Origin: an uncultured Chloroflexus sp.
GTDB lineage: Bacteria > Chloroflexota > Chloroflexia > Chloroflexales > Chloroflexaceae
Length of the DNA stretch: 49,282 bases
NCBI RefSeq assembly: GCF_937129525.1
Contig: NZ_CAKZNK010000155.1
Coordinates: 1-49,282, forward strand
Direction of reading: 5' to 3'
Below the pieces are notes generated by a model. That model was not told the DNA's origin and did no database searches. It worked only from the letters and a program-made list of their open reading frames with translations. Position 1 is the first letter of the stretch. Every line of letters starts with the position of its first letter. The position numbers and the translations under genes were made by a program. This document shows, one piece after another, positions 1-49,282 of this stretch.

Positions 1-630
1 ATCCTTGCTCAAGTCGAGACAGTTAACCTCGATAAAGAAATTATCATCGTTGATGATCATTCAACTGATGAAACGCCGGTCATTTTGGCCGATTTGCTCC
101 GCTCGCGCCCATACCTCACTGTCATACGACATCCCCAAAACCGCGGGAAAGGCGCCGCAGTGCGGAGCGGCTTGGCCCACGCTCGCGGCGAGATTACCAT
201 CATTCAAGACGCCGATCTGGAGTACGATCCGCAAGACTATTACGAACTGGTCAAGCCGATTGCCAGCGGGCGGGTCGATGTCGTCTTCGGCAGCCGCTTC
301 CTCGGTCGCCATACCGGGATGTACTTCTGGAATGCGCTCGGCAATAAGTTCCTCACGTTTTTGACCAATTTTCTCTTCAACTGCTGGATCTCCGATATGG
401 AGACCTGCTACAAAGTAGTGCGCACCGATGTTTTGCGCAGCCTTCAGCTCGAGAGCAACGATTTCCGCATTGAGCCAGAGATCGCGGCAAAAGTGTTGCG
501 ACGTGGCTACCGCATCTATGAAGTGCCGGTGAGTTACCTGGGGCGAACATATGAAGAGGGCAAAAAGATGAAGCCTATCCAGGGCATCTATGCCATCTTT
601 GCCCTCCTGAAGTATCGGTTCTGGATGTAA
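1..630 (+). CDS. GT2 glycosyltransferase, N-terminus cut off
   Basis: The frame is open from base 1, so the first residues lie outside the window; 209 residues are visible. It transfers a sugar from a nucleotide donor, probably on the inner face of the membrane. Visible motifs are [12 protein letters not shown] near the start (nucleotide binding), [11 protein letters not shown], the acidic DADLEYDP metal/donor motif and VFGSRF. The C-terminal part ([20 protein letters not shown]) is typical of short dolichol-phosphate-mannose-synthase-like GT2 enzymes. There is no C-terminal membrane domain, so it is the short soluble form. Family is certain from the motifs; donor and acceptor are unknown. 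The next gene starts 147 bases downstream. Confidence 0.88.
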
Positions 631-686
631 TCCGATTGAACAATACTTGTGCAATCAGATAATTTGTGATACAACACTCAGGGAAG

Positions 687-703
687 ACGGGTAAAATACC
701 CGT
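687..703 (+). terminator. Inverted repeat after GT2 gene
   Basis: ACGGGTA and TACCCGT form a perfect 7-bp stem around AAA, 57 bases after the GT2 stop. No T-run follows, so termination is only inferred. A second imperfect GC-rich hairpin (about 728-748, GGGA/TCCC flanked by GCGC arms) lies between it and the next start at 778. Confidence 0.4.
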
Positions 704-777
704 TACCATTCCGCGGAGGGGCGGGCAGCGCGGGATTTTTCCCGGCGCGCTCGCTCTTCATTCGTGATGAGGAACGC

Positions 778-2058
778 ATGCGGATTGCAATGCTGAGTGT
801 TCATAGTAGCCCGCTGGCCCGGCTCGGAAGTAAAGAGGCTGGCGGCATGAATGTCTACGTGCGCGAATTAGCCCGCGAGTTGGGGCAGCGTGGGATTCTC
901 ATTGACATTTTCACCCGTAGCCAGGATCGGACGACACCGACCGTGATACCTCTCGGGCGCGGTGTTCGCCTGGTCAGTCTGCACGCTGGTCCTGCCGCAC
1001 CCTATGACAAGAATTTGCTCTTGACCTACCTGCCCGAATTTGTCAGCCGGGTGCGCTGTTTTGCCGATGGGGAAGATTTGAGTTACGATCTCATCCACAG
1101 CCACTACTGGCTCTCGGGTGAAGCAGCGTTGCGGCTGCGCCGGGTGTGGCGGGCGCCGATTGTGCAGATGTTTCATACGTTGGGCGCAATGAAGAATAGC
1201 GTGGCTCGCTCTGAAGAAGAAGTGGAAACCAGGCGACGAATTGTCATCGAGCGACGGTTGATGCGCGAGGTAGATGCGGTAGTGGCCGCTACTCCGCTCG
1301 ACCGGGCACAGATGGTCTGGCACTATGGCGCTGATGCTAGCCGGATCAGGGTCATTCCGTGTGGGGTAGACTTACGTCGGTTTCAGCCGGGCGATCGGGC
1401 AGCGGCGCGCGCCGAATTGGGGCTGTCTGATGATACCATTCTGCTGGTTTGTGTTGGCCGCATCGAGCCACTCAAAGGCATGGATGCCTTGATTCGGGCA
1501 GCCGCGCGCCTCTTGAACCAATACCCTCACTGGCGCGATCGGTTGCAGGTGATGCTGATCGGCGGCGATGATGAACGACAATCGGCGCGCTGGAATAACG
1601 AACAACGTCGCCTCGATGCGCTGCGCCGCGAGCTGGGTATCGCAGCGCAGGTACGCTTCGTCGGCGCGCAGCCACAAGAGCGCTTGCCGCTGTACTATGT
1701 GGCCGCCGATGTTGTAGCCGCGCCATCGCATTACGAATCGTTTGGTCTGGCAGCGCTCGAAGCGCTGGCCTGTGGCGCCGCAGTGGTGGCGTCGAATGTC
1801 GGTGGATTGGCACTGACGATAGAGGATCGACGCAATGGTTTGCTGGTGCCACCTGACGATGATGCAACGCTGGCCGCGCAGATTGAGCGAATCCTGACCG
1901 ATGCAGCGCTGGCCGCGCGGCTGCGATCGGCGGCAGTAGAGCGCGCGGCTGAATATGGCTGGCCGGCAATTGCCCGCCGTGTTGCCATCCTCTACGATGA
2001 ATTGGTGGCAACAAATGCAGCAGTCTGGTCGGCACAGCGATTGGTGCGAGTATCGTGA
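778..2058 (+). CDS. GT4 glycosyltransferase (MshA/sucrose-phosphate-synthase-like)
   Basis: 426 residues, two-domain GT-B fold. The N-terminal acceptor domain begins with HSSPLARLGSKEAGGMNVYV, the pattern of MshA-like and sucrose-synthase-like GT4 enzymes, where GG contacts the donor phosphate. The C-terminal donor domain carries VGRIEPLKGMDALI and HYESFGLAALEALACG, the EX7E signature of retaining GT4 enzymes. The ATG at 778 follows GATGAGGA. The last four bases overlap the start of the MFS gene, indicating translational coupling. The substrate cannot be deduced; a role in glycolipid, exopolysaccharide or glycoside synthesis is plausible. Confidence 0.88.
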   Translation: MRIAMLSVHSSPLARLGSKEAGGMNVYVRELARELGQRGILIDIFTRSQDRTTPTVIPLGRGVRLVSLHAGPAAPYDKNLLLTYLPEFVSRVRCFADGEDLSYDLIHSHYWLSGEAALRLRRVWRAPIVQMFHTLGAMKNSVARSEEEVETRRRIVIERRLMREVDAVVAATPLDRAQMVWHYGADASRIRVIPCGVDLRRFQPGDRAAARAELGLSDDTILLVCVGRIEPLKGMDALIRAAARLLNQYPHWRDRLQVMLIGGDDERQSARWNNEQRRLDALRRELGIAAQVRFVGAQPQERLPLYYVAADVVAAPSHYESFGLAALEALACGAAVVASNVGGLALTIEDRRNGLLVPPDDDATLAAQIERILTDAALAARLRSAAVERAAEYGWPAIARRVAILYDELVATNAAVWSAQRLVRVS

Positions 2059-3218
2059 GTAGAACACGAGCACTATTCATTGTTGGCGCACTCTATCTGG
2101 GCGTCGGCTGGATATTGTCAGCTATTGGACCAAGCCTGCCTGGGCTGGCAGCGCAGGTCGGCCACGAAGTAACCGACCTGGGCGCTATCTTTACCGCGTT
2201 TTCGCTCGGTGGAGTGCTGGCATCGATCGGCGTGGGAACTGCTATTGAGCGCTGGGGTATGCGAACCGTGATCGCGACCGGCGCAGGGCTGATGGGTAGC
2301 GGCATGCTGCTGACCGGATTTAGCCCTTTTTTGACTGGTATGCTGGCCGGAACCTTATTGGCCGGCTTTGGCTATGGCGGTATGCTGGCCGGTGGTAATC
2401 TCTTGATTGCGCGACTGTATCACGGCGCTGCCGGGGCAATCAATGCGCTTAACCTCTTTTTCAGCGTAGGGTCAATCGGCGGCCCGTTGCTGGTAGCGGC
2501 GATGATCGCCCTCATCAACCGCCCCCAAGCTGCCATCTGGTTCGGCGCAATGCTCATGCTGGCCCTGGTCTGGCCAACCATTCGCTTGCGCGAACCAATT
2601 CAGGCTCCAGTGGCGCAGATGGCAGGCGCGCCGCGCTGGCTGGCAGCAGTGATGTTTGGCTTGCTGATGTTTACCTACATCGGCACTGAGATCGGTATCG
2701 GCGGCTGGATCACATTAATCCTGGAGCGAGGCGCCGGCCTTGCTGCTCCGGTAGCTGCTCTCAGCACCAGTCTCTTTTGGGGAATGTTAACCATTGGTCG
2801 GCTGGCGGCAACTGTCTGGGGCGATCGGATTGGGCCGCTGCGCACGCTGTTACTGTGTATCAGCGGACTTGGATCGGGTGGTATCCTCTTGACGCTGGGA
2901 TCACACCAGACAGAACTCGCCCTGGCAGCAGTGGCGCTGATGGGCCTGGCCTGTGGACCAATCTTCCCCACCACTATGTTGATGATCACCCACGCAGCCG
3001 GGCGCAGCGGCGCTGCGCTCAGCCTGGCCCTGACGATTGGCACCGGCGGCGGCCTGTTTCTGCCAGCACTGTTTGGGTTGTTGATCGGCTGGTTTGGCCC
3101 GGCAACTGGCTCGCTACTGGTCGTTGTTGACGCAAGTTTGATGCTGGTGATGCTCATCATAGCGCGCCGTGGTATGATGCGTTCGCCAGCATTCGCAGAA
3201 TCCTCGGCAAGACCATAA
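2055..3218 (+). CDS. MFS transporter
   Basis: 387 residues with about twelve hydrophobic segments in two halves, the usual MFS length. The loop GTAIERWGMRTVIATGAG between helices 2 and 3 matches the MFS motif A region, and WGDRIGPLRTLLL repeats it in the second half. The GTG start overlaps the preceding TGA (GTGA), so translation is coupled to the glycosyltransferase. It is followed after 39 bases by pxpA. Substrate unknown; efflux of a glycosylated product (by the upstream gene) or uptake of a pyroglutamate-like substrate (by the downstream genes) are only context guesses. Confidence 0.85.
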   Translation: MSRTRALFIVGALYLGVGWILSAIGPSLPGLAAQVGHEVTDLGAIFTAFSLGGVLASIGVGTAIERWGMRTVIATGAGLMGSGMLLTGFSPFLTGMLAGTLLAGFGYGGMLAGGNLLIARLYHGAAGAINALNLFFSVGSIGGPLLVAAMIALINRPQAAIWFGAMLMLALVWPTIRLREPIQAPVAQMAGAPRWLAAVMFGLLMFTYIGTEIGIGGWITLILERGAGLAAPVAALSTSLFWGMLTIGRLAATVWGDRIGPLRTLLLCISGLGSGGILLTLGSHQTELALAAVALMGLACGPIFPTTMLMITHAAGRSGAALSLALTIGTGGGLFLPALFGLLIGWFGPATGSLLVVVDASLMLVMLIIARRGMMRSPAFAESSARP

Positions 3219-3257
3219 CATCGCTCCTATTGATACGAAAACGCAGGCAACAAACCG

Positions 3258-4019
3258 ATGATCACGATCGATCTCAACTGTGATTGCGGCGAGAGCTACG
3301 GCGCGTTTCAGATCGGTGATGACGATGGCATCCTGCCCTTTGTTAGCTCGGCCAACGTGGCTTGTGGCGGTCACGCTGGCGATCCCCAGGTGATGCGCCG
3401 CACAGTGCGGCGCTGTCGTGAATTAGGGGTAGCAGTAGGCGCTCACCCCGGGTATCCCGATCTGCACGGATTTGGGCGACGGGTATTGCCGATGTCACCC
3501 TCTGAAATCGAAGATTGGGTACTGGGCCAGATCGGCGCACTCGCCGCCATCGCTCGCGCCGAAGGGGTTGAATTGCGCCATGTGAAACCGCATGGCGCGC
3601 TCTACAATGTGGCTGCGCGCGATACTGCCATTGCAACGGCGATTGCTCGCGCCGTTGCCGCATTTAGTCGCAACCTGGCTCTGGTTGGTCTGGCCGGCTC
3701 AGCACTGATCGCAGCCGGTATTGAAGCAGGGCTGCCGGTACTGGCCGAAGCCTTTGCCGATCGAGCCTATGAAGCCGATGGTCGGCTGCGAGATCGTCGC
3801 CATCCCGATGCGTTGATCGTTGAGCCAACAGCCTGCCTGACCCAAACGCTGAGTATCGTCCGGGATAGAGTGGTGATCGCTCAGGACGGCACTCCGGTGC
3901 CGTTGCAGGCCGATACTATCTGCCTGCACAGCGACACACCGGGAGCCGCAGCGCGCGCCGCCATTCTGCGACAAGGATTAACGGCAGCAGGCATTAGCGT
4001 GCGAGCGCCTGAACGATGA
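3258..4019 (+). CDS. pxpA: 5-oxoprolinase subunit PxpA (LamB/YcsF family)
   Basis: 253 residues, normal length for the family. It is the subunit of the bacterial ATP-dependent 5-oxoprolinase, which opens 5-oxoproline (pyroglutamate) to glutamate in the cytoplasm. Diagnostic motifs are [13 protein letters not shown] at the N-terminus, [35 protein letters not shown] and [12 protein letters not shown]. The stop overlaps the pxpB start by four bases, and pxpC follows, giving the complete ABC set. A damage-repair role for spontaneously formed pyroglutamate is established for this trio. Confidence 0.94.
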
Positions 4020-4657
4020 GCGGATGGATCGATCTAATGGGAGAAGCGGCCCTGCTGGTGCGCTGGCCGGCCACGATCGCCGCAGCCGGCGCACCGTTGG
4101 CAGCAATGGCTGTGTTGCAACGTGATCCATTGCCGGGTGTGATCGATCTGGTGCCGGCAATCGACTCGCTCCTGGTCTGTTTTGATCCGCTGACCACTGA
4201 TTATGAGCGGCTCAGCGCCCGGCTAACCGAGCTGGCAAGACAACCGCCATTAGCTGCTTTGCCGGCAGGACGCGAGTTTGTCATCCCGGTGCGCTACGGT
4301 GGCGAAGATGGCCCCGATCTGGTAGAGGTGGCCGAACGAACAGGGCTTACCCCTGCCGAAGTGATCTCGCTCCACACTGCAACTGAGCAGCGGGTCATTA
4401 TGATCGGTTTTGCCCCCGGCTACCCCTACCTGGGCTGGCTACCACCGCTGTTACATCTCCCCCGCCGCGCAACCCCACGAGTAGCGGTACCGGCTGGCTC
4501 GGTAGCTATTGCTGCCGGTATGACCGGGATCTATCCAACCACGCTACCCGGAGGCTGGCACCTGATTGGACGCACCACAGTGCAGTTGTTTGATCCAGCC
4601 GCCGATCCTCCAGCGCTGCTCCAGCCGGGAGATCGGGTGCGATTTGTCGCCTTGTAG
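4016..4657 (+). CDS. pxpB: 5-oxoprolinase subunit PxpB (KipI-like)
   Basis: 213 residues. Family motifs are the central [13 protein letters not shown] and the C-terminal [15 protein letters not shown] and [15 protein letters not shown], as in KipI/PxpB. It pairs with PxpC to form the ATP-dependent part of 5-oxoprolinase. ATG overlaps the pxpA stop (ATGA). In Bacillus subtilis the homologue KipI was described as an inhibitor of the sporulation kinase KinA; the enzyme role is the more general one and fits here because pxpA is present. Confidence 0.93.
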
Positions 4658-4711
4658 AGCCAACCAGACATCGATGCACAGCAGCTATGACACTGGAATG
4701 GCGGGACACAA

Positions 4712-5713
4712 ATGGGTTCACTACCAGAGACGGCTGTTATCGAAGTTATTGCCGGCGGTCCGCTGCTCACAATCCAAGACGGCGGACGGCTGACAGCGCG
4801 GCGCTACGGCGTACCGGTTGGGGGGGCGATGGATCGGTTTGCGCTGGCAGCGGCTAACCGATTGGTTGGCAACTCGTTAAACGCGCCGGCACTGGAGTTA
4901 ACCGCTGGCGGTATTCAGCTCCGTTTTGGCGCGCGGATGACCATTGCGCTTACCGGCGCTGATGTACAGGCTCACCTCGATGGCACTCCTCTGGCGCCCT
5001 GGCAGAGTGTGCTTGTGCCGGCTGGCAGCACACTAAGCCTGCACGGACGACGCGGAATGTGGGGCGGACGGAACTATTTAGCGGTGGCAGGCGAACTGGC
5101 TGCTGAGTGGGCAATCGGGAGCGCCAGCACCTGTCTGGCCGGCGGTTTTGGCGGATATGAAGGGCGCGCCTTACGGAGCGGTGATCGAATTCCCGTCCGC
5201 CCACGCCTGGGCACGGTAGTGGAAGGAGTGCGCTGGTGGCCCGCGGATCGCCGTCCTTCGTACCGCGCGCAGCCGTGCCTGCGGGTACTGCCAGGACCAC
5301 AACGCTCGGTACTACCTGAAGCATGGGAAAAACTACTGAGCGCAACCTTCCAGATCGATCAAGCTGCGAGTCGCCAGGGCTATCGATTGAGTGGCGCTCT
5401 CCTGCCAGCGCGCGACCTCTCGCTCCCATCATTTGGCGTCGTACCAGGAGCAATTCAGCTTCCTCCTGACGGACAGCCGATCTTGCTGATGGCCGATGCC
5501 CAAACGACCGGTGGCTATCCGGTCATTGCCGTCGTGATTGGGGCCGATCTGCCACTGGCCGCACAACTGTTACCCGGCGATCAACTCAGCTTCACCGAAA
5601 CAGACCTGACAACCGCACAGGCGGCATTGGCCCAGCAGTCAGCATGGCTGACTACCGGGCCAGAAGACGACGAAGCTGACTGGTTACTATCGCAAGCCGG
5701 AGCCATTGGCTAA
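4712..5713 (+). CDS. pxpC: 5-oxoprolinase subunit PxpC (KipA-like)
   Basis: 333 residues, biotin-dependent-carboxylase-like (KipA/AHS2) fold. Diagnostic segments: TIQDGGRLTARRYGVPVGGA, MDRFALAAANRLVGN, LTAGGIQLRFGA and the C-terminal ADAQTTGGYPVIAVV. It works with PxpB in ATP-dependent ring opening of 5-oxoproline. The chosen ATG lies 54 bases after pxpB and follows a GGCGGGA ribosome site. It ends the operon, only six bases from the stop of the convergent membrane-protein gene. Confidence 0.92.
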   Translation: MGSLPETAVIEVIAGGPLLTIQDGGRLTARRYGVPVGGAMDRFALAAANRLVGNSLNAPALELTAGGIQLRFGARMTIALTGADVQAHLDGTPLAPWQSVLVPAGSTLSLHGRRGMWGGRNYLAVAGELAAEWAIGSASTCLAGGFGGYEGRALRSGDRIPVRPRLGTVVEGVRWWPADRRPSYRAQPCLRVLPGPQRSVLPEAWEKLLSATFQIDQAASRQGYRLSGALLPARDLSLPSFGVVPGAIQLPPDGQPILLMADAQTTGGYPVIAVVIGADLPLAAQLLPGDQLSFTETDLTTAQAALAQQSAWLTTGPEDDEADWLLSQAGAIG

Positions 5714-5719
5714 CGACTG

Positions 5720-6127
5720 CTACACCATGCGCGCAAACATCGCAATCAGTACATTACTTAGCACTAATACCAGGATGATTCCCAACGCCACCGGCCCAGC
5801 CCAACGCTGAAGGCGAGCCAACGGATTGCGCACTCCGAAGAAGATATGACCAACAATAGCCGTCACCAGGCCTAAAAGGGGATGCAAAATAAAAGGGAAA
5901 CTGAGGAAATAGGTGATACCGGCAAAGATCCCGGCCAACCAATAGATCAAACCTAGCGTCGCCTGAATATCGATCAGCACAGGGAAGACCCGCGTAACCA
6001 GATTTCGCGGCGCATTGGGTCGGTAGGTAAAAGCCAGATACACGGCTGCAACGACGATCAAAACCGACAACACCTCGCGACCAAAGATGGCATGAATTTG
6101 CCGAATAGTGGCAAAGATGGGATCCAT
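5720..6127 (-). CDS. Small four-helix membrane protein
   Basis: 135 residues from the ATG at 6127, preceded by GGAGCT at good spacing; an in-frame upstream start would add 14 residues but has no ribosome site. Four hydrophobic segments are visible: EVLSVLIVVAAVYLAF, VFPVLIDIQATLGLIYWLAG, the segment around SFPFILHPLLGLVTAIVGH, and GPVALGIILVLVLSNVLIA. No catalytic motif was seen and I do not recognise the family beyond an integral membrane protein. It is convergent with pxpC and transcribed in the same direction as the large regulator upstream (217 bases away). Confidence 0.75.
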   Translation of the reverse strand: MDPIFATIRQIHAIFGREVLSVLIVVAAVYLAFTYRPNAPRNLVTRVFPVLIDIQATLGLIYWLAGIFAGITYFLSFPFILHPLLGLVTAIVGHIFFGVRNPLARLQRWAGPVALGIILVLVLSNVLIAMFARMV

Positions 6128-6344
6128 AAAAGACAGCTCCGTGATGCAATTGCGTGAATGCGACGGCATTCAGGTCGGTCTGCAAGCAGGCAACATCCTG
6201 GGCAAAGTAGAACGATGTCGGAAACGTTGCCAGCTAGCGCGCGCGATCACCGATTCAACTCACGCTACGAACACATGATCGCTACCAGCCCAACCAGGCA
6301 AACTTCGCCCGGCAGTAGTATCGTACAAATCTTCACAATGGATG

Positions 6345-9300
6345 TCAAATCGCTTCATTCTGTCGAACGCGATGATAGAGAGCTTCAGTTTCGGGGAGCG
6401 GCTCGATCCCAAGTTCTTCACGCAGCGCCTGCACACAACGAGTATAAGCCCGCATTGCCTGTGAACGGCTACCGGCGCGAGCGTGAGCGCGCATCAAGAG
6501 CTGGTAAGCCTCTTCGTAGCAGCGATCGCGGCGCAAAACCTGCTCGGCAATCTGGATAGCCTCGTTATGGCGACCATCAGCGCTGAGCTGTTCCGCATAC
6601 GAAATCGCAGTAGCAAGATAACGGGCCAGTAAGCGCTCACGCTCTTCGATCGTCCACGGATCGTAAAGTGACTCGGCGAGGTAATCACCACGGTAGAGTT
6701 GAAGGGCAGCCTGGGCACTACGCCGGGCAAAATCGGGGTCACCGGCAGTTTGGGCGCCACTTGCGCGCAGCTCGAACTCATCGACATCGATCCAGGCGCC
6801 AAACGAAGGGGCAAAGCTGTAGGCCAATCCCTGCCGACGAATAAAGAAGGGGGGCACGCGCGGCGGACGGTGCGGTTCGAGGGCCGCATTCAAGGTATTG
6901 AGGGTTACCTTAAACTGACGTTCGGCAGCCTCGAGATCGGCATCAGGCCAGAGCCAGGCACAAATCTGTTCCCGCTGCACCCAATTGCCGCGCATGGTCA
7001 GCAACAACTGGAAAAGCTGACGGGCCTTTTCGCGTTGCCACTCGCGGGCCTGAATCTCCTGATTACCGCGCCAGACGCGAAATGCGCCCAACATCTGCAC
7101 CCGCAAGGTAAAACCGGGATGATAATCATCAACCGTATCATCCGCCGCGATGGAAGGAAAACCCTGCCGCAGGAGACGGATAGCCGTATCCCGATGAGCC
7201 GGCATCGTTCGCGCGCGCAACAAAAGCGGCACCAGCGCGGCAATATCGCGCGGACCAAACAGACTGGGACCAATCAAAACCTGCTCGTAGCCATGCTCAA
7301 CTGCTTCCCGCATCACCTGATCGATCAGCGGGTCAACATTAGCGGTGCGTCCAGTGCGTAAAGCTGCCAACGCCCGCCACAGATGCACGAGGAATAGGCC
7401 GAAGGTATCGCGACCGGCTTGAAAGCGCTGTTCAGCCTGTTCGAGCCATTCGTGACCACGTGGATCGTCAGCGACGAGCGTTACACTCCCCAGGGCCAGC
7501 AACATCAAGGCAGCCACCCACTCATCACCGGCTGAGGCAGCCAGCAACAACCCTTCACGCGCATCGGCTTCAGCGCGAGCCAGATCACCGGCATGACCGT
7601 GGAGCAACGTCAAACCCAAATAGCCTTCGGCGCGCGTGCGCGGCACCGTCACCTGCTGCAACAGGCGCAGGCCACGGCTGTAATGTTGACGAGTCGTCTG
7701 ATCATCCCCACGAGTAATAAGCTGATAGGCATGGCCGAGGCGCAATTCGGCGAGCGCCTCAGTCACCAGATTGCCGCTTTGTTGCGCTTCAAGCAGCATA
7801 CGATGCGCAAAAGCCAGCGCTTGCGTACCCCCTCCGAGCATGGCGTTAATCAGCGCCAACAGTAACAATGGCTCGCGATGACCGGTAGCGCGAGTCAGCG
7901 GTTGTTCCGACCAGAGGCGTTCTTCGAGCATCTGACGAGCTTCACGCAAGCGACCGGAACGCAACAACAACCGTGGTCGCAGCGTTTCAGCATGGGTTAT
8001 GTAGAGATGGTCGAGACCATGAGCGACAGCCAGCTTTCGCGCTGTCTGTTCGAGGCGCAAACCGATGTCAGCCCGGCCACGATTAGCCCAATTCTCAGCC
8101 TGCATCAACAACAACTCAATTCGTTCGGCAACGCAATGGCGCGGGAGCAGCTTTAGCGCCCGCCGCAACAGATCGGTCGCGGGTGCCGGTTGCACGGTAT
8201 CGAGATAGATTGCAGCCTGACCCCGGAGACAGCGTGATTGACCGAGGCAATCATTTTGAGCCGCAAACGCCCGTTCGGCGCGTCGATACGCCGCTAATGC
8301 CGCTTCCAATCGATTGAGCTGATGGAGCGCAGCCGCCTGGATCTCAACCAGTTCGGGCTGCTCATCAGCCGGTAACACCAGGCGTCGCATCCAATCGAGC
8401 ACCGCTTCGGCGCGCCGTTCGGCGAGTAGAGACCGGGCCAGCGGGAGAAACGTCGTGAAGGCGGCTGGATCGCCGGCGGCAATTTGATGGTACAGCGCGC
8501 TCTCGTGATCACCGCGACGCTGGAAGTAGGCTGCCGCCTGGCGGTGAAGCTGCGGCCATTCCGGATCGGCTGCTGCCCGCCGGGCTAACCAGGCAGCAAT
8601 AATCGGTTGAAAACGCAGACCATGCTCACCAAATGGTTCGACAAAGAGGCGCCGACGGCGCAACTCTGCCATTAACGCTGACGGATCGAGCATCGGATCG
8701 AGCGCAGCGCAGAGATCAGGCTCAAGCCAGCGCAACCCAGCGCTGCGTTGCAAGCACCATCGCAGCGCTGCCGGCAGCGCTGCAAACACCTCTCGATCCA
8801 GATACTCATCAAGGGCCGGCGGAACATGTTCGCGCAATCCCAGAGCACTGCGCCAATCGGCAGCATCGAGTGCGATCCGCAGCGACAGCGCCCAGCCTGC
8901 GCTGAAAGCAAGTAATTCGTCGAAATCGTTTGGCAAAGTGCGTCCGGCCAGTTGCCAGAGGCTAACTGCTTCATCGGACGTAAATGCCAGCTCGCTCGCG
9001 TCGATCAGCACAGCCTCACCGCGCAGCCGCGCCGTGGCGAAAATTGGCGTATCAGGTTCACGTCGGCCTGACAACACGATATGCAAGCGCGGCGGTTGCG
9101 CGACGATGAGACGTTCGATCAGTGCGCGCAAATCGGTCTGCTCATCGATCAGATGAGCATCATCAATAATCAACAGCGTTTCATCATCGAGATCACTGGT
9201 GAGAGCATTGATCAAGCCATCAATCGTCGTCGGAGGACGATCAAACCGAAGTGGTGCTACTCGACTGAACGCTGCCGTCAGATGACGCAAGAGACGGGGA

Positions 9301-9578
9301 GGATCATCAGCAACATCAGCGCGACACCAGGCAGTCGGCCACCCCCCATGCACAGCCAGGGTCGCCAGCGCAACCGTCTTGCCACTGCCAGGTGGGGCGA
9401 CCACGATGGTTAGGGGCACGTCGAGGGCCACCGCCAACCGTTGCTCGACCCGCACCCGACGCGCGCGATACAGGGGGGCAGGCGGAGGCATAAGACGGGG
9501 CCGTAACAGTGATTCGTTGTACTCGCCTGTAACCGCTTGTGATACCATGGAGATGGCAGAGATCACTTGATAGGGCAA
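6345..9578 (-). CDS. STAND ATPase / SARP (BTAD) transcriptional regulator
   Basis: 1077 residues from a TTG start; an ATG eleven codons in (9548) is an equally good start and neither has a strong ribosome site. The N-terminus is a MalT-like NTPase: Walker A APPGSGKT near residues 61-68 and Walker B-like LLIIDDAH. The middle is a long alpha-helical TPR-like region. The C-terminal 250 residues hold an OmpR/SARP winged helix (LRVQMLGAFRVWRGNQEIQ, WQREKARQLFQLLL, WLWPDADLEAAERQFK) and a bacterial transcriptional activation domain (FARRSAQAALQLYRGDYL, LREELGIEPLPETEALY). It thus combines signal-sensing ATPase and DNA binding in reversed order from AfsR. Divergent from the phasin-like gene next to phaAB; target unknown. 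Confidence 0.85.
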   Translation of the reverse strand: MPYQVISAISMVSQAVTGEYNESLLRPRLMPPPAPLYRARRVRVEQRLAVALDVPLTIVVAPPGSGKTVALATLAVHGGWPTAWCRADVADDPPRLLRHLTAAFSRVAPLRFDRPPTTIDGLINALTSDLDDETLLIIDDAHLIDEQTDLRALIERLIVAQPPRLHIVLSGRREPDTPIFATARLRGEAVLIDASELAFTSDEAVSLWQLAGRTLPNDFDELLAFSAGWALSLRIALDAADWRSALGLREHVPPALDEYLDREVFAALPAALRWCLQRSAGLRWLEPDLCAALDPMLDPSALMAELRRRRLFVEPFGEHGLRFQPIIAAWLARRAAADPEWPQLHRQAAAYFQRRGDHESALYHQIAAGDPAAFTTFLPLARSLLAERRAEAVLDWMRRLVLPADEQPELVEIQAAALHQLNRLEAALAAYRRAERAFAAQNDCLGQSRCLRGQAAIYLDTVQPAPATDLLRRALKLLPRHCVAERIELLLMQAENWANRGRADIGLRLEQTARKLAVAHGLDHLYITHAETLRPRLLLRSGRLREARQMLEERLWSEQPLTRATGHREPLLLLALINAMLGGGTQALAFAHRMLLEAQQSGNLVTEALAELRLGHAYQLITRGDDQTTRQHYSRGLRLLQQVTVPRTRAEGYLGLTLLHGHAGDLARAEADAREGLLLAASAGDEWVAALMLLALGSVTLVADDPRGHEWLEQAEQRFQAGRDTFGLFLVHLWRALAALRTGRTANVDPLIDQVMREAVEHGYEQVLIGPSLFGPRDIAALVPLLLRARTMPAHRDTAIRLLRQGFPSIAADDTVDDYHPGFTLRVQMLGAFRVWRGNQEIQAREWQREKARQLFQLLLTMRGNWVQREQICAWLWPDADLEAAERQFKVTLNTLNAALEPHRPPRVPPFFIRRQGLAYSFAPSFGAWIDVDEFELRASGAQTAGDPDFARRSAQAALQLYRGDYLAESLYDPWTIEERERLLARYLATAISYAEQLSADGRHNEAIQIAEQVLRRDRCYEEAYQLLMRAHARAGSRSQAMRAYTRCVQALREELGIEPLPETEALYHRVRQNEAI

Positions 9579-9633
9579 GGGTTGTTATTGCCCTCGTTAT
9601 TGCTGTCGCCTATTGTACACAGGGCCAGATACA

Positions 9634-9939
9634 ATGTCGAACCACGAAGAACACGATCGCCAGCCATCATTTTCGCAGGGAACACAGGTGCCAGATCTAA
9701 CCGACCCCATGTTTCAGTCATTGCGCGCATGGAACGAATTGCTTGCCGCCAGCACCGATATGGCTTTCGACATCGTGCTCAAAAACTGGGACTACAGTCG
9801 TAGCCTGCGTCATTCCACTGAGCAAGCGGTTGCCGACGCTATTCGCACACAACAACGTCTCAGTCAAGAGATGATGCAGGCGTGGCAAGGATATGTCGGC
9901 GATATTCAATCCATTATCAAGCGGATGCGTAAGCCATAA
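9634..9939 (+). CDS. Short helical protein, phasin candidate
   Basis: 101 residues from ATG 9634. Nearly all predicted helix, with aromatic and amphipathic stretches (MFQSLRAWNELLAASTDMAF, AIRTQQRLSQEMMQAWQGYV) and a basic tail IIKRMRKP. This pattern resembles phasins, the small proteins that coat polyhydroxyalkanoate granules, and the gene is convergent with phaB-phaA, whose stop lies 26 bases away. The first 20 residues are polar and low in structure. The phasin call rests on composition and neighbourhood only; no signature motif is present. It could equally be an unrelated small coiled-coil protein. Confidence 0.55.
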   Translation: MSNHEEHDRQPSFSQGTQVPDLTDPMFQSLRAWNELLAASTDMAFDIVLKNWDYSRSLRHSTEQAVADAIRTQQRLSQEMMQAWQGYVGDIQSIIKRMRKP

Positions 9940-9965
9940 CTGGCACGCTCATCGCAATGGACTGA

Positions 9966-10709
9966 TCACATATAGACGCCGCCGTTCACATTAATCTGCT
10001 GGCCGGTGATGTAGTCACCATCGGCAGCCAGAAAGACGACTGCTTTCGCGATCTCCTCAGGCAACCCGAATCGTCCCATCGGGATACGGGCCTTAATCTG
10101 CTCTTGAATCTGCTCTGGCACTTTGGCGAGCATATCGGTCACTGTAAAGCCGGGGGCCAGCGCATTCACCGTAATATTGTGTTTAGCCAGCTCGAGTGCT
10201 GCCGTCTTGGTAAAAGCGATAATCCCACCCTTTGAGGCAGCATAATTGGCCTGACCAAAATTGCCCGCCTGTCCCACAAACGAGCTGATATTGATGATTC
10301 GCCCGTACCTTTGCTCGATCATATGCGGCATGACGGCTGTCGTACAGTAATAGACGCTATTGAGATTGTTCTGGATGACGGTGCTCCAATCCTCATCGGT
10401 AAGCTTGCGCAAGGTGCGATCGCGGGTAATACCGGCATTGTTGACAAGAATGTCGACTCGCCCCCAGCGATCGAGCACTTTCTGCACCATCGCGCGCGCT
10501 TCGTCAGACTGGCTGACATTAGCCTGTACCAGCATCGCTTCACCGCCTTTGGCGGTAATCGCATCAACCACCTCTTGCGCAGCAGCTATACTGCTGTTGT
10601 AGTTCACCGCCACTTTCGCCCCTTCAGCAGCCAGTGCCAGCGCAATTGCCCGCCCAATACCACGGGATGCGCCGGTGACGATGGCAACCCGGCCATCTAA
10701 CTTACCCAT
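9966..10709 (-). CDS. phaB: Acetoacetyl-CoA reductase (PhaB, SDR family)
   Basis: 247 residues from ATG 10709, which follows GGAGG; an upstream in-frame extension to 10805 would read through the intercistronic hairpin and is rejected. NADPH-binding TGASRGIG near residues 12-19, NNAG near 90-93, and the catalytic Ser143, Tyr156, Lys160 (YAASK). The C-terminus DYITGQQINVNGGVYM is typical of PhaB/FabG enzymes. It reduces acetoacetyl-CoA to (R)-3-hydroxybutyryl-CoA for polyhydroxybutyrate. FabG is the alternative, but the adjacent thiolase makes PhaB the better name. No PHA synthase gene is in the window. Confidence 0.88.
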   Translation of the reverse strand: MGKLDGRVAIVTGASRGIGRAIALALAAEGAKVAVNYNSSIAAAQEVVDAITAKGGEAMLVQANVSQSDEARAMVQKVLDRWGRVDILVNNAGITRDRTLRKLTDEDWSTVIQNNLNSVYYCTTAVMPHMIEQRYGRIINISSFVGQAGNFGQANYAASKGGIIAFTKTAALELAKHNITVNALAPGFTVTDMLAKVPEQIQEQIKARIPMGRFGLPEEIAKAVVFLAADGDYITGQQINVNGGVYM

Positions 10710-10751
10710 ATCTGCCTCCACCACCAACAGTACAAATGATATTTTCTCCCT

Positions 10752-10785
10752 TGAGCCGGCGATTACAGTTAAGATCGCCGGCTCA
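10752..10785 (-). other. Intercistronic hairpin between phaA and phaB
   Basis: A perfect 12-bp inverted repeat (arms 10752-10763 and 10774-10785, core GAGCCGGCGAT) with a 10-base loop lies in the 98-base gap between the phaA stop and phaB start. No T-run follows on either strand, so it is unlikely to be a full terminator. It may protect mRNA or tune phaB relative to phaA. Confidence 0.6.
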
Positions 10786-10807
10786 TAACCCCACAATAGT
10801 AACACAC

Positions 10808-11995
10808 CTACATGCGCTCAAAAATAGCAGCAATACCTTGCCCACCGCCAATACACATCGTTACCAGCGCATAGCGACCACCGATGCGGCGCAATTCATG
10901 GATCGCCTTCACCGTAAGAATGCAGCCGGTAGCGCCGATCGGGTGACCCAGCGAAATCCCACTACCATTAGGATTCACACGATCCATCGGCAAGTTTAGA
11001 TCGCGGATCACAGCCAGGGCCTGAGCGGCAAAGGCTTCGTTTACTTCGAACAGATCGATGTCTTCGATCCGCAAACCGGTGCGATCGAGCAACCGACGCA
11101 CTGCCGGCACTGGACCGATACCCATATACTTCGGCTCCACGGCCACATTACTGTAACCTACCAGACGGGCCAGCGGCTTATAGCCACGCCGTTCCGCCGT
11201 CGCCCGATCCATCAACACAACCGCAGCAGCGGCGTCATTAATGCTCGAAGCATTTCCGGCGGTCACCGAGCCATCTTTCAGGAACACGGGACGCAGCTTG
11301 GCCAGCTTCTCGATCGTGGTATCGCGGCGTACCCCCTCATCAACGGTGAATTGGGCCGTCCCTCCCTTCACCTTAATCTCAACCGGCACAATCTGATCGG
11401 CGAAACGCCCCTCATCGATTGCGCGCGCAGCCCGCATATGGCTCTCGTATGCCAGTTGATCCTGATCTTCGCGACTGACACCCCATTTGGCCGCTACATT
11501 CTCGGCAGTTACCCCCATGTGACAATCATCGAACGGATCGGTCAATGCGCCAACCATCATATCAACGACTTTCGTATCGTTCATACGAGCGCCAAAGCGC
11601 ATTGCCGGCAGACTATAAGGGCCACGGCTCATACATTCAGCGCCGCCGGCCACAGCCGCATCAATATCACCTTGCAGAATATACTGGGCCGCCGAAACAA
11701 TCGCCTGTAACCCGCTACCACACAGCCGGTTGAGCGTCAACGCTGGCGTTTCCACCGGCAAACCGCCACGCACTGCGGCGTAGCGCGCCATATACATGTC
11801 ATGCGGCTCGGTATTGATGACATGCCCAAAAACGACATGGCCAATCTCTTCAGGCTGCACACCGGCCCTTGCCACCGCTTCGCGCGTGACAAGCGCTGCC
11901 AGCTCGGTTGGTGGTGTATCTTTGAGACTGCCGCCAAATGTGCCAATTGCCGTCCGCACGCCGCTCAGCACCACGACCTCGCGCTTTTCGCTCAT
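10808..11995 (-). CDS. phaA: Acetyl-CoA acetyltransferase (thiolase, PhaA)
   Basis: 395 residues, standard thiolase length. It condenses two acetyl-CoA to acetoacetyl-CoA. Catalytic residues are all present: Cys92 in [11 protein letters not shown], His351 in GHPIGATG, Cys381 in MCIGGGQG. The start at 11995 ([10 protein letters not shown]) follows a strong GGAGG; the upstream in-frame extension is rejected. It is the first gene of a phaA-phaB operon with a candidate promoter at 12064-12092. A degradative thiolase role is possible, but the neighbouring reductase favours polyhydroxybutyrate synthesis. Confidence 0.92.
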
Positions 11996-12063
11996 AACGA
12001 CCTCCTTGCGACGGATCGTCGGGCGACTCCGCCGGTTGTTTGCTGATCCAAGGAACGTGTACA

Positions 12064-12092
12064 ATTATACCAGCTTCCATTACATTACGAAA
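12064..12092 (-). promoter_or_regulatory. Candidate phaA promoter
   Basis: On the minus strand a TATAAT box (12064-12069) lies 17 bases from TTTCGT (12087-12092), 69 bases before the phaA start. The -10 is consensus, the -35 weak. The divergent gap to the GNAT gene also holds short CACAT/ATGTG inverted words (about 12139-12175) that could be an operator. Confidence 0.4.
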
Positions 12093-12217
12093 AGCGAGTT
12101 TCTTATTTCAACAAGTTTCCCTTCAACGTAACCCATGTGTAACTACATGTGGTATATTTCACATACTTTATTAGGCGCTTGACCTGATCACTCGTCAACA
12201 CACAGCAGGAGGCTGGC

Positions 12218-12766
12218 ATGGCCCTACGCAGCGAAGCGATGAGCAATGTCGAATTAAGAGATGGCCGACAGGTCACAATCCGTCCACTCACCGAGAATGA
12301 CCGGTCAGCGCTGGCCGATTTCGGTTTGAGTCTGCCAAAAGATGATCTGCTCTACCTCGAAGAAGATTTTACCAACCCCGATATTATTGCCCGTCTGGCG
12401 AATGCATCGCGCGCAGAAAACTGGCGCCAAATTGTCGCGATTGCCGCTGACGGATCAATCGTGGCTTACACCTCGGCCCGCCGGGTGCCAGGCTGGTCAA
12501 ACCACGTCGCCGAGCTACGTCTGATCGTCAAACCAGGATGGCGACGCAGTGGATTGGGAATGCAGATGGCGCAGGCAATTGTGGAAGCAGCGCGCGATCT
12601 TGGCGCTCAAAAAGTGACGGTCGCAATGCTTGCGGCCCTTAAAGCCGGCCAGGCTATCTTTTCGCGACTTGGTTTTGCTGTCGAAGGGCAGTTGGCGCGC
12701 CATGCGATCGATCGCAACGGCGAATTGCATGATGTGGTTATTATGTCGGCCTTCCTGCGTGTGTGA
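12218..12766 (+). CDS. GNAT-family N-acetyltransferase
   Basis: 182 residues; the ATG follows AGGAGG. The fold is recognisable from ELRDGRQVTIRPLTENDRSA at the N-terminus, the beta-4/acetyl-CoA loop VAELRLIVKPGWRRSGLGMQ (the R/Q-x-x-G-x-G/A pyrophosphate loop is RRSGLG), and the C-terminal AIFSRLGFAVEGQLARHAID. The substrate is not predictable; the pattern is that of RimI/phosphinothricin-type small-molecule acetyltransferases. It is divergent from phaA and ends at a hairpin (12794-12814) ahead of the methionine unit, so it is probably monocistronic. Confidence 0.82.
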   Translation: MALRSEAMSNVELRDGRQVTIRPLTENDRSALADFGLSLPKDDLLYLEEDFTNPDIIARLANASRAENWRQIVAIAADGSIVAYTSARRVPGWSNHVAELRLIVKPGWRRSGLGMQMAQAIVEAARDLGAQKVTVAMLAALKAGQAIFSRLGFAVEGQLARHAIDRNGELHDVVIMSAFLRV

Positions 12767-12793
12767 CAGCGATTCGGTAGATGACGTGAATCA

Positions 12794-12814
12794 GGGGCAC
12801 AATTTGTGTGCCCC
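12794..12814 (+). terminator. Hairpin after GNAT gene
   Basis: GGGGCACA and TGTGCCCC form a perfect 8-bp stem with a 5-base loop, 27 bases after the stop. No T-run follows, so it is a terminator-like or mRNA-end hairpin. Confidence 0.45.
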
Positions 12815-12865
12815 ACCAGAATGTTGCCACTGCTGTTAGTTGTGATCCATCCATACCGATACTGA

Positions 12866-12894
12866 TTGACAAGCATAGTAGCACCTGCTATACT
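12866..12894 (+). promoter_or_regulatory. Sigma70-type promoter of the methionine unit
   Basis: Consensus TTGACA at 12866-12871, 17-base spacer, TATACT at 12889-12894. Predicted transcription start about 12901, some 18 bases before the SAM aptamer. It is the best promoter in the window. Confidence 0.82.
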
Positions 12895-12918
12895 CAGCCT
12901 CAATTGCAGAACGCTGCA

Positions 12919-13020
12919 CTCATCCAGAGCGGTGGAGGGACCGGCCCGATGAAACCGCGCCAACCCGGCGGATACAGCCTGACGGGTGGCAACTCCGGCA
13001 GCAAGAAGCTGGCAGATGAG
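12919..13020 (+). ncRNA. SAM-I (S-box) riboswitch aptamer
   Basis: The closing helix P1 is CTCATC (12919-12924) with GATGAG (13015-13020). Between them are the S-box landmarks in order: GGTGGAGGGA, CCGGCCC, GATGAAACC, GCCAACCC, GGTGGCAACTCC and the closing CAGC/GCTGG helix. The four-helix junction and kink-turn sequences match the SAM-I class. It senses S-adenosylmethionine and controls the metB-metF genes downstream. The placement right after a consensus promoter and before a terminator overlapping the metB ribosome site supports the call. Confidence 0.93.
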
Positions 13021-13066
13021 AGGAGAGCGGCGTCTTCTCGCCAACCGGCAGGAGCGCGTCACCTTG

Positions 13067-13097
13067 ATCTCTCGTCGCCCCGATGAGAGGTTTTTTT
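13067..13097 (+). terminator. Riboswitch terminator and ribosome-site sequestrator
   Basis: CTCTCGTC (13069-13076) pairs with GATGAGAG (13082-13089) around GCCCC, extended by two weak pairs, followed by seven T (13091-13097). The same 5' arm can instead pair with the identical GATGAGAG at 13015-13022, whose first six bases are the aptamer P1 3' strand. So SAM binding frees the arm to terminate. The 3' arm also contains the GAGAGG ribosome site of metB (start 13098). Confidence 0.9.
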
Positions 13098-14294
13098 ATG
13101 ACCATCACCCACAACCCAGGCCCAGGCACTGCCGCTGTCCACGCTGGCGAATCACGCCAGCGCGCATTTGACGCTATTACCACACCGATCGTGCAGAGCG
13201 CAACCTACACCTTTCGTGATAGCGCCGAATTGATCGCATTTCAAGTGGGAGAGGTTGAACGCGAAGAGTATGGTCGGTACGGGAATCCAACTGTGCGCGC
13301 GGTTGAAGCGCGCCTGGCTGCGCTCGAGTCTCCTGATGCGCCTGCCGCTGCTTTACTGTGCGCTTCCGGAATGAACGCGCTGACTACCGTGATGCTGGCG
13401 ATGCTGCCCGGCGGTAGCCACGTGATCCTGACCGATGATGGTTATCGGCGCACACGCCAGTTTGTCAGCACGATGCTGTCGCGCCTCGGCGTAACGCACA
13501 GTGTAGTCGAAGCGGCGAATCCGGCTGCAATTGCGGCTGCAATCGAGCCAGGTCGCACGCGCCTGATCATTACCGAAGCGCCAACCAACCCCTACCTGCG
13601 CGTGATCGATCTGGCAGCGGTGGCGCGAATCGCGCGCGAACACCGGATTAAGACGGTGATCGATGCCACGTTTGCCACTCCTTACAATATGCGCCCGCTG
13701 GCATACGGGATCGATCTGGTTGTCCATAGCTGTAGCAAGTATCTGGCCGGCCATAACGATCTGCTGGCTGGAGTGATTATCGGTCGTCCGCCAATCATCA
13801 GTGCGCTCCGCGAGACGCAAGGCGTGCTGGGAGGGATTTGCGACCCGCATGCCGCCTACCTGCTGGGTCGTGGCCTCAAGACCCTGGCTTTGCGGATGGA
13901 ACGCCATAACCAGAATGGGCAGGCAGTCGCCGAATTTCTGGCCCGCCATCCGCGGGTAGTCCGGGTGCATTATCCAGGATTGCCAGAACACCCCGATCAC
14001 GCTATCGCCCGCGCCCAGATGCGCGGCTTTGGTGGAGTTGTCTCGTTTGAGGTGCAGGGCGATTTGCGTAGCGCAATGACGGTGGTTGACCGCTTGCGCC
14101 TGCCTTATATCGCCCCAAGCTTTGGCGGTGTGGAAAGCCTGGTTGAACAACCGGCTCTCATGAGTTACTATGAACTGAGTAGTGAAGAACGCCTGGCAGT
14201 TGGCATTCGCGATAACTTGATCCGGCTCTCGTGCGGGATCGAAGATGCCAGTGACCTGATCGCCGATCTGCAACAGGCGCTTGCCGAAGAATAG
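13098..14294 (+). CDS. metB: Cystathionine gamma-synthase-family PLP enzyme
   Basis: 398 residues from ATG 13098, chosen because the upstream in-frame ATG at 13083 lies inside the terminator stem. Cys/Met metabolism PLP fold: the YGRYGNPTVRAVE phosphate-binding region, VIDATFATP with Asp near 189, and Lys214 in HSCSKYLAGHNDLLAG forming the PLP aldimine. The C-terminal SFGGVESLVEQPALMSY is the trans-sulfuration signature. It probably uses an activated homoserine with cysteine (cystathionine synthase) or sulfide (homoserine sulfhydrylase); a gamma-lyase is less likely under a SAM-repressed riboswitch. metF follows after two bases. Confidence 0.85.
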   Translation: MTITHNPGPGTAAVHAGESRQRAFDAITTPIVQSATYTFRDSAELIAFQVGEVEREEYGRYGNPTVRAVEARLAALESPDAPAAALLCASGMNALTTVMLAMLPGGSHVILTDDGYRRTRQFVSTMLSRLGVTHSVVEAANPAAIAAAIEPGRTRLIITEAPTNPYLRVIDLAAVARIAREHRIKTVIDATFATPYNMRPLAYGIDLVVHSCSKYLAGHNDLLAGVIIGRPPIISALRETQGVLGGICDPHAAYLLGRGLKTLALRMERHNQNGQAVAEFLARHPRVVRVHYPGLPEHPDHAIARAQMRGFGGVVSFEVQGDLRSAMTVVDRLRLPYIAPSFGGVESLVEQPALMSYYELSSEERLAVGIRDNLIRLSCGIEDASDLIADLQQALAEE

Positions 14295-14296
14295 CT

Positions 14297-15226
14297 ATGC
14301 ACTCTACGTTACAACGCCGGTTGGCCGCCGGTCAGACGGTTGTGACCGGTGAAATTGCGCCGCCGAAGGGAGCGGCCCGCGCCCACCTTGAAACACTGGC
14401 TACAAATCTGCGCAATTATGTTGACGCTGTTAACCTGACCGATAACCAGCGTGGCATTGCCCGGATGTCGTCACTGGGTGGTAGCGTGATTGTCCAACAG
14501 CTCGGCATCGAGCCAATTATGCAAATGACGTGCCAGCATCGTAACCGGATCGCGCTCCAGGCTGATGCCCTCAGCGCGTCGGCGCTGGGTGTGCGCAATT
14601 TGCTGGCAATGACCGGTGATCATCCGCGGATCGGCGACCATCCCGAGGCCAAGAATGTCCTCGATCTCAATTCGTTCCAACTGATCCGTATGTTGCGTAC
14701 CTTGCGCGATCAGGCATCTTTTCAATCTGGCACCCCCTTGAAGGAAGCGCCGCGCTTTTTCATCGGCAGTGTCGCCAATCCGAATGTTGAGCGAGCAGCG
14801 CGCCTGGAAAAAAAGATTGAAGCCGGCGCTGAGTTTGTTCAGACGCAATTGATTTTCGATGTAAACCGGTTTCGCCAATGGATGGCCGACGCGCGCGCTG
14901 CCGGTCTGCATCAACAGGCCTACATTCTGGTCGGCGTGATGATCCTCCGCCGTCCCAATTCGGCAATCTATCTGCGCGATCATCTCCCCGGTACGCTGAT
15001 GCCCGATGCCGTCATCGAACGGATGCAGCGCGCAGCCGATAGCGAAGCTGAAGGAATTGCGCTGGCTGCCGAACTGGTGACCGAGCTGCTCAGCATTGAG
15101 GGTGTCGCCGGTGTACATCTGATGTCGGTTGATTGGACGAGGGCCATTCCGCGAGTTGTGGAACGAGCCGGCTTGCTGCCACGTCCACCAGCCCCGGCAA
15201 GCGATGAAGACAACTACCAGAGGTAA
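14297..15226 (+). CDS. metF: Methylenetetrahydrofolate reductase (MetF)
   Basis: 309 residues, TIM-barrel flavoprotein. It reduces 5,10-methylene-THF to 5-methyl-THF, the methyl donor for methionine synthase. Motifs: VTGEIAPPKGAARAHLE at the N-terminus with the family glutamate, YVDAVNLTDNQRG, MTCQHRNRIALQADALSASA and LLAMTGDHP (FAD/folate region), FIGSVANPNVER and GAEFVQTQLIFD. It lies two bases after metB and so shares the SAM-I riboswitch. The motifs fit a MetF/MTHFR that usually works with FAD. No methionine synthase is in the window. Confidence 0.88.
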   Translation: MHSTLQRRLAAGQTVVTGEIAPPKGAARAHLETLATNLRNYVDAVNLTDNQRGIARMSSLGGSVIVQQLGIEPIMQMTCQHRNRIALQADALSASALGVRNLLAMTGDHPRIGDHPEAKNVLDLNSFQLIRMLRTLRDQASFQSGTPLKEAPRFFIGSVANPNVERAARLEKKIEAGAEFVQTQLIFDVNRFRQWMADARAAGLHQQAYILVGVMILRRPNSAIYLRDHLPGTLMPDAVIERMQRAADSEAEGIALAAELVTELLSIEGVAGVHLMSVDWTRAIPRVVERAGLLPRPPAPASDEDNYQR

Positions 15227-15228
15227 AA

Positions 15229-15260
15229 GACCATTGGCTCCACTTGATCAACCAATGGTT
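15229..15260 (+). terminator. Hairpin at the end of the metB-metF unit
   Basis: CCATTGG (15231-15237) and CCAATGG (15252-15258) pair perfectly and extend to a 9-bp stem, starting three bases after the metF stop. Only TTCC follows, so termination efficiency is uncertain. Confidence 0.5.
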
Positions 15261-15378
15261 CCTTGCTGTCCGCGACACGCAGACAGCGACCGATAGCAGC
15301 GGAGCCGCGCGCCAGATGTATCCTGATCCATCCTGGATGGTCGCAATCACCAGGCGCAACACCGGTTCCCGTTCAGAC

Positions 15379-15495
15379 GTATGATCTGACACGTGCAAAG
15401 TGGCATGACCGTCACTGACCTTCGCCCCGCCCAGACCGGCTAGCGCCGTATGATCTGACACGCGCAAAGTAGTATGACCGTCACTACTCTTCGCC
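15379..15495. repeat. Two-copy 69-bp direct repeat
   Basis: GTATGATCTGACACG starts at 15379 and again at 15448. The copies continue with GCAAAGT and TATGACCGTCACT or close variants for about 48 bases. The period is 69 bases, a multiple of three; the minus strand stays open across both copies and reads near-identical VSDGHATLHVSDHTS-type peptides. The rest of the 442-base gap between metF and map holds no gene I can support. This looks like a dispersed intergenic repeat family; a small protein on the minus strand is unlikely because that frame overlaps the metF end. Confidence 0.6.
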
Positions 15496-15623
15496 ACCGA
15501 TGACTGCGATGATCTTTATGGTCAAAGTCGGACTGGCAACCGGCAACAGCGCGCGCTGATGTTGCGCCTCTCTGATCCTGACGAAAAATCTGCGCGCGCG
15601 TTGCTATCCATAACTCACTTTTA

Positions 15624-15632
15624 TGCTATAAC
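15624..15632 (+). promoter_or_regulatory. Extended -10 promoter for map
   Basis: TGC followed by TATAAC (15627-15632) makes an extended -10, 37 bases before the map start. A TTGCTA lies 20 bases upstream, too far for a normal -35. Confidence 0.4.
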
Positions 15633-15668
15633 ACAGGTAGTATCTTTTAGAATAAAGAGAGAATCTCG

Positions 15669-16445
15669 ATGGCTATCATCCTTAAATCTCCGGCACAAAT
15701 CGAACTGCTGCGCGCCGCCGGGCAACTGGTGCGGCAGACGTTCAACGTGCTGCGCGATCATGTTCGGCCTGGCGTGACCACGGCTGAACTCGATGCAATT
15801 GCAGAGGAATTTATCCGGGCCCACGGAGCTGAACCGATCTACAAAGGCTACGTCCCCGCCGGTCGGCGCAACTACATCCCACCCTTCCCCGGCACAATCT
15901 GCGCTTCAATCAACGATGTGATCTGTCACGGTATTCCGAGCAAGCGCGATCGATTACGGCAAGGTGATATTGTCGGGATCGATATCGGCCTGCGCCTCAA
16001 CGGTTGGGTCGGCGATGCCTGCGAGACCTTCCCGGTCGGCGAGGTCGATGATGAGACGTATCGTCTGCTTGAGGTAACCCGCCGATGTCTGGAGCTTGGC
16101 ATTGAGCAGGCCCAGGTGGGCAATCCGCTGCGCGCGATCGGGGCGGCGATCCAGCGCTATGCGGAAGCGAATGGTTTTTCGGTGGTGCGTGAGTATACCG
16201 GTCACGGGTTGGGCCGTAATTTGCACGAAGAGCCAACTATTTTGCACTACGACGACCCGGCTCAGACGCGCAAGATCGTGGCCGGCATGGTGTTTACCAT
16301 CGAGCCGATGATTAACGCCGGCAAAGCGACAACAAAGGTTGATCGCGATGGATGGACGGTGCGCACCGCCGATGGCAAGCGATCAGCGCAGTTTGAGCAT
16401 ACCCTGGCGATCACTGAAGAAGGGCCGATTATTTTGACCGCCTGA
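15669..16445 (+). CDS. map: Methionine aminopeptidase, type I
   Basis: 258 residues. It removes the initiator methionine from nascent proteins in the cytoplasm. All five metal ligands are visible: Asp105 (VGIDIG), Asp116 (VGDACET), His179 (GHGLGRNLHEEP), Glu212 (FTIEPM) and Glu243 (QFEHT); His87 (ICHGIP) is the substrate-site histidine. No N-terminal extension or zinc finger, so bacterial type Ia. It stands alone after a promoter-like extended -10 and not in the usual ribosomal-protein/secY setting. It may be one of several map genes in the genome. Confidence 0.93.
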   Translation: MAIILKSPAQIELLRAAGQLVRQTFNVLRDHVRPGVTTAELDAIAEEFIRAHGAEPIYKGYVPAGRRNYIPPFPGTICASINDVICHGIPSKRDRLRQGDIVGIDIGLRLNGWVGDACETFPVGEVDDETYRLLEVTRRCLELGIEQAQVGNPLRAIGAAIQRYAEANGFSVVREYTGHGLGRNLHEEPTILHYDDPAQTRKIVAGMVFTIEPMINAGKATTKVDRDGWTVRTADGKRSAQFEHTLAITEEGPIILTA

Positions 16446-16454
16446 TCTGGCATA

Positions 16455-16470
16455 CCGAAGCTGGCTTCGG
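16455..16470 (+). terminator. Small hairpin after map
   Basis: CCGAAGC and GCTTCGG form a compact inverted repeat nine bases after the map stop. No T-run; weak terminator candidate. Confidence 0.3.
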
Positions 16471-16536
16471 CGGCGAGCGCATGCCTGAACGTAAGCCAGC
16501 TACTGATTGTTGGGCTTCAGATGAGGGAGACGCCGC

Positions 16537-16800
16537 ATGACGCTTGAAGAAGAACTGATAGCAGCGCTGGTAGCCAACGATCTGGCGCGAGCAAAAGCGC
16601 TCGCGACCGAGCTGCACGCGCGCGGTCTTGACCGCGCTGCCATCGAGCAGGCTCTGGCAGCGCAACCGCACCTCGAAGAGCAGCTTTGGGCAATCTTAAA
16701 CGAGATTATCCCCATCTCACGACGGGCGCTGAAGCGGCGGGCAATCCGCGCTGCCGAAGAACGCGATTGGAGCGATTGGCAAGAGGGGCGCAGATGGTAG
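16537..16800 (+). CDS. Small charged helical protein
   Basis: 87 residues; ATG preceded by GAGGGAG. Entirely predicted helix: acidic MTLEEELIAALVANDLARAK at the N-terminus, then HARGLDRAAIEQALAAQ and LWAILNEIIPISRRALKRRA, and a tryptophan-containing polar tail DWSDWQEGRRW. I do not recognise a family; it has the look of a small cytoplasmic adaptor or helical-repeat protein. It lies 91 bases after map, possibly in the same transcript, and is convergent with the next gene. Confidence 0.6.
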   Translation: MTLEEELIAALVANDLARAKALATELHARGLDRAAIEQALAAQPHLEEQLWAILNEIIPISRRALKRRAIRAAEERDWSDWQEGRRW

Positions 16801-16872
16801 TTGCAGGGGGGATGAAGCAATAATGAGCGCTACCAGCTCGTTCCGGCTTGCGTTGTTGGCGTTACGCCGGTT

Positions 16873-17316
16873 TCAATATACCCGGTAAAGCACAATCGTT
16901 TGCGGACCGCTGCTATCACGGAGCATAATCTCAACCTGATCAGGCCGCACAAGGCCGCGCGAAAGCGGGTCGTAACCGGGAACACCTTCAATATAATAGT
17001 AGTAGATTTGACCTTCGTAGCGGAAACCACGCACATTGCTGGAGCGAATAGTTACGCCCGGCTTCACTTCAATCAGCGGATCAAGAATAGCACCGCTGAG
17101 GCGACCTTGAATCTCGCGGGTCAGCAACGTTAGATCGGGTTTGGCAGCCAGTGGCGTGCGAGGTTGGGCAGAGCTGAGTAACCACCCTGCCACGCTCAGA
17201 AGTAAGCACAATTCGACGCCTAACATGATCGTAAAGAGTCCAAACCGTCGGGATTGACATAACCCTTTGAAAGTGACACGCTGCGCTGCGCTTATCGACG
17301 CCACCGGCTTGATCAT
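16873..17316 (-). CDS. Membrane-anchored protein of unknown function
   Basis: 147 residues. One hydrophobic segment (FGLFTIMLGVELCLLLSVAG, near residues 26-45) follows a short basic N-terminus; the remainder is predicted extracytoplasmic and beta-rich (ILDPLIEVKPGVTIRSSNVR, then YEGQIYYYYIEGVPGYDPLS). I do not recognise the family. Its ATG overlaps the tnpB stop (ATGA at 17313-17316), so the IS607 element abuts its start and must have replaced or separated its native upstream region. Expression now probably depends on read-through from the element. Confidence 0.65.
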   Translation of the reverse strand: MIKPVASISAAQRVTFKGLCQSRRFGLFTIMLGVELCLLLSVAGWLLSSAQPRTPLAAKPDLTLLTREIQGRLSGAILDPLIEVKPGVTIRSSNVRGFRYEGQIYYYYIEGVPGYDPLSRGLVRPDQVEIMLRDSSGPQTIVLYRVY

Positions 17317-18662
17317 GCTTTTCTGCTATGAAAATCGCGCGCAAAAGTGCGCACCTTTTCTTCCTGCCCCGATTCCGTAATAGAATTGTACCTGACAGGC
17401 GTCACTTGCCCGACTGCGACAAAGACCCCCTCTGTCGCAGCGCCGCCATCGCTGGACGGACTCGCCTCGGGTAGGGTCGTTGCGGTTACCAGCCGTTCAA
17501 GGTTGCGCGCCGCATTGATGTCGCGATCATGATGCGTGCCACAGTGTGGGCACGTCCAGGCGCGGTCGCTCAACGTCAGCGCGTCGTTGTTCCAACCACA
17601 GACCGAACACAGGCGCGAGCTGGGGTACCAGCGATCAGCAATGACAACGTGGGTACCGTAGCGCTTGGCCTTGTATGCGATCTGGCGGCGGAATTCGTAC
17701 AAACCCACATCGGCAATGGCGCGAGCCAGCCTGCGGTTGCCCATCATACCCCGCACATTAAGGTTTTCCAGCACCACCGCTTGGTTTTCGCGGCAAATGT
17801 TGGTTGTGAGCTTATGTAAGAAATCCGCTCGGAGATTGGCTACACGGGCGTGTGTCCTGGCCACTATCGCAGCAGACTTCTGCCGGTTGTTCGAGACCGG
17901 TAGCCTGGCGCCTTTGGGGATGGGCTGGTTGGGCTTCCATCCCACCTGCACGTTTGCAGATGTGAGCTTTCGACTCAAACGCCGAGTGCGAATCTGGATG
18001 CGCCGCAGCGCCCGTTTGAACGGCTTGGGCGCCTCAATTACCTCGCCAGTGGAAAGGGTTGCAATGGCCTTGACGCCAAGGTCTATACCAATGACACCAT
18101 CGCCACTGCGCTTGCGGTAAAAGTCACAGTCTTTGACTTCGACTTGGATTGCTACATACCAGCGATCGGCGGTTCGGGAAACGGTTGCGCCCAACACTTT
18201 GCCCTCAAAGCGCAACGTTTCGGCCATCTTGATCCACCCCACCTTGGGCAGCCGAATAGCCTTGCCCTCGACGCGGAACTTGTCGTTGGCGACGTAGAAA
18301 CTATCACGGCAGCGGCCCTTTTTCTTGAACTTGGGCGCATGCGCCGGTTTGCCGGCCTTGATATCTTTGAAGAACGTATCCCATGCCTGGGCCAGATGCG
18401 CAAATGGCTGCGCGTGCGCATCTCGGTGAATGGTTTTGAGCCATGGCTTGCCATCAGCATCCAGCCATGCAGGATCACGGTACTTGATGGCGTTGAATTG
18501 CCTTTTGAGCGCCATCGCGTTGGGCCTCATCCCCGCCGCGTGCTGCCGGTTCCACTCGGACAGCGCCCAGTTCCAGACGCGGCGCGCAGTGCCACAAGCG
18601 CGCTTGAAGTACTTCGCCTGCTCAGGCGTGGGGCAAAGAGCAATTCTGTGCGTCAGGTGCAT
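17313..18662 (-). CDS. tnpB: TnpB, IS607-type RNA-guided nuclease
   Basis: 449 residues. N-terminal HTH_OrfB-like region (LTHRIALCPTPEQAKYFKR, WNWALSEWNRQ), a bridge/basic segment, then a RuvC-like nuclease with all three acidic residues: Asp194 (GIDLGVKA), Glu299 (VVLENLNV) and Asp381 (DRDINAARNL). The zinc ribbon is CSVC near 352-355 and CPHC near 371-374. TnpB proteins are guided by an omega RNA made from the element's right end and cut the empty donor site to keep the element. The last roughly 10 codons appear to run past the element into flanking DNA, so the C-terminal tail is not conserved sequence. The ATG lies in the tail of the broken tnpA, the usual IS607 overlap. Confidence 0.92.
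   Translation of the reverse strand: MHLTHRIALCPTPEQAKYFKRACGTARRVWNWALSEWNRQHAAGMRPNAMALKRQFNAIKYRDPAWLDADGKPWLKTIHRDAHAQPFAHLAQAWDTFFKDIKAGKPAHAPKFKKKGRCRDSFYVANDKFRVEGKAIRLPKVGWIKMAETLRFEGKVLGATVSRTADRWYVAIQVEVKDCDFYRKRSGDGVIGIDLGVKAIATLSTGEVIEAPKPFKRALRRIQIRTRRLSRKLTSANVQVGWKPNQPIPKGARLPVSNNRQKSAAIVARTHARVANLRADFLHKLTTNICRENQAVVLENLNVRGMMGNRRLARAIADVGLYEFRRQIAYKAKRYGTHVVIADRWYPSSRLCSVCGWNNDALTLSDRAWTCPHCGTHHDRDINAARNLERLVTATTLPEASPSSDGGAATEGVFVAVGQVTPVRYNSITESGQEEKVRTFARDFHSRKA
17316..17445 (-). ncRNA. Putative omega RNA scaffold at right end
   Basis: TnpB omega RNAs come from the 3' end of tnpB and the right end. Here CTGCGACA/TGTCGCAG (plus 17414-17421 and 17433-17440) forms a perfect 8-bp stem with an 11-base loop inside the tnpB 3' coding region. 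AAAAG...CTTTT around the palindrome GTGCGCAC (about 17344-17361) marks the likely right terminus. The guide would start about 17340 and read towards 17316. Boundaries are inferred. Confidence 0.4.
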
Positions 18663-19209
18663 GGTGCGTCACCGCCGGTTGCGTCCTGCCTTAAGGCTTC
18701 ATTGAGTCTTGTGCAGTCGTTCCTCAACCCATCCAGTCGAGACGAGAAGCAGCATGCGATCGCCATTAGGTCTTGCACCAGTTCTTGCTTAAGCAAGAAA
18801 AGCGGGTCAGCCGATCCCGCTGCGCCAGAATGAGCGTTTTGACCTCTGCTCGGCCAATCGCATCAATGAGTTCCAGAAGACGCTGACGCCTGACGTCCAG
18901 GCCGCCGCCCACTTCTTCGATAAACTCGACGTTTGCGCGACCCTTAGCCACCACGAATTCTTCCAGCACCCGGCGCTGATTGGCCAGATTGGGCATTTAC
19001 GCAGCGCTTGAGACCCGGTAATACGCCACGATTCGCGTGGGTTCTGGTTTGTTGCGGCGCAGCCGCAGGAACTCGCGCCATTGCGATTCGGTGTAGAGCC
19101 ACCGATTGCTGTCGGTGCGCGCACACGGGAACGGACGACTTTCGCGCTTCCAGCGCTACAGAGTCTTGACCGTCACACCCAGAAGTTTCGCGGTCTTGCC
19201 TGCGCTCAT
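18653..19209 (-). pseudogene. tnpA: tnpA, IS607 serine recombinase pseudogene
   Basis: From ATG 19209 the frame reads MSAGKTAKLLGVTVKTL (MerR-like helix-turn-helix), then TAG at 19156-19158 where a tyrosine codon is expected. It continues in frame through DSNRWLYTESQWREFLRLRR and VAYYRVSSAA, then TAA at 18997-18999 where Gln is expected. It goes on with NLANQRRVLEEFVVAKG and LILAQRDRLTRF. There an internal deletion and frameshift occur at about 18782-18799. The other frame resumes with the family C-terminus (LKQELVQDLMAI, then LNEALRQDA) up to a TGA at 18653-18655 that overlaps the tnpB start. The serine-recombinase catalytic Ser region is present, but three independent lesions make it inactive. 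Confidence 0.88.
18782..18799. repeat. 18-bp perfect palindrome at tnpA deletion
   Basis: TTCTTGCTTAAGCAAGAA is its own reverse complement and coincides with the point where the tnpA catalytic domain is lost and the frame changes. It probably formed at the deletion junction. Confidence 0.7.
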
Positions 19210-19226
19210 TATCGCGCGTTCCATAG

Positions 19227-19259
19227 GCACTATTATGCACTAAAAAGCACTTTTGTCAA
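19227..19259 (-). promoter_or_regulatory. tnpA/tnpB promoter with AGTGC iterons
   Basis: On the minus strand TTGACA (19254-19259), an 18-base spacer and TAATAG (19230-19235) form a good promoter. AGTGC occurs at 19227-19231, 19237-19241 and 19247-19251, exactly one helical turn apart and overlapping the promoter. In IS607 such repeats fit TnpA binding sites and autoregulation. The promoter remains intact although tnpA is broken, so tnpB can still be transcribed. Confidence 0.65.
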
Positions 19260-19490
19260 GACTAGACTCAAGCTCTCCGCGCCAGAGTCTGTCATGGTGT
19301 TGCTGGCTAGCGAAACGTTCATGTTCACTACGAGTAGATAGCAGTGTAACAAAATTGCATTACCATTGCCATAGGTCTATGGTCACATCTCAATGAGAAA
19401 TTTCCACGAATCTGAGACAAGGTTCATTGGCTCGCTTTTGCCGGTGATACACCTTTGATTACAACGTGTGCGTTTACAATAGAGAAGACG

Positions 19491-19509
19491 ACTCATTCCG
19501 CCAATGAGT
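19491..19509 (+). promoter_or_regulatory. Leader hairpin or operator before the 19523 gene
   Basis: ACTCATT and AATGAGT flank CCGCC, a perfect 7-bp inverted repeat just before the AGGA ribosome site and ATG at 19523. A TACAAT box lies at 19475-19480. The rest of 19270-19490 holds no gene I can support. Confidence 0.4.
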
Positions 19510-19522
19510 TCCAGGAACAACT

Positions 19523-19819
19523 ATGCAGATTAACATGACTGGTATGCTACGTGAAGGTATCGCACTGTTGGGCGGCGCGCTGTGTGGCTTGCTGGTGGCG
19601 CGTCTGGTATTGAAGGTACTGGCTGCGCGCCCTGATAGTCCGGCAGTGATGTGGCTCTACAGCTTAACCGAGCCACTGGTTATGCCTCTGGCAATGATTG
19701 ACCGCGATCAGCCGCGTTTTGGAGCAGTGCTGGAACTGAGCACGCTGGCGACGCTGATCGTGCTGCTCAGCCTGACTGCACTGGCCTGGGCATGGCTGGG
19801 AAGGAAGAATCTTGCATGA
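19523..19819 (+). CDS. Small membrane protein, YggT-like
   Basis: 98 residues with two membrane segments (REGIALLGGALCGLLVARLV; LSTLATLIVLLSLTALAWAW) and, between them, LYSLTEPLVMPLAMIDRDQP. A loop of this LxxLTEPLxxP kind is the hallmark of YggT-family membrane proteins, which are linked to cell division, chloroplast-type membrane assembly and stress. The resemblance is partial (one copy, short form). ATG overlaps the next start by four bases (ATGA), so both are coupled. Confidence 0.6.
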   Translation: MQINMTGMLREGIALLGGALCGLLVARLVLKVLAARPDSPAVMWLYSLTEPLVMPLAMIDRDQPRFGAVLELSTLATLIVLLSLTALAWAWLGRKNLA

Positions 19820-20205
19820 CTGAACAGCTTGTTACTATCCTTGGCTGGTTCCTCGCTCTGATGGTGATCAGCCTGACTCTGGCTACTATCGTGCTCTGGT
19901 GGATCTGGCGCCGTATTCGTAGCCTAAATGTGCCGTCCGATGCCGGTTTCTTCACCACAATGCATTACATTCCAATCGCCCTACCGATTGCGCTCGACCT
20001 GCTCGATTTAGGATTGGACATCCTGGCAGCGCCGGTGAGCTGGCTCATCCTCGACCGCCTTGGGTTGCGTGGCTTGCGCAATAAAGCTGCGGTAGAAGCG
20101 CTGATCCCGTTGACCCAACCCATTCCGGTTTTTACCATCGGCTGGCTGATTGCCCGGTTAACAGGTCTGGGAAAAGATGTGCCGGAGGGAACGCCAGCGC
20201 CATGA
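19816..20205 (+). CDS. Small membrane protein
   Basis: 129 residues from ATG 19816, which overlaps the preceding TGA. One strong N-terminal helix (TILGWFLALMVISLTLATIV) is followed by a basic RRIRSL segment, then a longer moderately hydrophobic stretch (YIPIALPIALDLLDLGLDIL, WLILDRLGL) and AVEALIPLTQPIPVFTIGW. I do not recognise the family. It is the second gene of a two-gene unit with the YggT-like protein; both probably act together in the membrane. Confidence 0.6.
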   Translation: MTEQLVTILGWFLALMVISLTLATIVLWWIWRRIRSLNVPSDAGFFTTMHYIPIALPIALDLLDLGLDILAAPVSWLILDRLGLRGLRNKAAVEALIPLTQPIPVFTIGWLIARLTGLGKDVPEGTPAP

Positions 20206-20262
20206 CACGTTTCCCGGAGTGCGACTGCGCAGCCAGATTGAGCGATAGCGCGATGCAGCTTG

Positions 20263-20673
20263 TCATACCGCTTGAAAGCGCAAGACGACTGCCCCTTGAT
20301 CATCCACCAGTGAAAGGACGCCGGCGTTCACCTCATAGTGAGTAGCGGCTTGCAACGCTTGATGGAATGCTATCTCTTGCGCGCCAATCGGATCAGAGCA
20401 GGCAATAAATGTGGTGATTAGGTCGCTGATCGCAATGGTTGCCCCATCGAGGCGATAGCTACCACCATAGGTATTACAACCAGAAAAGCCGCTCAAGCGA
20501 TCAGACGTTGTGAAGATTATCGTTATCGACTGCTGGCCGGTCAGGGGTGGCTGGCCGTTGATTTCGATAAGCTGCCACCGATTCCGCATCAGATCGGCGA
20601 CCGGATCGGGGCTGCCACAGGCCGCGATCAGGATCAGCACCCAAAAGAGGATTGCAAGACGGTATAGCATCAT
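20263..20673 (-). CDS. META-domain (HslJ-like) lipoprotein
   Basis: 136 residues. A lipoprotein signal with lipobox LIAACGS ends near residue 20. The mature part is one META/DUF306 domain: NRWQLIEINGQPPLTGQQ, LSGFSGCNTYGGSY (the conserved GCNxYxGxY-type turn) and DQGAVVLRF at the end. HslJ-type proteins are exported, stress-associated and linked to novobiocin resistance in E. coli; the actual ligand is unknown. It is divergent from the Csx15-like gene over 170 bases. Confidence 0.78.
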   Translation of the reverse strand: MMLYRLAILFWVLILIAACGSPDPVADLMRNRWQLIEINGQPPLTGQQSITIIFTTSDRLSGFSGCNTYGGSYRLDGATIAISDLITTFIACSDPIGAQEIAFHQALQAATHYEVNAGVLSLVDDQGAVVLRFQAV

Positions 20674-20782
20674 CTCTTACTCCGGATAAGGCAGCACGAG
20701 CTGACAGATGCGCCACTGCCCTGACATCAGGATTTGATATCAAGACGGCGCGCGCCACATGGCATTTCCCCGCTGATTGCCA

Positions 20783-20794
20783 GCGCCATGGCGC
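20783..20794. promoter_or_regulatory. 12-bp palindrome in divergent promoter region
   Basis: GCGCCATGGCGC is a perfect 12-bp palindrome about 50 bases before the Csx15-like start, followed by TATTACAAT, a possible -10. It may be an operator shared with the META-domain gene or chance in a GC-rich gap. Confidence 0.3.
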
Positions 20795-20843
20795 ACACTC
20801 TGTATTACAATAAACAAAGAGAATATCTGATAAAGGTTTGCGT

Positions 20844-21230
20844 ATGATCATTCTCAATTATGCCCACCCCATCACCGCTGCCCAACAAGAGCAGATCGTG
20901 GCATTAACCGGGCAGACGATTGAACGACTGATCGATATTCCCAGCCAGATTGATCAGCAGCAGCCCCTTGGCCCACAAATCGTGGCCCTCGCTGACGCTG
21001 CCGGTCTGTCGCCACAGCAGTGGCAAAGTGAGGCGATTCTGGTCAATCTGCCGGCGCTTAACTTCAGCGCGGCGGCCTTGCTCGCCGAATTGCATGGACG
21101 GATGGGCTATTTTCCCCCGGTTTTGCGCCTGCGCCCGATTGCCGGCTCGCTACCGCCGCGATTTGAAATTGCCGAAATTCTGAATCTACAAGTATTGCGC
21201 GACGAGGCGCGCACTCGCCGCGCTCAGTAG
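20844..21230 (+). CDS. Csx15-like protein
   Basis: 128 residues from ATG 20844; a TTG six bases upstream is the alternative. The pattern is a short beta-strand start [18 protein letters not shown], then [34 protein letters not shown] and [13 protein letters not shown]. This is how I recall the Csx15 family of small type III CRISPR-associated proteins, which carry an N-terminal strand plus SHPLT-like motif. Recent work links Csx15-type proteins to cyclic oligoadenylate binding. No Cas gene or array is in the window. It lies ten bases before the cysteine desulfurase and is probably cotranscribed. The family call is from memory and moderate. Confidence 0.5.
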
Positions 21231-21240
21231 AGAACAGCTT

Positions 21241-22407
21241 ATGACAGATCGCCTGATTTACCTCGACCATGCAGCGACTACACCGCTCGATCCGCGTGTT
21301 CTGGAAGCGATGATGCCATTCCTGACCGGCATGAGCGGGAATGCATCGAGCATTCATCAGGTCGGACGAGCGGCATTGCAGGCACTCGACGATGCGCGTG
21401 AACAGGTGGCGCTGGTATTGGGCTGCCAGCCGAAAGAAATTATTTTCACGAGTGGCGGCAGCGAGAGCATTAATCTGGCCATCAAGGGCGTGGCGATGGC
21501 CCTCCGCGCTCAGGATAAAACCCACCTGATTAGCAGTACGATTGAGCATCACGCCGTTTTGCACGCGCTTGATTACCTGAAAGAATACGAAGGATTTGAG
21601 GTTACGCTCCTTGCAGTAGACCGCAGCGGACGGGTGAATCCGGCGGATCTGCGCGCGGCAATCCGCCCCGAAACAGCGCTGGTTTCGGTGATGTATGCCA
21701 ACAATGAGACCGGCGTTATTCAACCGATTGCCGAACTGGCTGCGATCTGCCATGAATCTGGAGTGCTCTTTCACACCGATGCGGTGCAAGCGCCCGGTCA
21801 GTTATCGCTCGATGTACAGGCGTTAGGGGTTGATCTGCTCAGCCTGACCGCGCACAAGTTTTATGGGCCGCAAGGGGTTGGAATCCTCTATCTACGGCGT
21901 GGAGCGGCGCTGGTGCCGCAGATCAACGGCGGCGCTCAAGAGCGGCGACGGCGCGCCGGTACCGAGAATATTGCCGGTATCGTCGGGCTGGCCAAAGCAT
22001 TGACAATTGCCGAGAGCGAGCGGATTGCTCATGTAACTCGCTTGCGCGCGCTGAGCGAACGTCTGATCGATAGTGTGCTTGCTCGCATTCCACAATCGTG
22101 GCTGAATGGCGATCGTGTTCATCGCCTGCCGGCTATCGTCAATCTTGGCTTTGCCTGCATCGAAACCGAAAGTCTCCTGCTTTTGCTCGATCAGCGTGGC
22201 ATCTGCGCCAGTTCGGGCAGCGCCTGTACCTCTGGCTCGCTCGAACCGTCACACGTCCTGCTGGCGATGGGGTTATCACCCGATGAAGCGAATGGTTCAA
22301 TCCGCTTTTCATTGGGGCGCCAGACAACAGAAGCGCAGATTGAAACATTGCTCGACATCTTGCCCGACCTGGTCGCTCAATTACGGACGGTCACGCCGTG
22401 CGTGTAA
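21241..22407 (+). CDS. Cysteine desulfurase (NifS/IscS class)
   Basis: 388 residues, class-V aminotransferase fold. It converts cysteine to alanine and a persulfide for Fe-S clusters and thiolated cofactors. His103/His104 (IEHHAVLH), the NNETGVIQPI motif, the PLP Lys206 (LTAHKFYGPQGVG) and the catalytic loop Cys329 (SGSACTSGS) are all present, as is the class I motif SLEPSHVLLAMG. Whether it feeds IscU or NifU cannot be told since no scaffold gene is nearby. It starts ten bases after the Csx15-like gene. Confidence 0.92.
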   Translation: MTDRLIYLDHAATTPLDPRVLEAMMPFLTGMSGNASSIHQVGRAALQALDDAREQVALVLGCQPKEIIFTSGGSESINLAIKGVAMALRAQDKTHLISSTIEHHAVLHALDYLKEYEGFEVTLLAVDRSGRVNPADLRAAIRPETALVSVMYANNETGVIQPIAELAAICHESGVLFHTDAVQAPGQLSLDVQALGVDLLSLTAHKFYGPQGVGILYLRRGAALVPQINGGAQERRRRAGTENIAGIVGLAKALTIAESERIAHVTRLRALSERLIDSVLARIPQSWLNGDRVHRLPAIVNLGFACIETESLLLLLDQRGICASSGSACTSGSLEPSHVLLAMGLSPDEANGSIRFSLGRQTTEAQIETLLDILPDLVAQLRTVTPCV

Positions 22408-22500
22408 ACGTCCGGTCTAACCAGGATTCAGCTACAATGGCCGTAACCCGATCGCAGCAGCAATAGTTCCAGATTTGGCAAAGAGAGGAGTGTCCCGGCT

Positions 22501-23667
22501 ATGTTTCCATTGGTCGCGATTGCCGGCGAACCGTTTGAGCGGGGTCAGCAGTACGGCGCAGCCACAGCAGCGCTGGTACGGCATAGTATTGCCAGCTACG
22601 CCCGCCTGTTTGCATATCGACGCGGGTTAGACTGGTCAGCGGCGCAACGCGAAGCGCTGGCCTACGAGCCGCTGTTGCGTGAGATTGCGCCCGATCTGCT
22701 GGACGAGATGCGGGGAATCGCAGTTGGCGCCGGTCGCGAACTGGCCGAGATTATTGCGCTCAATGTGCGCACCGAGTTGCTGGCCGGAGTTGGGGTTGGC
22801 GTGCATCATCCGGAAGCAGCGGCAGCGCTGGCTCGCAATCGTGAGGCCGGTGTGCCAGAACATCCTGCAAAGCCGACTTCCGTCGGCAATACTGCTGGTG
22901 ATGGTGGTGAATGCACCACTGCCGCTGCCGCTCCACCGGCAACGGCGAATAATAGGGTCTGGCTGGCGCAAACCTGGGACTGGCAAGGCGATCAGCGCGC
23001 AGCATGCGTGTTGTTGCGGATCGAAAGCCCAAACGCGCCACCAATTCTGACGCTCACCGAAGCTGGTATGGTGGCTAAAATCGGGCTGAATGGGGCTGGG
23101 GTGGCAGTCGGCTTGAATCTGCTCCGATCGCGGGCTGACGGTCAACGGCAGGGAATGCCGGTGCATATCCTGTTGCGCCAGATGTTGCAAAGCGATAGCG
23201 TGACTGCGGCGCGCCAACTGGCCGAGCGTTTGCCGGCCAGCGCTTCATCGTGTATCACCCTGGCCGACGCCCGCGGCGCATTGCTGGCGCTTGAGATCAC
23301 TCCAGGCGGCGTAGCCGAATTACCGGCGCGCGAGGGGTTGCTGGCCCACGCCAACCATTGCCTCGATGCCGCTACCGCTACCGGCGAGTGCCCAATAGAG
23401 CCAACCTCCACCTCACGCGAGCGTTATGGACGCGCATGGGAATTGCTTGCTGCCGCTGCCGGACAGATCGATCTCGCCGTATTGCAGGCAATCCTGCGCG
23501 ATCACGAAGGCGCGCCGCGCTGTATCTGTCGTCATCCTGACCCACGGATTCACCCGGTTGATCGGAATGAGAGCGTGTGCGGCGTGATTATCGATCTGCA
23601 AACCGCCACGATCCATGTGGCGGCCAATGTGCCGTGTCTGGCACCCTTTACCCCGATCAAGCTGTGA
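22501..23667 (+). CDS. C45 / acyl-CoA:6-APA acyltransferase-like hydrolase
   Basis: 388 residues, Ntn-hydrolase of the peptidase C45 (AAT) family. Family landmarks: GEPFERGQQYGAATAALV at the N-terminus, EMRGIAVGAGRELAEIIALN and a Cys138-Thr pair in GGECTTAA that would become the N-terminal nucleophile after self-cleavage. WLAQTWDW and LTEAGMVAKIGLNGAGVAVG match the large-subunit part. A low-complexity insert (PAKPTSVGNTAGDG) precedes the cleavage site. Substrates of bacterial C45 enzymes are amides or peptides; the real one is unknown. Possibly secreted homologues exist, but no signal peptide is seen here. Confidence 0.82.
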   Translation: MFPLVAIAGEPFERGQQYGAATAALVRHSIASYARLFAYRRGLDWSAAQREALAYEPLLREIAPDLLDEMRGIAVGAGRELAEIIALNVRTELLAGVGVGVHHPEAAAALARNREAGVPEHPAKPTSVGNTAGDGGECTTAAAAPPATANNRVWLAQTWDWQGDQRAACVLLRIESPNAPPILTLTEAGMVAKIGLNGAGVAVGLNLLRSRADGQRQGMPVHILLRQMLQSDSVTAARQLAERLPASASSCITLADARGALLALEITPGGVAELPAREGLLAHANHCLDAATATGECPIEPTSTSRERYGRAWELLAAAAGQIDLAVLQAILRDHEGAPRCICRHPDPRIHPVDRNESVCGVIIDLQTATIHVAANVPCLAPFTPIKL

Positions 23668-23712
23668 ACGGTGACACGCCGGGCAGGCTGGTCAGTTCGA
23701 TCGGCCTGACAA

Positions 23713-25566
23713 TCATCCACGCCGACCGAACTGTCGTTCGAGCTGAGCCGGCGTCATCAGGATCATCGTTGGACGACCGTGCGGGCAGGTGCGCGGACTG
23801 GCACACTGTTCGAGCTGAAGAAGCAACTGGCGCATCTCTTCGTGGGAGAGCGGTTGACCGGCCCGCACTGAGGTATGGCAGGCAAGCGTAATCAACATTG
23901 CCTCGCGCCATTCGAGCGGGCTACTACCGCCGCGACCGGCCAGCCGTTCGGCCATTTCGTGCAGCGCTGCCGAGAGTTCGTCAAGAGGCAAAGTTGCCGG
24001 AATAGCGCGCACCAGCACGCCGGTTCCCCACGGTTCAAGGCTGAACCCCCACTCAGCTAACCTGGCGGCATTACCCAACAACAACGCACTCGCTTCAGGA
24101 TTTAGTTCAACCGCTTGTGGAATCAACAACTGCTGCGTTTCAACCGCGCGCTGTGCGTACTGGTTCATCAGCTTCTCGTAGGTAATCCGTTCGTGAGCGG
24201 CATGCTGATCGATCAGGTACATTCCCTCAGGCGCTTCAGCGACGATGTAGGTCAACCCAACCTGCCCGACAACGCGCAACGGCGGCAATGCCGACCCCGA
24301 CGGCGCCGGCGAGGATGGCGGAGATGGCGGGGAACCCGGATCAGGCAACGGCCCGGCGGCTGGCGCCGGGGGAGATGGCAATGGTAGCGGCGTGGTGAGC
24401 TGAGCCGCTGGCGAGCCAACATCCCAGCGTGAGCGTTCGCGATCCCAGGCAGCGGCGCCTACCCCCCAGGCCGACGGTGCCGGTGACGACTCTTGACCGA
24501 GGCGACGCAGCTCGAAGCGACGTTGAGCCGTCACGGGATCTGGCGCATCCCAAACCGGAATGTCGGCACCACTGATCAGCGCATCGCGAATCGCCCGCCC
24601 CAGCACGCTATGGACGTGGGCTGCGTAGCGGAACTTTACTTCACTTTTTGTCGGATGCACATTCACATCGATGGCTGCCGGATGCACACGGAGATCGATG
24701 ATCGCAATTGGAAAGCGGCCCTTCATCAGCATCGTGTGATAAGCATTTTCGACCACGGCGGCCAGCGCGCCACGCGGTTGCAGCACGCGCCGGTTGGCGA
24801 AGAAGGCCAGATAGTTGCGCGAGCTGCGCGTCAGATCGGGCGGCGAAATCAGACCGCGCGCGGCTACCCATAACTCATCGGCGCCGGCCTCAGCCTGCAC
24901 CGGCAACAGCGCGCGCCCCACTTCGAGACCGTACAACTCAACAACAACGGCGCGCAGATCGCCATCGCCAGCAGTCTGGAACATCACCCGACCATCAATG
25001 ACCAGAGTAAAGCTCACTTCGGGATAGGCCAGCGCATACTGCTGAACGATCGCGCTGATCGCACTCGTCTCAGAAGCTTCAGAACGAAGATACTCACGCC
25101 GCACCGGCGTGTTGTAGAAGAGGTTGCGCACCGTAATCGTTGTGCCAGCCGGGCATCCGCATGGCAGGCGCGATTGCACTTCACCACCGGCAATGCGCAA
25201 TTCCACTCCTAGCTCTGCCGTAGCCACTCTGGTGACACAAATTACCTGCGCAACGCTGGCGATACTCGGCAATGCCTCACCGCGAAAGCCTAATGTGCGG
25301 ATCGCCCACAAATCATCGGCGGAATTGAGCTTGCTGGTTGCGTGACGGGCAAAAGCCAGTTCCACTTCATCGGCGGGAATGCCGCAGCCGTCATCCTGGA
25401 CGCGAATCTCGCGCAGCCCCCCACCACGTGCTTCGACCACAATCCGTTGCGCGCCGGCATCAAGCGCGTTTTCGACCAGCTCTTTCACTACCGAAGCAGG
25501 GCGTTCAACTACCTCGCCAGCAGCAATTTGAGCAGCAATGGTTTCATCGAGCAGACGAATGGGCAT
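23713..25566 (-). CDS. mutL: DNA mismatch repair protein MutL
   Basis: 617 residues. The GHKL ATPase N-terminus has KELVENALDAGAQ, DDGCGIP, ATSKL and GFRGEALPSIASV. A proline-rich linker of about 70 residues (around 360-430) joins the dimerisation/endonuclease domain. This has the metal-binding DQHAAHERITYE near residue 453 and ACHTSVRAG, plus CPHGRPT near the end. The DQHA(X)2E(X)4E signature indicates an endonuclease-type MutL, used where MutH is absent. The gene runs convergently with the C45 hydrolase, 45 bases from its stop. Confidence 0.94.
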   Translation of the reverse strand: MPIRLLDETIAAQIAAGEVVERPASVVKELVENALDAGAQRIVVEARGGGLREIRVQDDGCGIPADEVELAFARHATSKLNSADDLWAIRTLGFRGEALPSIASVAQVICVTRVATAELGVELRIAGGEVQSRLPCGCPAGTTITVRNLFYNTPVRREYLRSEASETSAISAIVQQYALAYPEVSFTLVIDGRVMFQTAGDGDLRAVVVELYGLEVGRALLPVQAEAGADELWVAARGLISPPDLTRSSRNYLAFFANRRVLQPRGALAAVVENAYHTMLMKGRFPIAIIDLRVHPAAIDVNVHPTKSEVKFRYAAHVHSVLGRAIRDALISGADIPVWDAPDPVTAQRRFELRRLGQESSPAPSAWGVGAAAWDRERSRWDVGSPAAQLTTPLPLPSPPAPAAGPLPDPGSPPSPPSSPAPSGSALPPLRVVGQVGLTYIVAEAPEGMYLIDQHAAHERITYEKLMNQYAQRAVETQQLLIPQAVELNPEASALLLGNAARLAEWGFSLEPWGTGVLVRAIPATLPLDELSAALHEMAERLAGRGGSSPLEWREAMLITLACHTSVRAGQPLSHEEMRQLLLQLEQCASPRTCPHGRPTMILMTPAQLERQFGRRG

Positions 25567-25648
25567 AGCGCATTACGGTCTTTGTGGAAGCGCCGGCCAT
25601 CAGCGCCGACACATACCAAAACAAATGTTCCTGCTTATTATACCATCA

Positions 25649-26608
25649 TTACGGCGTTGCCGCCGGCGATGGAGTCATCGCTTGCGTTGGCGTCTCGGTA
25701 GTTGCAATCGTTGGCGAACTGAGCAGGGGAGGTGTTGTAGGACGATTGGTTACCAGCCCAAACACACCTACGCTAATCAATAGCACCAGTACCAGCGTTG
25801 CCAGTGCCAGCCCGACCCGTGATAGTGGTTTAAGCGTTGGTGGTTGTCCGGTCGTTGGTGAAGCATCCTTGATTGTAGAGGTTGCACTCTCGCTGACGGT
25901 TGGCTCAAGACCATCAACCTGCGCGATCACAACAGTGATATTGTCAGGCCCACCGCGAGCATTTGCTTCTTCGACCAAACGATGGGCCGCCACGTCGAGC
26001 GGATGCATGCTGGCAATCGCCGCAATCTCCTCATCGCTAAGCAGGCCATGCATACCGTCGGTTGAGAGCACGATGGTATCGCCGGGCAACAGCGGCTCGC
26101 GAAAGAGATCAACTTCGACGTGAGCGAGATGACCGATAGCGCGAGTAATTATATTGCGGATCGTTGAATTGCGCGCCTCTTCGGCGGTTATTAAGCCGGC
26201 AGCCACCTGATCGCCGATCAGGGAATGATCGTGGGTGAGCTGGCGAATCTGGCCTTCGCGCACCAGATATGCCCGACTATCGCCAACGTTAGCGATGTAG
26301 AGGGTATTGTGCCAGAAGAAGACGGCCACGGCTGTCGTGCCCATACTGCCGCGACCCTCGTCGTAGACGCGCTGATTCGCCGCGCTGAAGGCGTGGCTCA
26401 GACCTGCTGCCGGGTCATCACCGGGCTTAAACGTTGACAGGATGGTATCGACTGCCAGTTTGCTGGCAACTTCGCCGGCCAGATGGCCTCCCATACCATC
26501 GCAGACAACCAGTAACGTTCCTTGCCCAATCTCGGCGCTGCCGTAAGCATCTTGATTAATTTCGCGCCGCTTCCCGGTATCTGTTCGGGCACTATAACGC
26601 ACTCGCAT
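25649..26608 (-). CDS. PP2C-family Ser/Thr phosphatase with membrane anchor
   Basis: 319 residues from ATG 26608, preceded by GAGG; the longer in-frame start is rejected. The PP2C core has NQDAYGS, CDGMGGHLAGE (Asp37 and glycines of the metal site), NVGDSRAYLVREGQI, STDGMHGLLSDEE and GGPDNITVVI. A single transmembrane helix (LALATLVLVLLISVGVFGLV) follows near residue 270, then a Thr/Pro-rich outer tail. It reverses Hanks-type kinase phosphorylation. No partner kinase is adjacent. It is divergent from the M14 carboxypeptidase. Confidence 0.9.
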   Translation of the reverse strand: MRVRYSARTDTGKRREINQDAYGSAEIGQGTLLVVCDGMGGHLAGEVASKLAVDTILSTFKPGDDPAAGLSHAFSAANQRVYDEGRGSMGTTAVAVFFWHNTLYIANVGDSRAYLVREGQIRQLTHDHSLIGDQVAAGLITAEEARNSTIRNIITRAIGHLAHVEVDLFREPLLPGDTIVLSTDGMHGLLSDEEIAAIASMHPLDVAAHRLVEEANARGGPDNITVVIAQVDGLEPTVSESATSTIKDASPTTGQPPTLKPLSRVGLALATLVLVLLISVGVFGLVTNRPTTPPLLSSPTIATTETPTQAMTPSPAATP

Positions 26609-26838
26609 GGCCGACCTCATTGCCTTCCTTTTGTTTTCAGCAGTATACCACAGTGCGAGTGCCGTCATCTCATCGGAGCTGACTCACGCTTGCTGCTACG
26701 CAGGAGGAGATAATCAGGGCCGCGTTATGCCCGCAGCATGTGGACATCAGGCAAAGACACCGGCAGGCAGTCCGACAATTCTCAATTTCGTGGTACTATG
26801 ATGGCAAAGGAATGTTTGACAAAGCAAGGATTTGCGCA

Positions 26839-28515
26839 ATGCCGGCAATCGATTTCACCCGTTACTACCGTCCACACGAAGTCGAAGCAGCGTTGAAGAG
26901 CTGGGTCGAAGAATACCCGCAGCTCTGCGCGCTGCGCAGTATTGGCGCCAGTTACGAAGGCCGCCCGATCTGGTTGATGACCCTCACCAATCAGGCTACC
27001 GGCGCCGACGATGAGAAACCGGCCTTCTGGCTCGATGCCAACATTCACGCCACCGAAGTGACCGGTTGTATGGGCGCGTTGCACGTGATTCAAACTGTTC
27101 TGGAAGGGTACGGTCGCGATGCCAATATTACCGCGCTGCTCGATGAGCGAGCGCTGTATATTGTGCCCTGCCTCAACCCTGATGGAATGGAACAGGCTCT
27201 GACCTCACCGGTCTACGTGCGCTCGGGCACACGCCGCTATCCCTTCACCGATGACCGGGATGGACTCTACCCCGCCGACATCGACGGCGATGGGTTGATC
27301 TTGCAGATGCGTGTCGTCGATCCTGATGGCGGGTGGAAGGTGAGCGAACGCGATCCAAGGCTTATGCGCCCGCGCGCTCCGGATGAGCGCGGCGGCACCT
27401 ATTACCGCGTCTACACTGAGGGCTATATCCGCAACTACAACGGCTATGAAGTCAAGATTGCGCCGCCGGCACAGGGGCTTGACTTCAACCGGAACTTTCC
27501 CTACATCTGGGCGCCGGAGGGTGTGCAGCGCGGCGCCGGGCCATACCCAACCTCAGAGCCGGAAATCCGGGCGGCGGTCGAATTCCTCACATCGCATCTC
27601 AATGTGAGCAGCGCCATCTCGTATCACACCTATTCAGGCGCGATCCTGCGCCCCTATTCCGACAAACCCGATGACCAGCTCCCGATTGATGATTTGTGGA
27701 CGTACAAGGAGCTGGGGCGACGTGGCGAGGAGATTACCGGCTACAAGCACGTCTCAGTCTTCCACGGTTTCCGCTACCATCCGCGTGAGGTGATGCGCGG
27801 CGCGTTTGATGACTGGGCGTATGAGCAGCTCGGTATCTACGCCTTTACGGTGGAATTATGGGATATGATCGGCGAGGCCGGGATCAAAGATCGCGACTTC
27901 ATCGAATGGTTCCGCGACCATCCCGAAGAGGATGATCTCAAGCTGTTGCGCTGGAACGATGAACAGCTCGCCGGCGCCGGTTTCGTCAACTGGCGACCGT
28001 TCGATCATCCGCAACTGGGGAAGGTCGAGATCGGTGGCTGGATCGAGCGGCGCACCTTCGGCAATCCGCCGGAGAAATTCTTATTGCGCACCCTTGAGCC
28101 AAATACGCGCTTCGTGCTGGCGCTGGCTCAAACCGGGCCGCGGCTGGAATTGCGCCATGTTAAGGCCGAACCACTCGGTGGCGATCTCTATCAGTTGCAG
28201 GCCGTCGTCGCTAACAGCGGCTACCTGCCCACATATGGCAGCCGCAAAGCGCAGGAGGTGAAGGCTGTACAACCGATCGAAGTCACGGTGAGCCTGCCTG
28301 ATGGTGGCGAATTGGTGACCGGCGAGCAACGGCAAGAGATCGGTCAGCTCGAAGGACGGGCGAATAAGCGGGCATTGTGGGGCGGCAGTTTCCCCACCGA
28401 CAACCTGCGTCGCTTGATGTGGACAATCCGTGTCCCGGCGGGGAGCAAGGTCACGATTACTGCTCGCTCGCAGCGGGCCGGTGTCGCGCGGGCAACTGTC
28501 GTGGCGGGGGAATAA
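26839..28515 (+). CDS. M14 zinc carboxypeptidase
   Basis: 558 residues from ATG 26839, which has AAGGA at good spacing; a weaker ATG lies at 26812. Zinc ligands His70 and Glu73 (DANIHATEVTG), the third His in SYHTYSG, and the catalytic Glu in FTVELWDMIGEAG are all present. The central PCLNPDGMEQA and DFNRNFPYIW match the substrate arginine/asparagine region (RNFPYIW). A C-terminal beta-rich domain of about 200 residues follows. No signal peptide was seen, so it is likely cytoplasmic. Substrate unknown. It ends before a strong palindrome at 28588-28608. Confidence 0.9.
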   Translation: MPAIDFTRYYRPHEVEAALKSWVEEYPQLCALRSIGASYEGRPIWLMTLTNQATGADDEKPAFWLDANIHATEVTGCMGALHVIQTVLEGYGRDANITALLDERALYIVPCLNPDGMEQALTSPVYVRSGTRRYPFTDDRDGLYPADIDGDGLILQMRVVDPDGGWKVSERDPRLMRPRAPDERGGTYYRVYTEGYIRNYNGYEVKIAPPAQGLDFNRNFPYIWAPEGVQRGAGPYPTSEPEIRAAVEFLTSHLNVSSAISYHTYSGAILRPYSDKPDDQLPIDDLWTYKELGRRGEEITGYKHVSVFHGFRYHPREVMRGAFDDWAYEQLGIYAFTVELWDMIGEAGIKDRDFIEWFRDHPEEDDLKLLRWNDEQLAGAGFVNWRPFDHPQLGKVEIGGWIERRTFGNPPEKFLLRTLEPNTRFVLALAQTGPRLELRHVKAEPLGGDLYQLQAVVANSGYLPTYGSRKAQEVKAVQPIEVTVSLPDGGELVTGEQRQEIGQLEGRANKRALWGGSFPTDNLRRLMWTIRVPAGSKVTITARSQRAGVARATVVAGE

Positions 28516-28587
28516 GTCGCATGTGGAGGCGCGGCGAAGAACTGCGCGATGCGCTGCGGACAGAATTTGCATGAGCCGTGTGTGGGG

Positions 28588-28608
28588 AGGCGCGGCAATG
28601 CCGCGCCT
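28588..28608. terminator. Palindromic hairpin after M14 gene
   Basis: AGGCGCGGCA and TGCCGCGCCT pair perfectly around one base, 73 bases after the stop. Looks like a bidirectional GC hairpin or dispersed repeat. The 269-base gap to the convergent GIDE gene also holds a longer imperfect hairpin (GGCAGG...CCTGCC around GCAC GCT GTGC, about 28731-28762). No gene is seen there. Confidence 0.55.
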
Positions 28609-28784
28609 ATAACATTTGGGTAGCTCCGGCGCAATATATTCGTTCCCTACTGGACACGCAGACTGCTGCATTCCAGTTTCATGAACAGAGCGCAGCTCTG
28701 GTGAACAGAGTAAGCCAGTGGCAGTACAGGCAGGCTACCAGGCACGCTGTGCTGCCTGCCGCAGATGGTTCGCAACCGGCAACA

Positions 28785-29534
28785 TTAGCCTGCCAGCATC
28801 CCCAATACTACCAGGCCCAAGCCAATCACGCCACTAACGAGCGCAGCAATATTCAAATTTCTCGCCCAGACAGCCGCTGAAGCTGCCAGCTCCTGCTCGC
28901 TCTTGCGACTGATCATGAAAGGTTGTTTGCGGTTGGTTGGGTGATGGGCAATTGCCACCTGCCCGTCATGATCGATCGCCGTGCCGAGCACAAACACCCG
29001 CGTCCCCACTTCCAACCCGCGCTCGTATTCGCGACGACCGAGCGCGCGCGTTGCGCCCGTCCACGCTTGTGGCGTCTCGACGAAGCGATTGCCGGTTTCG
29101 ATCAGATCAAAGGAGGCATCATCGGGCAATACCAGCACGTGTCCGTGCTGATCACGCACGGCAAAGGGCACCCGATGCTCGTTCTGGGCAAGCTGCTCGC
29201 TGCGCCGCTCGACACGGCTGGAAGTGCGTCCACCTTCTTGTGTTGTAATCCGTTCCTCGTATTCACGATTGATAGTATGGACGTAAGCCACCAGTGCTCG
29301 ACCGGATACCGGACCGGTGAGCGGCGCCGCACACTCTACAATACCTTCAACCTCACAAGGCTGAGCCAGTCCACTCGCGCCTAACGCCGCTGTAATTCGC
29401 TGGTGAATGGCGGTCAGAGTTGCAGTATCGCAGGTATCAACGGCGTTGAGCGCGCGCAACTTATTGGTATTCGCCCGCGCGACGAAGAAAAAAATTACAG
29501 CCAGTCCGATCAAAAGGATGCCGCCGATAATCAT
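28785..29534 (-). CDS. GIDE-like two-helix membrane protein
   Basis: 249 residues from ATG 29534, preceded by AAGGT; a TTG further upstream is rejected. An N-terminal membrane helix (MIIGGILLIGLAVIFFFVAR) and a C-terminal one (ALVSGVIGLGLVVLGMLAG) frame a soluble domain. Inside are CEVEGIVECAAPLTGPVSGR, a GRALVAYVHTINREYEE segment and ETPQAWTGATRALGRREYE, which match the GIDE domain first known from the mitochondrial E3 ligase MUL1/MULAN. No RING finger is present, as in other bacterial members. Function unknown. An inverted repeat (GTTGCGCCA, 29599-29607 and 29639-29647) lies upstream. Confidence 0.7.
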   Translation of the reverse strand: MIIGGILLIGLAVIFFFVARANTNKLRALNAVDTCDTATLTAIHQRITAALGASGLAQPCEVEGIVECAAPLTGPVSGRALVAYVHTINREYEERITTQEGGRTSSRVERRSEQLAQNEHRVPFAVRDQHGHVLVLPDDASFDLIETGNRFVETPQAWTGATRALGRREYERGLEVGTRVFVLGTAIDHDGQVAIAHHPTNRKQPFMISRKSEQELAASAAVWARNLNIAALVSGVIGLGLVVLGMLAG

Positions 29535-29598
29535 TGAATTTACCTTAAACAACAAGCACTACAACCGTTTAATAGCGACAGTAGTGATAAAAAAGCAA

Positions 29599-29647
29599 GT
29601 TGCGCCACACGCATGTCACGCGACGATCACCATAAAGTTGGCGCAAC
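29599..29647. repeat. 9-bp inverted repeat upstream of GIDE gene
   Basis: GTTGCGCCA at 29599-29607 and TGGCGCAAC at 29639-29647 are perfect inverted copies 31 bases apart. Two further GCGCAACCTG words follow (about 29702 and 29770). The 313-base gap (29535-29847) has no gene I can support; it is probably promoter and regulatory sequence for the minus-strand gene. Confidence 0.5.
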
Positions 29648-29847
29648 CTGCCGGAACGCACAACGTTCGCTTCTTACCCGGCTATGCTCTGCGGGCCACT
29701 ACGCGCAACCTGAACGTTCAGAAGATCGGCCAGGACGAAACCGCTAGCAACGCTACCCCATCTGTTCGAGCGCAACCTGCCACAGATCATGCCTGACACC
29801 GGGATATATGGATTACCAACGGCTTTGCTCATCTGCTCCGTCAGATT

Positions 29848-30081
29848 TTAATCTTCCTTCTTGCCACCAAACAGGCCACCCAGCAAGGTCTTGGCCGCAT
29901 CGATCTGCTCGCCCAGCGCGCCAATATCACCTTTCAGAACCTGATCGAGCTGCGCCGCGACCGGTTCAGGCAGCTTCTCTTTCAAAAAGCCGACTACTAC
30001 ATCGACGGCCTGTTGGGCCTGTTCAGCGCTAACCCCCGTCTTTTCCCGAATCAACTCAACCAGTGTCTTACCTGTACTCAT
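29848..30081 (-). CDS. Small helical protein
   Basis: 77 residues; ATG preceded by AAGGAG. Sequence begins MSTGKTLVELIREKTGVSAE, an HU/DUF2267-like helical start, then VVVGFLKEKLPEPVAAQLDQ and a glycine-lysine tail (GGLFGGKKED). I do not recognise it for certain; a DUF2267-like helical domain is likely from the LPEPVAAQLDQVLKG segment. Acts probably in the cytoplasm. Standalone between the GIDE gene and the 2H-phosphoesterase gene. Confidence 0.65.
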   Translation of the reverse strand: MSTGKTLVELIREKTGVSAEQAQQAVDVVVGFLKEKLPEPVAAQLDQVLKGDIGALGEQIDAAKTLLGGLFGGKKED

Positions 30082-30178
30082 ACCAGCTTACTCCTTCGTA
30101 ATATGCCATGACAACCATTGCGCGACACAGGTCAGTATATCACGTGAGACAAGACAGCGTAGACAATAACATCACTTT

Positions 30179-30946
30179 CTACGACCGCCCGGTGCGAAAA
30201 AAGGTGACCATATCGAGCATCCCGTACAAACTGGCGCTGGTAAAAGTGATGCTTGTCTCGGCGGTATGGCGCAATACCAACGCTTCCCATGCGGGCAACT
30301 CAGCTTCGGCAGCGATTGCCAGCTCCGGGTCGGCGAAATACCCCAGCGTTACGTGCGGCGTGTATGGTTCGTAAGCGGCAATGCCAAACCGACTGCGAAA
30401 GGTTTCATTCCAGGCCCTGCGCAGTTCGGTCAGCATGGTAAACGTATGAAATGTTGCCGGCGTTGGCGTCAAGATGGCCACCAAAGCAGACTGCTGCGCT
30501 ATCACCAGCCGATTGACGGTGAAAGACACCTGCCAGCCGCGGCGACGAATCAGCGGCGAGCCGGCAATCGTGCCGCTGATCAGATTGCCGTGGCTCAGAG
30601 CGCCGGGAATGTCGAGCAGGAGATCATCTACGCGCTGACGCACATGCGGAAAGGCCTGCGCAACATTGCCATCATTCGGTCCATCCCACAACGTCACGTG
30701 ATAGGTTGCCGGCGGCAAGGCGCAAAACAGATACCGGCGCAGCAGCAGATCAGTATCGAGCGCGCACATCGCGGCGCGCAGGCCACGGTAGAGGGTATAT
30801 TCCGGGATGGCATCGAGCGCGCAATCAAGCCGCAGCCACGGCCCATCACGACGCAGCCCAACGTTGTTGAAGAGAATAGTTAATCCCCGATAAGTGGCCC
30901 AGCGCGGCGCGAAACCGGCGATTTTGGGGTTGGCAATGGTCAGCAT
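30179..30946 (-). CDS. 2H phosphoesterase-like protein
   Basis: 255 residues from ATG 30946 (MLTIANPKIAGF); the frame is open to a GTG at 31015, so the start is uncertain. Two H-x-T-x motifs are visible: YHVTLWDG near residue 83 and PHVTLGYF in the C-terminal part, the catalytic histidines of the 2H phosphoesterase superfamily (LigT-like, RNA 2',3'-cyclic phosphodiesterases and relatives). It is a larger relative with extra elements, such as eukaryote-type or DUF1868-like members. Substrate unknown. It lies just downstream of the sugar ABC operon, about 120 bases away, on the same strand. Confidence 0.68.
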   Translation of the reverse strand: MLTIANPKIAGFAPRWATYRGLTILFNNVGLRRDGPWLRLDCALDAIPEYTLYRGLRAAMCALDTDLLLRRYLFCALPPATYHVTLWDGPNDGNVAQAFPHVRQRVDDLLLDIPGALSHGNLISGTIAGSPLIRRRGWQVSFTVNRLVIAQQSALVAILTPTPATFHTFTMLTELRRAWNETFRSRFGIAAYEPYTPHVTLGYFADPELAIAAEAELPAWEALVLRHTAETSITFTSASLYGMLDMVTFFRTGRS

Positions 30947-31065
30947 GGTGACCAGACCATTCTTTGCTGCCCACCATTGCAGAGACGCGCAGGCACAAGC
31001 AAGGCAGCAGAGCACTTATGCAACCGTGCCACCGACCTGGCATCTCTGCAACGGTGAGCCTGTGA

Positions 31066-32418
31066 TCAACCCTCGCGCGCCTTCAGATCTTCGAGGATCG
31101 GCTGCGCACCCTGCGCCAGTTCATCATTCACCGCCGCAAAGACTGCGCTTGGCGCTTCCCCGTTGACGATGATCCGCTCTAACCCCTTCCCGATAATCTG
31201 ATCGCCGTTGCGCACGAAGACGCGCGCGGCATCCTGGGCGCGGGTCTGGGGCAACTGATCGACCGCCGTCTTGAAGTTGGGGTTTTGATTGAAGAACTCA
31301 ACCATCTCGGGCGTCTGCTTGGTGCTGATGCGCACCGGCATGTAACCGGTGCTGCGCGCCCACACCCCGGCATTAACCGTACTGGTTGCAAAGGCGATAT
31401 ACTTCATCGCCGCCAGTTGCTTTTCAGCCGGCGACCGGCTGACCACTGCCAGACCGGCGCCACCGGTAGGACAGCCGAAGTTGGTCTCGCGAGGCAAGAA
31501 ACCAACCCCAACCGGGAAGGTGGCACTGGACTGAATCCCGGCCAGCGCACCAGTTGAGGCCATCATCGAGGCAATGGCGCCACCGAGAAAATCCTGATTC
31601 AAATTATTGCTCATCACTGCCCACTTGTCTTTTACCACCGTATCCTGGTAGAACTGAGCCGCGCGCAGTGTATTAGGATCGGTCATGGTCATCGTGAAAT
31701 CGGGCAGTGAGTACTGTCCGCCAAACTGCCAGACCACACCCTGGAAGAGCCATGCGATGTAGCTGGCGCCATTGGGATGACCAAATGCAGCCCGGCTACC
31801 ATCACTCTTGACCAGCTTCGGCACCCACTCGCTAAACTCGGCCCAGGTTTCAGGTGCCCGGTCGGGCAAGCCGGCTTCGGCCCAGATGTCCTTGTTGTAG
31901 TAGAAGAGCGGCGTGCTGCGAGCAAACGGGATCCAGTAGTGAACGCCTTTGCGCACGCCCTCGTTGAGCAACACCGGCTCGTAGTCGGCGAAGTCGAGAT
32001 TGACCTGCTTTGCCAGATCATCCAGCGCCGAAATAGCGCCGGCCAGATAAAAGCCAAACCACCAGACATCCGAGAGCAAGATAACATCAGGAGTCGTATT
32101 TGCCTGCAACGCCGCAGTAAACTTCTGCGCCGTCTCTTCGTAGCTGCCCTGGAATTGATACTCGACCTCAACCTCGTTTTGCGACTCGTTGAACGACTTG
32201 ACCATCGCCTGCTCGGCCTCACCCAGGTTACCACTGAATGAGCCCCAGTAGGTAATCTTAACCTTCGAACCGGGCTGGCTGACAACCGCCGGCGCAGTCG
32301 TCGCCTGCGTCTCCTGGCTACCCTGGCCAGCGGGACTGCCACAAGCCGCCAGCAATGCCGCTCCACCCCCTGCCATCATCAGGCGTAACATCTCACGCCG
32401 GGTCAAAGTCCGCTTCAT
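31066..32418 (-). CDS. ABC carbohydrate-binding lipoprotein (UgpB-like)
   Basis: 450 residues. The N-terminus has twin arginines (TRREMLRLMM) and a lipobox LLAACGS, so it may be Tat-exported and lipid-anchored. The mature part is a family-1 extracellular solute-binding protein: ITYWGSFSGNLGEAEQAMV, DVILLSDVWWFGFYLAGA, FARSTPLFYYNKDIWAEAGL and PETWAEFSEWVPKL. The closest pattern is UgpB, the glycerol-3-phosphate/glycerophosphodiester binder, though oligosaccharide binders share it. It follows the two permeases in the order A-E-B. No ATPase is in the window; it is presumably shared and encoded elsewhere. Confidence 0.88.
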   Translation of the reverse strand: MKRTLTRREMLRLMMAGGGAALLAACGSPAGQGSQETQATTAPAVVSQPGSKVKITYWGSFSGNLGEAEQAMVKSFNESQNEVEVEYQFQGSYEETAQKFTAALQANTTPDVILLSDVWWFGFYLAGAISALDDLAKQVNLDFADYEPVLLNEGVRKGVHYWIPFARSTPLFYYNKDIWAEAGLPDRAPETWAEFSEWVPKLVKSDGSRAAFGHPNGASYIAWLFQGVVWQFGGQYSLPDFTMTMTDPNTLRAAQFYQDTVVKDKWAVMSNNLNQDFLGGAIASMMASTGALAGIQSSATFPVGVGFLPRETNFGCPTGGAGLAVVSRSPAEKQLAAMKYIAFATSTVNAGVWARSTGYMPVRISTKQTPEMVEFFNQNPNFKTAVDQLPQTRAQDAARVFVRNGDQIIGKGLERIIVNGEAPSAVFAAVNDELAQGAQPILEDLKAREG

Positions 32419-32608
32419 GATCTCTCCCTCAGGTTATTGACTACGGAACCAGCTCGAACGCCAGGCGTTCAGATCTATGCATACGGCCCACTGCCGTGAT
32501 GCCCTGGAATGAAGCGGCAGCACGCGACGCTACCGCGATGCAATCGCGCAATGATCCCTATACACGCCGCAATACTCCCCTTTCAGCGTGACAACCATTG
32601 CGTTACGC

Positions 32609-33499
32609 TTAACCCTTTACCGCGCCGGCGGTCATACCTTCGACGATAGCGCGTTGGGCGAGCAAGAAAGCGATCAGCACCGGCACGATCAGAAAGAGCG
32701 AACCGGCCATGACCACACCCCAATTGGACAGACCTTCACTATTGCGCAGCCAGAAGACACCGATCGGCAGAGTGCGCATATCGGTGGTATTGGTGACGAT
32801 TAACGGCCAGAGGAAGTCGTTCCACTTGCTGACGATCGACAAGAGCGCCATCGTAACGATAGCCGGCTGCGCAATCGGCATAACAACACTGAAGAGGATG
32901 CGCAGATGGCCAGCTCCATCGACCTTTGCCGCCTCAAGAATTTCGCGCGGCACGGACAGAAACGCCTGTCGCAAAAGGAAGGTACCGTAGGCGATAGCAG
33001 CTCCTGGAATGATGATGCCCTGATAGGTATTGATCCAGCCGAGACGAGCAACAGTAAGATAATTCGGCACAATAGTGATCTCAACCGGCACCATCAACGC
33101 TGCCAGTAGCAAAAGGAAGACCAGATCTTTGCGCGGGAAGCGCAGATAGGCCAGCGCATACGCCGAGAAGAGGGCCAGGATCACCTCAGCCGCCGCGCCG
33201 AGAAAGGTGGTGATAAAGCTATTGAGATAGTAGCGACCGAACGGCGCTGCCTGCCATGCTGCCGGGAAGTTCGCCAGGGTAGGGTTGGCCGGCCACCACG
33301 TTACCGGCAACGAATAGATCTCGCGCGTCTCTTTGAATGCAGACATCACCGTCCAGTAAACCGGCAAACCGATAACCAGCACAACGAAGAGCATTGCCAC
33401 ATAACCGGCGATACGCCAGGCCAGCAACGAGAATGGGAGTGATTGCCGTCGCGTTGCTGCAGGCGCCATTCTCTGTTCTATCTCATTGGTGACATCCAT
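32609..33499 (-). CDS. ABC sugar permease (UgpE/MalG-like)
   Basis: 296 residues from ATG 33499 (MDVTNEIEQR), with a second in-frame ATG ten codons later and no strong ribosome site for either. Six membrane helices; the EAA loop EAAKVDGAGHLRILFSVVMP contacts the ATPase. It has the VYWTVMSAFKETREI N-terminus and the TGAVKG C-terminus typical of UgpE/MalG-type inner-membrane subunits. Its partner UgpA-like gene lies 129 bases upstream on the same strand and the binding protein 190 bases downstream. Confidence 0.88.
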   Translation of the reverse strand: MDVTNEIEQRMAPAATRRQSLPFSLLAWRIAGYVAMLFVVLVIGLPVYWTVMSAFKETREIYSLPVTWWPANPTLANFPAAWQAAPFGRYYLNSFITTFLGAAAEVILALFSAYALAYLRFPRKDLVFLLLLAALMVPVEITIVPNYLTVARLGWINTYQGIIIPGAAIAYGTFLLRQAFLSVPREILEAAKVDGAGHLRILFSVVMPIAQPAIVTMALLSIVSKWNDFLWPLIVTNTTDMRTLPIGVFWLRNSEGLSNWGVVMAGSLFLIVPVLIAFLLAQRAIVEGMTAGAVKG

Positions 33500-33628
33500 A
33501 CAATCTGTATCACTCTCATGCTTGCGCGCAGCGAATGGCAGTTTCCTCTCAAGACGACGCCAATCTCTGAGCGCCCAAACAACAACACAGGGTTTCTCCA
33601 CATCGCGCAATCTACATTTGCGCTACGC

Positions 33629-34549
33629 TTATCCATAGGTCACCTGGCGCTCAACATAACGAATTTGAATCATCGTCAGCGCCAGCATTATCAGGAAGAG
33701 CACAATCGCGACGACACCAGCCTTACCGGCATCATACGAGACGAAACCCAACTCGTAGAGATGAAAGACAAGGGTTGTCGTCGCGCTCGCCGGACCGCCA
33801 TTGGTCAAGACGCGAATGATGTCGAAAGACTGAAAGCAGGTGAGAATACTGGTTACCGACAGAAAGAAAGCGACTGGCGAGAGACCGGGCAGAGTAACGT
33901 GCCAGAACCGATCCCAGGCGCCAGCGCCATCAACGCGAGCCGCGTCATACAACTCACGTGGAATGTTTTGCAGGCCGGCGAGGTAAATCACCACAGCGTA
34001 GCCAATGTTCTTCCATACGTACACGATGATCACTGCCGGCATCGCCCAAAACGAATCGATCAGCCAATTCGGTGAGTCGAGACCGAAGAACCCCAGCAAC
34101 TGGTCGATCAAGCCATAGCGCGGGTCAAAGATGTAGCTCCACACGACAGCCACTACCGCGCCTGAGATCACCACCGGTGCAAAAACCACTGCGCGCGCCG
34201 TATTGCGAAATTGCAGCGGCTGATTGAGCAGGAGTGCCAGCATCAACCCGATAATAAGTGTCAGGCCGACCGACCAGACGGTAAATGTAGCCGTTTGCCA
34301 GATGATGTTCCAGAATTGGGGATCACTAAAGGCGGAGATATAGTTCTGCAACCCGACAAAGGGCATTGCAGGGCGCAAAAAATCCCAGCGCACCATGCTG
34401 AGATAGGCGTTGTAGAGTAATGGCCAGTAGGTGAAAACGCTGAACAGAAACAGATTAGGGCCAATGAACAGGACGAAGAGCAACCATTCACGATGCTCGC
34501 GCCGCGATGTTTTCGGATGGTAATCCTGATGAGGCGTATACGTGGCCAT
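33629..34549 (-). CDS. ABC sugar permease (UgpA/MalF-like)
   Basis: 306 residues, six membrane helices. The first helix starts after a polar N-terminus (EWLLFVLFIGPNLFLFSVFT). Periplasmic loops include MVRWDFLRPAMPFVGLQNYI. The coupling EAA-type loop is YDAARVDGAGAWDRFWHVTLP. First gene of the operon: promoter lies in the 307-base gap up to 34856. It forms the transmembrane pore with the UgpE-like protein. Substrate most likely a sugar or glycerol-3-phosphate derivative. Confidence 0.9.
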   Translation of the reverse strand: MATYTPHQDYHPKTSRREHREWLLFVLFIGPNLFLFSVFTYWPLLYNAYLSMVRWDFLRPAMPFVGLQNYISAFSDPQFWNIIWQTATFTVWSVGLTLIIGLMLALLLNQPLQFRNTARAVVFAPVVISGAVVAVVWSYIFDPRYGLIDQLLGFFGLDSPNWLIDSFWAMPAVIIVYVWKNIGYAVVIYLAGLQNIPRELYDAARVDGAGAWDRFWHVTLPGLSPVAFFLSVTSILTCFQSFDIIRVLTNGGPASATTTLVFHLYELGFVSYDAGKAGVVAIVLFLIMLALTMIQIRYVERQVTYG

Positions 34550-34856
34550 AGTGACTCACAATTGCGTACTCTTCATTAATGTCACTATGGTAGTGCGCTT
34601 TGATTAATCGTTCATCATTAATTTATTAAGTAATAGTTAAGAAATTCCTATTTCATTGTTAAACCATCCACAGCCGCAAATCGCGGGCAAAGCTGTGGCC
34701 AGAACGGGCGAATGATGCAGACCAACTGCAACGATTCGGCGATGATAGACGTAATCTTTGCGTGAATGGGATAATTTTAGCTATACAGTGGCACTGATAG
34801 AGTGCTACTATATAACTCAGATAGCTCTCAACCGTCCAGATCATGAAGACATTTGT
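34550..34856. promoter_or_regulatory. AT-rich divergent regulatory gap
   Basis: The gap between the divergent ABC operon and the solute-binding-like gene holds no gene. It includes CACTA/TAGTG around TGG at 34583-34595, flanked by ATTAAT words (about 34576 and 34603), an operator-like arrangement before the ugpA-like start. The other end has AT-rich -10-like words before 34857. Regulator identity unknown. Confidence 0.35.
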
Positions 34857-35951
34857 ATGCTGACAATTTCGCGCATAGTTGCCGCCAGCTACATCTTCGC
34901 AACCATCGTCCTGGCAGTCATCACCGTCGTCTATGGCCCGATCGGATGGGCGCCGTTGCCTTTGCCGACTGCTGCGCCACCGATTCGGATTGACCTGGCG
35001 ATAAGTTCAGAAAAGGAGGATTGGATCCGCAGCGCCATCGAACGCTTCGCCCTGACCAACCCAACTGTCAATGGCCGGGCAATTGAGGTCAGGGTGCGCA
35101 TAGCGGGTTCGCGCGAGCTGATCGAGCTGATCGAGCGAGGGAGCTATCAGCCAACGGCAGTCAGCCCGGCCAGCGTATTGCAACTGAACGAACTGCGCCA
35201 GTGGCGGCCAGAATTCCTGACCGAACCGGCTCAATCACTGGTACTCTCGCCGATCGTGGTATTGGTGCGCGAGTCGGCAGCAACGGACAGTGTTGTCGAT
35301 CCATGGCGGGCAATCCAGGACAATAATCTTAAGGTTAAAATCGGTATCTCTGCGCCGACCCGAAGCAATGGTGGTCTGCAAACTATTCTGCTCCTGGCAG
35401 CGCAGTACCACCGAAGCGACAATCTAACCCGCGAACAGGCGCGCGATCCCGCGCTACAAGACTGGCTGGCAAACCTCGATCGCCGCGTCGTCCAGTGGCC
35501 GGCCAGCACTGGCATGCTCACGACCGACTTCATCATTCGGCCCGGCGTCTACGACATCATCACTACATATGAAAATCTGGCCTTACAGTCATTTCGGCAA
35601 GGTGAGGGACGCGGATTGCGCATCCGCATACACTATCCACCGATCACCACCGTTAGCGATCATCCCTACACTATCCTGAACGCGCCATGGGTCGATAGCG
35701 CCGAGCGTGAAGCTGCGCGTCTGCTGGGCAATTTTCTGCTTAGCCCCGATGAGCAGCGGATTGCGATGCGCCAGTATGGGTTTCGTCCGGCCAATCCGCA
35801 AGTGACCGTCAATCTTACCGACGCGGAATCGCTCTTTGGCCGTTACGCTGACCGCGGCCTGCAAATCGACCTGGCTGCGCAACTCGCCACTCCCACGCCT
35901 GATGTGGTCACCGAACTGTTGAATACGTGGCGAAGCGCAACAGGGCAATGA
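34857..35951 (+). CDS. Solute-binding-like protein 1 of the vWA cluster
   Basis: 364 residues from ATG 34857. One N-terminal membrane helix (IVAASYIFATIVLAVITVVY) anchors an extracytoplasmic domain. That domain is a type 2 periplasmic-binding-like fold: IRIDLAISSEKEDWIRSAIE, LVLSPIVVLVRE, APTRSNGGLQTILLL and FLLSPDEQRIAMRQYGFRPA. It is paralogous to the next protein, with the shared YGFRPANP end motif. No lipobox was seen. The gene is 40 bases before the vWA fusion gene. No permease or ATPase lies alongside, so a binding or receptor function rather than transport is inferred. Confidence 0.75.
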   Translation: MLTISRIVAASYIFATIVLAVITVVYGPIGWAPLPLPTAAPPIRIDLAISSEKEDWIRSAIERFALTNPTVNGRAIEVRVRIAGSRELIELIERGSYQPTAVSPASVLQLNELRQWRPEFLTEPAQSLVLSPIVVLVRESAATDSVVDPWRAIQDNNLKVKIGISAPTRSNGGLQTILLLAAQYHRSDNLTREQARDPALQDWLANLDRRVVQWPASTGMLTTDFIIRPGVYDIITTYENLALQSFRQGEGRGLRIRIHYPPITTVSDHPYTILNAPWVDSAEREAARLLGNFLLSPDEQRIAMRQYGFRPANPQVTVNLTDAESLFGRYADRGLQIDLAAQLATPTPDVVTELLNTWRSATGQ

Positions 35952-35991
35952 ATGCATTCCACTCGAGTGAACAACCGGAGAGGAGTTATCG

Positions 35992-37632
35992 ATGCTGACG
36001 CGACCATTTAAACTGATCACTTCACTCGTGTTGCTCATCACCCTGCTCAGTGGCTGCGGCGATTTCGGCGCGCTATTGAGCGGTGGTGACGCTAATGCAA
36101 TCACGATCAGTATCGCTTATAGTCCGGAAAAAGATAAATGGCTGACCGAACAGATTGCCCGGTTCAACGAACAGCGCATCACGGTCAATGACCGTCGCGT
36201 GCAGGTCGAAGGGATCAATAAGTCGTCGGGCGCGGCGCGCACCGAAATCAAGAAGGGGACGCTCCAGGTTACCGTCTGGAGTCCATCGGCCAGCACCTGG
36301 CTCGAAGTGCTCAAGCAAGAGAGCGGCAATCAAAACATCGCCATTTCGAATAAGCCACTGGTATTGACGCCGGTCGTGATTGCGATGTGGAAGCCAATGG
36401 CCGAGGCGATGGGATGGCCAAACCGGCCAATCGGCTGGAAAGACATTCTCGACCTGACCAACGATCCGCAAGGATGGGGACGCTTTGGTCGCCCGGAATG
36501 GGGACGCTTCTCGTGGGGACACACCGATCCCGAAATCAGTACGACTGCGCTCAGCACGCTCATCGCTGAGTTCTACGCCGCCACCGGCAAGCAAGATGGG
36601 TTGACGGTGGCTGATGTGCAGAGCGAGCAGGCCACGCGCTTCATCCGTGAATTGGGGCGCAGCATCAAACACTACGGGTACAACACCCTGGTCTTTAGCG
36701 AGAACATGAAGAAATTCGGCATGAGCTACATCTCGGCCTTCCCGATGGAAGAGATTACGCTCATCGACTTCAACAAATTCGACCCGCCGCCGACGCCCCT
36801 GGTAGCGATCTATCCGGCAGAAGGCACCTTCTGGCACGACAACCCATTCATCATCATGGCGAGCGCCACGGCTGAAGAACAAGAGGCTGCCGAGCGTTTC
36901 TACGAATTCCTGCTCACCGAAGAGAGCCAACGCGCCGCAATGTCATATGGCTTCCGTCCGGCTAACCCCAACGTGCCGCTTACCGATCCGATCAGCCCGG
37001 CGTTTGGCGCTGATCCGCAAGGCGTGCAAACAGTGCTAGAGGTGCCATCGGCAGAAGTCATTGTTGCAGTCAAAAACTCTTGGGCGCTCAATCGCAAACG
37101 CGCCGACATTCTGCTGGTCGTTGACACCTCTGGTTCGATGGAAGGTGATAAGCTAGCGATGGTAAAAGCCGGGATCGAGACCTTCTTAATGCGCATTATG
37201 CCCGAAGATCGGGTTGGAATGATTACGTTTGATTCAACAGCTCGACTGGTGGTGCCGATGGCGCCGCTAAGCGACAACCGAATTGATTTACAGGTTGCAG
37301 TGCAAGAGATGCGCGCTGTCGGACGCACGGCCCTGTTTGACGCACTCGCGCTGGGTAAACAGACGCTGGATGAACTGCCACCTTTAGAAGAGGATCGCAT
37401 TCGCGCGATTGTGTTACTCTCGGATGGAGCAGACAATCAGAGCCGGTTGTCTCTCGCCGAGGTGCGCAATCTCTTCGAAGAGAGTGGTATCAGTATCTTC
37501 CCGGTCGCCTACGGCAGCGACGCTGATCGGCAAGTGCTTGATGCGATTGCCGAATTTGCCCGAACTATCGTTGTAGTCGGCGACACCGGCGATATTGCGC
37601 AGATCTTTGAAAATCTGAGTCGGTACTTTTAA
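35992..37632 (+). CDS. Lipoprotein fusing solute-binding and vWA domains
   Basis: 546 residues; ATG preceded by GAGAGGAG. A lipobox LLSGCGD ends the signal near residue 23. Residues about 35-330 form a binding-protein-like domain (ITISIAYSPEKDKWLTEQIA, TVWSPSASTWLEVL, EEITLIDFNKFDPP, SYGFRPANPNVPLTD), paralogous to the previous gene. Residues about 370-546 form a von Willebrand A domain with an intact metal site: Asp378-Thr-Ser-Gly-Ser (DTSGSM), Thr446 (RTALFD) and Asp478 (LLSDGADNQ). vWA domains bind protein partners through a metal. A surface lipoprotein that both senses a ligand and recruits a partner is inferred. Confidence 0.82.
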   Translation: MLTRPFKLITSLVLLITLLSGCGDFGALLSGGDANAITISIAYSPEKDKWLTEQIARFNEQRITVNDRRVQVEGINKSSGAARTEIKKGTLQVTVWSPSASTWLEVLKQESGNQNIAISNKPLVLTPVVIAMWKPMAEAMGWPNRPIGWKDILDLTNDPQGWGRFGRPEWGRFSWGHTDPEISTTALSTLIAEFYAATGKQDGLTVADVQSEQATRFIRELGRSIKHYGYNTLVFSENMKKFGMSYISAFPMEEITLIDFNKFDPPPTPLVAIYPAEGTFWHDNPFIIMASATAEEQEAAERFYEFLLTEESQRAAMSYGFRPANPNVPLTDPISPAFGADPQGVQTVLEVPSAEVIVAVKNSWALNRKRADILLVVDTSGSMEGDKLAMVKAGIETFLMRIMPEDRVGMITFDSTARLVVPMAPLSDNRIDLQVAVQEMRAVGRTALFDALALGKQTLDELPPLEEDRIRAIVLLSDGADNQSRLSLAEVRNLFEESGISIFPVAYGSDADRQVLDAIAEFARTIVVVGDTGDIAQIFENLSRYF

Positions 37633-37638
37633 GTCGCT

Positions 37639-37697
37639 GCGCCGGCAGGGGATGAAGCAGGACAGCTTCCCATCATGACGCTCGCCCTTGCCGGCGC
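37639..37697 (+). other. Long stem-loop after vWA gene
   Basis: GCGCCGGCA (37639-37647) and TGCCGGCGC (37689-37697) are perfect inverted arms with partial extension (GGG/CCC) and a 41-base loop, just past the vWA stop. No T-run; terminator or mRNA structure possible. Confidence 0.35.
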
Positions 37698-37771
37698 CAG
37701 GTATCGAACATCAGACGGCTTACGTCAAGTCAGTCATCGCTCGATCTGACAACAATTTGGTTTGGGCTGCG

Positions 37772-37780
37772 TGATATAAT
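37772..37780 (+). promoter_or_regulatory. Extended -10 promoter for the coiled-coil gene
   Basis: TGA followed by consensus TATAAT (37775-37780) is an extended -10 without a good -35. It places an in-frame ATG at 37779 inside the promoter, supporting the ATG at 37818 (after AGGAG) as the real start. Confidence 0.45.
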
Positions 37781-37817
37781 GGCGTTAGCAACAATTGCGT
37801 CAGGAGCAACAACTGAT

Positions 37818-38543
37818 ATGGCCATTCTGCGCACTGCCGCTCTGCAACCAATCAATATCCTGGCACTGGTTGCCGCAATCTTCGGCGGAGTGACTCTGAC
37901 CATCTGGTGGCTACCGCTGGGAGTAGGAGTGTATGCGATAGCGGTATGGCTGGCCGCCCGCGATCCGCTCTTGACCGCGCCGCCGCCGCTACCGCGCCCG
38001 CGTATTACCAGCTCGAGATTACGTGCCATCATTACAGAGATTGAGCGATCGCAACGCGAAGTAGAACGAACTGCCCGCGCAGCTCAAGGCCCAATTGCCG
38101 GCCTGCTCAGCAACATCGTCACTCAGACTCGCGATCTAGTCATGGAAGCCTACTTCCTGGCCGATAAAGGACAGATGATCGAACGTTATCTGGCCAACAG
38201 CAACGAGGAACGCCTCTCGCAGCAAATTCAGCAACTTGACTGGCAGATCAGCGCCACGATTGACACCTTTACCCGCCAGCAACTTGAAGAGCGGCGACAG
38301 TCGTTGCAGGCGCAACGCCAGCACATTTACGACCTCGCAAACCACCTTAATCGGATCCAGGCCCAGTTAGCAAACATCGATGCCAGCCTGGACACGACGC
38401 TCGCCGAAATTGTGCGACTCCGCGCTGCCGACGCTGTAGCGATGGCATCGACCAGCGGCGCAGTGCAACAACGTCTCGCCGATCTGCGCAGCGATATGGA
38501 GGTGTTCCGCAAAGTGCTCGACACCGCAATGACCGGCATTTAG
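37818..38543 (+). CDS. Membrane-anchored coiled-coil protein
   Basis: 241 residues. Two N-terminal membrane helices (INILALVAAIFGGVTLTIWW; LPLGVGVYAIAVWLAA) precede a proline-rich turn and about 180 residues of coiled coil (RLRAIITEIERSQREVERTA, IQQLDWQISATIDTFTRQQL, QRLADLRSDMEVFRKVLDTA). The topology puts the coil in the cytoplasm. I do not recognise the family with certainty; the outline resembles XpaC/TelA-region partner proteins of vWA-type stress clusters. It has its own promoter after the vWA gene and precedes the histidine kinase by 109 bases. Confidence 0.65.
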   Translation: MAILRTAALQPINILALVAAIFGGVTLTIWWLPLGVGVYAIAVWLAARDPLLTAPPPLPRPRITSSRLRAIITEIERSQREVERTARAAQGPIAGLLSNIVTQTRDLVMEAYFLADKGQMIERYLANSNEERLSQQIQQLDWQISATIDTFTRQQLEERRQSLQAQRQHIYDLANHLNRIQAQLANIDASLDTTLAEIVRLRAADAVAMASTSGAVQQRLADLRSDMEVFRKVLDTAMTGI

Positions 38544-38652
38544 CCAGACAGAAACTGATCTGAATTTCATCATTCTTCAATGAACGATCAGGAAGATTCT
38601 GGTATCATAATGAACAACCCTACCGGCAGCACTCGATAAAGGAAGTTGGCTC

Positions 38653-40080
38653 ATGGTTGCGCGCTCACTCATCCCGGCCCGCACTCCGGTCGCAACACCT
38701 GATGAAGGACTCGTCGCCGATCTCTTGCCGCCGATGCTCGTGCTTTTGGCCACGCTATCGGGTGGCGCGATCGGAATCTTGTTGCTCAATCGCTGGCACT
38801 ATAATCTCTGGCCATATGCAATCGTTCTGCTGCTCTTACTCGCGGTAGCCATCAGTGACCGGCTGCGCCGAAAAGGCAATCTCCCCGCCGCCAGCATCGT
38901 CATCGTTGCGGCGCTTACCATCTTACCGATGTTGAGCTGCGCCGCCTTCGGCTTCACCAACAATATGTTTGTCTATCTGAGCGTGCTGGGAGTGATTGCT
39001 GCCGGCATCATGGTGTCGTCGCGCGCGCCGTTTCAGGCTGTTCAGGCTGCAATTCTCACCTATCTCATTCTGCTGGTGGCCGCCGACTGGATCGGCCAAC
39101 CGCGCCCAACCTGGTTTGAAGCAATCGGCCAAATTTTGTTCCAGAGCGTTCTCTTGCTTGGCGTGGCCACACTCAGTTGGGCCGCCGCTTACGTTGTGCG
39201 CGGCACTATCAGTTGGGCCATCGATACAGCGCAAAAGTCGGAACGGCGCGAGCAATTGTTGCGCGAGACCCAGGCTAACCTCGAACGTGCTTTGCTTGAG
39301 CGTGACTTGCTCAACGAGCAGCTCTACCGCGCGACTCTTGAATTGGAAGAGGCGCGCGCTGCCGCCGAGGCAGCATACCGCTCAAAAGCCAACTTTATGG
39401 CAACAATGTCGCACGAGTTACGCACGCCGCTCAACATTATTATCGGGTTTAGCACAGCCATGCTAGAACATCCCGAAATGTACGGCGACGCGCGTATTGA
39501 TGAACAGGTTCTGCAAGACATTGCCGAGATTCGGCGCAGCGGTCAGCATCTGCTCAGTATCATCAACGACATTCTCGACCTGGCGAAGGTCGAAGCCGGG
39601 AAACTCGAACTCAATAAGACAAATCTGGCCCTGCCACCGTTGCTCGAAGAAGCAATGCGTCACGCGCAGGCCCTGGTCAACAATCGACCAATTCAACTGC
39701 GGCGCGAGTTTCCCGATTCGCTACCAACAGTGCTGGCTGATGAAGTGCGGGTCAGACAGGTTCTGCTCAATCTCGTTTCAAATGCCAGCAAATTCACCCA
39801 TGCAGGCGAAATTGCTGTTGGCGCGCGGGCTGACAGCAATCAGATCGTGATCTGGGTGCTTGACACCGGCATTGGCATTGCGCCGGCTGACCAGGAGCGT
39901 ATCTTCCAGCAATTCGAGCAGGTTGAGAATGCCGACACTCGCCAGCACGCCGGCACCGGTCTTGGCCTTTCGATCTGCCGCTGGCTGATTGAATTGCACG
40001 GTGGACGGATGTGGCTGGAGAGTGAACTGGGCAAAGGAAGTATCTTCTTCTTCTCATTGCCACGCGCGCGCGCAGGGTAA
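38653..40080 (+). CDS. Membrane sensor histidine kinase
   Basis: 475 residues. The N-terminal half has about six membrane helices (residues 24-190), with no large periplasmic domain, as in 7TM-like or MASE-type input modules. A coiled linker leads to HisKA with the phosphoaccepting His254 (MSHELRTPLN), then the HATPase domain with N box LLNLVSNASKF, G1 DTGIGIAP, F box and G2 GTGLGLSICRWL. The response regulator follows after 81 bases, making a cognate pair likely. It lies just after the SBP/vWA/coiled-coil cluster, but separate control is possible. Confidence 0.92.
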   Translation: MVARSLIPARTPVATPDEGLVADLLPPMLVLLATLSGGAIGILLLNRWHYNLWPYAIVLLLLLAVAISDRLRRKGNLPAASIVIVAALTILPMLSCAAFGFTNNMFVYLSVLGVIAAGIMVSSRAPFQAVQAAILTYLILLVAADWIGQPRPTWFEAIGQILFQSVLLLGVATLSWAAAYVVRGTISWAIDTAQKSERREQLLRETQANLERALLERDLLNEQLYRATLELEEARAAAEAAYRSKANFMATMSHELRTPLNIIIGFSTAMLEHPEMYGDARIDEQVLQDIAEIRRSGQHLLSIINDILDLAKVEAGKLELNKTNLALPPLLEEAMRHAQALVNNRPIQLRREFPDSLPTVLADEVRVRQVLLNLVSNASKFTHAGEIAVGARADSNQIVIWVLDTGIGIAPADQERIFQQFEQVENADTRQHAGTGLGLSICRWLIELHGGRMWLESELGKGSIFFFSLPRARAG

Positions 40081-40161
40081 AAGGCGCGCGAAAGAAACTG
40101 GTCAATGTAGTCCACGCTTCACAACCGGCAATGGCGCAGATAAGCAAAGGAGCGCAGAACG

Positions 40162-40521
40162 ATGGCCAAAATCCTCCTTGTCGACGATGTCTACACGGCT
40201 CGTTCCATGTTTGAGCGTGTGCTCCGCCACGTTGGACGGCACGAGGTGCTCTCGGTAGGTAGTGGCGCTGAAGCCCTGGCCAAAGTCCATGAATTCGCTC
40301 CTGATGTGATCGTGCTCGACATCAGTATGGCCGATCGCGATGGCTTTATGGTATTGCGCGATCTGCGCGCCCAAGGGATCACCTGCCCGATCATTGCGCA
40401 TACTGCCCGCACTGAAAGGACGCCGGGCGAATTTGTAGCCCAGGGTTTTGATGCTTACGTGCCCAAAACGGGCAACCTGACCAATCTGCTCAATACCGTG
40501 CGCGATCTGGTCGGGCGGTAA
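40162..40521 (+). CDS. Single-domain response regulator
   Basis: 119 residues, a lone receiver domain; ATG preceded by AAAGGAG. Acidic pair Asp8/Asp9 (LLVDDVYTAR), phosphoacceptor Asp53 (VIVLDISM), Thr81 (AHTAR) and Lys102 (VPKTG) are in place. No output domain, so it acts by protein contact, as CheY-like or Spo0F-like relays do. It lies 81 bases after the histidine kinase. Confidence 0.92.
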   Translation: MAKILLVDDVYTARSMFERVLRHVGRHEVLSVGSGAEALAKVHEFAPDVIVLDISMADRDGFMVLRDLRAQGITCPIIAHTARTERTPGEFVAQGFDAYVPKTGNLTNLLNTVRDLVGR

Positions 40522-40620
40522 CAGACGCATGCGCGAGTGAGCCATCGCGCTGCCACATGATGCAGGCCCTGATCAATCGGTTACAATATAGCTGGTGGAA
40601 CATTGACCGCAGGAGGCATT

Positions 40621-42060
40621 GTGACCGTTGATCTGGTACGTGGCATGCGTGATGTCACCCCGGCTGAGTATGCAATCAGTCGGCACGTGCAAGCTATCTT
40701 AGAACGGGTGATAGCCGGCTATGGCTACCAGATGCTCGATACGCCGATCATCGAGCACCGTGATCTGTATTTGCGCAAACTGGGTGAAGAGCTGGTCGGA
40801 AAAGTTTACGAATTCAGCTTTGGCGGGCGCGACCTGGCGCTGCGCCCTGAGTGGACGGCATCGGTGCTCCGGACTTACGTGGCCGGGATGCAAGATCAAC
40901 CGTTGCCGCTCCGGCTGAGCTATACCGGGCCGGTCTTTCGTTACGAACGTCCGCAACGCCACACCTATCGGCAATTTACCCAGATCGGCGGCGAACTTAT
41001 CGGCGGGTTGCCACCGCGCGCAGATGCCGAAGTAATAGCCCTCGCCTGCGCCGGTTTGAACGCCGCAGGTATCAGCGAATACACTGTTCGGATCGGTCAT
41101 ATTGGATTGGCGCGCGAATTGCTCAGTCGCTTCGATCTGCCAGAGCGCACGCACGGCCTGCTGGTGTGGAGCCTGGAGCGATTGCGGGCCGAAGGGATCG
41201 CGCCGGTACGCGAACGAGTGCTGGCCAATCTTGGCACGCCGCCGGAAGGTCTTGAATTGCCGCCTGGCCTGGATGACGCCCAGGCAGCGCTCTGGCTGGA
41301 ACGGATCCTGGCCGCAATGCGCATCGATCTGCGCGCGGGTACGCGCAGCCCGGCAGAAGTCATTCAGCGGTTGCTGCGCACGCTGCGGCGGGCCGACGAA
41401 CAGCCATTGGTTGAGGCGGCACTCACCCAACTGGCCCAACTGGCTGCGATCAATGGCGCGCCAGCGCAAGCGTTACCGGCTTTAACCACCCTGTTCGGCG
41501 CCGATTCGCCCGCGTTTCGCGAACTGCAGGCTATCCTTGCTTTACTCTCTGCTCACGGCGTACATGCCGGGCAGGTGGTGTTCGATGGCGCGCTGGGACG
41601 TGGCCTTCATTATTACACTGGCTTGATTTTCGAGATTTACGATCAGGACGGCAATCAGCTCTGTGGAGGCGGACGCTACGACGACCTGGTCAGCGCGCTT
41701 GGCGGTCGCCAATCCATTCCCGCCGTTGGTTTCGCTTACGGATTGGAACGAGTGGTTGCTGCCGCCGCAGTGCCTGAAATGCCAGCACCAACAACCATTC
41801 TCGTGGTGGCAGTAAGTGACGATGACTATCCATATGCGCTCACCGTTGCCGAGCGCCTCCGCGCCAGCGGATGGATCGTAGCGCTTGACGCGCGTGGACG
41901 CAGTGTAAAAGACAATTTGCGCGATGCAACTCGACGCAGCTATGCGGCAGTTGTCATTGTCGGCGCTGCCGAACGAGCTGGCGAGTATGTTGTCTGGCGC
42001 GATCTGGCGACACGCACTGAACGGCGGATCGCGCTCGCCGATTTGGGGGGAAGGCAATGA
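40621..42060 (+). CDS. hisZ: HisZ/HisRS-like protein with anticodon-domain-like tail
   Basis: 479 residues from GTG 40621, with AGGAGG four bases upstream. Class II synthetase-like core: VRGMRDVTPAEYAISRHVQA, DLALRPEWTASVLRTYVAG (motif region), FRYERPQRHTYRQFTQIGGE (motif 2), RGLHYYTGLIFEIY and LCGGGRYDDLV, AYGLERV. The HisA motif reads RGLHYY, not RGLDYY. After residue 390 comes a tail like an anticodon-binding domain (PTTILVVAVSDDDYPYALTV, RRSYAAVVIVGAAERA). HisZ activates short-form HisG, but the neighbouring HisG is long-form, so an actual HisRS or a HisRS paralogue with another job must be considered. It overlaps the next gene by four bases. Confidence 0.78.
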   Translation: MTVDLVRGMRDVTPAEYAISRHVQAILERVIAGYGYQMLDTPIIEHRDLYLRKLGEELVGKVYEFSFGGRDLALRPEWTASVLRTYVAGMQDQPLPLRLSYTGPVFRYERPQRHTYRQFTQIGGELIGGLPPRADAEVIALACAGLNAAGISEYTVRIGHIGLARELLSRFDLPERTHGLLVWSLERLRAEGIAPVRERVLANLGTPPEGLELPPGLDDAQAALWLERILAAMRIDLRAGTRSPAEVIQRLLRTLRRADEQPLVEAALTQLAQLAAINGAPAQALPALTTLFGADSPAFRELQAILALLSAHGVHAGQVVFDGALGRGLHYYTGLIFEIYDQDGNQLCGGGRYDDLVSALGGRQSIPAVGFAYGLERVVAAAAVPEMPAPTTILVVAVSDDDYPYALTVAERLRASGWIVALDARGRSVKDNLRDATRRSYAAVVIVGAAERAGEYVVWRDLATRTERRIALADLGGRQ

Positions 42061-42743
42061 ACACTACGCCGGCATGGGGTCGTTTTGTTGAGTTGCGATT
42101 AGCTCAACAGCAACAGATTATCTCCCAACACCCGATTGGCTGGTTGCCGTGGGCATCGCTAACGTCGCGAGGAGCGCATTTACCGCGCGGCGCTACCGGT
42201 CTGATTGCGGAAGCGGTCGTTACCGGCGCCGCTCGTCGTGTCGGTGGCATCATCTTTCCGTTGCTGTGGTACGACCGCGACATCAATAATCCCATCTTTC
42301 ATCAGTTTCTGGCCGCACAGTTGAAGAGCATCGCTGCGCAAGGCTTTCAGATGGCGGTAGTGATCGGGATAGCAGACACGGCACCTGTTGATCTGGGGCT
42401 GATCGAGATTGCTGAAACGGCTATCGCGCAGCACCGTCTGCTGACGCTGGCCGTCTCACCGTTGGAACTGGTTGACGAAACGATGCAGGATCGCGGCGCA
42501 TTGTGGGAAACATCGATCTTGCTGGCTATTCGTCCCGATCTAGTTGATCTCAGTCAGCTCAGTTCCGACAATGGTCACAACGCGCGCGACCTGGCCAGCC
42601 CATCGCTAGGCCAGCAGGCTCTCACCCTGGCAAGTGAACAACTGGCGAAGGCGGTTCAAGAAGTCTACAGGCATCAGAACGCGACAGCGGTCGCCGCGCT
42701 CTATCAGCAGCGTCGCGCCCGTTATCACAAAACAACGCTATGA
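42057..42743 (+). CDS. Creatininase-like protein with degenerate metal site
   Basis: 228 residues, translationally coupled to hisZ (ATGA overlap) and to hisG (second overlap at 42740). The fold is suggested by GWLPWASLTSRGAHLPRGAT near residues 28-47 and by GALWETSILLAIRPDLVD, matching creatininase-family turns. Canonical members have E-H-G-x-H-L-P-L-x-T-D: here the first Glu and His are replaced (ASLTSRG), the last Asp is lost, and the HGGN region reads VIGIADTAP. So at most part of the metal site remains. It may be a non-catalytic or altered-specificity protein working with HisG/HisZ. Confidence 0.6.
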   Translation: MNTTPAWGRFVELRLAQQQQIISQHPIGWLPWASLTSRGAHLPRGATGLIAEAVVTGAARRVGGIIFPLLWYDRDINNPIFHQFLAAQLKSIAAQGFQMAVVIGIADTAPVDLGLIEIAETAIAQHRLLTLAVSPLELVDETMQDRGALWETSILLAIRPDLVDLSQLSSDNGHNARDLASPSLGQQALTLASEQLAKAVQEVYRHQNATAVAALYQQRRARYHKTTL

Positions 42744-43753
42744 CTCTTCGTTTTGCGATCCCTTCGAAAGGCTCTGGCTACGATGCGACCATCGCATTGC
42801 TTGAGAGTTGCGGTCTTCGGGTCACCCGCGCCAATCCCCGCCAGTACACCGCTGTGCTGCGTGGATTGCCCGATACCGAGGTGCTATTGCATCGGCCAGC
42901 CGACATTGTGACCAAGGTCGCCGAGGGCGCCATCGATTTAGGCGTCACCGGCTACGATCTCTTGCACGAACTGCACGGTGATGACGATGATGATGTCTTG
43001 ATCGTGATCGATGACCTGGGCTTCTGGCGGGTGGAACTAGTCTTCGCCGTGCCACAGAGCTGGATCGATGTCACGTCGTGGGCCGATCTCGCCGATCTGG
43101 CAGTCGAGTTTCAGAGCCGCGGTCGCCGGCTGCGCATCGCCACCAAATATCCCAATACGGTGCGCCGGTTCTGCTACGAGCATGGCATCAATGTCTTTGA
43201 ACTGGTCGAGTCGCAGGGCGCGACCGAGGCAGCGCCAGGCCTTGGCTACGCTGACATCATTGCCGACATCACCGAGACCGGCACTGCCATTCGCGAAAAT
43301 CAGTTAAAGATTGTCGGTGGACCGATCATTCGCTCACAGGCAGTCTTGATCGGATCGCGCCGCTCACTGCGCGGTCAGCCGGCCCGCCTCGAGGTAGTGC
43401 GCCAGCTTTGCGAATTGATCGAAGCTCGCCGCCGTGGCCGTCTCTTCTACTCACTCACGGCCAACCTGCCCGGCGCATCGGTCGAAGAGGTGGGACGAAA
43501 AGTGACCGCTCGCCACGAATTAGCCGGTCTGCAAGGGCCAACTATTGCGCCAGTGTGGAGCAAATTTATCAGCGAGAGCGGCTGGTACGCGGTCAATGTC
43601 GTTGTGCCACAAGAGGAATTGTTGCCGGCAATCGACTATCTGCGCAGCATTGGCGCCAGCAGCGTCACAACTGTGCAGGTACAACACGTCTTCCGGGCCG
43701 AGAGCGAGGCCTTCGCGCGACTGAGCGCGCGCCTTGACGAGGAGCAACTATGA
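42740..43753 (+). CDS. hisG: ATP phosphoribosyltransferase HisG, long form
   Basis: 337 residues; ATG overlaps the preceding stop (ATGA). It joins ATP and PRPP in the first step of histidine synthesis. Visible: LRFAIPSKGSGYDATIALLE N-terminus, RPADIVTKVAEGAIDLGVTG, EHGINVFELVESQGATEAAP (PRPP-loop region) and DIIADITETGTAIRENQL. A C-terminal domain of about 90 residues (HELAGLQGPTIAPVWSKF, WYAVNVVVPQEELL) is the ACT-like regulatory domain of the long form, which works as a homohexamer without HisZ. The pairing with a HisZ-like gene is thus unusual. It overlaps purM by four bases. Confidence 0.88.
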   Translation: MTLRFAIPSKGSGYDATIALLESCGLRVTRANPRQYTAVLRGLPDTEVLLHRPADIVTKVAEGAIDLGVTGYDLLHELHGDDDDDVLIVIDDLGFWRVELVFAVPQSWIDVTSWADLADLAVEFQSRGRRLRIATKYPNTVRRFCYEHGINVFELVESQGATEAAPGLGYADIIADITETGTAIRENQLKIVGGPIIRSQAVLIGSRRSLRGQPARLEVVRQLCELIEARRRGRLFYSLTANLPGASVEEVGRKVTARHELAGLQGPTIAPVWSKFISESGWYAVNVVVPQEELLPAIDYLRSIGASSVTTVQVQHVFRAESEAFARLSARLDEEQL

Positions 43754-44781
43754 ACCAGTACAGTGCAGCCGGAGTTGATATTGCCGCAGCGACGCGGGCG
43801 AAAGAATTGATGGCGGCAGCAGTGCGCAGTACCCACGGCCCTGCCGTGTTAGCCGGAATGGGAGCATTTGGCGGCTGTTTTGATGCCGCGCTGGCGCTGG
43901 CCGGAATGCAAGCGCCGGTGCTGGTGAGCAGTACTGATGGGGTTGGCACCAAAACGCTGGTTGCCGCGGCGCTCGGTCGCTACGATACCGTCGGGCAGGA
44001 TCTGGTCAACCACGCGGTAAATGACATTCTGGTGCAGGGCGCGCGGCCACTCTTCTTTCTCGACTATATTGCTGTCGCCAGACTCGATCCGACGCAGGTG
44101 GCAGCAATAGTCGCCGGCGTCGCCGAAGGATGTCGCGCCGCCGGATGTGCGCTGATCGGCGGTGAAACAGCCGAGATGCCCGATGTCTACGCGCCGGGAG
44201 CCTTTGACCTGGCCGGCACCATCGTGGGAGTCGTCGAGCGGGCCGAGATGTTGCCACGCGCCGATATTGCGCCGGGTGATGTGATTCTGGCTTTGCCCAG
44301 CACTGGTCTGCATACCAACGGCTACTCACTGGCCCGCCGGATCGTAGCCCAACATTTTGCTACCGACGGTTATTACGCGCGTCCGGCGATCCTGAATGGC
44401 CAAACCATTGGCGAGGCGCTGCTGGCCATTCATCGCTGTTATCTGCCCGAAGTGACCGCGTTGCGCGCTCACGTGACGGTGAAAGCCCTCTGTCACATCA
44501 CCGGCGGCGGCATCTATGACAATCTCCCGCGAGTGTTACCGGCAGGTATGGGGGCAGCCATCATACGCGGTCGGTGGACAATCCCACCGATCTGCCAATT
44601 ACTGGTTGAGATCAGCGGCTTGAGTGAGCGCGAAGCCTATCACACACTCAATATGGGATTGGGGATGCTGGTCATTATTCCGGCCAATGCAGCAAAAGCG
44701 GCGCAGGAGATTGTTCCAGAGGCGCAGCCGGTTGGTTTCGTGACTGCAACCCCGGAAGTAACGCTCGTCGATCCTGCGTAA
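43750..44781 (+). CDS. purM: Phosphoribosylformylglycinamidine cyclo-ligase (PurM)
   Basis: 343 residues, standard AIR-synthase length. It closes FGAM to aminoimidazole ribotide using ATP. Motifs: YSAAGVDIAAATRAKELM start, SSTDGVGTKTLVA, GQDLVNHAVNDILVQGARPL with FLDYIA, IGGETAEMPDVYAPG and GLHTNGYSLAR, and ITGGGIYDNLPRVLP. Start overlaps hisG stop. Shared intermediates (AICAR from the histidine pathway feeds purines) make a joint his-pur operon sensible. Confidence 0.94.
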   Translation: MNQYSAAGVDIAAATRAKELMAAAVRSTHGPAVLAGMGAFGGCFDAALALAGMQAPVLVSSTDGVGTKTLVAAALGRYDTVGQDLVNHAVNDILVQGARPLFFLDYIAVARLDPTQVAAIVAGVAEGCRAAGCALIGGETAEMPDVYAPGAFDLAGTIVGVVERAEMLPRADIAPGDVILALPSTGLHTNGYSLARRIVAQHFATDGYYARPAILNGQTIGEALLAIHRCYLPEVTALRAHVTVKALCHITGGGIYDNLPRVLPAGMGAAIIRGRWTIPPICQLLVEISGLSEREAYHTLNMGLGMLVIIPANAAKAAQEIVPEAQPVGFVTATPEVTLVDPA

Positions 44782-44833
44782 GTTACCACGCTGGCTAACC
44801 AACCGTGGATACTGAACAGAAAGCGAGGGGGCG

Positions 44834-45586
44834 ATGGAATTCGGACCTATCCTGGCTGAAGGGAAAACGAAGATCGTATACGCCCACCCCACCAATCCCG
44901 ATCAGGTGATTTTACGCCACAAAGATGGCATCACTGCCGGCGACGGCGCGCGTCGCAGCGTTATCGAGGGGAAGGGAGCGCTTGCCGGCCAGACCACGGC
45001 GAACGTCTTTCGCTTACTCAACCGCGCCGGTATCGCCACCCACTTCATTGCCGCGCCCGAACCGACCCTGACCGTTGCCCGACGTTGCGCCATGATCCCG
45101 CTGGAGGTGGTGATGCGCCGGTTGCCGGCTGGATCGTACCTGCGTCGCCACCCTGAAGCGGCTGGACAGCGCTTTGAGCCGGTGCTGGTTGAATTCTTTC
45201 TCAAAGATGATGCTCGTCATGACCCGCAAGTCACCCCGGCAGAGATTGTTGAAATGGGTATTGCCACTCCTACCGAAGTCGAGCAGATGACCGATACCGG
45301 ACGCGCGGTCTTTTCGATACTGGAAGCGGCATGGGCAAAACTTGATGTAACTCTAGTCGATCTCAAGATCGAGTTCGGTCGCGCGGGCGACGGAGCATTG
45401 CTGGTCGCCGACGTGATCGACAACGACTCATGGCGGATCTGGCCGGGTGGCGATCCCAATCGGATGCTCGATAAACAGGTTTATCGCAACGCTCAGGTGG
45501 TTGACGAAACGCTGTTGGCCGATGTCTATCAGCGTTATGCGCTGGTAGCCGAACTGACCGGTCGCTGGGAGAACGATCACAACTGA
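44834..45586 (+). CDS. purC: SAICAR synthetase (PurC)
   Basis: 250 residues; ATG follows GAGGGGG. It joins CAIR and aspartate with ATP. Motifs: EGKTKIVYA and KDGITAGDGARR (ATP-binding loop), PLEVVMRRLPAGSYLRR, FEPVLVEFFLKDD and IVEMGIATPTEVEQM, DLKIEFGR, and VADVIDNDSWRIWPGGDPNR. It ends the operon and is followed by a perfect palindrome at 45633-45656. Confidence 0.95.
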   Translation: MEFGPILAEGKTKIVYAHPTNPDQVILRHKDGITAGDGARRSVIEGKGALAGQTTANVFRLLNRAGIATHFIAAPEPTLTVARRCAMIPLEVVMRRLPAGSYLRRHPEAAGQRFEPVLVEFFLKDDARHDPQVTPAEIVEMGIATPTEVEQMTDTGRAVFSILEAAWAKLDVTLVDLKIEFGRAGDGALLVADVIDNDSWRIWPGGDPNRMLDKQVYRNAQVVDETLLADVYQRYALVAELTGRWENDHN

Positions 45587-45632
45587 GCCGGTCACAGAGT
45601 ACACCGACAACATTGCTGGCTATGCGACAGGC

Positions 45633-45656
45633 AGGGGCGACGCATGCGTCGCCCCT
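45633..45656. terminator. Perfect 24-bp palindrome after purC
   Basis: The 24 bases are their own reverse complement, with GGGGCGACGC/GCGTCGCCCC arms, followed by ATTTTG on the plus strand. It lies between convergent genes and can serve both as a bidirectional terminator. GC palindromes of this type often occur in many copies in such genomes. Confidence 0.7.
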
Positions 45657-45727
45657 ATTTTGTGGCGTAGCGGCGGCATCGCCCGATCAAACCAGGACAG
45701 CGCCACCGCCAACATCAATCGCCGGCG

Positions 45728-47680
45728 CTACGACACAGGGATCACGATCATGCGCGGCGCAATTGTCAAGGTCAGCGTCGTTGACAAGGGCAACTCAGCT
45801 CCTACTGCATCATAAATGGCACGCGCGTTTGCCGGCACGGGAAAGACCCGTTCCACCCCATCGACACTCCAGACCACAATCACTTCAGCATCGGTCGCGC
45901 GGAAATGGTACCCTTCCAGACCGTTCATCGCCACCGGTCGCAGGTAACGCGCCGCCCCAAGCTGCTGGCGAGCGAACTGAAAAGCGCGAAAAGCCGGGAT
46001 CGGTTCTTGCCGATCATCAAGCAAACCACCCTCTTGCCAGCCGGGGCCGTTGAGCGTATACCAGTGCGCCATAAGGAGATCGGCAGCAATCGCGCGAGCG
46101 TAGAGACGGAGCACAGCATCGGCTTTGGCCGCTTCAAACCCGTTGGGGCGGCAGGTCGGCGAGCTGCGATAACACAGCAACCCACCCTCATTCATGATCA
46201 GCGGTTTGGCATAGCCATAGCGAGCCAGGGTTGCGCGCAGGTAGTCAGCCTTGCCAAGCGTTGCGCCGCCCTGTTCGCGCCATCTCGGATGTTCGCGATC
46301 AGGGTCGCGATTACGCTGAAAATAGCCATAAGCGTGATAGGCAACCAGATCGAAATAGTCGCCACCGCCAGCGCGCAGAACCCCTTCAAAAAATTTCCCG
46401 GCCTGGCAGGATCCGTCTCCCGTGTGATCGGGATTGCAGTCGAGCAGCAGACCGCCGAGAATAACCTGCGCTTGCGGATCGGCGGATTTGATAGCGGGAT
46501 AGGCCACCTTCAACATGGCAGCAAACGCAGCCCCGCCATACCCATCGCTATCGGTCTCATCGCCCCAACAGCCAAATGGCGCATTGCCGGCAACGAGCTG
46601 AAATGGGGCGTCAGGTTCATTGCCCAATTCCCAGAACTTGACGTTGTACGGCGGTTGACTGTAGCGAGCGACCAGATCGGAGAGAAAGGCAGCAAACGCC
46701 GGCAGCGCTTCAGCGCGGATCGGACCACACGGTTTGTCAGGTTGAGCCTGCGCCCAAGATGGCGCGCCACGCACAATCACCATTGGCGCCGCGCCAGCGG
46801 CGCTGATGGCGCGCAGTTCAGCTTCGACTTGTCGCAACGCGGCCCAGTCGCGCGCGCCGGGCGTTGACTCGACCTCTTGCCATAGAATGCCGTTGTAGCG
46901 CACCCAATCAGCGCCGATCTCCGCCAACTGCGCCGCCGTTGCCAGCACCGTGCCCCGGTTGATTTCGACGCCAAATACAGACCGTGATCCCCGCAGATCG
47001 GGAAACGGCTGTGGCGATACATAGAGTTCACGTCCGAGCAGACCAAGCAACACCCGTGAGCGAGCCGGATTTTGCGGATGCCACTCGAAGCGCGCCCGCT
47101 CGAACCACTGCGTCAACACCAGATCACCGTTGGCGTTCCGCTCCATCTGCGGCGCAGTAAGTGGATAGCCGAACAACGCAAGCGATTGAGCGTAGCGACT
47201 CAAACCGGGAATGCGTAAGCCGTTGTTCAACCAGTAGGAGCGGAATCCATTGCCCGGCTCTTGATCGCAGACATTGTGACCGGTTTCGGGAAACCAGAGA
47301 CAACCAGGTTGCGGACCGGTATCAGGCGGATCGGCAAACGGATCGCGACCGGCGCGAGCCAGTGCTTCAGCCCCCATCCGTCCAATCTGAATCCGGTAGG
47401 CCGGCGGATTGTTTGGGTGCAACTCCAAACGGTTTCGTTCTGTCCACTGCACAGTGAGCGGGCGACCCGCTTCGCCAACAAATTGCTCGAGTGGCCCAAT
47501 CGGATAACCGAAGACGGGCAGGCCACCATTATCACGCCAATAAGCAACAAATGACGGATGCAGGCAATCATCGATTAGCGGCACGTCGGGAAAGCACATG
47601 GGCGCGGTTGGCTGAGCAATGACCGGCAGGGGCAACAGCAAAAGCGCTAGCGTCGCCATCAGCAGCAAAAGCTGTTTCAT
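45728..47680 (-). CDS. Secreted glycoside-hydrolase-like protein
   Basis: 650 residues. A signal peptide (LLLLMATLALLLLPLPVIAQ) is followed by two repeats of an LGFP/cell-wall-like motif (YWRDNGGLPVFGYPIG; YWLNNGLRIPGLS with LFGYPLT) and then a clan-A TIM-barrel glycosidase domain. Its probable acid/base is Glu355 (WELGNEPDAP, an NEP motif) and its nucleophile Glu498 (LIMNEGG), with HAYGYF between, as in GH39/GH5-type enzymes. Substrate unknown; acts outside the cell on polysaccharide or glycan. Convergent with purC. No carbohydrate-binding module other than the repeats. Confidence 0.78.
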   Translation of the reverse strand: MKQLLLLMATLALLLLPLPVIAQPTAPMCFPDVPLIDDCLHPSFVAYWRDNGGLPVFGYPIGPLEQFVGEAGRPLTVQWTERNRLELHPNNPPAYRIQIGRMGAEALARAGRDPFADPPDTGPQPGCLWFPETGHNVCDQEPGNGFRSYWLNNGLRIPGLSRYAQSLALFGYPLTAPQMERNANGDLVLTQWFERARFEWHPQNPARSRVLLGLLGRELYVSPQPFPDLRGSRSVFGVEINRGTVLATAAQLAEIGADWVRYNGILWQEVESTPGARDWAALRQVEAELRAISAAGAAPMVIVRGAPSWAQAQPDKPCGPIRAEALPAFAAFLSDLVARYSQPPYNVKFWELGNEPDAPFQLVAGNAPFGCWGDETDSDGYGGAAFAAMLKVAYPAIKSADPQAQVILGGLLLDCNPDHTGDGSCQAGKFFEGVLRAGGGDYFDLVAYHAYGYFQRNRDPDREHPRWREQGGATLGKADYLRATLARYGYAKPLIMNEGGLLCYRSSPTCRPNGFEAAKADAVLRLYARAIAADLLMAHWYTLNGPGWQEGGLLDDRQEPIPAFRAFQFARQQLGAARYLRPVAMNGLEGYHFRATDAEVIVVWSVDGVERVFPVPANARAIYDAVGAELPLSTTLTLTIAPRMIVIPVS

Positions 47681-47974
47681 TAATCTGACCCTCTAGCTTT
47701 GAAGCAGAACACCGAGAACGTTACGAAACAAGATGCAAATGTATCGAACCGGTGACATCATATCAGCGACATCACTGACGCAAATTGCGAGATGCAGAAA
47801 CGATCTAAAAGCATATAACGTTATCGCCGAAACCAGATTATTAAAGTATTAAGCGGGTGAGATAGCGGATTAAACCCACATTCTGTAACCCAGATACGTG
47901 AACATAGCGGTATCATATAGCCAGTCTACACGAATCATCAATTCAATATGGATACCACTGCTCCAGGATACAAG

Positions 47975-47983
47975 TGCTACAAT
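47975..47983 (+). promoter_or_regulatory. Extended -10 before the SulP gene
   Basis: TGC plus TACAAT (47978-47983) is an extended -10, 68 bases before the SulP start. The rest of the 370-base divergent gap (47681-48050) is AT-rich, holds no gene, and probably carries both promoters. Confidence 0.35.
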
Positions 47984-48050
47984 CGCATTATAACCTAACG
48001 ACTGACGGTCGGCGAACTCAACTCGGAAGGTCTTTTTCAGCGGTATCAGT

Positions 48051-49282
48051 ATGCACGACTACCTTCGATCCACTATCACGCTCTTTGCGCAACCCATTCG
48101 GCTGGCGCGCAGTATTACGCCCGAGACGCTACGCGCCGACATTCTCGCCGGATTAACGGTCGGACTGGTCTTGTTGCCGCAGTCGCTGGCTTTTGCCATC
48201 CTCGGCGGCCTGCCACCAGTTGTCGGGCTCTACAGCGCGCTCACTGCCACGATTGTCGGCGCGTTGTGGGGTTCGTCAAGTCACCTCAATAGTGGCCCAA
48301 CCAACACTGCTGCGCTCATCACACTCTCGGTCATTGCGCCGTTTGCCACTGTTGGCAGCGCCGAATTTGTTACTGCTGCCAGTCTGGTGGCGGTCATGGC
48401 CGGGATCATCCGGTTAATTATGGGCATTGCGCAACTGGGCATGCTGATCAACTTCGTCTCAGACGCAGTCGCAGTTGGGTTTACCGCTGGAGCAGGCATT
48501 CTGATTCTCTCCAACCAGATCGGGCCAATACTTCGCATCGATATCCCACCCGGCGCCGGGCTGCTGACAACGTTGACCGAAACAGCCAGTAAGATCAATC
48601 AGATTCACTGGCCATCGCTGACGATTGGGATCGCAACGATTGGATTGATCTTGTTATCGCCACGCCTTACCCGCAAAATTCCGGCGGTTCTCATCAGCAT
48701 CGTCGTCGTATCGCCAATCGTCTGGTTGCTCAATCTGAAAGCGCAGGGGGTACGGGTGATGGGGCCGGTTCCGCCGGGTTTGCCACCGCTGGCCGATTTA
48801 CCAGTGTGGGATTTTGAGCTGATCGGCCATCTTGCCAACGGCGCATTGGCGATAGCGATCATCGGCCTGGTGGAAGCGGTCGCTATTGCGCGCGCGATTG
48901 CCGGTTACACCGGTCAGCGGATCGATAGCAACCAGGAATTCGTCGGGCAAGGACTGGCTAATATCGTATCAGGCATCTTTTCCGGGATGCCATGTTCCAG
49001 CTCATTCAACCGCTCGGCACTGGCTTATCAATCCGGCGGCAAGACTGCGCTCACAGCGGTTATCTCTGGAATAACCGTGTTTCTGGCAACGACCGTGATA
49101 GGGCCTTTCCTGGCAGAAGTGCCGCGCGCAGCGCTGGCCGGAGCGCTCGCAGTAACGGCATGGAGCATGGTTGATCAGCGCAATATAGCGCGCATCTGGC
49201 GCGGATCGCGCGGCGAAGCGGTCATTATGTTCACGACGCTGGCGCTGACCCTCACCCTGCCGCTGCAATTCGCCATCCTGAT
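48051..49282 (+). CDS. SulP-family anion transporter, C-terminus cut off
   Basis: The frame is open from ATG 48051 to the end of the window (410 codons), so the C-terminal membrane part and any STAS domain are missing. The N-terminus has RADILAGLTVGLVLLPQSLA, the SulP signature, followed by FAILGGLPPVVGLYSALTAT, SSSHLNSGPTNTAALITLS and IGLVEAVAIARAIAGYTGQR, then SGMPCSSSFNRSALAYQSGG. About ten membrane helices are visible. SulP proteins move sulfate, bicarbonate or other anions, often with H+ or Na+. Substrate undetermined. No strong ribosome site precedes the start. Confidence 0.9.
   Translation, partial: MHDYLRSTITLFAQPIRLARSITPETLRADILAGLTVGLVLLPQSLAFAILGGLPPVVGLYSALTATIVGALWGSSSHLNSGPTNTAALITLSVIAPFATVGSAEFVTAASLVAVMAGIIRLIMGIAQLGMLINFVSDAVAVGFTAGAGILILSNQIGPILRIDIPPGAGLLTTLTETASKINQIHWPSLTIGIATIGLILLSPRLTRKIPAVLISIVVVSPIVWLLNLKAQGVRVMGPVPPGLPPLADLPVWDFELIGHLANGALAIAIIGLVEAVAIARAIAGYTGQRIDSNQEFVGQGLANIVSGIFSGMPCSSSFNRSALAYQSGGKTALTAVISGITVFLATTVIGPFLAEVPRAALAGALAVTAWSMVDQRNIARIWRGSRGEAVIMFTTLALTLTLPLQFAIL

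Follow-up and report, generated by a model that had tools for sequence, protein, structure and literature searches.

The window, by which we mean the whole stretch of 49,282 nucleotides of a Chloroflexus contig that was analyzed, contains three genes in a row on the forward strand, denoted SBP1, SBPVWA, and COIL, followed by genes encoding a histidine kinase and a receiver (Table 1). A preliminary description of positions 34857-38543 had proposed paired binding-protein-like genes and a coiled membrane protein without a transporter, serving surface sensing or envelope stress. The observation itself was confirmed as real, and the interpretation was partly supported.

Table 1 Features of the cassette and its context in the window.
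Feature	Position	Strand	Description	Basis
SBP1	34857..35951	+	364 aa; solute-binding-like, SBP_bac_11 at residues 47-310	ORF, Pfam
SBPVWA	35992..37632	+	546 aa; lipoprotein, solute-binding-like domain fused to vWA domain	
Lipobox LLSGC of SBPVWA (Cys22)	36043..36057	+		Sequence
vWA domain of SBPVWA	37105..37611	+	Residues 372-540, metal site included	Pfam, alignments, model comparison
COIL	37779..38543	+	254 aa; N-terminal membrane helical hairpin, then helical bundle	
Histidine kinase	38653..40080	+	HisKA, HATPase_c	Pfam, hydrophobic-helix prediction
Stand-alone receiver	40162..40521	+	119 aa, without output domain	Pfam
Ugp-like ABC operon (two permeases, one binding protein)	31066..34549	-	Context, outside the cassette	ORFs, Pfam

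Domain architecture of the encoded proteins

We placed the start of SBP1 at the ATG at 34857 (the mechanical open reading frame opens at 34758). SBP1 matches SBP_bac_11 (1.3e-21) in Pfam, and SBPVWA matches both SBP_bac_8 (2.8e-24) and VWA (1e-17); with matches above cut-off, both proteins belong to the solute-binding superfamily. The N-terminus of SBP1 forms one hydrophobic helix (residues 7-25) and has no lipobox. By profile, its closest solved relatives are sulfate-binding proteins (3.1e-7 to 0.0023), which we do not take as ligand identity. The solute-binding domains of the two proteins were found to be paralogous, as had been described (29% identity, E 5.2e-14), and to share an end motif, with G308, R310, and P311 invariant in 18/18 SBP1 rows and G-F-R-P (320-323) invariant in 18/18 SBPVWA rows.

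The structure model of SBPVWA (pLDDT 89.2, pTM 0.83) matches the two-lobed binding-protein fold at Z 23-26. Its solute-binding lobe was closest to 2qry (Z 25.8, rmsd 3.1 over 280), followed by 1sbp (Z 24.3) and FbpA/FutA (about Z 23-24), and its vWA lobe matched 4fx5 (Z 25.1, rmsd 1.9 over 175). The complete metal site described behind a lipobox is present: D378, S380, S382, T446, and D478 are identical in 40/40 homologue rows, as in 18/18 rows of a smaller alignment, so that the DxSxS, T, and D residues of a MIDAS are all kept. The lipobox cysteine, Cys22, is Cys in 28 of the 40 rows, with 11 gaps and 1 Ala.

COIL corresponds to the two-helix membrane protein with a long coil of the preliminary description. 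Its model comprises a hairpin (helices 24-40 and 44-60) and a helical bundle (79-251) that is predicted to be cytoplasmic. COIL falls below every Pfam cut-off and gave 0 Foldseek matches at E <= 0.001. The best VIA-align match, a designed repeat (Z 13.5), falls within the noise expected of helical bundles and was rejected as an identity. Profile comparison with proteins of other loci gave a probability of 98.5 over 206 columns for those of L203, L206, L207, and L211, which we accepted as related, 85.6 over just 85 columns for the two-helix proteins of L135, L151, and L154, and 17.3 for those of L208 and L212, for which a relationship was not accepted. Distant COIL relatives adjoin other binding proteins, namely Peripla_BP_6 in L206, L207, and L211.

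The histidine kinase and receiver that had been reported to come next were both seen by Pfam. The kinase has six hydrophobic helices joined by short loops. The observation as a whole goes beyond chance. Of 9 comparisons with three genus relatives, 7 allowed an estimate of dN/dS, and the values of 0.044-0.145 show purifying selection; these figures are rough because dS exceeded 1.2. Promoter and terminator scans gave no support, with 1 promoter-like site against 3.6 expected.

Conservation and linkage of the three genes

The trio had been expected to be conserved in related genomes, and this was borne out. In 41 relatives' genomes, 28/28 COIL genes lie within 1 kb and on the same strand of SBP1 or SBPVWA. 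COIL is within 4 kb of SBP1 in 27 of the 28 cases, and the remaining one begins at a contig end; 31/32 SBP1 rows are beside COIL or SBPVWA. This count took 28 COIL, 32 SBP1 (E <= 4.9e-96), and 41 SBPVWA rows. SBPVWA rows and two SBP1 fragments (G021, G002) were left out of the SBP1 rows, and short pieces and SBP1-only rows out of the SBPVWA rows.

We also counted the neighbours of SBPVWA, using only open reading frames of at least 450 aa (159, of which 118 were distinct). Within 500 bases of the 118 distinct genes, SBP1 was found in 68 and COIL in 47, and 35 had no partner alongside, contig ends counted. An SBPVWA match is present in 42 of 251 Chloroflexota genomes and absent in 9 of the 41 relatives, one of which is a Chloroflexus genome (G002) with a completeness of just 82%. 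SBP1-SBPVWA-COIL is a conserved unit that extends well beyond Chloroflexus. We found no paper describing this set among the matches listed in the open-licence literature.

Kinase partners and the proposed signalling route

In Ktedonobacteria, SBP1 and a Ser/Thr kinase form a single protein, with a transmembrane helix between them. Ten of 109 SBP1 open reading frames match the kinase part, representing 8 distinct loci after removal of two twice-seen genomes; one of the 8 is a weak match (55.6 bits) and another is truncated by a contig end. Pfam Pkinase was detected in 3/3 fusions tested, a single hydrophobic helix separates kinase and solute-binding domain in both fusions examined, and no COIL gene was seen alongside. 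The fusion is the best evidence for signalling over uptake, and it is confined to one lineage. The histidine kinase and receiver are found downstream of the trio in Chloroflexus and some relatives. A histidine kinase orthologue is linked to 11 of the 118 distinct SBPVWA homologues and is missing beside the other 107 (contig ends included); outside the genus it is linked in 6 loci (L080, L082, L084, L085, L086, and L113).

We consider the cassette, with moderate confidence, to be a transporter-less receptor that senses an extracellular ligand. That binding feeds contact or sensing rather than uptake, as had been suggested, fits best, and the Ktedonobacterial kinase fusion speaks for it. We infer a route from ligand binding to output as follows. 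SBP1, through its one-helix anchor, and SBPVWA, through its lipid anchor, would be located at the external surface of the cytoplasmic membrane, where two-lobed clefts, a fold taken from family and model comparison, may bind a small ligand. The ligand state would be relayed through contact within a complex; because the metal residues are kept, the vWA metal site probably engages an acidic group on a partner. The change would then travel across the membrane and reach COIL's helical bundle. For Chloroflexus and some relatives, gene order suggests that the signal may continue to the six-helix histidine kinase and then to the lone receiver. In Ktedonobacteria, the cytoplasmic arm would instead be built in, as a protein running from Ser/Thr kinase through transmembrane helix to solute-binding domain. 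Counting against the sensor reading, kinases are not constant partners of the cassette, the histidine kinase has no external docking domain, and the receiver has no output domain. The 9 relatives lacking SBPVWA, the SBPVWA genes without a neighbouring partner, the restriction of the Ser/Thr kinase fusion to one lineage, and the two loci with a transporter of another family close by also weigh against it.

A bolder and more doubtful possibility is that the cassette represents a new class of transmembrane receptor, in which paired solute-binding ectodomains are combined with a metal-dependent vWA switch and interchangeable cytoplasmic arms, the metal site gating association in an integrin-like manner. 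The arms in such a class would be the COIL bundle with the histidine kinase in Chloroflexia and the fused Ser/Thr kinase in Ktedonobacteria; elsewhere, other binding proteins would be paired with COIL relatives.

The phylum Chloroflexota has large signalling repertoires that are unexplained. Annotation takes binding proteins for importers, and this cassette retains a pair of them but no importer. In green filamentous bacteria and some relatives, a kind of protein normally used for catching nutrients appears to report outside conditions to inner signalling proteins. If true, a sensing role would follow for many vWA lipoproteins and orphan binding proteins in Chloroflexota. The cassette would also provide a directly testable receptor type, one whose contact domain depends on metal and whose ectodomain is fused, in one lineage, to a Ser/Thr kinase.

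Alternative explanations and known systems

The binding proteins could be orphans serving an ABC importer, either the Ugp-like operon or one whose genes lie elsewhere, with the vWA domain only tethering or localising them. They share their fold with the binding proteins of ABC importers, and the operon diverges from SBP1 307 bases upstream. It had been missed in the preliminary description, whose statement that no ABC permease is present therefore holds for the trio and not for the neighbourhood. A co-conserved ABC permease nearby had been named beforehand as evidence against a transporter-less system; one is indeed nearby, but its co-conservation is limited to Chloroflexus, where the operon adjoins the cassette in the 6 genomes with a readable flank (G000, G001, G003, G004, G006, and G007). 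The operon also has its own binding protein, and no Ugp matches were found beside the cassette outside the genus among the matches listed. Because it was seen only in Chloroflexus, we rejected it as the cognate transporter in general. An ABC-ATPase-like open reading frame lies within 4 kb in 4/151 loci (a redundant set judged by motif only, with two on one contig), and 0/10 multi-helix neighbours scanned, from 91, were ABC permeases. Two loci have transporters of other families nearby, AI-2E (L099) and cytosine/purine permease (L210). In the loci covered outside the genus, we found no cognate permease and ATPase consistently linked to the cassette, and the kinase fusion suits sensing. We regard the importer explanation as unlikely.

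Less likely again is an envelope-maintenance or membrane-remodelling complex, in which the solute-binding and vWA domains attach to metals or to polymers of the wall or surface and COIL shapes or patrols the membrane. The envelope-stress proposal comes down to a single PspA/IM30 gene in one Granulicella genome (L135), located between SBP1 and a two-helix coil protein. The COIL model is also weakly similar to BAR-type bundles (Z 9-10, which is within noise for helices), and vWA genes are common in FtsZ-like-1 operons, which are predicted to be membrane remodellers (PMC2875224). However, PspA was seen beside the cassette in one lineage only, PF04012 (PspA/IM30) is matched by none of SBP1, SBPVWA, and COIL, no trio member was identified as FtsZ-like, and the kinase fusion is left unexplained. 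Kinship with the TelA/XpaC (Ter) stress systems, also raised earlier, is very improbable. XpaC is a two-helix membrane coil protein, a layout that COIL shares, but the genome containing the window has no TelA. It occurs in 10/151 Chloroflexota genomes, and 0/10 mapped TelA loci (11 found) contain SBP1, SBPVWA, or COIL. XpaC (PF10112) was found in 0/151 of these genomes and does not appear in the listed 25 of 118 Pfam families matched by COIL rows, and COIL gave profile probabilities of 0.4 and 5.4 against two TelA-adjacent two-helix proteins. With no shared loci, no PF10112, and no profile similarity, we rejected this link.

Anti-phage defence was likewise rejected: SBP1 and SBPVWA have no PADLOC match, and COIL has weak matches of the coiled-coil kind (best 4.3e-4). 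The kinase of L134 matches PD-T4-6 kinase models in PADLOC, which we take as kinase homology only.

Several known systems come close to the cassette. SBP1 and SBPVWA share fold and family with ABC-importer binding proteins of the sulfate, ferric iron, thiamin, and phosphonate types, but no linked permease or ATPase was found outside the genus, and the solute-binding domain is joined to a vWA domain or, in the Ktedonobacterial proteins, to a kinase. The vWA/FtsZ-like-1 operons (Makarova and Koonin 2010, PMC2875224) also form conserved groups encoding membrane-associated vWA proteins with an intact metal site; in the cassette, by contrast, binding proteins are constant parts and no FtsZ-like member was identified. 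MIDAS vWA proteins, such as BatB, CLCA1, alpha2-delta, and the inter-alpha-inhibitor heavy chain, have the same vWA fold and metal residues, whereas the vWA domain of SBPVWA is fused to a bacterial solute-binding domain. In Staphylococcus HptA-HptS-HptR, encoded by adjacent genes, the type-II binding protein HptA reports an external ligand by handing the signal to the membrane kinase HptS (PMC8774646), which gives the sensor reading a precedent. As in HptASR and TorTS, a binding-protein gene adjoins a histidine kinase and a receiver in the window and in the 6 loci outside the genus. Unlike in those systems, the cassette's kinase, with short loops between its six hydrophobic helices, carries no extracytoplasmic docking domain. 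Compared with HptA-HptS-HptR, its receiver also has no output domain, and the cassette additionally includes COIL, a vWA domain, and a pair of binding proteins. We read the cassette as working like HptA-HptS-type systems, yet without membership in them.

Gene layout and predicted structures

In the window, the genes for a membrane-anchored solute-binding-like protein (SBP1), a lipoprotein fusing a solute-binding-like domain to a vWA domain with a metal site (SBPVWA), and a protein with a membrane hairpin and a long helical bundle (COIL) are followed by genes for a histidine kinase (HK) and a lone receiver, with successive intergenic gaps of 40, 146, 109 and 81 bases. The preliminary description of the three proteins' domains, including the shared end motif, lipobox and metal site, was correct on re-examination by sequence, domain scan and alignments. 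The SBP1-SBPVWA-COIL cassette is real and conserved. Beyond the receiver, HisZ with an anticodon-binding domain and then a creatininase-like gene (40603-43753) lie directly 5' of a putative HisG (by homology); this creatininase-family gene within a histidine-biosynthesis run is kept across the genus Chloroflexus.

Features of the window and of homologous loci (L numbers, own coordinates)
Feature	Sequence	Position	Strand	Basis or E value	Context
Ugp-like ABC binding protein and two permeases	window	31066-34549	-	ORF, domain scan	
SBP1	window	34857-35951	+	ORF, domain scan	
SBPVWA	window	35992-37632	+	ORF, domain scan	
COIL	window	37779-38543	+	ORF	
Histidine kinase	window	38653-40080	+	ORF, domain scan	
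Lone receiver	window	40162-40521	+	ORF, domain scan	
Zinc ribbon - Ser/Thr kinase - TM - solute-binding protein	L134	5383-7911			Ktedonobacteria
same	L145	5390-7828			Ktedonobacteria
same	L128	3806-6172			Ktedonobacteria
Peripla_BP_6	L206	4369-5691		1.6e-52	after COIL relative
Peripla_BP_6	L207	4528-5688		5.4e-44	after COIL relative
Peripla_BP_6	L211	11056-12438		7.2e-41	after COIL relative
PspA/IM30-family gene	L135, Granulicella aggregans	10937-11689		6e-10	between SBP1 and two-helix coil protein
GPP34 (Golgi phosphoprotein 3 family) gene	L148, Anaerolineae-type MAG	10415-11053		1.2e-37	directly after COIL

In the SBPVWA model (pLDDT 89.2, pTM 0.83; residues 1-31 low), the first lobe resembled thiamin-, phosphonate-, sulfate- and ferric-binding proteins (Z 23-26). 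Its matches included an entry whose title names a two-component system signalling protein, presumably HptA: 6lkg_A (Z 23.1, rmsd 3.6 over 270). The second lobe resembled vWA domains (4fx5, Z 25.1, rmsd 1.9 over 175). COIL was modelled as a membrane hairpin with a long-helix bundle (pLDDT 88.0, pTM 0.74), and fold searches found no convincing solved structural relative. The bundle is probably cytoplasmic, with the SBP domains outside. Constraint within the trio was strongest on SBPVWA, with dN/dS of 0.044-0.048 (3/3 pairs) compared with 0.050-0.096 for COIL and 0.136-0.145 for SBP1 (2/3 pairs estimable for each), dS being saturated throughout. By kinship the window belongs to Chloroflexus, its SBPVWA sharing 90% identity with the Chloroflexus islandicus protein.

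Distribution and linkage

SBPVWA was matched in 32/41 close genomes (E <= 1e-20), a count that takes in short pieces and SBP-only matches, and in 42/251 Chloroflexota genomes (E <= 1e-60). It is rare beyond this phylum: at E <= 1e-100, with the centre genome counted, it occurred in 1/199 genomes of a Granulicella's phylum and 2/194 of a Verrucomicrobiales MAG's phylum. Other loci were assigned to Planctomycetota, Acidobacteriota and proteobacterial MAGs.

Co-occurrence of the three genes, proposed as a check in the preliminary description, was borne out in the close genomes. COIL was present as a single copy in 28 of the 41 genomes, and each of these had SBP1 or SBPVWA <= 1 kb away in the same orientation. 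SBP1 was <= 4 kb from COIL in 27/28 (the remaining COIL starts at a contig end), SBPVWA <= 1 kb in 20/28, and COIL or SBPVWA adjoined SBP1 in 31/32 SBP1 rows. Among 118 distinct SBPVWA genes, SBP1 was found within 500 bases of 68, COIL of 47 and both of 39. An HK orthologue was <= 1.5 kb from 11, and 35 had no partner adjoining, a count that takes in contig ends.

Sequence comparison suggests two paralogous kinds of SBPVWA. The window protein fell inside a 45-row group (SH-aLRT support 100), sister to all kinds that Anaerolineae and Ktedonobacteria carry in their SBP1-SBPVWA-COIL sets; the tree came from a quick search with SH-aLRT support only, and several long branches make its deep part unsure. 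The window's kind is often solitary or adjoins the histidine kinase; the other is usually flanked by SBP1 and COIL. It is nevertheless the window's kind that stands in the middle, between SBP1 and COIL, in Chloroflexus and Oscillochloris, and in one Chloroflexus genome COIL is flanked by two SBPVWA copies, the middle one and a second at the kinase side (L042, 8111-13116).

Partners vary. HK orthologues (> 380 bits) were linked to SBPVWA in six loci outside the genus, with the full trio in L082, L084 and L085 and without SBP1 and COIL in L080, L086 and L113. COIL relatives in L203, L206, L207 and L211 (profile probability 98.5 over 206 columns) were accompanied by other binding proteins; Peripla_BP_6 behind three of them indicates that in other lineages the set extends to binding proteins of type I. 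What recurs across loci is the pairing of binding proteins with a membrane coil protein. By eye, a gene at L140 5553 is similar to the L148 GPP34 gene, and like genes following SBPVWA-SBP1 pairs (L127 3468-4436, L146 10959-11918) resemble an EgtD-like methyltransferase.

Sensing, import or surface maintenance

A sensing receptor is the most likely reading of the cassette, which we hold at slightly better than even. The preference for sensing over uptake comes mainly from Ktedonobacteria (Thermogemmatispora, Dictyobacter and others), where SBP1 is fused to a Ser/Thr kinase. The fused products, of about 790-840 aa, run from zinc ribbon through kinase and hydrophobic helix to the SBP domain, which, being joined by that helix to the kinase, would serve as the extracellular portion of a receptor kinase; in the window the SBP domain is separately anchored. 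The Pfam kinase match was confirmed in 3/3 tested fusions (1.2e-43, 1.9e-43, 7e-43). The kinase part was matched by 10/109 SBP1 ORFs, which represent 8 loci (two genomes being counted twice), one of them weak and one cut. No COIL was seen beside the kinase-fused cassettes in the neighbourhoods inspected. In the window HK, the loops between its six hydrophobic helices are too short to hold an external domain; therefore the kinase's signal would need to arrive via a partner.

An importer role is possible, as is one in surface maintenance. The preliminary description reported no transporter, which holds for the trio itself but not for its surroundings, since the divergent Ugp-like operon, with two permeases, begins 307 bases upstream of SBP1. 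Ugp genes adjoin the cassette in 6/6 Chloroflexus genomes with a readable flank and in none outside Chloroflexus among the matches listed. No ATPase gene was seen adjoining the operon's binding protein and permeases. ABC-ATPase-like ORFs (by motif) occurred <= 4 kb away in 4/151 loci, the loci being redundant and two of the four being one contig. Ten of 91 multi-helix neighbours were scanned and included no ABC permease (0/10), an AI-2E family transporter in L099 and a cytosine/purine permease in L210. On these samples, which fall short of proof, the cassette apparently has no transporter of its own.

Comparison with known systems

The suggested kinship with TelA/XpaC systems found no support: a genome search found no TelA in the window's genome, TelA occurred in 10/151 genomes of the phylum with cassette genes at 0/10 mapped loci, and XpaC in 0/151. 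'Von Willebrand' has no occurrence in the main text of a phage-shock survey (PMC11237479). From what their texts show, the gene sets of vWA conflict systems (PMC7159879) and archaeal vWA groups (PMC5898192) differ from the cassette. We found no published description in the open-licence literature searched, and the cassette is apparently undescribed. Signalling binding proteins are already known; the same literature yielded no account of a set that adds a vWA domain, COIL and kinase fusions. We do not claim membership in HptASR because the window HK lacks the external kinase domain, but the cassette would work in a similar way to that system (PMC8774646).
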